The notes below the pieces were generated by a model. It saw only the letters and a list, made by a program, of their open reading frames with translations. It did not search any database and was not told the DNA's origin. This document shows positions 1 through 37,410 of a DNA stretch of 37,410 nucleotides, in pieces. Origin of the DNA: Gemmatimonadota bacterium (GTDB lineage Bacteria; Gemmatimonadota; Gemmatimonadetes; Gemmatimonadales; Gemmatimonadaceae); NCBI GenBank assembly GCA_021324775.1, contig JAJPIM010000028.1, forward strand, positions 1-37,410, read 5' to 3'. A program made the translations under genes and the position numbers. Position 1 is the stretch's first letter. Each line of letters begins with the position of its first letter.

Positions 1-83
1 ACGGCCGCCGCTGTCCGCAGCTCCGAGACCCCGAGGCGGGTCAATTCCTGGCGCATAGGCGCCACAAACCGTTCGTCATACAT
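1..83 (-). CDS. Bacilliredoxin (BrxA/BrxB, YphP/YqiW family), 5' part only
   Basis: Reading leftward from an ATG at 81-83, the first 27 codons give MYDERFVAPMRQELTRLGVS and continue with ELRTAA before the window ends. This start matches the conserved N-terminus of the bacilliredoxin family, small thioredoxin-like proteins that remove bacillithiol or related mixed disulfides from proteins. The active-site CxC part lies outside the window, so function rests on the N-terminal signature alone. It is transcribed in the same direction as thrC and thrB, about 120 nt downstream of thrC. Confidence 0.6.
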   Translation of the reverse strand, partial: MYDERFVAPMRQELTRLGVSELRTAAA

Positions 84-205
84 GGGTTCGCGTCACTCCG
101 TTGAGATACAGGCCAGGTCGGAAACATATCCGCCTGGATGCCCCGGGGTTCCGTGCAATGCCCTCTGGAGCCCTTCGCGGCTCGCCACCACTCCGGAAGG
201 ACGCC

Positions 206-1318
206 CTACGAGCCCCGCCGTTCCGCGACGCCCAGCGCGGCCGCCACCGCTTCGACGGTCGCGGGCAATGGTGCCGCGTCGTCCTCGAGCGCCGGAGCGA
301 ACTGGGCGTCCTTGAGGCCGTGGCCCGTGCAGACGCAGACGCACTCGCTGCCTGCCGGGGTCCGTCCCGCCGCCACGCTGGCGCGGAGCGCGGCGAGTCC
401 GGCCGCCGATGACGGCTCGCAGAAGATCCCCTCGCGCCGGGCCAGTTGCCGGTAGGCGTCGAGGATGGCGGCGTCGGTCACCGCCCGGAACTCACCACCA
501 GACTCGGTCGCCGCCGCCACCGCGCTCTCCCAGCTCGCCGGCCGGCCAATCCGGATCGCGCTCGCGATCGTGTCCGGTGACTCGACCGGATGGCCGAGTA
601 CCAGCGGCGCTGCGCCAGCCGCCTGGCCGCCGACGATCGACGGAAGCGACCGCGTACGCCCCAGGTCGCGGTAACGCCGGAATCCCGCCCAGTACGCGCT
701 GATGTTTCCACCGTTCCCCACGGGCAGCGCCAGCACGTCCGGCGCGTGCCCCAGCACGTCGCAGATCTCGTACGCCGCGGTGGCCTGCCCCGCGATCCGG
801 TGCGGATTGACGGAGTTGACGAGTTCCACCGCGTACCGCGCCGTCAGTCCGCGCGCCACGTCGAGCGCCGCATCGAACCCGGTGTCGAGCGCGATCGCCC
901 GCGCCCCGTACGCGAGGGCCTGCGACACTTTGGCGCCCGCGACTTTGCCGCGCGGCAGCAGCACCACTGCGGTCACGCCGGCCCGGGCCGCATACGCCGC
1001 TGCACTCGCCGCGGTGTTGCCGGTCGACGCGCACAGGATGGTGCGCGCTCCGCTTTCCACGGCCTTCGCCACGGCCACGACCATCCCGCGGTCTTTGAAC
1101 GATCCCGTCGGATTCATCCCCTCGAACTTCACGTACAACGACGCGACGCCGGCCCACGCCGCGAGTCGCGGCACCTCGAGCAGCGGCGTGTCACCTTCCT
1201 GAAGCGAGAGCGCTGGCGTCGCGCTCGTGACTGGCAACAGCGCCGCGTAGCGCTCGAGCACCCCCCGCGCCCGGCCGTTCACGCTGGCGGGCTCGGTCTC
1301 ACCCCTGACATCATTCAA
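206..1318 (-). CDS. thrC: Threonine synthase
   Basis: This PLP enzyme converts O-phosphohomoserine to threonine, the last step of threonine synthesis. The PLP lysine is visible in NPTGSFKDRGM, followed by the phosphate-binding run STGNTAASAAAYAARAG and a glycine-rich PVGNGGNISAY loop. The product is about 370 residues, typical of the short bacterial form. The start is uncertain. TTG at 1316-1318 lies 8 nt after GAGAGG and overlaps the end of thrB; GTG codons at 1325-1327 and 1280-1282 are alternatives. The reading frame stays open further upstream inside thrB, but that extension is arginine-rich and not conserved in type. Coupling to thrB fits the usual thrB-thrC operon. Confidence 0.93.
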   Translation of the reverse strand: MNDVRGETEPASVNGRARGVLERYAALLPVTSATPALSLQEGDTPLLEVPRLAAWAGVASLYVKFEGMNPTGSFKDRGMVVAVAKAVESGARTILCASTGNTAASAAAYAARAGVTAVVLLPRGKVAGAKVSQALAYGARAIALDTGFDAALDVARGLTARYAVELVNSVNPHRIAGQATAAYEICDVLGHAPDVLALPVGNGGNISAYWAGFRRYRDLGRTRSLPSIVGGQAAGAAPLVLGHPVESPDTIASAIRIGRPASWESAVAAATESGGEFRAVTDAAILDAYRQLARREGIFCEPSSAAGLAALRASVAAGRTPAGSECVCVCTGHGLKDAQFAPALEDDAAPLPATVEAVAAALGVAERRGS

Positions 1319-2303
1319 CGGTCGCACCTCTCGCGTCCGGCTCGGCGGCGAAGAACACCACACCCGTGCCGGTCGCCGCGCGAAACGCCGCCGCCATCGC
1401 GTCCGCCACGTCGAATGTCCGGTCCGGCGCCGCGAACGCCAGAAGTCCCGATCCCGCGCCCGATACCGTCGCGCCCCACGCACCCGCGTCCCGCGCGGCC
1501 CGCATCGCGTCCTCCGCCCCCGGGATCAGCGGCACGCGATATTGCACGTGCAGGCGGTCGGAGAGGCCAAGCCGCATCAGATCGGCGTCGCCAGTCTCCA
1601 GCGCCCGCAGCAGCGCCGCCATCGCGCCCACATTGTGCACGGCGTCGGCGTGCGGGACGGTGGACGGCAGAGCGGCCCGCGCCCGCCGTGTCTCGAGCTC
1701 CACTCCGGGCGCCGCGAACGCGAACCCCACGCGGTCCGACAGCGGCAGGCGGAAGGCATGCGGCACGCCGTCGTCTCCGTTCGCCACGGCCACCAGCCCG
1801 CCAAGGATCGACGGTGCGACGTTGTCGAGATGGTCCTCGAACTCCCGCGCGATGCGGAGCGCGTGCGCGAGGTCGAGCGGGACGTCCGCGGCCGCGGCAG
1901 CGAGCGCGATGCCGGTGACGACGGCGGCCGCCGACGAGCCGAGCCCCCGCGCGATGGGGATCTCGGAGTCGAGGGTCAATGCCCCGCCAGTCGCGGCGAT
2001 CCCGAGCGACTCGGTGTAGCGGCGAAACGCGCGGACGATGAGGTCCCGGTCGTCGGGCCCCTCGCCAAGTGCCCGGAGTGTGCCGCGCCGCTCGACATGA
2101 AGCGCATGGGCGTCGTGATGGGCGTTGTGAGAGGGGTCGTGAGAGGGGTGGTGAGGCACGTACTCGGCGGTGACGTATCGGGCGAGCGCGATCCCCAGAC
2201 AATCGAAGCCCGCGCCGAGGTTGGATGAGCTGCCGGGCACCCGGACACGCGCACGGCGGAGCGGCCCGTGTGCGGCGGTCACCGGGGCGGAGGTACGGCT
2301 CAT
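1311..2303 (-). CDS. thrB: Homoserine kinase (GHMP family)
   Basis: It phosphorylates homoserine to O-phosphohomoserine, the substrate of the neighbouring threonine synthase. GHMP-kinase features are clear: N-terminal VRVPGSSSNLGAGFDCLGIA, the ATP-binding loop PIARGLGSSAAAVVTG, and a C-terminal GATVSGAGSGLLAF segment. The length is about 330 residues. Unusually, after the first strand there is a histidine-rich insertion (HHPSHDPSHNAHHDAHALH) encoded by imperfect 12-nt tandem repeats. I chose ATG at 2303; an in-frame GTG at 2315 would add four residues. The gene starts 24 nt after the preceding membrane-protein gene and its end overlaps thrC, so the three are probably co-transcribed. Confidence 0.92.
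   Translation of the reverse strand: MSRTSAPVTAAHGPLRRARVRVPGSSSNLGAGFDCLGIALARYVTAEYVPHHPSHDPSHNAHHDAHALHVERRGTLRALGEGPDDRDLIVRAFRRYTESLGIAATGGALTLDSEIPIARGLGSSAAAVVTGIALAAAAADVPLDLAHALRIAREFEDHLDNVAPSILGGLVAVANGDDGVPHAFRLPLSDRVGFAFAAPGVELETRRARAALPSTVPHADAVHNVGAMAALLRALETGDADLMRLGLSDRLHVQYRVPLIPGAEDAMRAARDAGAWGATVSGAGSGLLAFAAPDRTFDVADAMAAAFRAATGTGVVFFAAEPDARGATVE
2105..2156 (-). repeat. Imperfect 12-nt tandem repeats inside thrB
   Basis: On the plus strand units such as gtgagaggggtc and gtgagaggggtg follow each other, with weaker gggcgtcgtgat / gggcgttgtgag copies next to them. The period is a multiple of three, so the frame is kept. The repeats encode four-residue units of the type PSHD, PSHN, AHHD. 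They explain the His-rich insert in homoserine kinase. Confidence 0.75.
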
Positions 2304-2327
2304 TGGGCGCGCCACGGGTGGAGCGCG

Positions 2328-2861
2328 CTAGCCGCCCGTGCGGCCCTCACGAATGGCTTCCACGGTGGATCCGCGGTCGGCACGCCGCAACAACACGTTG
2401 CGCACCACCTGGACGACGCCGGCCAGGACGAGGGCGAAGATGCACAGCACCAGCGTCCGGAATTCCAGCGCGCTCAATGCCATCGACGGGACGTCGTCCC
2501 AGTCGGCGGGCGAGGTGCCTTGACGCTCGCGATGCGCCGCGACGAGCACGATGCTGGTGCCAATCTCCCCGCACACTTCGAGAACCGCGAACAGTGGAAC
2601 GCGCCATAGCCAGGTGCGGATCGGATAGTTGCCGAGATGTGCCGCCGCTGCTCCGCAGAGGAGTAGCGCGAGCGCGACGTAGATGCCACCCAGATACACG
2701 AGATGCCCGCCCGGCACGTGGGCCAGCAGGAGCGCCCGCACGAGGCGGTAGCTCACCCCGGTCAGGAGCCCGATTTCCACGACCGACAGCGTCAGGGCTC
2801 GAAACGCTGGCGGCTCTTCGACCTTCCAAGCGATCGAGTGTCGCGGGAAGAAGCCGGGCAT
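2328..2861 (-). CDS. Hypothetical integral membrane protein, 177 aa
   Basis: I do not recognise a named family. The protein has about four hydrophobic segments: around residues 22-48 (ALTLSVVEIGLLTGV onward), 55-78 (LVYLGGIYVALALLLCGAAA), 88-108 (VPLFAVLEVCGEIGTSIVLV) and 135-155 (LVLCIFALVLAGVVQVVRN). The C-terminus is charged and probably cytoplasmic. It sits between the DUF2231 gene and thrB on the same strand with gaps of 62 and 24 nt, so it is probably part of their transcript, but no link to threonine synthesis is evident. The ATG at 2861 is the natural start. Confidence 0.75.
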   Translation of the reverse strand: MPGFFPRHSIAWKVEEPPAFRALTLSVVEIGLLTGVSYRLVRALLLAHVPGGHLVYLGGIYVALALLLCGAAAAHLGNYPIRTWLWRVPLFAVLEVCGEIGTSIVLVAAHRERQGTSPADWDDVPSMALSALEFRTLVLCIFALVLAGVVQVVRNVLLRRADRGSTVEAIREGRTGG

Positions 2862-2923
2862 GTAGTGCCTAACCTACTGGACCCCGGGCCGCGACGCGAC
2901 CCGTGCCCGGCCCGAACGCGTGC

Positions 2924-3547
2924 TCAGTTTCCGGCGGGACCCGTAGCCGATGTGGGCGCGGCGCTCGGCTTGAGCACTCGGATCGGCGGCTCCCGATGAA
3001 GCGCCACGCGCTGCATGCGCGCTGCCGCCGCGTGCGTCAGCCCGCGCAGCATGTCCCCCGCCGCCGTCCGCACGGCAGCCGCGTTTCCACGCTCCGGACC
3101 TGTCCTTCCAGCGGGGCGAATTCCGCCAGCGGCATCGACGCCGACGCCGTGCGCATACACCATTTTCGTCCCGAGATACGCCGAATACCCCAACAGTCCC
3201 ACGCCAGCGAGCCCGAGCGCGAGATACCCCGACGACGGCGCGCGCTGCCGCCACCGCCAGGTCGCCAACAGGGTCGTGAGGCCGACCACCGTCAGGTTCA
3301 CGTTCCGGTGCGTCACGAGCATGTCGCGCGCGCGCCCGTCGGCCTGCACCTCGTGCTGCGCCACGAGCCCCGTCAGGGCCGCTGCCGCGGCACCCACGGC
3401 GGCAACGGGCATGAGATGGCGCCCGGCCTCACGGAGCGACCGGCGGCGCGTGACGCGGCCGAGTACGTCTGCCACGACCGCGAGCGGAAGCAGGGCGATC
3501 GGCGCGTGAACGACGGCGGGATGAACTTCGCGGAGGCGGACTGCCAT
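2924..3547 (-). CDS. DUF2231-type membrane protein
   Basis: The N-terminus REVHPAVVHAPIALLPLAVV is the characteristic opening of DUF2231 proteins, small four-helix inner-membrane proteins with conserved histidines and no settled function. Further hydrophobic segments are PVAAVGAAAAALTGLVA, NVNLTVVGLTTLLATW and YLALGLAGVGLLGYSAYL, with a HRN motif between the second and third. The C-terminal 60 or so residues are hydrophilic. The start at 3547 is supported by GAGGAG 8 nt upstream; longer in-frame readings from further upstream have no such site and overlap noncoding sequence. Conserved His in this family are often discussed as heme or metal ligands, but that is not shown here. Confidence 0.8.
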   Translation of the reverse strand: MAVRLREVHPAVVHAPIALLPLAVVADVLGRVTRRRSLREAGRHLMPVAAVGAAAAALTGLVAQHEVQADGRARDMLVTHRNVNLTVVGLTTLLATWRWRQRAPSSGYLALGLAGVGLLGYSAYLGTKMVYAHGVGVDAAGGIRPAGRTGPERGNAAAVRTAAGDMLRGLTHAAAARMQRVALHREPPIRVLKPSAAPTSATGPAGN

Positions 3548-3654
3548 AGAATCGGCTCCTCGGGAGGAGAGAACGTGCGAGCCGTGCCGTGCAAAAGCGG
3601 GACCCGCCGGCGTGGCGCGGGTGTGGGCCCGGCAGTGAATCCGGGCGGGACGCC

Positions 3655-4488
3655 CTAGTGGATCCAGTGCCCCAGGCGGCTCCACCGGATGTTCGTGAAG
3701 ATCCGGAAATACGGAAGCCCGGCTTCGGGGTCGTATGAGTAATACACGAAGAGCGGCCGGCCGCGCAAATTCTCCCTCGGCACGAACCCCCAATAGCGGC
3801 TGTCCTTCGAATCGTACCGATTGTCACCCATCATGAAATAGTGATCCGGCGGTACGACGATCGGGCCCCAGTTGTCGAGCGAGGGATCCAGCGGCGCGGT
3901 CCCGAAACGTGACGCCGAGAGCGAGTAACGGCGCTGCCAGTCGAACAGCGGATTGTTGAGCAGGTTCGTGCCGTCGGTCGGCTTGGTGTTGCCCGCGAAC
4001 TCCGGACCCTGTGGTAACGAATCGCCGTTGATGTGCAGCACGCCGTCGCGCATGAACAGCGTATCGCCCGGCGTGCCCCACAGCCGCTTCACCAGGATCG
4101 GGGTCGGATCATCCGGTGCATCGATCTGCGGCGGCGACACGAACACGACGACGTCCCGCCGCGCGGGGACTGCATATCCCGGGAGATGCGAGTTCGTCAG
4201 CGGGATGTGCGGCCCGTATGCCAGGTTGTTGACGAACAGCCAGTCGCCGACCAGTAGCGTCGGCTCCATGCTGCCCGACGGGATCCGGTACGCCTCGACC
4301 AGGAAGGTGCGAACGAAGAGAAAGACGACGACCGCGGCCAGAATCGACTTGGCCGCCTCCAGCCAGGGGCGGCGGTCCGGCGAGCCGCCGGCGGACGCCG
4401 ACTGCTCGCCCGCCGTGCTCCGTGGTGCGCCGGACCCCGCTGCGCCAGACGCCCGAGGTGACTTGCCCTGAGGCGTTCCGGCCATCAT
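3655..4488 (-). CDS. lepB: Signal peptidase I
   Basis: This membrane-anchored serine protease removes signal peptides on the outer face of the inner membrane. A 40-residue Pro/Ser/Gly-rich cytoplasmic N-terminus is followed by one transmembrane helix (ILAAVVVFLFVRTFLV). The catalytic serine is in IPSGSMEPTLLVGD (Ser about residue 73) and the general-base lysine in ILVKRLWGTPGD (about 134). The later MMGDNRYDSKDSRYWG box completes the family signature. Two adjacent ATG codons (4488 and 4485) could start the protein; a GGG-type ribosome-binding site lies just upstream. It is the canonical one of the two signal peptidases in this window. Confidence 0.95.
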   Translation of the reverse strand: MMAGTPQGKSPRASGAAGSGAPRSTAGEQSASAGGSPDRRPWLEAAKSILAAVVVFLFVRTFLVEAYRIPSGSMEPTLLVGDWLFVNNLAYGPHIPLTNSHLPGYAVPARRDVVVFVSPPQIDAPDDPTPILVKRLWGTPGDTLFMRDGVLHINGDSLPQGPEFAGNTKPTDGTNLLNNPLFDWQRRYSLSASRFGTAPLDPSLDNWGPIVVPPDHYFMMGDNRYDSKDSRYWGFVPRENLRGRPLFVYYSYDPEAGLPYFRIFTNIRWSRLGHWIH

Positions 4489-4563
4489 TGCCACCCTGTG
4501 TCCGCTCGCCGCTGGCGGTCGCCCGGCAGCTCCCACCGGGACGCGCCCGCGGCCAGTGCGGAA

Positions 4564-4917
4564 CTATGCGTCCTTGAGGTGCTTGTTGACGAGTTTCGTC
4601 ATGTCGAACATCGACACGCGCGCCTTGCCACCGAACACCACCTTGAGCGCGTCATCGGCGTTGATCATGCGGCGCTCTTTCTGATCCTGGAGGCCCTTCC
4701 GCTTGATGTACTGCCAGAGCTTCTTGGTCACTTCCGTGCGCGGCATCGGCGACGAACCCACCACCGCCGCGAGCGCCGCCGTCGGATGCATCGGCTTCAT
4801 GAATGCGGCATTGGGTTTCCGCTTCGATGCCGCCTTCTTCTTCGCCGGGCGCTTCGCCTTCTTCGCGGCATGACGCTTCGTAGCCTTCTTTGCGGCCTTC
4901 CTCTTTTTTGTGGCCAT
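4564..4917 (-). CDS. SWIB/MDM2-domain protein with histone H1-like basic N-terminal tail
   Basis: The first ~40 residues are almost only Lys, Ala and Arg (MATKKRKAAKKATKRHAAKK onward), like the tails of histone H1 and bacterial H1-like proteins. The rest is a SWIB domain: MHPTAALAAVVGSSPMPRTE, then VTKKLWQYIKRKGLQDQKER and MINADDALKVVFGG, ending MFDMTKLVNKHLKDA. SWIB domains are known from eukaryotic chromatin remodelling complexes and occur in chlamydiae and several environmental phyla. A role in DNA packaging is plausible by analogy but unproven. GAGGAG lies 9 nt before the ATG at 4917, which fixes the start. Confidence 0.92.
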   Translation of the reverse strand: MATKKRKAAKKATKRHAAKKAKRPAKKKAASKRKPNAAFMKPMHPTAALAAVVGSSPMPRTEVTKKLWQYIKRKGLQDQKERRMINADDALKVVFGGKARVSMFDMTKLVNKHLKDA

Positions 4918-5040
4918 CGGGTGTCGCTCCTCGGAAGTGGGACAAAAGCGGGTCCGGTGCCCGCCCAGCGCACGCGCCCGCGCGCGGAGGGGCAGACGCG
5001 GTGCAAAGTACACCCCACCAACGAAGGCGCAAGGTGAGAG

Positions 5041-5065
5041 GGTAGTGGCTCAGTCGAGCCACACC
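5041..5065. other. Intergenic hairpin between the SWIB gene and the response regulator
   Basis: gtggctc (5045-5051) pairs perfectly with gagccac (5056-5062) around a four-base loop, and ggt/acc extends the stem past a one-base bulge. There is no T-run on either strand. It could be a weak terminator for the response-regulator gene or a structured 5' leader element of the SWIB mRNA. Confidence 0.4.
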
Positions 5066-5081
5066 TGTGAGAGGGGAACCG

Positions 5082-5759
5082 CTACCCGCTGTCTTTCCCG
5101 CTAAGGTCAAGCATTTTCGACCCGGCTACGTACTCGACCGACCGGGGCTCGCGCAGCGACCCGAGGCGCCGCACGACGGTGGCGATCCGCATCGCCTGCT
5201 CGGCGATCACCGCCATGCACTCTTTCTCCTCTGCGGGAGAGGCCAGCCCCGCCGTCAGCAGCGCGACGTTGCCGAGGAGCGCAGCGAGGGGATTGTTGAT
5301 CTCATGCTGCACGGCGACCACGGTCTCGCCAATGCCCGCGTACCACTGCGCGCGCGCCAGCGCCTCTTCCGCCGCCCGGCGCGCCTGATCCACCGCGATC
5401 GCCCGCTCGGCAATCACGATGCGCGTGCGCAACGACTCGGGGGTCAACGGCTTGGACACGTAATCGTCCGCGCCGGCGTCGAGCAGTTGCGTGAGATCCG
5501 ACGTCGCCCCGCGCGATGTCACCATCACGATGTAGGCGTCCCGCGTCGCCTCGGCCGCCCGGATGCGCTGGCACACGTCGATCCCGCTCAGCTTGGGCAT
5601 CTGCCAGTCGAGCAGCACCAGCGGAGGGCGCTCGCGCTCGTACACGGCCCACGCGGTCTCCCCGTCCCCCGCGGACAGCACCTCGTGCCCGGCGTCGGCC
5701 AGGATCGCCTCGACGAGCAGCCGCATGGCCTCATCGTCGTCTGCCACGAGCGCCCTCAT
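5082..5759 (-). CDS. Response regulator with C-terminal HisKA-like helix pair, no ATPase domain
   Basis: Residues 1-120 form a CheY-like receiver. The acidic pocket is in ALVADDDEAMR, the phospho-accepting Asp in VLLDWQMPKLSG, and the conserved Lys in YVSKPLTPESL. A linker helix follows, and then a segment like the dimerisation/phosphoacceptor domain of histidine kinases, with the H-box VVAVQHEINNPLAALLGN and a second helix. The protein stops at about 225 residues with no N, G1 or G2 ATP-binding boxes, and there is no room for them before the next gene. It may act as a phosphotransfer protein or a dimeric regulator. Its ATG overlaps the stop of the preceding small ORF by four bases (ATGA). 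Confidence 0.85.
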   Translation of the reverse strand: MRALVADDDEAMRLLVEAILADAGHEVLSAGDGETAWAVYERERPPLVLLDWQMPKLSGIDVCQRIRAAEATRDAYIVMVTSRGATSDLTQLLDAGADDYVSKPLTPESLRTRIVIAERAIAVDQARRAAEEALARAQWYAGIGETVVAVQHEINNPLAALLGNVALLTAGLASPAEEKECMAVIAEQAMRIATVVRRLGSLREPRSVEYVAGSKMLDLSGKDSG

Positions 5760-5872
5760 GCGCCGCCCCGCCGGCAGGTGTCCAGCGCCCGGCTGCGAGC
5801 GACGACCGTGCGCGTCGTGGCGCCGGACAGCCCCGTGATGGCGAGGACGAGGGGCGTCGTGCGATCCGTCAT
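5756..5872 (-). CDS. Possible small protein of 38 aa coupled to both neighbours
   Basis: An ATG at 5870-5872 shares ATGA with the stop of the upstream lipoprotein gene, and its own TGA shares ATGA with the start of the response-regulator gene. The product begins MTDRTTPLVLAITGLSGA and is rich in Thr, Ala and Arg. No family is recognised and there is only one weak hydrophobic stretch. The double four-base overlap is what argues for translation; it may serve mainly to couple ribosomes from the lipoprotein to the regulator. Confidence 0.35.
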   Translation of the reverse strand: MTDRTTPLVLAITGLSGATTRTVVARSRALDTCRRGGA

Positions 5873-6843
5873 CGGAATGTTCCGGTGCGCACGACGCCAC
5901 GCGCGAGGGCCGAGGTGTCCGCGGCGCCATCCGCGCGAATCGCCGACTCCCGCCATGCGACCGCCACCGACGCGCGATCGAGTCCGATCACGGGATCACG
6001 CGCTTCCACGTTGTCCCCTGATGCCGGCACGGCCGGCGCAAACGTGTGTCCCGCGGTCACTGACACCGCGAGCGCGATTTGTGGAGCGGCACGATTCGGG
6101 TCCTCATAGGCGACGGCCACGGTGTCGCCATGCCCCGTGACACTCGCACGCCGTGGTACCTCGCCGTAGACGATCGCAACGGGGGCGTGAAACATCGCGA
6201 TGCGGCGAGCCGCCGCGCCCGGTGCGCTGGCCACGGGAAGATCCATCAAATGCTCGTAAAACACGCCCGCGCCCGGCGCGGGCTCGAGAAAATACGCGAG
6301 GTGCGTGTACCCGCTCACCGGATCGGACGCGATCGCCGGCGGCGGCCGCCCGCACCCGCGGACGCCGCGATCGCGGGCGTCGGCCACCATTGTCGTATCC
6401 CAGTGCGCACCATCGTCCGCCGATCGGGCGAGATCCAGGACGACGCTGCTGTCGGGCCGCGCCGCCCACCACACCGCTGCCACCTCATCGCGCTCCCCCG
6501 GCGGTAGCCGCCGCGCCTCCACGGCCGGCCGCGCGAACCGAATGGATGCGAGGCAGCTCCCCGCCCCCAGCGGCGGCAATCCCCCCTGCGGAACCGGCAC
6601 CGCCTGCGGCACCGCCCGAACGTCATCCGGCACGCCGCGCAGCACGAGCACGCTGGCATCCGTGAGCGCCCCCCCAAGCGGCACCGGATCCCCACCCCAT
6701 GCCACGGCCGCCTGCTGGCACCCGCTCGCCACGAGGCCGCACACGGCGCTCAGCGCGACACTCAGGGAGAAACGCGCAAGTCTGGATGAACACCGGTATC
6801 CACGGGTGAAAACGGCACCGCCTTGCACCAGAGGCAGAGGCAT
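5869..6843 (-). CDS. Sialidase-like (BNR/Asp-box) lipoprotein
   Basis: The N-terminus carries a signal sequence (FSLSVALSAVCGLVASGC) ending in a lipobox-like VASGC, so the mature protein is probably a lipid-anchored exported protein. The body resembles a beta-propeller of the BNR type. It has one good Asp-box, SADDGAHWDTT, and a degenerate one, VTAGHTFAPAV. No sialidase catalytic residues can be assigned, so enzymatic activity is uncertain. I use the ATG at 6843; the frame continues open upstream but there it runs antisense to the dehydrogenase gene. Its last bases overlap a 38-codon ORF. It is divergent from the dehydrogenase gene. Confidence 0.75.
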   Translation of the reverse strand: MPLPLVQGGAVFTRGYRCSSRLARFSLSVALSAVCGLVASGCQQAAVAWGGDPVPLGGALTDASVLVLRGVPDDVRAVPQAVPVPQGGLPPLGAGSCLASIRFARPAVEARRLPPGERDEVAAVWWAARPDSSVVLDLARSADDGAHWDTTMVADARDRGVRGCGRPPPAIASDPVSGYTHLAYFLEPAPGAGVFYEHLMDLPVASAPGAAARRIAMFHAPVAIVYGEVPRRASVTGHGDTVAVAYEDPNRAAPQIALAVSVTAGHTFAPAVPASGDNVEARDPVIGLDRASVAVAWRESAIRADGAADTSALARGVVRTGTFR

Positions 6844-6936
6844 CACCCGTGAAACTAGCGATCGCCCCCGACACCATAACGTGGGACCCCACCCCAGGGA
6901 CTGTAGTGCACCGCCCTTGCCCGGTAACTTTCCCGC

Positions 6937-8574
<1,638 letters not shown>

Positions 8575-8635
8575 GACGGGAGAGACCCGCTCTCACCCGC
8601 GCACGCCCGTAGCGCCCGCGCGGATTCCGGGTCCC

Positions 8636-9640
8636 GTGGCCGGCGCCACCACCCGTCCTCGTGCGGGTGCCGTGTCGGCTGCCGCGACGATCCTGTCGCC
8701 GATTCGCACGCCCGTCGCACCGCACCGGCCGCCGTGGCGGCTGGTCGTGCTCGCCTTCGCGACCGTCTACACGATCTGGGGATCGACGTACCTCGGTATT
8801 TACTACTCGATCCAGTCGATTCCGGTCTTTCTCATGGGCGCCGGACGATTCCTCATCGCAGGCGTGATTCTGAGCGCGGTCGCACTCGCCCGCGGCGCCA
8901 CGTGGCCGCGCAGCCGCGAGATGTGGACCACCGCCGTGGCCGGAATCCTGCTTCTGTCGTGCGGCACGGGGAGCGTCATCTGGGCCGAGCAGCAGGTGCC
9001 CACCGGGATCACCGCGCTGCTGCTCACGACGCCGCTCTGGATGTCGGTCTTCGAGTGGATGCGCGGCCGCCGGCCCTCGCGCGGCGTGATCGCCGGTATC
9101 ATTCTCGGCATGGCGGGTCTCGCGATCCTGATCGATCCCCGCCAGGGAGGGCCACAGCACGTGTCGCCGATCGCTGCCATCGTCCTCATCGCAGGCTCCT
9201 GTTGCTGGGCGGCCGGGTCGCTCTACGCCCGCTACTCGCCGCTCCCGGATTCGCCGGCGCTCGCCACCGGCCTGGAGATGGTCTGGGGCGGTCTCGCGCT
9301 GGGGGTCGCCGCGCTCGCAACCGGTGAGGTCGGACAGCTGAATGTCGCCCGCATCTCGGCGACGTCGTGGATCGCGTTCGTCTACCTGATCGTGTTCGGG
9401 TCGCTGATCGGCTTCACGGCGTACATGTGGCTCGTCCGAAATGTCGCGCCGGCCATGACGGCCACCTACGCATTCGTCTGCCCGGTCGTCGCGGTGCTGC
9501 TGGGATGGGCCATCGCGGGCGAGCCGCTGAGCGGACGCACCGCCGCGGCCGGCGCCGCGATCGTCGCCGCGGTCGCGATCACGACGCTCGCCCCTCGGCC
9601 CGGCGAGCGCGCTGGAATCCTCCGGGACGCTGATGAGTGA
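8636..9640 (+). CDS. EamA-family (DMT superfamily) transporter
   Basis: This inner-membrane protein of about 334 residues has ten predicted hydrophobic helices in two EamA repeats. The first repeat opens with AFATVYTIWGSTYLGIYY and the second with AIVLIAGSCCWAAGSLYARY. The WGSTYLGI and QQVPTGITALLLTTPLW segments are like YedA-type permeases for metabolites or amino acids; the substrate cannot be inferred. The start is GTG at 8636. An internal start nearer LVVLAFATVYTIW is possible because the first 30 residues are Ala/Pro-rich. The end overlaps the cydA start by eight bases (ATGAGTGA), implying co-translation with the oxidase genes. Confidence 0.9.
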   Translation: MAGATTRPRAGAVSAAATILSPIRTPVAPHRPPWRLVVLAFATVYTIWGSTYLGIYYSIQSIPVFLMGAGRFLIAGVILSAVALARGATWPRSREMWTTAVAGILLLSCGTGSVIWAEQQVPTGITALLLTTPLWMSVFEWMRGRRPSRGVIAGIILGMAGLAILIDPRQGGPQHVSPIAAIVLIAGSCCWAAGSLYARYSPLPDSPALATGLEMVWGGLALGVAALATGEVGQLNVARISATSWIAFVYLIVFGSLIGFTAYMWLVRNVAPAMTATYAFVCPVVAVLLGWAIAGEPLSGRTAAAGAAIVAAVAITTLAPRPGERAGILRDADE

Positions 9641-10964
9641 CCTGCTGGCGGCACGCTCCCAGATGGGCATGTCGCTGGCGTTTCACATCATTTTCGCGGT
9701 CGTGGGCATCGGAATGCCCGCCCTCATGGTCATCGCCGAGTCCCGGTGGCTGCGAACGGGCGACGTCCACTATCTCGAGTTGGCGAAGCGGTGGGCGCGC
9801 GGCACGGCAATTCTATTCGCGGTCGGCGCGGTCTCCGGGACGGTCCTGTCGTTCGAGTTGGGACTCCTCTGGCCGCGGTTCATGCAGTACGCGGGCGCGA
9901 TCATTGGGATGCCGTTCTCGCTCGAGGGCTTCGCCTTCTTCACCGAAGCGATCTTCCTCGGCGTCTACCTCTACGGGTGGGAGCGCGTGGGCCCCCGCGC
10001 CCACCTCGCCGCCGGCATCATCGTCGCGGTCAGCGGTGCCGTCTCGGGCATCTTCGTCGTGATCGCCAACGCCTGGATGAATACGCCGGCCGGCTTCCGT
10101 CTCTCAGGCGGCGTCCCCGTGGACGTCCACCCGCTCCGCGCGATGGCCACGCCGGCCGCGCTCCCCGAGACGCTGCACATGACGATCGCGGCCTACGCGG
10201 CGACTGGTCTCGTGGTCGCGGGCATCCACGCGTTCATGCTGCTCCGCGATCCTCGCAACGCGTTCCACCGCCGCGCCCTCCTCATCGCACTGTACGTGGG
10301 CGCCCCGGCCGCGGTAGTGCAGCCGGTGTCCGGCGACATCAGTGCGCGCTATGTCGCGGCCTGGCAGCCGGTCAAGCTGGCAGCCATGGAGGCGGACTTC
10401 ACGACGCAGCGCGGCGCGCCGCTTCACGTGGGCGGCCTTCCGGATGCGTCGCGACGGGTCACCCGCGGAGCGATCGAGATCCCGTACGCGCTCTCCCTTC
10501 TCGCGTTCCACGACCCGCACGCCACGGTCCAGGGTCTCTCCGATTTCCCGGAGGACCAGTGGCCGCCGGTCGCGATCACACACATCGCCTTCGACCTCAT
10601 GGTAGCACTCGGCACCATCATGGCGCTCGTGTCGCTCTGGGCGCTCGTCCTGCTGCTGCGCAAGCGCGAACCGGCCAGCTCGCGCCCGCTCCTCTGGGCA
10701 CTCAGCGCGATCGCGCCGGCCGGCTTCGTGGCGATCGAGGCGGGATGGACGGTCACCGAGGTGGGACGCCAACCGTGGGTGGTGTACGGCATCATGCGGA
10801 CGGCGGACGCGGTCACGCCAATGCCCGGTCTCATCGTGCCGTTCCTGACCTTTACGCTGCTCTACTGCCTCCTGGGCGCCATCGTCGCCTATCTGCTCTA
10901 TCAGCAGGTGGTCAAGAGCCCGCGGATCGCCGAGCCGCCGGTGGACACGGGGCTCCGGGGATGA
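9633..10964 (+). CDS. cydA: Cytochrome bd-type quinol oxidase subunit I
   Basis: Subunit I of the bd oxidase, which oxidises quinol and reduces oxygen to water in the inner membrane. Heme ligands are recognisable: the first His in MSLAFHIIFAVVG, and the His in ETLHMTIAAYAATG. The acidic pair of the proton/heme site is in FSLEGFAFFTEAIFLGVY, and the conserved GWTVTEVGRQPW motif is near the C-terminus. At 443 residues the quinol-binding Q-loop is short, as in the cyanide-insensitive (CioA-like) branch rather than the long E. coli form. It overlaps the upstream transporter by eight bases and cydB by four. Confidence 0.95.
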   Translation: MSDLLAARSQMGMSLAFHIIFAVVGIGMPALMVIAESRWLRTGDVHYLELAKRWARGTAILFAVGAVSGTVLSFELGLLWPRFMQYAGAIIGMPFSLEGFAFFTEAIFLGVYLYGWERVGPRAHLAAGIIVAVSGAVSGIFVVIANAWMNTPAGFRLSGGVPVDVHPLRAMATPAALPETLHMTIAAYAATGLVVAGIHAFMLLRDPRNAFHRRALLIALYVGAPAAVVQPVSGDISARYVAAWQPVKLAAMEADFTTQRGAPLHVGGLPDASRRVTRGAIEIPYALSLLAFHDPHATVQGLSDFPEDQWPPVAITHIAFDLMVALGTIMALVSLWALVLLLRKREPASSRPLLWALSAIAPAGFVAIEAGWTVTEVGRQPWVVYGIMRTADAVTPMPGLIVPFLTFTLLYCLLGAIVAYLLYQQVVKSPRIAEPPVDTGLRG

Positions 10965-12010
10965 GCGGAGGGGATGCGTCGCCGCTCGCGGTCGTGATGG
11001 CCGGCGTCATCGTCGTCGCGCTCACGGCCTACGTATTGCTCGCGGGCGCCGACTTCGGCGGCGGGGTCTGGGACCTCCTGGCGTCCGGCCCGCGGCGCAC
11101 GGCACAGCGGAACCTCATCGCGCACGCGATCGGACCGATCTGGGAAGCCAATCACGTCTGGCTGATCATCGTCGTCGTCCTGCTCTTCAGTTGCTTCCCG
11201 CCGGCGTTCTCGCGCCTCGCGGTCGTCCTCCACATCCCCTTCACACTGCTGCTCATCGGCATCGTGATGCGCGGCTCGGCGTTCACCTTCCGGACCTACG
11301 ACAGTGCGCACAGCGCCGTGCAGGAGCGATGGGGCCGCATCTTCGCCATCGCGAGTGTGGTCACTCCGGTACTCCTTGGCATGGCCATCGGCGCTATCGC
11401 CTCGGAGCGCGTGGGACGCGCGCCGGTGGGAGTGCCCGGCGCGTCGTTCGCGGATCAGTACCTGGCGCCCTGGCTCACCCCGTTCGCGTTATGCGTGGGC
11501 GCGCTCACACTTTCGCTCTTCGCGTTCCTTGCGGCCGTCTATCTCACGGTGGAAGCGGCCACCGATCGGGCGCTCCAGGAGGATTTCCGGCGCCGGGCCC
11601 TGGCCGCCGCAGCCGCGGTCTTCGCGACGGCGGCCGCCGCCCTGCTCGCGGCACACCTGACCGCACCACGCGTGCGCGACGCGCTGGTGATGAATCGCTG
11701 GGCGATCCCGTTCCACCTCGCGACCGGGGCCGCCGCAGTCGCCGCCATCGCCGCGCTGATCCGTCGCGCCTACCACGCGGCCCGCATAGCCGCCGCGGTG
11801 CAGGTGATCCTCATCCTGAGCGGCTGGGCAATTTCCCAGTACCCGTTCATCATCCCGCCGGATCTCACGATCCGCGGCGCCGCCGCGCCCCGCGCGACGC
11901 TGGTACTGATCCTCACCGCCCTCGCCGCCGGCGCCCTCGTTCTCTTCCCGTCTCTCGCCTACCTGTTCCGGGTCTTCAAGGGGCGGGATGCCCTCGTGGC
12001 AGGCCGTTAG
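10961..12010 (+). CDS. cydB: Cytochrome bd-type quinol oxidase subunit II
   Basis: Subunit II partners CydA. The opening VIVVALTAYVLLAGADFGGG and the following IGPIWEANHVWLIIVVVLLF are the family's most conserved stretches. GSAFTFRTY and ISQYPFIIPPDLTI are also present. There are about eight hydrophobic helices in 349 residues. The ATG at 10961 overlaps the cydA stop (ATGA). No cydX-like small ORF or cydCD is visible downstream. The gene ends 70 bp before the AbiE-like cassette, which is on the opposite strand. Confidence 0.95.
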   Translation: MSGGDASPLAVVMAGVIVVALTAYVLLAGADFGGGVWDLLASGPRRTAQRNLIAHAIGPIWEANHVWLIIVVVLLFSCFPPAFSRLAVVLHIPFTLLLIGIVMRGSAFTFRTYDSAHSAVQERWGRIFAIASVVTPVLLGMAIGAIASERVGRAPVGVPGASFADQYLAPWLTPFALCVGALTLSLFAFLAAVYLTVEAATDRALQEDFRRRALAAAAAVFATAAAALLAAHLTAPRVRDALVMNRWAIPFHLATGAAAVAAIAALIRRAYHAARIAAAVQVILILSGWAISQYPFIIPPDLTIRGAAAPRATLVLILTALAAGALVLFPSLAYLFRVFKGRDALVAGR

Positions 12011-12074
12011 CCGCGGCCCTAGCTCATTGTCGCCGGGCTGGGTTTAGTTGGACTCGGAGAGGCACGCCGCGGCT
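12009..12074. repeat. Inverted 9-mer after cydB
   Basis: agccgcggc (12009-12017) and gccgcggct (12066-12074) form an inverted pair about 50 nt apart in the convergent gap between cydB and the AbiE-like toxin gene. No T-run follows. It could be a long-range terminator stem or a remnant of the insertion boundary. Confidence 0.3.
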
Positions 12075-12080
12075 CCTATC

Positions 12081-13019
12081 CTACTTCACTAGCATGTCCA
12101 GCATCGCTGAGGCGTCAGTTAAGTACCCTTCCGCGTCGGCTCGTGCCGCCACCGTCGTAACAGATGGCTCACGTTCGTGCCGCATCATGGCGACTTGGTC
12201 GTGGAGATTGCGTAGCGCTCCACGAGATAGGCCGCTCAGATTTGATGCGCCACTTCTCACGATTGATTCAGCCAGTGAGTCGGTCGCGACAATGCGTTTG
12301 ATATCCTCTCGTACAGTCTCGACCACGCTTTGCCCAGCCGCAAATACATCTCGCAGATAAAGTATGTCCTTCGCCGCTTCCAGGCGCGCCGTTGCACTGC
12401 CCGTTCCAAGGCGGAGTGGAAATGTTGCCGACTTGTTGAGCACAAAAGCGCCGAGGCATGGTACGCGAACCACCAATTCAGTCGGCTGAACATCGCTCGG
12501 CGACGTGACGGCGATTCTATCCGCAAGCGGCAACAACAGCGTTACGGTATGGCGTTCGAGAATACCGAGACTGCCGAATGCGATTGCATCGATGCCTCGT
12601 TGCCCCGGAACGCTGGTTGAACGTCCTTGGTTGCGCGCAGGCACGTTGTGGTTTATCAGAAACTCAATCCGTTCACCTCGCGATGCGTCGCGCACCCACA
12701 CAGCCGTGCTCGGACCATCGCTCTCTGGCCTAAATCCCGAATCGATTAGTACGCTGGCCAGACTTGGCCGTGTCGACGAATCCAGGCTCGTCGGAAAAAG
12801 TATGTCGGCTTCTGTGGTGAGCGAAGGTCGTTGAATCCAGCCCGAGAATCCGCCGTACCTATGGTACAGATAGGGCACCCAACCGCCGATCAGGATCAGG
12901 TCTGGCAGGTACGGGCCGAGTGCAAGCAGCACGTTGACGAGAGTTCGCTCCAGTGCAGGCTGACCAGTCGTGCCGTGAGCGGACAGCCGCAGGTCATCCT
13001 GTGGACTCACTCTTTCCAC
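12081..13019 (-). CDS. AbiEii-like nucleotidyltransferase (putative type IV toxin)
   Basis: Residues 35-80 look like the nucleotidyltransferase core of the AbiEii/MNT group. LILIGGWVPYLYHR supplies the GG motif, followed about 20 residues later by TTEADILFP with spaced acidic residues, and later ERIEFLINHNV as a possible third carboxylate strand. The usual DxD is here ExD, so it is a divergent member. The C-terminal half is alpha-helical (ARLEAAKDILYLRDVFAAGQ onward). The start is GTG at 13019, overlapping the upstream gene by 13 bases; GTG at 13010 would give a GTGA overlap instead. GC content is visibly lower than in neighbours, suggesting transfer. Toxin activity is inferred from family and arrangement. 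Confidence 0.6.
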   Translation of the reverse strand: MERVSPQDDLRLSAHGTTGQPALERTLVNVLLALGPYLPDLILIGGWVPYLYHRYGGFSGWIQRPSLTTEADILFPTSLDSSTRPSLASVLIDSGFRPESDGPSTAVWVRDASRGERIEFLINHNVPARNQGRSTSVPGQRGIDAIAFGSLGILERHTVTLLLPLADRIAVTSPSDVQPTELVVRVPCLGAFVLNKSATFPLRLGTGSATARLEAAKDILYLRDVFAAGQSVVETVREDIKRIVATDSLAESIVRSGASNLSGLSRGALRNLHDQVAMMRHEREPSVTTVAARADAEGYLTDASAMLDMLVK

Positions 13020-14074
13020 AGGGACCGGAGTCGGCCGTTTCGGATGACGTTAGCCTGTTCGCGCCCACGAAGCGGATAATGCCAGAGATCGAGAGCCAGT
13101 TGCAGATCGTCTACCACCGGTGCCGAGACCCCATCGCGTTCGAGAGTTCGGACGCCGCTCCAGATCGATGTTCGATAGTATGGCCGCATCAATACGAGTC
13201 GCCCATCGTCAGCAGCGGGCCACCGGTTCGCGATCGCCAACGACGCCAACTCGCCCGCGTCGTGTACATCGACGTAGAGGTGGAGGCGATCCCAGGTCGC
13301 ATGTGGCAATACAAATGCGGCGCCGGCATGAAGCGAGAGCGCCCATAGCCGATCCTTCCACATGAGTGCCTTGAGTCGGCCAATGAACGTTATTGGGTCC
13401 CCAATCGGAGCGTGAACCGCGAGCATGGCATTGCGACTCCATGCGTACACATCGGTCCAGCGGCTAAACAGCCGACTGGGACTTATAACACGTACTTCGG
13501 CTCGATTACCGGCTCCCAGGCGCCTTTGAACTAAACCGGAATCATACAACTGCTTCACCACACGGGAGGCGGTTGCTATTCCGACGCCCGCACTAGCGGC
13601 AAGATCGCGCACACCCCACACGTATTGTGCAGCTTCCGCAAGTAGTGCACGGACTACTAACGAGCTTCGGTCCGCAAAAGCATCCGTGCCGATGGTGCTG
13701 GGCATTGCGAGCGGTCCCAGATCTGTCCGGTCTATTAACAGCCAAGGTAAATGGAGACGGACCGCGCCCCGTAAATCGATGTAGTTCTGGTTCGCGTCAC
13801 GCAGAGCCCTCCGGAGATCCGGTCGGCCGCGGCGAATCACCCAGATAACGGTGCGCCATTTGCCGGGGGAACGCCTCGCGTACGTATCCTCCGACCAGGA
13901 TTCGAGGTGGAACGCCGCACGTGAGTCGCGTCCGGATGCCACGATCAAGCCAGAGGGGTCGTCCGGGTGTCCGACCACCCGTACCGAGGAAGGGAGGGCT
14001 GACCCCAGGTACTGTATTAGTGCCCGGTGCGGGATGCCTGCAGCTGATCCACCTATGGCGCCACGTTCCGTCAT
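13007..14074 (-). CDS. AbiEi-like winged-helix protein (putative type IV antitoxin)
   Basis: The 355-residue protein has an N-terminal domain with a nuclease-like fold feel: KWRTVIWVIRRGRPDLRRAL, then NQNYIDLRGAVRLHLPWLLI, resembling the 'xYxDLxGN' segment of AbiEi-related proteins. A winged helix is centred at residues 150-200 (YVWGVRDLAASAGVGIATAS then VVKQLYDSGLVQRR). The C-terminal third resembles AbiEi domains (GRLVLMRPYYRTSIW, VDDLQLALDLWHYP). It precedes the nucleotidyltransferase gene in the same transcript with an overlap, the usual antitoxin-first order of AbiE systems. The ATG at 14074 has no Shine-Dalgarno but sits 6 nt after a good -10 box. Confidence 0.6.
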   Translation of the reverse strand: MTERGAIGGSAAGIPHRALIQYLGSALPSSVRVVGHPDDPSGLIVASGRDSRAAFHLESWSEDTYARRSPGKWRTVIWVIRRGRPDLRRALRDANQNYIDLRGAVRLHLPWLLIDRTDLGPLAMPSTIGTDAFADRSSLVVRALLAEAAQYVWGVRDLAASAGVGIATASRVVKQLYDSGLVQRRLGAGNRAEVRVISPSRLFSRWTDVYAWSRNAMLAVHAPIGDPITFIGRLKALMWKDRLWALSLHAGAAFVLPHATWDRLHLYVDVHDAGELASLAIANRWPAADDGRLVLMRPYYRTSIWSGVRTLERDGVSAPVVDDLQLALDLWHYPLRGREQANVIRNGRLRSLWKE

Positions 14075-14080
14075 TATGGA

Positions 14081-14109
14081 ACAGTAGGTTGTCGGTGGAA
14101 CACATGCAA
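14081..14109 (-). promoter_or_regulatory. Probable leaderless promoter of the AbiE-like cassette
   Basis: On the minus strand TTGCAT (14104-14109) is followed after exactly 17 nt by TACTGT (14081-14086), and the ATG of the first gene begins 6 nt further on. Transcription would start at or next to the ATG, which explains the lack of a ribosome-binding site. Confidence 0.5.
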
Positions 14110-14156
14110 GATTCAGTTACGAGGCGGTCCCTCGGGTCAACAGCAGGCCGATAGCT

Positions 14157-15023
14157 CTACTCTTCCACCCGCTGGCCGAAACGGCCCCACCTGAGGTGGA
14201 GGCTGCGCGGCTCGACGGAGAACGAGATCATCACCGGGCGCGCGATGATCTCGCTGTCGGCGACAAAACCGGTATACCGGCTGTCGATGCTCTCCCCACG
14301 GTTGTCCCCGAGCAGGAAGTACTCGCCGGCGGGCACGACAATCGGCCCCCACGTCGCGGCCGTCGGCGCATACGCGGGCATATGCGCGCCGCCGAGGGAG
14401 TCGGCCACGAACGGACGTTGCCACGCGAACCGCCGGTCGACGCTCTCTCCTTCGCCCGCATGGATCGCGTACGGCTCGCGGACCGGCCGCTGATCGACTG
14501 ACAGGACGCCGCCCCGCATCGCGAGCGTGTCGCCACCCACTCCCGCCACACGCTTGATGTAGCCCGTGCCCCACTTGCGGTAGACGACGATGTCGCCGCG
14601 CCCGACATCTCCGCCGCGCCGCGGAACGGCGTACACGTGATCGCCCGCCACGAGCGCCGGCGCCATGGTGTCGTTCGGCACGCGCCGCATCTCGGCCACC
14701 GTGTCCCCCAGCAGTGCGTGCCAGGGCACGGTCACGACGGCGATCCCGGCACAGATGCCGAGATACACGAGGCCATGGTTGTACCACCGGAGGGTGTAGT
14801 GGGGCGAGGCTCGCCGCGCGGTGCGCGCTGCGCCAGCCGCCGCGATCGCCCACACGGCAACCGCCCCTGCCGTCTGCACTGCGAGCCCTGGCCGCCCCCC
14901 AATGGCCACCGCGGCCTCGAGTAGCCCTGCGGTCGCCACCCGCGTCGCCAGCCACACGACGGCCCCTCGCCCCGCATCCCCGGCGTAGAGATGCCCGAGT
15001 CCGGGAACCAGCAGCGAGAGCAC
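14157..15023 (-). CDS. Signal peptidase I-like protein with Thr at the catalytic Ser position
   Basis: An N-terminal membrane region (LLVPGLGHLYAGDAGRGAVV and three further hydrophobic segments) precedes an S26 peptidase domain. The signature box reads VPNDTMAPALVAGD, where the family has PSxSMxPTL; the nucleophile position is Thr119 (codon ACC). The lysine partner is present in YIKRVAGVGGDTLAM (about Lys157), and FLLGDNRGESIDSRYTGF is the conserved box E. The start is GTG at 15023. The frame runs further upstream without an ATG or GTG, and homologous N-termini often begin a few residues earlier (RRAWRAVVLSLL), so a rarer start such as CTG is possible. It lies downstream of the DedA gene on the same strand. 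Confidence 0.88.
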   Translation of the reverse strand: MLSLLVPGLGHLYAGDAGRGAVVWLATRVATAGLLEAAVAIGGRPGLAVQTAGAVAVWAIAAAGAARTARRASPHYTLRWYNHGLVYLGICAGIAVVTVPWHALLGDTVAEMRRVPNDTMAPALVAGDHVYAVPRRGGDVGRGDIVVYRKWGTGYIKRVAGVGGDTLAMRGGVLSVDQRPVREPYAIHAGEGESVDRRFAWQRPFVADSLGGAHMPAYAPTAATWGPIVVPAGEYFLLGDNRGESIDSRYTGFVADSEIIARPVMISFSVEPRSLHLRWGRFGQRVEE

Positions 15024-15072
15024 GACAGCGCGCCATGCCCGGCGGGGTGCCGTCGCCAGGGGCGGCGGTATT

Positions 15073-15102
15073 GAGGGCGACGTTGCTGAGGGCGACGTTG
15101 CT
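15073..15102. repeat. Perfect 15-bp tandem duplication at the DedA stop codon
   Basis: gagggcgacgttgct occurs twice in direct succession (15073-15087, 15088-15102). The second copy runs into the stop codon of the DedA gene. It probably arose by replication slippage. Confidence 0.85.
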
Positions 15103-15835
15103 AGGCGCGCCGGCGCCCCTGCTCCGGTGGCTCCATCTCGTCCCCGGGATCGCCGCCCGCCGCACCGGCATCGCCGTAGCCCGGCCGATCGGCCGCGGGT
15201 GGCTCTCCCTCGTCACGCAGCACGGGATACTCGCCGCTCAGGACGTCGAGTTGCCGCTCGAACTCACGCGCGGGCGGATCTCCAGCCGGCTCTTCCGTGC
15301 GCCGGACGTACAGCAGCACCAGCACGCCCACGAGCCCGGCCACGGCGAGTCCGATGACGTCTTCGTAGCGGCGGATGTGCCGCATCACGAGTTCCGCGGA
15401 CCGTCCGAACACCCACCCCAGCACGGTGAACATGCTCGCCCACGTGAGGGCGCTGATCGCGCTTCCCGCCACGTATTCGGCGACCGGCACATGCGCTGCC
15501 CCGCACGCAATCGGCAGCGTGATGCGGAGCCCGTAGGCGTACCGCACCGCCAGCGACGACCGCCACGGCGCTCGCCGCACACCCATGAGGGTCCGCGTGA
15601 ATGCCCGGCCGATCCTTGGCCAGCGGTTCCGTACCCACGCGCCACGCCACCGGCCCAGGTAGTAGAGGGCGATGTCGGCCACCCACGTCCCCACCGCACA
15701 GCTCATCGCCACCCACATGATCACCAGGTGGCCGTTGTGCGCGGCGATGCCCCCGGAAAGGGGCGCGAACTCCTCAGTGATGAAGCTGACTGCTCCGAGT
15801 GTGATATATGCCCACACCGAGCTCAGCTGATCCAT
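15101..15835 (-). CDS. DedA-family (VTT domain) membrane protein
   Basis: The start region SFITEEFAPLSGGIAAHNGH has the family's acidic residue, Pro and Gly positions. The second part holds the ALYYLGRWRGAWVR segment and the re-entrant-loop-like RYAYGLRITLPIACGAAHVP, with the conserved basic residue and proline. DedA proteins are linked to phospholipid (undecaprenyl phosphate or PE) translocation and envelope homeostasis. A hydrophilic, acidic and Pro-rich C-terminal tail of about 50 residues is unusual. I chose the ATG at 15835; the frame is open further upstream but that part overlaps the RND gene. It follows the RND transporter by 50 nt. Confidence 0.85.
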   Translation of the reverse strand: MDQLSSVWAYITLGAVSFITEEFAPLSGGIAAHNGHLVIMWVAMSCAVGTWVADIALYYLGRWRGAWVRNRWPRIGRAFTRTLMGVRRAPWRSSLAVRYAYGLRITLPIACGAAHVPVAEYVAGSAISALTWASMFTVLGWVFGRSAELVMRHIRRYEDVIGLAVAGLVGVLVLLYVRRTEEPAGDPPAREFERQLDVLSGEYPVLRDEGEPPAADRPGYGDAGAAGGDPGDEMEPPEQGRRRA

Positions 15836-15884
15836 GAAGGCGAACACGGGGGAAAGGTATAGTGAGGGACTGGGACCGGTGCCG

Positions 15885-18800
15885 TCAGTCTCCGGCAGCG
15901 GGTCCGGGGACCGGCGGATTACCCGGCAATCCACGTGCGCCAGGTTCCCTCGGCTCACCCTTCGCCCTCTTCGAGTCGATGGCCCGCTGCCGGAAGAACA
16001 CCTGCATGCCGGTGCGCCACTCGTCAAGGATTTCGTAGAAGGTCGGGATGACGAGCAATGTGAGGAATGTCGACGTGATCACGCCGCCGATCACCGCCCG
16101 CCCCAGCGGGGAGCGGAAGTCGGCACCTTCTCCAAATCCGAGGGCCACCGGGATCATCCCCGCGATCAGCGCCATCGTCGTCATCAGAATCGGCCGCAAC
16201 CGGATGCGCCCCGCCTCGATCAAGGCGTCGCGGGTCGACGATCCGTTCTTCTCCTTCGACCACTTCGCGAAATCGATCAGCAGGATCGCGTTCTTCGCCA
16301 CGATCCCCATGAGGAGGATGACGCCGATCAGGCTCATGATATTGATGCTCCCGTCGGTCACCCTGAGCGCGATCACCACGCCGATGAGCGAGAGCGGCAG
16401 TGACATCATGATGGCCAGCGGATCGAGGAACGACCCGAATTGCACCACCAGGATCAGATACATGAGCATGACCGCAAGGCCGAGCGCGGCAAAGATGCTG
16501 CCGTAGACGGTGTCCTTGTCCTTCACCTGGCCGCCCTGCGAGATCCGGACGCCCGGCGGGAGCTGCAGCTTCGCGACCTTGGCATTGATTGCGTCCGAGA
16601 CGTCGGAGAGCGACGCGCCCACCGGGTTGGCGCCCACGGTGATCACTTCGTCCCGGTCGAGATGGTCGATCTCGGCGGGTCCGAGCGTCGTGCTGATGGT
16701 CGCGACCTGGCCGAGCGGGATGGTGGCGAGCGGAGCCCCGCCCGCGGCACCGCCCATGCCTGCTGCCGCGCCAGCGGGATTCGCCACCGCCGCCGCCCCG
16801 GGGAGCACGAGCGGGAGCTGCGCGAGGTCGGCGAGGTTGGTCCGCGCCTCGGGCGCCAGCCGCACCGTCACGTCACGCGTCTTCCCGGTGGGATCGACCC
16901 AGTCGCCGGCGTGGACGCCGGCAAATGCGGGACGGAGTGATTGCGCGACCGTTCCTACGGTCACACCGAGCGTGGCCGCCAACCCCCGATTGAGATCGAT
17001 CTGCAATTCGGGACGCTGCCCCCTCGTGGACAAGCCCGCATCCGCGGCGCCCTTCACCGTCCGCACCTGGGCCAGCACTTGGTCGGCAAATCGTGCCAGC
17101 ACTGCTTCATCCGTCCCGCGCAGTTGCACTTCGATCTGCTTCCGCCGGTCGCCGAACCCATTCGAGAAGATGTACGGCGTCACGCCGCCGACACGCGCGA
17201 TCTCACTCCGGATCGTCTGCGCGAAATCTTGCTGTGATACGTGGCGCCGCGACCTGGGCACGAGCCGCACGTAGATGTCCGCGTCGTCCACCCGCCCCGA
17301 TCCGGCGGCGTCGCCAACGGTTGCGTAGGTGTAGTCCACTTCGGGATGCGAGCGAACCAGACGCCCCAGCTCGTCGAGCTTGAGCCGCATGTAGTCGAGA
17401 TTTGATCCCGGTGGCGTCTGCACGTCGATGTCGAACTCCGAGCGGTCGCTATCCGGGATGAATTCGCCCTTCCCATAGAATCTCTGAAATACAATCGCGC
17501 CGACAAACGAGATGACTGCGATGCTCACCATCGCGGCCCGGTGGTCGAGCGCCCATCCGATCACGCTCCTGTACGCGTCGGCCTGCCGGTCGAACCACAC
17601 GTTGAACCGGTCGAGCGCCCGGGCGAGCACGTTCCGGCGCTGATGCGCCTCGAGCTGCGGATCGGGCCAGTAGGCCGAGAGCATCGGATCCAGCGAGAAC
17701 GACACGAAGAGCGAGACGAGCACGGCGCACGCGATCGTCAGCGCGAATGGCTTGAACCACTGCCCCGCGATGCCATTCATGAACGCGACCGGCACGAATA
17801 CCGCCACGATCGAGAATGTCGTAGCGGTCACCGCCAGCCCGATCTCGTCGGTGCCGGAATGCGACGCGGCGACGTGATCTTCGCCCAGCTCGATGTGGCG
17901 GACGATATTCTCCCGGACCACGATCGCGTCGTCGATCAGGATGCCGATCGCCAGCGAGAGCCCGAGCAGCGACATCGTGTTGAGCGTGAACCCGCACGCC
18001 CAGACGGCGATGAACGCGGCGATCGTCGACACCGGGAGCGCGAGGCCCGTGATGATCGTCGACCGCCAGCTGTTGAGGAACAGGAACACCACCAGCACGG
18101 TCAGCAGCGCGCCTTCGATGAGCGCCTCTTCGACGTTCCGGACGGAGTTGCGCACGCGCACGCCCGCGTCACGAACCAGGGTGAGGTGCACGCCCGGAGG
18201 AAGGGTCTTCTGCAGCTCGGCGATCCGCGCCTTGATGTCGTCGGCCACCCGCGTCGTACTGATCCCCTTGGACTTCGTGATGTCCATCCCGATGCCCAGT
18301 TGGCCGTTGAACAGCGCGACGGACCGCGCTTCGACCGACGTGTCCTTGACGTCGGCGACCTGGCCGAGCCGCACGAGCTGCCCGCCCCGGCTCGCGACGA
18401 CCAGTTGCAGGAAATCCTGCGGCGTCTGGAGCCGCCCGAGCAGCCGGATCTGCTGCTCGGTCAGGGTCCCCACGACCGCGCCCACGGGCGCCGCCAGGTT
18501 CTGCGAGTTGAGCGCGTTCACGACGTCGGCCACACTCACGTGTGCGGCCTGGAGATCGGCGGGCCGCACGTTCACGGCGATCGTGCGGTCCACACCCCCC
18601 GACATCGTCACCTGCGCGACGCCGGTGATCGACCGCAGCTCCTTCGTGATCCCGGGGTCGGCGAGGATCGTGAGCTCGGACGGGCTCATCGTCTGCGACG
18701 TGAGCGCGAGCGACACGATCGGCAGCTCGCCCGGATCCTGCTTCTTGATGATCGGTTCCTTCATCTCCGCGGGGAGCTTGTCCCGGATCTCGGAGATCGC

Positions 18801-19130
18801 GTCGCGGATGTCCTGCGCGCCTTGGTCGGGGTCTTTGCCGTAGACGTAGAACACGACGATCTGCGCGAAGCCGTCGGTCGATGTCGACGTGATCTGGTCG
18901 ATCCCGCTGATCGCGTTGAACTGCTCCTCCATCCGGTCCACCACTTCCAGCTCGACCTGTCCGGGCGATGCCCCCGGATACGGCACGGCCACGAGCACGA
19001 TCGGCTGCTGGATATCGGGGAACTCATCGACGTCGGTCTTGAAGAGCGCGTAGATGCCGAACGCGACGATCGCGATCATCGTCGTCACCGTGACGATCGG
19101 CCGCTTGATCGCGAAGTCGGAGATGAACAC
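15885..19130 (-). CDS. RND efflux transporter, HAE1 (AcrB-like) family
   Basis: This 1081-residue inner-membrane pump has the typical start FISDFAIKRPIVTVTTMIAI and two large periplasmic loops. Helix 4 carries the proton-relay acidic pair in LSLAIGILIDDAIVVREN (about residue 400). Conserved segments such as VAVPYPGASPGQVELEVVD and GIVAKNAILLIDFA are intact. The C-terminal periplasmic loop contains a Gly/Ala-rich insert (AAAGMGGAAGGAPLATIPLG). It should export amphiphilic or toxic compounds using the proton gradient, with the neighbouring fusion protein and TolC-like channel. The start lies 3 nt after the stop of the fusion-protein gene. Confidence 0.95.
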   Translation of the reverse strand: MFISDFAIKRPIVTVTTMIAIVAFGIYALFKTDVDEFPDIQQPIVLVAVPYPGASPGQVELEVVDRMEEQFNAISGIDQITSTSTDGFAQIVVFYVYGKDPDQGAQDIRDAISEIRDKLPAEMKEPIIKKQDPGELPIVSLALTSQTMSPSELTILADPGITKELRSITGVAQVTMSGGVDRTIAVNVRPADLQAAHVSVADVVNALNSQNLAAPVGAVVGTLTEQQIRLLGRLQTPQDFLQLVVASRGGQLVRLGQVADVKDTSVEARSVALFNGQLGIGMDITKSKGISTTRVADDIKARIAELQKTLPPGVHLTLVRDAGVRVRNSVRNVEEALIEGALLTVLVVFLFLNSWRSTIITGLALPVSTIAAFIAVWACGFTLNTMSLLGLSLAIGILIDDAIVVRENIVRHIELGEDHVAASHSGTDEIGLAVTATTFSIVAVFVPVAFMNGIAGQWFKPFALTIACAVLVSLFVSFSLDPMLSAYWPDPQLEAHQRRNVLARALDRFNVWFDRQADAYRSVIGWALDHRAAMVSIAVISFVGAIVFQRFYGKGEFIPDSDRSEFDIDVQTPPGSNLDYMRLKLDELGRLVRSHPEVDYTYATVGDAAGSGRVDDADIYVRLVPRSRRHVSQQDFAQTIRSEIARVGGVTPYIFSNGFGDRRKQIEVQLRGTDEAVLARFADQVLAQVRTVKGAADAGLSTRGQRPELQIDLNRGLAATLGVTVGTVAQSLRPAFAGVHAGDWVDPTGKTRDVTVRLAPEARTNLADLAQLPLVLPGAAAVANPAGAAAGMGGAAGGAPLATIPLGQVATISTTLGPAEIDHLDRDEVITVGANPVGASLSDVSDAINAKVAKLQLPPGVRISQGGQVKDKDTVYGSIFAALGLAVMLMYLILVVQFGSFLDPLAIMMSLPLSLIGVVIALRVTDGSINIMSLIGVILLMGIVAKNAILLIDFAKWSKEKNGSSTRDALIEAGRIRLRPILMTTMALIAGMIPVALGFGEGADFRSPLGRAVIGGVITSTFLTLLVIPTFYEILDEWRTGMQVFFRQRAIDSKRAKGEPREPGARGLPGNPPVPGPAAGD

Positions 19131-19133
19131 GGG

Positions 19134-20267
19134 CTATCTCGCGGCGGTCGTCGAATCCGTGACCGCGGTGATACGGACCCGGGTCCCACTGCTGATCGCC
19201 TGGGCGGACCCGACGAGCAGCGTGTCCCCGGCGTTCACGCCGGCGGTGATCTGCACCTGGTTCGCCTGGGTGTCGCGAAGACCGAGGGTGACGTCCACCC
19301 GCTCGACCCGGCCACGCGCCAGCCGCTCGACCGCCGGACGCAGGTTCCGGGTGTCGATCGCGTCCACCGGCGCCACGAGCCCACGCGCGCTGTCGCTCAC
19401 CACCCGGCCGCTCGCGAACAATCCCGCGACGAGCGAGTTGTCGGGGTTCTGGATGGTCGTGTACAGTTGCACCTGCCGGGTGCTCGGGTCCGCGACGGGA
19501 TTGATGCGGGTCACGGTACCCGAGAACGGCCGGTCGCCGTACCCGTTCAGCGAGAACGCGACGGGCTGCCCGACGCGCACGACCCCCAGTTGCTCCGCGG
19601 GCACCGCAGCCTGCAGTTGCAGTACCGACGGGTCCACGACCGAGAACAGCATCGCCCCCGGCTGCACCACGTCGCCCGCGCTCACGCTGCGGGCCGAGAT
19701 CACGCCCGCGAACGGCGCACGAACGGCGGTGTACGCGAGCTGCTTGCCCGCCGAGACGAGCCGCGACTTGGCGTCGGTCAGCGCCGCCTGCGCCTGCACG
19801 TTCGCTTCGTCGGCCGTCTCGCGGTCCCGGTCCGATATCGCGCCCGCCGCATACAGGGTGTCGTACCGCTGGCTCTGCCTGGCCGCGTAGTCCGCCGCGG
19901 TCTGCGCGGCGGTGACCGCGGACCGGGCCGACGCGAAGGCGTCGCTCAATCCCGTCGCGTCGATCTGCGCCAGCTCTTGCCCGGCCGCGACGTGCTGCCC
20001 CTGATCGGCTGAAATGCGCACCACGGACCCGCCGACTTGCGCCCGGATCTGCGCGTCGCGCACGGGTGCGAGTGTCCCCGAAATCACCGGGCCGCTCCGG
20101 ATCTGCGCCGTCGTCACGACCGCGACGTTCTCGGGGCCGAGCAGGATGGCGTTGTCGGCCGGCGCCGCCTGCTGGCCGCACGCCGATGCCGCGAGGACGC
20201 CGAGCACGACCGCGATCAGACCTGCCCCGCGCGCCACCCCCCGTCTCGTCGCGGTGCGTCTCGCCAT
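19134..20267 (-). CDS. RND efflux periplasmic adaptor (membrane fusion protein)
   Basis: The adaptor links the RND pump to the outer-membrane channel. It has an N-terminal signal with a Cys at LAASACGQQ (probable lipoprotein) and a lipoyl-like half, VRDAQIRAQVGGSVVRISAD. A short alpha-hairpin follows (FASARSAVTAAQTAADYAAR onward), then the second lipoyl half YTAVRAPFAGVISARSV and beta-barrel segments. The ATG at 20267 overlaps the TolC stop by one base (TGATG); a GTG at 20270 is an alternative. The gene is second of three structural pump genes. Confidence 0.93.
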   Translation of the reverse strand: MARRTATRRGVARGAGLIAVVLGVLAASACGQQAAPADNAILLGPENVAVVTTAQIRSGPVISGTLAPVRDAQIRAQVGGSVVRISADQGQHVAAGQELAQIDATGLSDAFASARSAVTAAQTAADYAARQSQRYDTLYAAGAISDRDRETADEANVQAQAALTDAKSRLVSAGKQLAYTAVRAPFAGVISARSVSAGDVVQPGAMLFSVVDPSVLQLQAAVPAEQLGVVRVGQPVAFSLNGYGDRPFSGTVTRINPVADPSTRQVQLYTTIQNPDNSLVAGLFASGRVVSDSARGLVAPVDAIDTRNLRPAVERLARGRVERVDVTLGLRDTQANQVQITAGVNAGDTLLVGSAQAISSGTRVRITAVTDSTTAAR

Positions 20268-22174
20268 CACGGCGCGGGAGCCCCCGTCTGGCTCGCGGCC
20301 GGATACGTCGGTGTCGGCGGCGCTGCGGTCGTCGATGGAGATCCGGGGATGACCGGACCGCCCGGTGCGGTAGTCGTCGTCTGCTGCTGCGTGGCGGCCG
20401 GCGGGGCGACGGTCGGATTCCCCTGCGCCGCGCTCTGCGACGCGCTCGCCCCGGCACCCGCGCTCGACAGCGGCAGGTCCGTGATCAGTCCGAGACGGAC
20501 GCGCGCGACTTGCAGGTTGCGCGCGGCCTGCGCGCGGTTCGCCAGGGCCTGCTGCTGCGCGATCCGCTGATCCGTCAGCTCGATCTGGGTCGAGATGCCC
20601 TCCTTGTAGCGCAGCTCGGCGATCTGATACGCACGCGTCGCCTGCGTCACGGTGCCCACGCTCGCCGCCCAGGCCGCCTGCGCTTCCCGCAATGTCTCGA
20701 TCGCCGTCCGCGCATCGAGCACGGCCAGTTCACGGGTCTGCTGCAACCGCGTGCGCGACTCGTCGAGGTTCGCCTGCGCCACCATCTTGTCGCCTTGGAT
20801 CCGGCGTCCGGTGAAGATCGGTACTGACAACCCCACGCCGACGTTCCAGTTCGTCAGGAAATCGGCCCACGAGGGCAGGTTGAGCGGATACGCCACACGC
20901 TGGTACTGCGAGGTCAGCACCACCGCCGGCAGCCGCTCGGATTTGGCGGCTCGCAACAGCGCGGAGTTCTCGTTGACGGTCTCGACCTGCTCGCGCACGG
21001 TCGACCGCCGGTCCACCCCGGTGTCGGCAGTCAACTTGATGTTCTCGGCGGCCATGACGACGCCGCCCGAGTCCAGCACCGTCTGGACGGACGCCAGATG
21101 CACGCCATCCGGCGCGGCGGTCGAATCCTCGACGTCGGTCGTGAGTTGCAGCGGCGCGTCGAGCGGCAGCTTCACGAGTTGTTTGAGCCGGTAGTACGCG
21201 ATATCGCGCTCCCCGCGCCGCTGGATCACGATCGGCACCTGGTTGTTGCGCGTCACCTGCGCCTGCAGCAGGTCGAACTCGGACTGGGTCCCGACTCGCT
21301 TGGTGAGCTGCGTCTGCTGCAGCGTGCGATCCGACTGGGCGAGGGTGGACTCGGCGATCGTCACCAGCCGGTCGGCCAGCGCCGCATCGTAGTAGGCCTG
21401 CGTGACGTCGAATGTCACCTGCGCCCGCTGCGCCGTCACTTCGATCTCGGCCGCACGCCGCGGCGATTTCACCGCCTGGCTCTGCGCGAGGACCTGGCCG
21501 TTGAACAGGGTCTGCGAGAAGTTGAGGCCGAGCGTGTACTGGTTGAGCGAGCCGAACCCGACGTTCGCGAAATTGATGCCGCCGAATCCGTTGTTGTTGG
21601 GACACGACAGCGCGGCGTTGAGCGCCGCCTGGCGCTGCACCTGTGTCGACAGCGAGTCGATCCGCGGAGAGCACAGCGCGACTTGCGATGTCCTGCTCGT
21701 ATCAATCGGCGTCGCCGTCGCCTTCGCGAGCGCGGTGTACTGGGTCTGCAGGGTGCGCGTGTACCCGGCCGTTCCGCTCAGTTGCGGGAACCAGTTCGAG
21801 AGCGCCTCGTACACTTCTCCGCGCGCCCGCAACACCCCGGCCTGCGCGATCCGCACCGCTTCGCTCTTCGACAACGCGATCCGCACCGCCTCGGCGAGCG
21901 ACAGCACTGACGCGTTCGGCTGCCGGGTTCCCGACGCGAGCACGATCGTGCCCGGCGCCGTTTCGGATGGCGTCGCGGGCGCCCCGGTGGCCGCGGCCGC
22001 GCGAGCCGCACTATCGGCGCCTGCACGCTGCGAGCCCGCGCTCGGCGGGCCCGCACTCTGCGCGTACGTGGCGGGCGCGATAGACACCACCGCCAACACG
22101 GCGACGATCGCGGCCACCCTACTGCTGCGTCGCGCGCGCGCTCTCTCTCGCTCACCCTGCGCTAGTTGTGTCAT
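20267..22174 (-). CDS. TolC-like outer-membrane efflux protein
   Basis: It provides the outer-membrane channel of the efflux system. A signal peptide (VAAIVAVLAVVSIAPATYAQ) is followed by an Ala/Pro-rich linker and then two TolC repeats. The first contains LSLAEAVRIALSKSEAVRIA and NWFPQLSGTAGYTR. The second contains VGVGLSVPIFTGRRIQGDK and the helix around LREAQAAWAASVGTVTQATR ending at LRYKEGISTQIEL. The C-terminal ~70 residues are a Pro/Thr/Ala/Gln-rich low-complexity tail. The length is about 635 residues, long for the family mainly because of both tails. The ATG at 22174 lies 8 nt after the tetR stop. Confidence 0.93.
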   Translation of the reverse strand: MTQLAQGERERARARRSSRVAAIVAVLAVVSIAPATYAQSAGPPSAGSQRAGADSAARAAAATGAPATPSETAPGTIVLASGTRQPNASVLSLAEAVRIALSKSEAVRIAQAGVLRARGEVYEALSNWFPQLSGTAGYTRTLQTQYTALAKATATPIDTSRTSQVALCSPRIDSLSTQVQRQAALNAALSCPNNNGFGGINFANVGFGSLNQYTLGLNFSQTLFNGQVLAQSQAVKSPRRAAEIEVTAQRAQVTFDVTQAYYDAALADRLVTIAESTLAQSDRTLQQTQLTKRVGTQSEFDLLQAQVTRNNQVPIVIQRRGERDIAYYRLKQLVKLPLDAPLQLTTDVEDSTAAPDGVHLASVQTVLDSGGVVMAAENIKLTADTGVDRRSTVREQVETVNENSALLRAAKSERLPAVVLTSQYQRVAYPLNLPSWADFLTNWNVGVGLSVPIFTGRRIQGDKMVAQANLDESRTRLQQTRELAVLDARTAIETLREAQAAWAASVGTVTQATRAYQIAELRYKEGISTQIELTDQRIAQQQALANRAQAARNLQVARVRLGLITDLPLSSAGAGASASQSAAQGNPTVAPPAATQQQTTTTAPGGPVIPGSPSTTAAPPTPTYPAASQTGAPAP

Positions 22175-22182
22175 GCCGGCGG

Positions 22183-22857
22183 TCAACGTGGTGGAGCCGC
22201 GGTCGTGTAGCTCGGCGTCGCACGCGGCCTCGTGCTCGACGCCGTGCTCGACGCCGTGCGCGGCGTGAGTCGCGCGCCGAGTGCTCGCAGGAAGATCTCG
22301 ACATAGGCGGCCGGTGCGCGCTCGGCAGGCTCCGGATACATCGCCGGCATGAGGTCGCGTCCCATGGCATCGGCAAAGAGCGCCGACATGAGCATTGAGG
22401 TCGCCGCGGGGATGTCGGGCCCGGCACCGGTCTCGGAATCCGCCGGCAGAAACCCATGGGTGCTCAACCGCCCGACGTAGGCATGAAGTTGCGACGCCGC
22501 ACGCATCGGCCCCTCCCCGATGCACGGCGCGACCACGGGCCGTTCCTCCATCTCACTCATCATCCGCCGGACGAGCGACCGCGCGTCACTCATGTGCGCG
22601 CGAACGACGTCGGCCCACTCCGTCAGTTCGCTCCGCGGATCCACCGGCACGAGCGGAAGATTCGGAAATGGCGGCCGCACGGCATGCGTCCGCACCGCTT
22701 CGTTGATCAGCGCCTCTTTGGATCCGAACTGCCGGAAGATCGTGATCTCGTTAACGCCGGCCTGGTCAGCGATCCGCCGCGTCGTCGCCCCGCGAAACCC
22801 GAACTCCCCATAAACCCGCGCCGCCGCCGCGACGAGCTTCCCGCGCTCAATCGTCAT
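22183..22857 (-). CDS. TetR-family transcriptional regulator
   Basis: Residues 1-50 form the TetR DNA-binding domain: LVAAAARVYGEFGFRGATTR, then the recognition helix region IADQAGVNEITIFRQFGSKE. The C-terminal ligand-binding part is alpha-helical and carries a Ser/Thr/Arg/Pro low-complexity tail of about 25 residues coded by short repeats. It is the first gene of the efflux operon and probably represses it together with itself, releasing on binding a pump substrate. Operator candidates are in the promoter region upstream. Confidence 0.93.
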   Translation of the reverse strand: MTIERGKLVAAAARVYGEFGFRGATTRRIADQAGVNEITIFRQFGSKEALINEAVRTHAVRPPFPNLPLVPVDPRSELTEWADVVRAHMSDARSLVRRMMSEMEERPVVAPCIGEGPMRAASQLHAYVGRLSTHGFLPADSETGAGPDIPAATSMLMSALFADAMGRDLMPAMYPEPAERAPAAYVEIFLRALGARLTPRTASSTASSTRPRATPSYTTAAPPR

Positions 22858-22944
22858 CGCGAACCCGCGAGACGAAGAGCGCTCCAGCCGAATTGCGTCG
22901 GCGCTAGCTGATGCGAGATGAGGATTCGTGACATCGGGGCGCGG

Positions 22945-22985
22945 AAGTTAGGCACCCACCTGCCTGTAAGCAAGCAACTACTTGC
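22945..22985 (-). promoter_or_regulatory. Promoter and probable TetR operator of the efflux operon
   Basis: On the minus strand TTGCTT (22968-22973) and TAACTT (22945-22950) are separated by 17 nt. An inverted repeat gcaag-6-cttgc (22970-22985, plus strand) covers the -35 box. This is where a TetR dimer would block polymerase. The leader to the tetR ATG is about 80 nt. Confidence 0.5.
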
Positions 22986-23389
22986 AATAGCGGCCGTCCC
23001 CGATGCCAGCGGTCCGCCGGCCAACCGTCCCTGGTAGGGGCCGGTCATGACCGGCCCAGTAATACCGTGGTCCCCGTCCCACCAAGGCCAACTCGGCAGA
23101 ACTGTAGTTGCCGTTCCTCCCAGGCGAGCCGTCGCGATCAGACCCACATCCCACACACCAGGTGCGCGCGGCCAAACCCGCGGCCAAACGCAGCGGGGGC
23201 CGTTCGAGAACCGAAGGTCGCCCTGTTCGGGCAACGGCCCCCACTGTCAACGGCGCCCCACCTGCCTCCGTGCACTGTCGCCTGCCTGGATTCACCTGCT
23301 CTGGGACCCAATCTGCTTCGGCGAGCCCCACCAGCCTTGTTCTCCTCTCTCCTCTCTCGCTTCTCCTTTCTGCTTCGCTCCTCTTTCGC
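22986..23389. other. Intergenic region with palindromes, no convincing gene
   Basis: Between the sulfurtransferase end and the efflux promoter about 400 bases lack a recognisable gene. The region holds a perfect 20-bp palindrome (23038-23057, half site gggccggtca) and a 10-bp inverted repeat gggggccgtt / aacggccccc (23195-23204 and 23233-23242) around a 28-nt loop. It also holds a direct repeat of gcggccaaac near 23169-23189 and a pyrimidine-rich tract from 23337. Open frames here have no family resemblance and no clear start. A structured RNA or multiple operator sites are possible. Confidence 0.55.
23337..23388. repeat. Pyrimidine-rich tract downstream of the sulfurtransferase gene
   Basis: The plus strand is nearly pure C and T (ttctcctctctcctctctcg, then cttctcctttctgcttcgct). 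It directly follows the stop codon of the minus-strand gene, so that gene's mRNA would end in a purine-rich (GAGAGGA) tail. Similar tracts follow two other minus-strand genes at 24536-24577 and 30262-30312. Confidence 0.6.
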
Positions 23390-23818
23390 CTACGCTCCCT
23401 TGGCAATCGGCGACCGCACCGCATTCCCCCACTCGGTCCAACTGCCATCGTAATTCCGCACCTTGGGATACCCGAGCAGATACGTCAGTACGAACCACGT
23501 GTGCGACGACCGCTCGCCGATGCGGCAGTACGCGATCACGTCGTCCGATGACTTGAGACCCTGCTCCGTCTCGTAGATCGCCCGCAGATCCGCGGCCGTC
23601 TTGAATGTCCCGTCCGGATTCGCGGCCCGAGCCCACGGCACGCTCTTCGCGCCCGGGATGTGGCCGCCCCGCAGCGTGCCTTCCTGCGGATAGTCGGGCA
23701 TGTGGAGCTTCTCGCCGGTGAACTCCTGCGGCGACCGCACGTCGACGAGCTTGCCCTTGTGCTGGCGGACTTCCGCGAAGAACGCGCGGATCGCACTGTC
23801 CGACCGTTCGTGCGCCAC
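23390..23818 (-). CDS. Thiosulfate sulfurtransferase, C-terminal (catalytic) rhodanese half
   Basis: This is the second rhodanese domain of a CysA-type sulfurtransferase. Motifs are [40 protein letters not shown] and the active-site loop [16 protein letters not shown], with the persulfide-forming Cys and its surrounding CRIGERS loop. It lies in the same reading frame as the N-terminal half. The stop TAA at 23819-23821 is followed without a gap by GTG at 23816-23818, which could re-initiate translation and give 142 residues. In intact homologues the two domains form one chain of about 280 residues. Either the pair is a split but functional enzyme, or the TAA is a disabling mutation or sequencing error. 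Confidence 0.8.
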
Positions 23819-24292
23819 TTATTGCGTCGCCGGATAGTGCGGCACATCGGTCGAGGTCGGCCGTCCCTCCGCTTCCCACTTGCTCCGCCCGCCGTCCACG
23901 AGCCGCGTGTTCGTGAACCCGAACAGCTTGAACACCCAGAACGCGTACGCCGCCCACCAGTTGTTCTTGTCGCCGTAGAACACGACGGTCGTGCTGTCGT
24001 CGATGCCGAGCCGGCGGAGCAGTGCCTGGAATGCCTCGCGGGTGAGATAGTCGCGGATCACGGGATCATTGAGGTCCTGGTGCCAGTCGATCTTCTGTGC
24101 GCCTGGGATATGGCCCGTATCGTAGAGCAGGACGTCTTCATCGCTCTCCAGAATGCGCACTTTCGGGTCCGTGAGATGCTCGGCGACCCACGCCGTCGTC
24201 ACCAGGACTTCGGGATGCACGTATCCCTTCGCGACGATCGCGGGATCGGCTCCCGCCTTTGGAGAGCCCGGTGCTGTTGTGGTTGGTGCCAT
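23819..24292 (-). CDS. Thiosulfate sulfurtransferase, N-terminal rhodanese half
   Basis: The first domain of a two-domain sulfurtransferase, which moves sulfane sulfur from thiosulfate to thiol acceptors. It has [40 protein letters not shown] and [20 protein letters not shown], where the usual catalytic Cys is replaced by Asp (YGDKNN), as in the non-catalytic first domain of this family. It ends at HYPATQ followed by TAA, exactly where intact homologues continue into the catalytic domain. The start ATG at 24292 has GGAG 6 nt upstream; an ATG at 24316 directly abuts the terminator T-run. Regulation is probably by the upstream leader. Confidence 0.85.
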
Positions 24293-24316
24293 GTCGTACT
24301 CCAGTTGCGGGTTCAT

Positions 24317-24349
24317 GAAAACAAAAACCGGCCGCCTTCGAGCGGCCGG
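24317..24349 (-). terminator. Intrinsic terminator in the leader of the sulfurtransferase gene (attenuator)
   Basis: On the minus strand CCGGCCGC (24342-24349) pairs with GCGGCCGG (24328-24335) around a 6-nt loop, and the stem is followed by TTTTTGTTTTC (24327-24317). This is a textbook intrinsic terminator located between the promoter/leader ORF and the gene start at 24292. GCGGCC at 24409-24414, inside the leader ORF, is complementary to GGCCGC within the left arm and could form a competing structure. Confidence 0.85.
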
Positions 24350-24383
24350 CCGGTCTGGCGTGCGCGGTCTTCGGGTTCGTCTG

Positions 24384-24485
24384 CTACGCCGCGCGCACAT
24401 TCCGTCCGGGCCGCATGAGAGCGGCGCAGGCACGACAACACATGCAGGAAGGGCGGGACGGGCGGCGGCAGAAGCGCGAGGTCAT
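24384..24485 (-). CDS. Cysteine-rich leader peptide (putative cysteine attenuator uORF)
   Basis: An ATG at 24485 opens a 33-codon ORF ending at TAG (24384-24386). It encodes five cysteines at positions 6, 14, 16, 17 and 20, the core being [15 protein letters not shown]. The MCCRA core resembles the CCRA-type leader peptides known upstream of sulfur genes in actinobacteria, where ribosome stalling at Cys codons controls downstream expression. There is no ribosome-binding site; the predicted transcription start falls at or one base before the ATG, so translation would be leaderless. The ORF stop is 35 nt before the terminator stem. A shorter start at the internal ATG (codon 15) is possible. Translation is not proven. 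Confidence 0.6.
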
Positions 24486-24492
24486 TGCGCGT

Positions 24493-24522
24493 AGGCTACA
24501 CAGCGGCGGAGCGGCCTGTCAA
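24493..24522 (-). promoter_or_regulatory. Sigma70-like promoter of the leader peptide and sulfurtransferase
   Basis: On the minus strand a consensus -35 box TTGACA (24517-24522) is separated by 18 nt from TAGCCT (24493-24498). Seven nt separate the -10 box from the leader ATG, placing the start of transcription at or next to it. Confidence 0.65.
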
Positions 24523-24535
24523 GCCGTGCCTGTTC

Positions 24536-24577
24536 TGACCTCCTCTCCTTTCTCCTTTCTTCGTTCTCCTTTCTCGT
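24536..24577. repeat. Pyrimidine-rich tract downstream of the DoxX-like gene
   Basis: The plus strand reads tgacctcctctcctttctcc and continues with tttcttcgttctcctttctc up to the TAA of the DoxX-like gene. It shares tctcctttct with the tracts at 23337 and 30262. Both flanking genes are on the minus strand. Confidence 0.6.
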
Positions 24578-24958
24578 TTATTGCCGCGGACGCGGCCGCA
24601 GACGCGCCATGGCGACCATCAGCACCATCAGCAGGGTGCCGGCGGACTTGAGCGGCAGACGCCGCAATACCACCATCTCGGTGGCCGCCGCCGCTATCAG
24701 GAGCCCGCTCAAGAGGACCGTCGCCGGCAGCACAGTTCGCCGCATCGACAACAGGACGGCGCCCGTCAACTCGCCGATCCCGACCGCGTAGCGCAGCCAC
24801 TGTCCCATCCCCACGGCGTCGAAAAGCGAGACCATCGACGGGAACCCCAACAGCTTCGCGCTCCCCGCGCCCACGAAGATCGCGACGACGACCCACCGCA
24901 GAATCTCCGCCGGCCGCAGCCGCGCCGCCCGCGCGCGCTCGGCGGGCCGGCGGGGCAT
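24578..24958 (-). CDS. DoxX-like integral membrane protein
   Basis: This 126-residue protein has four hydrophobic segments beginning LRWVVVAIFVGAGSAKLLGF, then WLRYAVGIGELTGAVLLS, PATVLLSGLLIAAAATEMVV and GTLLMVLMVAMARL. The GxGxxKLxG helix followed by the GxxELxGAV helix is the DoxX-family pattern. Such proteins occur as small subunits of quinol-dependent or thiol-linked membrane complexes, but most are uncharacterised. The ATG at 24958 is used; in-frame GTG codons nearer 24982 would lengthen it. It follows the beta-barrel gene by 38 nt and is probably the last gene of the cupredoxin operon. Confidence 0.78.
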   Translation of the reverse strand: MPRRPAERARAARLRPAEILRWVVVAIFVGAGSAKLLGFPSMVSLFDAVGMGQWLRYAVGIGELTGAVLLSMRRTVLPATVLLSGLLIAAAATEMVVLRRLPLKSAGTLLMVLMVAMARLRPRPRQ

Positions 24959-24996
24959 GGGCACCCCGACGGGTTCGTCAGGCACCACGGGAACAC

Positions 24997-25902
24997 CTAC
25001 CACAACCGGTAGCGCGCGGTCAGCCGCCATGTCGTCACGTCGGCCGGGACCGAATACACTTCCGCGCCCGCATCGAGCGCACGAATGATCTGCACGTCCA
25101 CTCCGCCGAACACCGCTCCGCGCTGGAGATTCACTTCGACGAGCGTCCGGTCGGTCACGCCGTTGCCGTCGGTGAAGCCGACACGGAAATGCGGCGAGAG
25201 CGACGTGTACCCGGCCCCCGCGAACGCCGAGACCCGCCCGCCAGGCGCCGTGATGCCCAGTGTACCCTCGCCACCCTCGGACGTCGCGTAGAACGCATCG
25301 CTGGACGGAGTCGTACCGAAACACGGCTGCCCTTCGTTCGACGTCTGCAGCGCGGAGCTCGGACAGGTGATCGGACCCTTGACGCTCCCCATCGTCGCAT
25401 GCGCCCGCAATTGCAGCAGCAATCCGATGCCGGTCGCATTCGCCGGCGGCGACACCAGGCTCCGCGTGTACGACAGCGCGAGACTGCCCAGGTTCGGTTG
25501 TGCACGGTCCACCGTCACCGGCGGCAGATACGCCCCCTCGACCGCGAACCCGAGCGGCAAGCCCACTGTCAGGCGGAGCCGCGGAAGCAGCGGCGACAGA
25601 TTCGTCGCGTCCTGCTTGGCCGGGTAACAGAAGTTCGTCTCCTGCACATTTTTGGGTGCCGCCGGCACACCCGTCAGTTCGCCCGTCAAAGCCACGCTCC
25701 CCGGTGCCAGCCGCATCGGCGCATCGGCCGTCGAGAACACGATCGGCGCCTCGTAGAAGGCCAGGAGCCGCGCCTCGTTGCTGTTGGCCGGCGGGGTACA
25801 CTGCGCGCCAAGTGACACGGCGTGCAGGACGCACAGCGCGCCCGCCAGCCCGATCACCGCGCCCGGCGGCCGGCGCTTCGATTCCACGACATGTCTGGTC
25901 AT
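24997..25902 (-). CDS. Outer-membrane beta-barrel protein, unknown family
   Basis: A signal peptide (AVIGLAGALCVLHAVSLGAQ) ends in the usual AxxAQ-type cleavage site. The mature part of about 270 residues has alternating amphipathic strands such as GSLALSYTRSLVSP, IGLLLQLRAHATMG, VSAFAGAGYTSLSPHFRVGF and VNLQRGAVFGGVDVQI. It ends WRLTARYRLW, an aromatic C-terminal strand typical of outer-membrane barrels. Four cysteines in the body could form two disulfides. The ATG at 25902 overlaps the cupredoxin stop (ATGA), so the two are translationally coupled. The cargo or partner is unknown. Confidence 0.75.
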   Translation of the reverse strand: MTRHVVESKRRPPGAVIGLAGALCVLHAVSLGAQCTPPANSNEARLLAFYEAPIVFSTADAPMRLAPGSVALTGELTGVPAAPKNVQETNFCYPAKQDATNLSPLLPRLRLTVGLPLGFAVEGAYLPPVTVDRAQPNLGSLALSYTRSLVSPPANATGIGLLLQLRAHATMGSVKGPITCPSSALQTSNEGQPCFGTTPSSDAFYATSEGGEGTLGITAPGGRVSAFAGAGYTSLSPHFRVGFTDGNGVTDRTLVEVNLQRGAVFGGVDVQIIRALDAGAEVYSVPADVTTWRLTARYRLW

Positions 25903-26327
25903 TGTGCGACGACCGTCCCGTGCATGTACGTGTGGATCGAGCAATGGTACGTATAGGTGCCCGCCGGCAGCACCCGCGTCGAATCCGCGTTGCTCGTGGG
26001 CGGGATGTTCGCCACACCGCCGGGATTCTGGTCCCACGTGACGGTGTGCGTCACGTCGTCGAATTGAAATGTCACCGCCGATCCGGCGACGACCGTGTCC
26101 GGGGTCGGGCTGAAGAAGTAGACCCCGGGCGTCGGATTGCCGTAGGTCGCGCTGCCTTGCGTACCCGATGCCTCGATGACGCTGCTCGCACTGCCCAGTG
26201 CCATCGTGCCACCCGTCCCGGGGCTCGCGACATCGAGCGCAGGCACGTTGGTGCATCCCGCAGCGGCCACTGCCAGGGCCGCGATTCCGCTGATCATAAG
26301 ATTTATACGAGGGTGAATGTTGTGCAT
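25899..26327 (-). CDS. Cupredoxin-like lipoprotein
   Basis: A signal with a lipobox (ALAVAAAGCTNV) indicates a lipid-anchored periplasmic or outer-membrane protein. The domain is plastocyanin-like. The first copper ligand is the His in FQFDDVTHTVTWD, and the C-terminal cluster YHCSIHTYMHGTVV supplies Cys, His and Met with type 1 copper spacing. It should carry single electrons or bind copper. The ATG at 26327 has GGAG 8 nt upstream; a reading from 26360 is less likely. It is the first gene of a run with a coupled beta-barrel gene and a DoxX-like gene. Confidence 0.88.
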   Translation of the reverse strand: MHNIHPRINLMISGIAALAVAAAGCTNVPALDVASPGTGGTMALGSASSVIEASGTQGSATYGNPTPGVYFFSPTPDTVVAGSAVTFQFDDVTHTVTWDQNPGGVANIPPTSNADSTRVLPAGTYTYHCSIHTYMHGTVVAQ

Positions 26328-26455
26328 GACCCCTGCTCCAATCGAAAGAATGCCGGCCACGATCCCAGGGTCGTGGCTCGCGGATGGTAGATGACGCGAA
26401 GACGCGCCGCGCGCCGCCTGGGGCGAATGACTAGGAAAGCGGGGCGAATGGGGCG

Positions 26456-26481
26456 GGCGGTGGCCGCACGCGGCCGCCGCC
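26456..26481. other. Hairpin downstream of the LytTR regulator gene
   Basis: ggcggtggcc and ggccgccgcc pair over 10 bp (one G-T) around gcacgc. There is no T-run, so it is at best a Rho-assisted terminator or a 3' stabilising stem for the regulator mRNA. Confidence 0.4.
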
Positions 26482-26489
26482 CCGAACGG

Positions 26490-27359
26490 TCAGCGCTCGA
26501 GCAGCCCCTGAACGGCCGCGCGGTAGCGGCGGCCCGTCGTCAGTTTGGTGCCGTCGTTGAGGATCACGACGTAATCGCCGGCGAACCACGGTTGCACCTC
26601 GCGGATCCGATCGATGTTCACGATCGACGACCGGTGGATGCGCAGGAATGTGGTGCCCGCCAGCCGCGCCTCGAGATTCGACAGTGTCTCGCGCATCATG
26701 TGCACGTCCCGCCCGACGTGCAGCCGCACGTAGTTGTCCATCGCCTCGACCCAATCCACGTCCGCGATGCGCACGAACACCACTCGCCCTTCGCCTTTGA
26801 TCGCGAGCCGTCCCGTCGGCGCCTGTCCCGGCACCACCGCGGCCGATACTTCGGCCACCAGCGCCGCGAGCCGCTCGCGCAAATCGCGGTCGTCGTCGCG
26901 CGCCCCCCCCCCGCTGCCCGGAGCGGACGCGATCCGCCGCTTGGCCCGGCGCACCGCCTCGGCGAGCCGGTCCGGATCGACCGGCTTGAGCACGTAGTCC
27001 ACCGCGTGCACTTCGAACGCAGCCACCGCGTGCTCGTCGTGCGCGGTCACGAACACCACCGCAGGCATCTTCTCCACGCCCACCCTGCGCACCACGCCGA
27101 AGCCGTCGAGTTCCGGCATCTGGATGTCGAGCAGCACGAGGTCGGGATGATCCCGCGCGATGGCCGTCACGGCGTCGTCGCCGTTCCCGCATTCGCCGAT
27201 GACGTGCACGTCGGCGTCATCAGCCAGCAGCTCCCGCAGGCGCTCGCGCGCGAGCCGCTCATCATCCACGATCAGCGCGCGCAACCGCCGTCCCTCGGCC
27301 GGTGCGCCGGGTGCGGGACTCGGTATGGGGGTCGATGCCGGCGATGGCCGCATGGTCAT
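26490..27359 (-). CDS. LytTR-family response regulator
   Basis: The receiver domain has LRALIVDDERLARERL with the acidic pair, the phosphorylated Asp in LVLLDIQMPELDGFG and Lys in DYVLKPVDPDRL. After a charged linker the LytTR DNA-binding domain follows: GRVVFVRIADVDWVEAMDNY, then TFLRIHRSSIVNIDRIREVQ and the last strand segment LNDGTKLTTGRRYRAAV. The ATG at 27359 overlaps the kinase stop (ATGA), so it is coupled to its cognate kinase. An ATG two codons later is an alternative. Its targets are not visible, though the adjacent cupredoxin operon is on the same strand. Confidence 0.95.
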   Translation of the reverse strand: MTMRPSPASTPIPSPAPGAPAEGRRLRALIVDDERLARERLRELLADDADVHVIGECGNGDDAVTAIARDHPDLVLLDIQMPELDGFGVVRRVGVEKMPAVVFVTAHDEHAVAAFEVHAVDYVLKPVDPDRLAEAVRRAKRRIASAPGSGGGARDDDRDLRERLAALVAEVSAAVVPGQAPTGRLAIKGEGRVVFVRIADVDWVEAMDNYVRLHVGRDVHMMRETLSNLEARLAGTTFLRIHRSSIVNIDRIREVQPWFAGDYVVILNDGTKLTTGRRYRAAVQGLLER

Positions 27360-28690
27360 ATACGGTAGGGAACGTCGATTTCCACGGCGAAGCCCGCGCC
27401 CGGAGCCGTCGTGAGTGCCAGCCGGTGCCGGTCTCCATAAAGATGCTGCAATCGCGCACGCGTGTTGCCGAGCCCCACACCCTCCCGCGCCAGCCGCTGC
27501 TCCGCCGACAGCCGCGCGCCAACCCCGTCGTCGGCCACCCGCAGCCGCAACACGTTGTCATGGCGCCCGGCCCGGATCGCGATCGATCCACCCGCCGCAC
27601 GCGGCCCGATGCCGTGGCGGATCGCGTTCTCCACCAGCGGCTGCAACAGCAGGTTCGGAATGAACGCCCGCCGCACCTCCGGATCGACCTCCAGATGCAC
27701 GGTGAGCCGCTCCTGGAATCGCAACCGCTGGATCGCCAGGTAATGGCCGAGGAGTTCCAGCTCCCGGTCCAGACGGACTTCGTCGTCCGCGGAGCTGTTG
27801 AGGGACAGTCGCAGCAGTTCGCTCAGCCCGTGCACGGTGCGCTGCGCCGCGCGCGCGTCGGTCGGGATGAGCGCCGTGATCGCATTCAGCGCGTTGAACA
27901 GGAAGTGCGGCTGCAATTGGTTCTTGAGGCTCTCGAGCTGCGCCTGCGTCAGCCGCGTTTCGAGCCGCTCGCGCTCCCGCGCGGCACGCGAGTACGCCAC
28001 CACCAGCCGCTCGTGCCACGCCGTCGCGTAGGTCGCGACTGCTCCCGCCACCGCCAGCAGCAGCAGCTTGGCGCCCTCATCGAGCGGCGCGATGCCGGTA
28101 CCCGCCGCCGCCGAGAGCGGGCTCGCCTTGAACGACACGCCGCGCTGCACCACCAGAAACGCCACGAGCGCACTGTACTCGGCGACGGTGAGCGCAGCCG
28201 CCGCGGCCGCGCGCCGCGTCGACGAGGTCACCGGGCGCGCCGCGAGAATCACGAAGTACGCGAGGAACATCGGGGAGCGAAGGGCAAGGGTCGCCGACTG
28301 CGTGAGACCATACCCCGCCATGCTTGCCGTCACGGCCGTGATGTCCACGACGGGATTCGCGAGGGTCAGCCACCCGGGCAGCTGCGGCCGGTCGTACCAC
28401 TGGAGATACTGCGCCAGGGTCCAGGCGAGCGCGGGGACGAGGATCGACACGTTCACCACCCGCAGCGCGGGGGTCAGCGACGGCGCGTACGCGAACGCCG
28501 CAATCGCCAGCAGCGCGAGCACCACCGCGCGGACCGCGTTCAGTTGCCGCTCGGCACGGTCCCGCAGCTCCGCGAGCGGCGCGCCGTCCAACGTCCGCTG
28601 CTGGCGGGCGTCCTCGGCCCGCCCCCGCTCGAGTGTGGTGGCAGGGACCAACGCCTCGGACACAGGCCGGATCGGGGTGGAGAGGGTCAT
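27356..28690 (-). CDS. LytS/YehU-type sensor histidine kinase
   Basis: Six or so transmembrane helices occupy residues 50-240 (AVVLALLAIAAFAYAPSL first, LLLLAVAGAVATYATAW last). The His_kinase domain has the phosphoacceptor box LKNQLQPHFLFNALNAITAL. The ATPase boxes are PNLLLQPLVENAIRHGIG (N), LRVADDGVG (G1) and GVGLGNTRARLQHLYGD (G2). This arrangement is the LytS type, partner of the downstream LytTR regulator. The ATG at 28690 is preferred over a TTG at 28708. Confidence 0.95.
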   Translation of the reverse strand: MTLSTPIRPVSEALVPATTLERGRAEDARQQRTLDGAPLAELRDRAERQLNAVRAVVLALLAIAAFAYAPSLTPALRVVNVSILVPALAWTLAQYLQWYDRPQLPGWLTLANPVVDITAVTASMAGYGLTQSATLALRSPMFLAYFVILAARPVTSSTRRAAAAAALTVAEYSALVAFLVVQRGVSFKASPLSAAAGTGIAPLDEGAKLLLLAVAGAVATYATAWHERLVVAYSRAARERERLETRLTQAQLESLKNQLQPHFLFNALNAITALIPTDARAAQRTVHGLSELLRLSLNSSADDEVRLDRELELLGHYLAIQRLRFQERLTVHLEVDPEVRRAFIPNLLLQPLVENAIRHGIGPRAAGGSIAIRAGRHDNVLRLRVADDGVGARLSAEQRLAREGVGLGNTRARLQHLYGDRHRLALTTAPGAGFAVEIDVPYRI

Positions 28691-28732
28691 GACGCTGCGA
28701 TTCGACAATGCGGACGCTCAGGATACGTTGTC

Positions 28733-28884
28733 AATATCAAGCCTGCCAAAGCTCCTCGTCTACTTTCTACTCTCTGTGTTGCTACTCTCTATTGGTTTTC
28801 TGTACGCCAATATCTAGCCTGCCCAAGCTCTTCGTCTACTTTCTACTCTCTGTGTTGCTACTCTCGGTTGGCGCTCTGTATTCC
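28733..28884. repeat. Tandem duplication of a 76-bp unit
   Basis: Unit 1 (28733-28808) begins aatatcaagcctgccaaagc, and unit 2 (28809-28884) begins aatatctagcctgcccaagc. The core tctactttctactctctgtg is identical in both. Most differences are single bases near the unit ends. The unit is pyrimidine-rich and far lower in GC than the surroundings. It lies between the divergent kinase gene and the exported-protein gene. Confidence 0.92.
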
Positions 28885-29115
28885 TGCTCTTTGTCGCACA
28901 ACCCGTGGCCCGTCCGAACGGTGCCGCCATCTCTGGGGTAGATGCCGGACCCGTCGCTCCGATACCCCGCGCGACGCCCAACGGTGCGCCCCGCCCTACC
29001 GGGCTCGAGCGGAACATGCCGATTCAGAGTCTGGGACTGTAACTTTGGGGATACGGGCCCCGCCCCCGCACCACCCGGCCCGCTCGAACGACGGGTCCTT
29101 CCACGGGAGCACCTT
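28885..29115. other. Upstream region of the exported-protein gene
   Basis: Together with the tandem repeat this makes about 425 bases without a recognisable gene. Several frames are open but none has a start with a ribosome-binding site or a family resemblance. The promoter of the plus-strand gene at 29116 must lie here; no clear -35/-10 pair stands out to me. Confidence 0.5.
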
Positions 29116-30009
29116 ATGTACCGACGTCCTGGCGCCGATCGCCCGTCCGCCCTCCTTATGACCGCGGCACTGGCAACAACCGTGACCGCGGCGATCGCCC
29201 GCCCGGCGGCCGCGCAGCCCGCGGGCAATGCCCACGTGGTCGTCCAAATGGTCGCCGCCAGCCCGTTCATGTACGCGAGCGGCACCCGTCACTACCGCAT
29301 TACGTCGGTCGACACGCGAACGCAGAATCAGTCGGGCGGCCGGGCGCCGTTCGAGTTCACGACCACGACGACGCAGTTCGTCACGCTGACGCTCACGCCG
29401 CACACACGCGACACGCTCGCCCTCGCCCTCACGCTCGATTCGGTCGGCGTGACTTCGACGCTCGACGCTCCGCCCGCCAACACCGACGGCCTCCGGGGCG
29501 CGCGGATGGAAGGGACGATCTCGCCGCAGGGCAAGACCTACATGTTCGCACCCGCGGCCGGAGAAACGGACCGCACCAAGATCGCGCTCTACCGCGCGTT
29601 CTCGCGGTTCCTGGCCGTGGTCCCGCCGCAGCTGGCGGCCGGTACGACGTGGAGCGACACCACGACCGACACGTTCAAACACGGCGAGTTCGATATCAAG
29701 ACGTCGACCGTCACGACGTCCAAGGTGTCCGGCGACACGACCGTCGCGGGACAGCACGCGTGGCGCGTCGAGCGTAACGGGGTCATATCCACCACCGGCG
29801 AGGCCGTGGAGAAGGGAATTCCGATTCACCTGACGGCCGACGGCACGATCCGCTCGGTGCAGGTGCTGGGCCAGACTGGCGTCTTCCTCGGATCGGCGGG
29901 CACCCAGTCCACCCACGTCGAGATGTCGATGAACGAAACCGCCGGCGGCGAGAGCCAGCCGATCCAGGAAGTCATCAAGTCCACGGTCGAGGCGTTGCCG
30001 GGCCAATAG
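29116..30009 (+). CDS. Exported protein of unknown function, 297 aa
   Basis: I do not recognise the family. The signal peptide is clear (LLMTAALATTVTAAIARPAA ending at AAAQPA). The mature protein is beta-rich with many Thr and Val, e.g. FEFTTTTTQFVTLTLTPHTR and STVTTSKVSGDTTVAGQHAW, and has few cysteines. It may be a periplasmic or surface lipocalin-like or beta-sandwich protein. The start at 29116 is supported by GGGAG 6 nt upstream; a longer in-frame reading to 28942 has no such signal. It stands alone, upstream of tRNA-Asn. Confidence 0.8.
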   Translation: MYRRPGADRPSALLMTAALATTVTAAIARPAAAQPAGNAHVVVQMVAASPFMYASGTRHYRITSVDTRTQNQSGGRAPFEFTTTTTQFVTLTLTPHTRDTLALALTLDSVGVTSTLDAPPANTDGLRGARMEGTISPQGKTYMFAPAAGETDRTKIALYRAFSRFLAVVPPQLAAGTTWSDTTTDTFKHGEFDIKTSTVTTSKVSGDTTVAGQHAWRVERNGVISTTGEAVEKGIPIHLTADGTIRSVQVLGQTGVFLGSAGTQSTHVEMSMNETAGGESQPIQEVIKSTVEALPGQ

Positions 30010-30072
30010 CTCGCGATGCGAGATGGCGGCGCCAGTGCCAGTTTTCGGTACGTCACAGGCCGGAACCGCCGC

Positions 30073-30100
30073 TTGTAGCCGCTCCCCGATCATGTATGTT
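30073..30100 (+). promoter_or_regulatory. Probable promoter of tRNA-Asn
   Basis: ttgtag (30073-30078) and tatgtt (30095-30100) are 16 nt apart, followed by a GC-rich discriminator (gcgg), as is common for stable-RNA promoters. Confidence 0.4.
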
Positions 30101-30106
30101 GCGGAT

Positions 30107-30137
30107 GACGGCCCTCGCTGCACGAGCGAGGGCCGTC
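30107..30137 (+). other. Perfect 13-bp hairpin in the tRNA-Asn leader
   Basis: gacggccctcgct (30107-30119) pairs without mismatch with agcgagggccgtc (30125-30137) around gcacg. It lies between the likely promoter and the tRNA and has no T-run. It may guide processing of the 5' end or terminate the preceding transcript. Confidence 0.6.
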
Positions 30138-30155
30138 GTGCGCGGACACGTGCGG

Positions 30156-30228
30156 TGGGGTGTAGCTCAATTGGCAGAGCGCGCGGCTGTTAACCGCGAG
30201 GTTGCAGGTTCGATTCCTGCCGCCCCAG
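30156..30228 (+). tRNA. tRNA-Asn (anticodon GTT)
   Basis: The cloverleaf is complete. The acceptor TGGGGTG pairs with CGCCCCA (one G-T), the D stem is GCTC/GAGC, and the anticodon stem CGCGG/CCGCG surrounds CTGTTAA with anticodon GTT at 30189-30191. The T arm is GCAGG-TTCGATT-CCTGC. The discriminator is G and no CCA is encoded. The first base T and discriminator G agree with tRNA-Asn. Confidence 0.97.
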
Positions 30229-30235
30229 TAAAGGG

Positions 30236-30272
30236 AAAAGGAGACGGACGCGCTGCGCCGTCTCCTTTTTCC
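30236..30272 (+). terminator. Intrinsic terminator after tRNA-Asn, probably bidirectional
   Basis: aaaaggagacgg (30236-30247) pairs with ccgtctcctttt (30258-30269) and a T-run follows. On the minus strand the mirrored A-run supplies a shorter T-run, so it may also end the ettA transcript. Confidence 0.8.
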
Positions 30273-30312
30273 TTCTCTCCTGGCTCCTCTCTGTTTGTCT
30301 CCTTTCTCTTTC
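30262..30312. repeat. Pyrimidine-rich tract downstream of ettA
   Basis: The plus strand is almost only C and T (ccttctctcctggctcctct, then gtttgtctcctttctctttc) up to the TAA of ettA. It overlaps the T side of the tRNA terminator. It shares tctcctttct with the tracts at 23337 and 24536. Confidence 0.6.
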
Positions 30313-31989
30313 TTACGCCCGCACGAGTTTCTTGTACGCGATCCGGTGCGGCCGCTCCGCGTCCACACCCTTCCGCCGGTGGAAATCCTCGGCATACGCC
30401 CGGTAGTTCCCCTCGAACCACACCGCCTCGCTGTTCCCCTCGAACGCGAGGATGTGCGTCGCGATCCGGTCCAGAAACCACCGGTCGTGCGTGATCACCA
30501 CCGCGCAACCCGCGTAGTCCAGCAACGCCTCTTCGAGCGCGCGCAGTGTGTCGACGTCGAGATCGTTGGTCGGCTCGTCGAGCAGCAGCAGGTTCGCACC
30601 CGTCTTGAGCAGCTTCGCCAGATGCAGGCGGTTGCGCTCACCACCTGAAAGATCCTGCACTTTCTTCTGCTGGTCCGCACCCCGGAAATTGAAGGACGCC
30701 AGGTACGCGCGCGTGTTCATCTCGCGCTTGCCGACCAGCATGGTCTCCTGGCCGCCGCTCACTTCCTGCCACACGGTCCTCACCCCGTCCAGCTCGCGCG
30801 CCTGGTCCACGTAGGCCAGTTGCACGGTCTCCCCGATCGACAGCGTCCCGCTGTCCGGTTTCTCCTGCCCGGCGATCATCCGGAACAGGGTCGTCTTCCC
30901 CGCGCCGTTCGGTCCGATCACGCCCACGATACCGCCGCGCGGCAGCGCGAATGACATCCCATCGAACAGGAGCGTGTCGCCGAAGCTCTTCTTGAGATTG
31001 ACGGCAGTCACGACGTCGTTGCCGAGCCGCGGCGGCGGCGGGATCACGATCTCGTTCTGCATCACCCGGTCGCCCGTATCCGCCTCGGCCAGCTCTTCGT
31101 ACCGCTGGACGCGAGCCTTGGACTTCGCCTGCCGCGCGCGTGGCGCCATCCGCACCCACTCCAGCTCTCGCTCGAGCGTGCGCTGCCGCGCCGACGCCTG
31201 CTTCTCTTCCTGCGCGAGCCGCGTGCGCTTCTGGTCCAGCCACGAGGTGTAGTTCCCCTCGTACGGGATCCCGTGCCCGCGATCCAGTTCGAGGATCCAC
31301 CCCGCGACGTTGTCCAGGAAATACCGGTCGTGTGTCACCGCGACCACGGTCCCCGGAAACTCCGCGAGATGCCGTTCGAGCCACGCCACGCTCTCGGCAT
31401 CGAGATGGTTCGTCGGCTCGTCGAGCAGCAACATGTCGGGCTGCTCCAGCAGCACACGGCACAGCGCCACCCGCCGCCGCTCGCCACCCGACAGCGTCGC
31501 CACGCCGGCATCCCCCGGCGGCAGCCGCAACGCATCCATCGCGATCTCGATCTGCCGGTCCAGCTCCCACGCGTTCGCCGCCTCGATCTTTTCCTGCACT
31601 TTCGCCTGCTCGTCGAGCAGCTTCGTCATCTCGTCGTCCGTCATCGGTTCGGCGAACTTCGCCGAGATCGCCTCGAACCGCGTGAGGAGTCCGCGCGTCG
31701 CGCTCACCGCCTCTTCGACGTTGCCACGCACGTCCTTGCCCGGATCGAGCTGCGGCTCCTGTGGCAAATACCCGATGCGCGTCCCGGCATGCGGCCACGC
31801 CTCACCCTGAAAATCCTGGTCCGTACCCGACATGATGCGCAGGAGCGATGACTTGCCCGCGCCGTTCGCGCCAAGCACGCCGATCTTCGCGCCGGGATAA
31901 AACGAGAGGTAGATGTCGCGCAAAATCTCCCGCGACGGCGGGACCACTTTGCGCAAACCCTTCATCACATAGATGAACTGCGGTGCCAC
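30313..31989 (-). CDS. ettA: ABC-F protein EttA (energy-dependent translational throttle)
   Basis: This cytoplasmic ABC-F ATPase binds the ribosomal E site and gates the first elongation steps according to ATP/ADP ratio. It has two complete ABC domains: [22 protein letters not shown] and [12 protein letters not shown] in the first; [22 protein letters not shown] and [12 protein letters not shown] in the second. The arm and linker between them include [20 protein letters not shown]. The start is GTG at 31989, since the product then begins [18 protein letters not shown], matching the EttA N-terminus, and the 558 residues match the family length. Longer in-frame readings upstream add an unrelated tail. 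Confidence 0.95.
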
Positions 31990-32142
31990 GGAATGTCCGG
32001 TTGATGAGGATGAAACGACCGCATCGGCCGATGCCGCCCGAATCCTAATCGCCTCCGCCCGGGCGGTGGCCAGCTTCGCATCGGGCGCTTTGCACGGGCG
32101 CGGTTTTCGGTTCTCTTGACCGAACGTAAGTCTCTCAACCAC

Positions 32143-32161
32143 AAGGAGTTAGGCGATGTAA
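32143..32161 (+). other. Ribosome-binding site followed by a start-stop (ATG TAA)
   Basis: aaggag (32143-32148) lies 7 nt before ATG (32156-32158), which is followed at once by TAA (32159-32161). This is a minimal start-stop element 75 nt upstream of the glycosidase gene start. Confidence 0.45.
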
Positions 32162-32236
32162 CCACCCCGAAAAATGATCGTCCCCGTGCAGAAGAGCGGA
32201 CCCGGCTCACGTCCGCGATGCCCCGAGGGGGACGCC

Positions 32237-33874
32237 ATGCTCGGAACGACGCCTCAGTCTCAAGGACCGTGGATTCGCCGTACGACAGGTGCCCCGTTGC
32301 CGGCGGCAGCGCGGACGGTGTTTCAAGCCGTTGTGCGGGCTGGTGTGCAGGCCGCACGCTCACGCGGGCTCGGCGCGCTCGCCGGAACCCTCGCCGCTCT
32401 GCTGGCCGTCGTGCTGTGCACCGCGTGTGAGCGCGGACGCTCGCTCGTCGACGACACGAGCGACCCCACCGCGCCCCGTGGCACACTGGGCTATGAGCCG
32501 CCTCCGCCCTCGGGCGGTGCGGCCGCGCCCACCGAAGCCGACACGGTCTACGCGACGCCCGCGATCAATCAGCCTGGCTTCACCATTCCCGCAAACTTCC
32601 TCGGCCTGAGCTTCGAGGCGTGGGACGCGACCGACCAGGCACGCCTCAAGGATCCGGTGCTCCCGAAGTTTCTCAAGAACCTCGGCCCCGGAATCCTCCG
32701 CTACGGCGGCGCGACCGCCGACCAGCAGTGCTGGAATCCGACGACTCGCACAACGTGCCCCGCCGCTGGGCCTACGCTCATCAATTCGGACTTCGCGAAC
32801 GTCTTTGCTTTCTCCCGCGCAACGGGATGGCCGGTGATCTACACGGTAAACCTCGTCGGCCTCCTCCCGGATACCGCCGCCGCGGAGGTCCAGGCGCTCG
32901 CTGCCGCCGGTGGCAACTCCCTGCTCGCCGTCTCGATCGGCAATGAGCCCGATCAATACGTCACGCAGGGTCTCCGGAGCAGCGGCTGGGGCTACACCCA
33001 GTTCCAGACTGAATGGGAGAGCTATGCGAACGCGATCACGGCACGGGCGTCGAGCGTGAAGTTCTCGGGGCTCGATGGATGCTGCGCCGCCGGCACGAGT
33101 TGGATGAGTACGTTCGTGGGCGCCGAGGAATCGCGGCTCGTCATCGCGGGTGAACACATCTACCCGACCTTCAACGGCGCGAGCCCCGGTACGACGTACT
33201 ATCCCAGCATCCCCAACCTGCTCTCCCAGTACACCGATAACCGCGTCATGTCCGACGTGCAGCAGCTCTACCAGGGCGTCGGCGGCCGCCTGCCGCTGCG
33301 CATCACAGAGTCGAACTCGGTCGGCGGCAGCGGCCTCGCCGGCGTGAGCGATGTGTACGCCACGAGCCTGTGGGCGGTCGCGCACATGTTTACGCTGGCC
33401 GAAAATGGCGCCGTCGGCGTGAACTTCCACGGCTCGTTCAGCGGCGGCAACTACGAGGCCGTCAGCGGCGGCGGCGGCAGTTATGTCGCGCATCCGCTCT
33501 ACTACGCGATGCTCCTGTTCCATAACGCCGCCCAGGGCCAGACGATTCCGGTCACGGTCACGACCCACAGCAATGTCATGGTGCACGCGGCGCTCGCAGC
33601 CGACGGCACGCTCCGCGTTGTCGCGATCAACAACGAGGCGTCCACCGGTGTGCAGGTGCGCATCGCGCCGGGACGGACGTTCCGAAGTGCCGGCACGTTG
33701 CGGATGACGGGTCCATCGCTCGACGCCACCTCGGGTGTCACCTACGCCGGTGCCACGGTCGGATCCGACGGCACGTGGACGCCCGGGACGTACAGCCCGG
33801 TCTACACCAGCGGCGGTGTGTACGCGGTCTCCGTGCCGCCGTCGAGCATCGCTGTCGTCACGCTCGTCCCTTAG
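32237..33874 (+). CDS. GH79-like glycoside hydrolase (beta-glucuronidase/heparanase family), exported
   Basis: The fold pattern is a TIM barrel plus C-terminal beta-sandwich of the GH79 family. FLGLSFEAWD opens the barrel, GILRYGGATADQQCW follows, the proton donor is Glu237 in LAVSIGNEPDQY, and the likely nucleophile is Glu358 in RLPLRITESNSVGG. The C-terminal domain has VNFHGSFSGGNYEAVSGGG, HPLYYAMLLF and the final VSVPPSSIAVVTLVP. Before it lies a ~60-residue N-terminus, then a membrane segment ending in Cys (LAALLAVVLCTAC), so it is exported and perhaps lipid-anchored. The ATG at 32237 has GAGGGGG upstream; 32174 would add 21 residues. The natural substrate (glucuronides or acidic polysaccharide) is inferred. 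Confidence 0.85.
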   Translation: MLGTTPQSQGPWIRRTTGAPLPAAARTVFQAVVRAGVQAARSRGLGALAGTLAALLAVVLCTACERGRSLVDDTSDPTAPRGTLGYEPPPPSGGAAAPTEADTVYATPAINQPGFTIPANFLGLSFEAWDATDQARLKDPVLPKFLKNLGPGILRYGGATADQQCWNPTTRTTCPAAGPTLINSDFANVFAFSRATGWPVIYTVNLVGLLPDTAAAEVQALAAAGGNSLLAVSIGNEPDQYVTQGLRSSGWGYTQFQTEWESYANAITARASSVKFSGLDGCCAAGTSWMSTFVGAEESRLVIAGEHIYPTFNGASPGTTYYPSIPNLLSQYTDNRVMSDVQQLYQGVGGRLPLRITESNSVGGSGLAGVSDVYATSLWAVAHMFTLAENGAVGVNFHGSFSGGNYEAVSGGGGSYVAHPLYYAMLLFHNAAQGQTIPVTVTTHSNVMVHAALAADGTLRVVAINNEASTGVQVRIAPGRTFRSAGTLRMTGPSLDATSGVTYAGATVGSDGTWTPGTYSPVYTSGGVYAVSVPPSSIAVVTLVP

Positions 33875-33935
33875 TTTTCCCCTCGGGCGCAACCCGGCCA
33901 CTCCGGCCGCCGCCGCTCTTACCGGGAGAGGGGAC

Positions 33936-34448
33936 ATGCGACGGCTTCTGATCACGGCCGTGCTCGGAGCTGTCTCGCTCGCCGCCGGCGCCTCATGCGC
34001 CGCGTCAGGCCAGGCGGCGACGCCGCCGCCGCTCGGTACCGGCCAACGCGCCCCCGGCGCCACCGTCAAGACGCTCGGCGGTGCCCCCGTCGACCTGTCG
34101 CGCTATATCGGCAAGTCTCCCGTCGTCATCGAGTTCTGGGCCAAATGGTGTCCGAACTGCCGCGCGCTCGAGCCGGCGATGACCGCCGCGTACCGCGCCT
34201 ACGGATCGCGCGTCACGTTCCTGACGATCGCCGCGTCGGTCGGCGAGACCCCGGCCGAGGTCAGTGCGTACGCCAAGGCGCACGCCCTGGTGCCCGAGGT
34301 GCTATACGACGAGACGGGTGCCGCCGTGGACGCTTACGGCGCTCCAGGGACGTCGTACGTGGTGATCATCGGCCGCAAGGGATCGATCGTCTACACAGGT
34401 GAGGGCGGCGACCAGGACCTCACGGCCGCCATCAAAACGGCTCTGTAG
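33936..34448 (+). CDS. TlpA-like thioredoxin-fold protein
   Basis: The signal sequence (LLITAVLGAVSLAAGASCAA) contains a Cys that may be a lipid-attachment site. The thioredoxin-like domain has VVIEFWAKWCPNCRALEPAM with a CPNC redox pair, the AASVGETPAEVSAYAKAH helix, and the cis-Pro region AYGAPGTSYVVIIGRKG. It probably reduces or isomerises disulfides, or supports cytochrome c assembly, in the periplasm. It starts 61 nt after the glycosidase with a GGGAG site and the stop is only 9 nt from the convergent phosphoesterase gene. Confidence 0.9.
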   Translation: MRRLLITAVLGAVSLAAGASCAASGQAATPPPLGTGQRAPGATVKTLGGAPVDLSRYIGKSPVVIEFWAKWCPNCRALEPAMTAAYRAYGSRVTFLTIAASVGETPAEVSAYAKAHALVPEVLYDETGAAVDAYGAPGTSYVVIIGRKGSIVYTGEGGDQDLTAAIKTAL

Positions 34449-34457
34449 GACCGCCCG

Positions 34458-35009
34458 TCACCCGAGCGGCAGCTCCAGCACGGTCCGCGGCGGTCGCGGA
34501 TCGTCGGTCGCCGTCACGACGAGCCGGTCGATCACCGCGGGCTCCCGCACACGGACCAGAAGCAGGTCCCGCATCGCCTCGGGTGTGAGCGTCCGGTACA
34601 GGTTGAGGGTCACGTGCGGCGTGAACGTGAACCGGCTCGGCCCGAAGGGTAGCCCGGACCGCGCGATCCGCTCATGCAGCGCCCGGATCGGACCATGTGG
34701 ATCGAGCGGCAGGCTGACGACGTTGGTCTGCATGAACCGGTGCGGCGCCCCGAATGGCAGCGAGAGTGGCGTCGACGCGCGCGCCACCTCGGCGAGCCGC
34801 CACTGCAGTTCTTCCGGAGGCGTCCCGGGAACGATCGGCCCCACGCCGGATGATCCCGACAATGTCAGATGCGGCGGATGCCCCGCGGCCAGCTTCGGGT
34901 CGTAGCGAAGCTGCAGCTCGCGGATGACCGCGGACGCCGGCCCGCCGATCGGCGCCAGCACGAAAAACCCCGGGGGACGGCGCCAGTCCGCGATCTCGTC
35001 GTCGAACAT
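34458..35009 (-). CDS. 2H phosphoesterase / 2'-5' RNA ligase-like protein
   Basis: The 2H superfamily uses two HxT/S motifs as its catalytic pair. Here they are HLTLSG (after KLAAGHPP) and HVTLNL (after PSRFTFTP). The protein is about 183 residues, as expected for a single two-lobed domain. Substrates of bacterial members range from tRNA half-molecules to cyclic phosphates and are not predictable here. The ATG at 35009 overlaps the cls stop by one base (TGATG); a GTG at 35012 is an alternative. The coupling with cls suggests a shared transcript. Confidence 0.9.
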   Translation of the reverse strand: MFDDEIADWRRPPGFFVLAPIGGPASAVIRELQLRYDPKLAAGHPPHLTLSGSSGVGPIVPGTPPEELQWRLAEVARASTPLSLPFGAPHRFMQTNVVSLPLDPHGPIRALHERIARSGLPFGPSRFTFTPHVTLNLYRTLTPEAMRDLLLVRVREPAVIDRLVVTATDDPRPPRTVLELPLG

Positions 35010-36283
35010 CACGGGGGGTCACGCTCGTCGCCAGCGGCCCGGTACGCGCTTGGCTGGATCTCCCGCGACTGCCGCAGATCGGCCTCGAACATCGCTTCGG
35101 CCTCCGCCCCCACGGCTCGGTCCTCGATGACCGCATCCAGCTCGAAGTTGACCGCTAGCCCCAGCGGATTGAAATCGGTCGACCCGACACGGAGCCAGCG
35201 CCCGTCGATCACCGCGGTCTTGGCGTGCATCATCTCGCCTTTCCATTCCCAGATGCGCACGCCGTTCATGAGCAGCCGGCGGTAGAACTGCCGCGTGAGC
35301 AGCCGGATCCACGGGTGATCGTAGCGGCTCGGCACGAGGATGCGCACGTCGACGCCGTCGCGCGCCGCGCCGTTCAGCCCCTCGACTTCCGAATACGACG
35401 GCGCGAAATACGCGCTCGCGATCCAGATCGATCGCTCCGCCGACACGGCCTGGATCTGGAGCGCGCGCGCCACCCGGAACCGCCCCGGCTCTCCTTCGAT
35501 GATCCCCACGAGGGCCGGCGCGTCGGTCGACGGATCCAGATGCGCGCCACGCGACTTCCGCATCACGTACCGGTGAATGCCGCGCCGCTCCTCCCCCACC
35601 GCGCGCTGCCACATGTGATCGAATGCGCGCGCCATGTCAATCGCGGCCGGTCCGTCGATGCGGACCGCCGTGTCCCGCCACGGCGACCGCCGGCGTTTGA
35701 GTACGCCGGTCCGCCATTCGTTGCCGATGCCGATCCCGCCGGTGACACCGGCGGCGTTGTCCACGGACAGCAGCTTGCGATGGTCGCGCGGAACAAGACC
35801 CAGCCAGCGGCGCGTCAGCGACGGCCGATTGAAGATGCGGACGTCGACACCCCCCTTCCGCAGGTCTTCGAAAAACGACCGCGGCGTCCCCATCCGCCCG
35901 ACCCAATCGACCAGCAGCCGCACGATGACGCCGCGCGCGGCTGCCGCGCGGAGCGCCGCCGCGAACCGCTGCCCCACTTCGTCGCCCCGGAAGATGTAAC
36001 CCTCGAGCGACACGCTCTCCCGCGCCCCGTCGATCAGCTCCAGCATCGCGCCGAACGTCGCCGCGCCGTCGCGCAGCAGTTGGACGCGGTTGCCACTCGA
36101 CACGTCCGCTGCTGCGATCCGCCAGAGTCCGCGGGCGAATGACGGCCCGGGCCCGATCGGCGCCGGAAGCTGCTCCTCAGCCGCCGCGACGGCCGCGGGG
36201 TCCGCGTGGGCACGTGCCGCGGCGGCCGCCGGCACCGGCGGGGTGACTCGGGAGAGGGGCTCGGAACTCACAGGGAAGAACAT
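35009..36283 (-). CDS. Cardiolipin synthase (phospholipase D family)
   Basis: It joins two phosphatidylglycerol molecules into cardiolipin and glycerol. Two HKD sites are present: DHRKLLSVDNAAGVTGGIG and MHAKTAVIDGRWLRVGSTDF. The N-terminus has an Ala/Pro-rich segment instead of the usual two transmembrane helices, so the enzyme may be peripheral or this may be the cytosolic ClsB/C-like branch. The ATG at 36283 is preceded by GAGGCGGG; GTG at 36319 would add 12 residues. It is divergent from fabI across about 140 nt. Confidence 0.9.
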   Translation of the reverse strand: MFFPVSSEPLSRVTPPVPAAAAARAHADPAAVAAAEEQLPAPIGPGPSFARGLWRIAAADVSSGNRVQLLRDGAATFGAMLELIDGARESVSLEGYIFRGDEVGQRFAAALRAAAARGVIVRLLVDWVGRMGTPRSFFEDLRKGGVDVRIFNRPSLTRRWLGLVPRDHRKLLSVDNAAGVTGGIGIGNEWRTGVLKRRRSPWRDTAVRIDGPAAIDMARAFDHMWQRAVGEERRGIHRYVMRKSRGAHLDPSTDAPALVGIIEGEPGRFRVARALQIQAVSAERSIWIASAYFAPSYSEVEGLNGAARDGVDVRILVPSRYDHPWIRLLTRQFYRRLLMNGVRIWEWKGEMMHAKTAVIDGRWLRVGSTDFNPLGLAVNFELDAVIEDRAVGAEAEAMFEADLRQSREIQPSAYRAAGDERDPP

Positions 36284-36420
36284 GCCCGCCTCAGGTGCCC
36301 CGCGCCACGCTCCCGGCACCCCCGCGCTCAGGGCTGCGGCAGGACCTGTAATGGCGGGCGCAACGGTGCTCGCCTACCCCGGGCTTCCCCCACGCGGTTC
36401 GCCGAGAGCATCATCCCGCC

Positions 36421-37317
36421 ATGCTCAAGATCGATCTCGCGGGACGGCGGGCACTCGTGGCAGGCGTCGCGGACGACGGCGGCTACGGCTTTGCGATCGC
36501 CAAGGCGCTGGCCGAGGCCGGCGCAACGGTGTGTGTGGCCACGTGGCCACCCGCGCTCACGATTTTCCGGAACCTCCTGGAGCGCGGGAAGATGGACGAA
36601 GGCCTCCGGATGCGGGACGGGTCGAAGCTGGAGTTCGAGCGGATCTATCCGTTCGACGCCGCCTACGACACTCTCGCCGACGCGCCGGAAGACATCCGCA
36701 CCAACAAGCGGTACAAGGACGCAGGCGATTTTTCGATCGCCGGCCTCGCCGATCACCTCACGGCCGACTTCGGCGAACACCCCCTCGACATGCTGGTCCA
36801 CTCTCTCGCCAACGGCCCCGATGTCAGGAAGCCACTGCTCGAAACGAGCCGCCCCGGCTACCTCGCCGCACTCGGCGTCAGCGCGTACTCCCTCGTCGCG
36901 CTTGTCGCCCGCCTCGGCCCGCTCTTCCGCCCCGGCGCCTCCGTGCTGTCGCTCACCTATCTCGCCAGCGAACGCGTGATCCCCGGATACGGAGGCGGTA
37001 TGTCCTCCGCCAAGGCCGCGCTGGAGAGCGACACACGAGTGCTCGCCTACGAAGCCGGCCGGAAATACGGCCTCCGCGTCAACACGATCTCCGCCGGCCC
37101 GCTCGCCTCGCGGGCGGCAAGCGCCATCGGCATCATCGAGAAAATGGTCGAGTACTGCGCGGCCAACACACCACTCCCGGAGCCGGTGCAGCCAGCCGAC
37201 GTAGGCTACACCGCCGCCTTTCTCGCGAGCCCCCTCGCCGCCGGGATAACGGGCGCGACGATCTACGTCGACAAGGGCTATCACGCAATGGGGATGGCGG
37301 TGCCGCCCGCGAGTTGA
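36421..37317 (+). CDS. fabI: Enoyl-ACP reductase FabI, plant-like long form
   Basis: It reduces trans-2-enoyl-ACP in fatty-acid elongation with NADH. The cofactor loop is GVADDGGYGFAIAKALAE. The catalytic region YLASERVIPGYGGGMSSAK has Tyr and Lys spaced by seven residues, as in plastid and chlamydial FabI, not six as in E. coli. A long insert after the first strands (FRNLLERGKMDEGLRMRDG and DIRTNKRYKDAGDFSIAG) also marks the plant-type long form; the total is 298 residues. It should supply membrane lipid precursors. An intrinsic terminator follows directly. Confidence 0.95.
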   Translation: MLKIDLAGRRALVAGVADDGGYGFAIAKALAEAGATVCVATWPPALTIFRNLLERGKMDEGLRMRDGSKLEFERIYPFDAAYDTLADAPEDIRTNKRYKDAGDFSIAGLADHLTADFGEHPLDMLVHSLANGPDVRKPLLETSRPGYLAALGVSAYSLVALVARLGPLFRPGASVLSLTYLASERVIPGYGGGMSSAKAALESDTRVLAYEAGRKYGLRVNTISAGPLASRAASAIGIIEKMVEYCAANTPLPEPVQPADVGYTAAFLASPLAAGITGATIYVDKGYHAMGMAVPPAS

Positions 37318-37327
37318 CCCGGCATAA

Positions 37328-37360
37328 AAACGGCCGCAGTACGTTGCGGCCGTTTCTTCG
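37328..37360 (+). terminator. Intrinsic terminator after fabI
   Basis: aaacggccgca (37328-37338) pairs perfectly with tgcggccgttt (37345-37355) around six bases, followed by a short T-rich tail (tttcttc). Confidence 0.8.
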
Positions 37361-37410
37361 TGATACCTAAGCGCCGGGCAAATCCTGACCCGCCCCCAGT
37401 CCCAGTCCCA
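37361..37410. other. Terminal noncoding stretch
   Basis: The last 50 bases hold no gene start. They end in a short direct repeat of cagtccca. The next gene is outside the window. Confidence 0.4.

Follow-up and report, generated by a model that had tools for sequence, protein, structure and literature searches.

We found, upstream of a sulfurtransferase gene of a Gemmatimonadota bacterium, a short cysteine-rich leader ORF followed by an intrinsic terminator, and this arrangement is very probably a cysteine-responsive, ribosome-mediated transcription attenuator of the trp/his type with Cys-tRNA as its signal. This reading, which the first-pass annotation had put forward for the locus, was supported by a conserved Cys cluster, the promoter spacing, the terminator and family-wide pairing tests, all of them comparisons of sequences. 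The whole device lies on the minus strand of the window, i.e. the complete stretch of 37,410 nucleotides analysed here, and comprises the following features:

24517..24522, minus strand: -35 element TTGACA, read from the sequence; present in most sulfurtransferase leaders of the relatives.
24493..24498, minus strand: -10 element TAGCCT behind a spacer of 18 nt, read from the sequence; transcription predicted to begin at 24485 or directly beside it.
24384..24485, minus strand: Cys-rich leader ORF of 33 codons with an ATG start, probably leaderless; homologues in relatives.
24426..24446, minus strand: putative regulatory Cys cluster, codons 14/16/17/20 (TGC ATG TGT TGT CGT GCC TGC), retained in relatives.
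24421..24425, minus strand: segment 1, GCCGC, able to pair with segment 2 in a putative protector hairpin (-9.5 kcal/mol).
24406..24414, minus strand: segment 2, GCGGCCCGG, encoding RPG, putative antiterminator half; its pairing with segment 3 (-21.1 kcal/mol) was assessed by family tests.
24341..24353, minus strand: segment 3, CCGGCCGGCCGCT, 5' arm of the terminator (stem part 24349-24341) and common to the antiterminator, from sequence and folding.
24318..24336, minus strand: segment 4, GGCGGCCGG (24336-24328), and T-tract TTTTTGTTTT (24327-24318), 3' part of the terminator, read from the sequence.
23390..24292, minus strand: two-domain rhodanese-family sulfurtransferase, the putatively regulated gene; its intact homologue L003 matches PF00581 twice.

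The promoter had been described as TTGACA-18-TAGCCT, 7 nt ahead of the leader ATG, and this description was confirmed (24522-24517, 24498-24493 and ATG at 24485). A scan for promoters of the TTGAC type recognised one in 17 of 32 leaders, and in 14 of these 17 the -10 element ended 6-9 nt ahead of the start codon. For L013, L167 and L168 this distance amounted to 13-16 nt from the scored ATG, with other in-frame ATGs in between. The spacing of 6-9 nt agrees with a leaderless start of the leader ORF and is the one line of evidence that would place this ORF at the RNA 5' end, as is characteristic of the mycobacterial poly-Cys leaders.

The leader ORF itself also matched its earlier description as an ATG-initiated frame of 33 codons with five Cys, two of them adjacent, within the first 20 codons (Cys at codons 6, 14, 16, 17 and 20). 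Taken alone, the window was marginally enriched in Cys (5 vs 2.45 in dinucleotide shuffles, p = 0.07). Over the 19 sulfurtransferase leaders, window included, the Fisher combined p was 2.5e-7 against a conservative shuffle, a value that is optimistic because the leaders are related; TGY codons were distributed over frames 0/1/2 as 70/35/13. Conserved bases between Cys codons that are themselves lost in close relatives would have spoken against a regulatory cluster, and the comparison gave the opposite result: the Cys codons were retained or more numerous and the adjoining codons varied, as seen in the clusters MCACCRAAHRWPGG (L013), MCACCRAACRWPGG and MCACCCQAAERWPGG. The segment MCCCACTAARRPGR of L003, aligned with a 14-residue segment of the window leader, likewise kept the cluster with different flanks.

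Ahead of the gene, the annotated intrinsic terminator was present, its stem counting 9 bp and not the 8 bp given before (24349-24341 / 24336-24328, GC, -18.4 kcal/mol, followed by TTTTTGTTTT). The start of the gene had been placed on an ATG touching the T-run, and this had to be corrected: ATG 24292 behind CTGGAG is likelier, with the T-tract ending 25 nt earlier. The gene contains an in-frame TAA (23821-23819) that separates its two rhodanese domains and is directly followed by a GTG; the closest relative encodes Tyr at this site. The sulfurtransferase may therefore be split or missing as a product; alternatively, the base could stem from an error in the assembly.

The complementarity of GCGGCC in the uORF (24414-24409) to the 5' arm of the terminator was found as annotated. 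In the window alone it was unexceptional for such GC-rich DNA (p = 0.195); the proposed pairing was supported by the shuffle and partner-swap tests over the whole family. Compared with shuffles, the 2:3 complementarity gave a combined p = 9e-7 for 17 sulfurtransferase leaders and p = 1.5e-11 for leaders of other genes (n = 12), the former again optimistic through kinship and the latter slightly favoured by the covariance search model, which contains segment 2. When terminators were swapped among 26 leaders, segment 2 paired better with its own terminator and 0 of 2000 permutations was as good (p about 0.06 for the sulfurtransferase leaders alone). Across the family, complementarity goes along with co-variation. 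The pairing of the 3:4 stem was kept as well, own vs swapped, though its sequence varied.

Within the family, segment 2 mostly started about 14-25 nt past the last clustered Cys codon, and its GCGGCC(C)GG, complementary to the terminator 5' arm CCGGCCGC, encoded a recurrent RPG. L203 and L178 had different pairing sequences, each of which still matched its own terminator arm. The 1:2 hairpin that is possible in the window appeared in several predicted folds, and the antiterminator was the best predicted structure in L004, L005 and L058. Equilibrium folding with a masked ribosome gave mixed results, with the terminator winning in every state in many leaders; this may be expected if kinetics decide.

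From these parts we infer an order of transcription start, stalling and switching that would put the gene under the influence of cysteine. As the promoter spacing suggests, the first transcribed nucleotide would be the A of the leader ATG or a neighbour of it, and the ribosome would therefore load on the RNA 5' end without a Shine-Dalgarno site. With charged tRNA-Cys in plentiful supply, it would pass the Cys cluster, and segment 2 would be covered or held in the 1:2 hairpin, so that the terminator would form from segments 3 and 4 and RNA polymerase would stop before the sulfurtransferase gene. In the window, segment 2 would lie out of reach of a ribosome that has come to rest at the stop codon; here the off-state would have to depend on timing or on the 1:2 hairpin. 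With charged tRNA-Cys scarce, the ribosome would stall on Cys14-20 and cover segment 1, the position of which would fall under a ribosome stalled at Cys17/Cys20. Segment 2 (GCGGCC-CGG) could then pair with segment 3 (CCGGCCGC), no terminator would form and the gene would be transcribed.

The leader could instead act on the downstream ribosome-binding site by translational attenuation, the hairpin mattering little. Such a mode of action was described for the leaderless poly-Cys leaders of M. smegmatis (Canestrari et al. 2020), as reported in PMC13236596; the study is also cited in PMC9094748. For the present device we consider this improbable to a high degree, since nearly all leader-bearing loci have a hairpin and a T-run separating the leader from the gene, the pairing of this hairpin is kept while its sequence varies, segment 2 is complementary to the terminator arm, and the gene's ribosome-binding site is located downstream of the T-run.

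Transcription attenuation is also in line with the distribution of the device. A search for the sulfurtransferase covered 60 related genomes. In all, the same order of parts preceded sulfurtransferase genes in 19 Gemmatimonadota leaders (the window and 18 other genomes). The layout was shared by two genomes of the same genus, a further genome of the family and some less closely related ones, with examples in L003 (MSFRDRMCCCACTAARRPGRSALAA), L004 (MIAAFAAKCCASACAAAPRPAWGSRTM), L005, L013, L027 and L031; these leader-bearing loci were placed in Gemmatimonadota, with Gemmatimonadaceae as the nearest named relatives. In the alignment of upstream regions that the first-pass annotation had proposed, the ATG, the promoter spacing, the terminator and the Cys codons were all kept. 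In 110 sulfurtransferase upstream regions, 13 had both a terminator and a C(x)C uORF, 8 a terminator only, 9 a uORF only and 80 neither, a co-occurrence with Fisher p = 1.8e-6, uncorrected for kinship. Against the attenuator reading stand the in-frame stop of the window's gene and the many orthologous sulfurtransferases that had no leader. A tree of 116 sulfurtransferase proteins, in which the leader was clustered, required at least nine gains or losses; the leader has therefore come or gone repeatedly. The device was not seen in the actinobacterial sulfurtransferase loci of the sample. A similar layout occurred in five Chloroflexota loci (L049, L055, L066, L095 and L102). Two of these leaders, L095 and L102, end in CCxxVDC-stop and are followed by a terminator of different sequence; in L095, GTTGACT stands behind the Cys pair and is matched by AGTCAAC in the arm of the terminator.

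With covariance models derived from the leaders, the 60 relatives and 395 genomes of the phylum were screened, and more Cys-rich leaders with the same kind of terminator behind them were retrieved. Examples preceded CysH and then a SIR-like gene (L120, leader ...NECACACECGCECARA...), a sulfite/nitrite reductase family gene (L175), the siroheme synthase CysG (L174), HemD (L159, leader ...VCCRAAQSAACCCCC...), an OAH/OAS sulfhydrylase (L178) and ThiS/SAMP1 (L182). Further examples stood before OsmC (L121, L176 and L185), a JAB protease (L203), a TonB receptor (L199), PanB (L181) and a RimK-like ATP-grasp protein (L122). In the window's own genome the one strong match was the window locus itself; three weaker matches (L164-L166) were not attenuators, and a search for cysH in this genome found none. 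L158, L177, L180, L184, L190, L191, L193 and others were ordinary terminators without a Cys leader and were set aside. An internal control was provided by L186 in genome G042, where an aromatic leader (MSARRYSWYWYGPAG, with SWYWYG) and a terminator precede a DAHP synthase gene, which indicates that leader composition fits the pathway in this phylum. Met-rich or Met/Cys leaders were observed in L172, L173, L181 and L188, where a terminator of the same kind separates them from PanB and aminotransferase genes.

The spread over many genes also bears on the possibility that the uORF encodes a functional small Cys-rich peptide, for instance one binding metals or thiols, and that the terminator merely ends its transcript. 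The phylum does hold another small Cys-rich ORF followed by a terminator-like hairpin (L192 in genome G236, MMDDTEPCCDCECCKDGCCGGDCC), the product of which may be a metal-binding peptide. The sulfurtransferase leader peptides, however, differ greatly in length (21-58 aa) and sequence, their constant parts being the Cys cluster and the pairing segment that encodes RPG, and leaders repeatedly precede sulfur genes, which leaves a functional peptide with a still smaller chance than translational attenuation. Least probable of all is a chance GC-rich ORF beside the ordinary terminator of an upstream gene: the same form of terminator does follow unrelated genes in these genomes (L158) and the Cys content of the window alone is marginal, but this reading is already contradicted by the association with sulfur genes and by relatives that conserve the ATG, the Cys cluster, the frame and the spacing.

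Besides the attenuator proper, ten of the Gemmatimonadota loci found with the leader model carried a match to the SAM_alpha/SAM-II riboswitch (RF00521) upstream of the leader: L120 (1314-1384), L173, L176, L178, L181, L182, L185, L187, L188 and L196. Eight matches were at or above the gathering score, those in L178 and L182 below it. The SAM-II element, in most cases with a hairpin and T-run of its own, directly precedes a Cys or Met/Cys leader with the second terminator. Eight of the ten loci have Cys-containing leaders that were used in the family tests; the remaining ones, L173 and L188, are loci of aminotransferase genes. SAM-II was present in 144 of 151 genomes of the order, and none of its 30 highest-scoring sites matched the Cys leader model, so the coupling concerns a subset. 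The arrangement may possibly work as a two-input switch in series. For the phylum as a whole, we think the balance tilts towards an RNA-based cysteine regulon, made of terminator-bearing leader-peptide attenuators that were repeatedly gained or lost before sulfur genes and that partly stand in series behind a SAM-II element with its own terminator; transcription of the latter genes would need both low SAM and low charged tRNA-Cys.

If this holds true, a cysteine regulon would become readable in a poorly studied phylum, and sulfur functions could be assigned to unknown genes downstream of such leaders. Terminator-based cysteine attenuation would then exist beside the actinobacterial form, and the combination of SAM-II riboswitch and peptide attenuator would represent natural series circuits.

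An Rfam search of the window returned only a tRNA, with no match of the leader to a T-box, a SAM riboswitch or any other family. No paper on Cys attenuators in Gemmatimonadetes or Chloroflexi was found, nor any description of leader-peptide attenuation in Gemmatimonadota in the searchable literature. The principle of attenuation by a Cys leader is already known; what is new is its form and the phylum, Gemmatimonadota. The first-pass annotation had taken a Cys attenuator with an intrinsic terminator outside actinobacteria to be new, and in this it was anticipated by uORFC-8-2, proposed earlier before cysS of Rhodobacterales, where an intrinsic terminator follows tandem Cys codons (PMC8632094). 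The device shares with uORFC-8-2 the tandem Cys codons in a uORF, the terminator behind them and the proposed logic. It differs in phylum, in the seemingly leaderless leader of the window and in the many sulfur genes concerned; uORFC-8-2 has its tandem Cys near codons 14-15, whereas the Cys pair of the window occupies codons 16-17 before a sulfurtransferase gene.

Seliverstov et al. 2005 (PMC1262725) described Cys leaders of mycobacteria, Propionibacterium and Bifidobacterium in which no obvious terminator was seen. Like the mycobacterial poly-Cys attenuators, the present device has a short ORF with a Cys cluster before sulfur or cysteine genes, and its promoter spacing suggests a start at the RNA 5' end as in those attenuators. 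Unlike them, for which translation attenuation is the reported mode of action, it carries in Gemmatimonadota an intrinsic terminator together with a matching antiterminator segment. For other amino acids, intrinsic terminators behind leaderless leader peptides have been described, as in leuL2, trpL1 and ilvL of Streptomyces (PMC8079986), and trpL of S. meliloti is a leaderless ribosome-mediated transcription attenuator that likewise has an intrinsic terminator (PMC7298713). With the trp/his/leu attenuators, leaderless ones included, the device has in common a cluster of regulatory codons retained among relatives, competing hairpins with a leader segment that in the family can pair with the terminator arm, an intrinsic terminator between leader and gene, and a gene in the metabolism of the sensed amino acid (here a sulfurtransferase, in relatives CysH, SIR, CysG, a sulfhydrylase and others); it differs from them in that the amino acid sensed would be cysteine.
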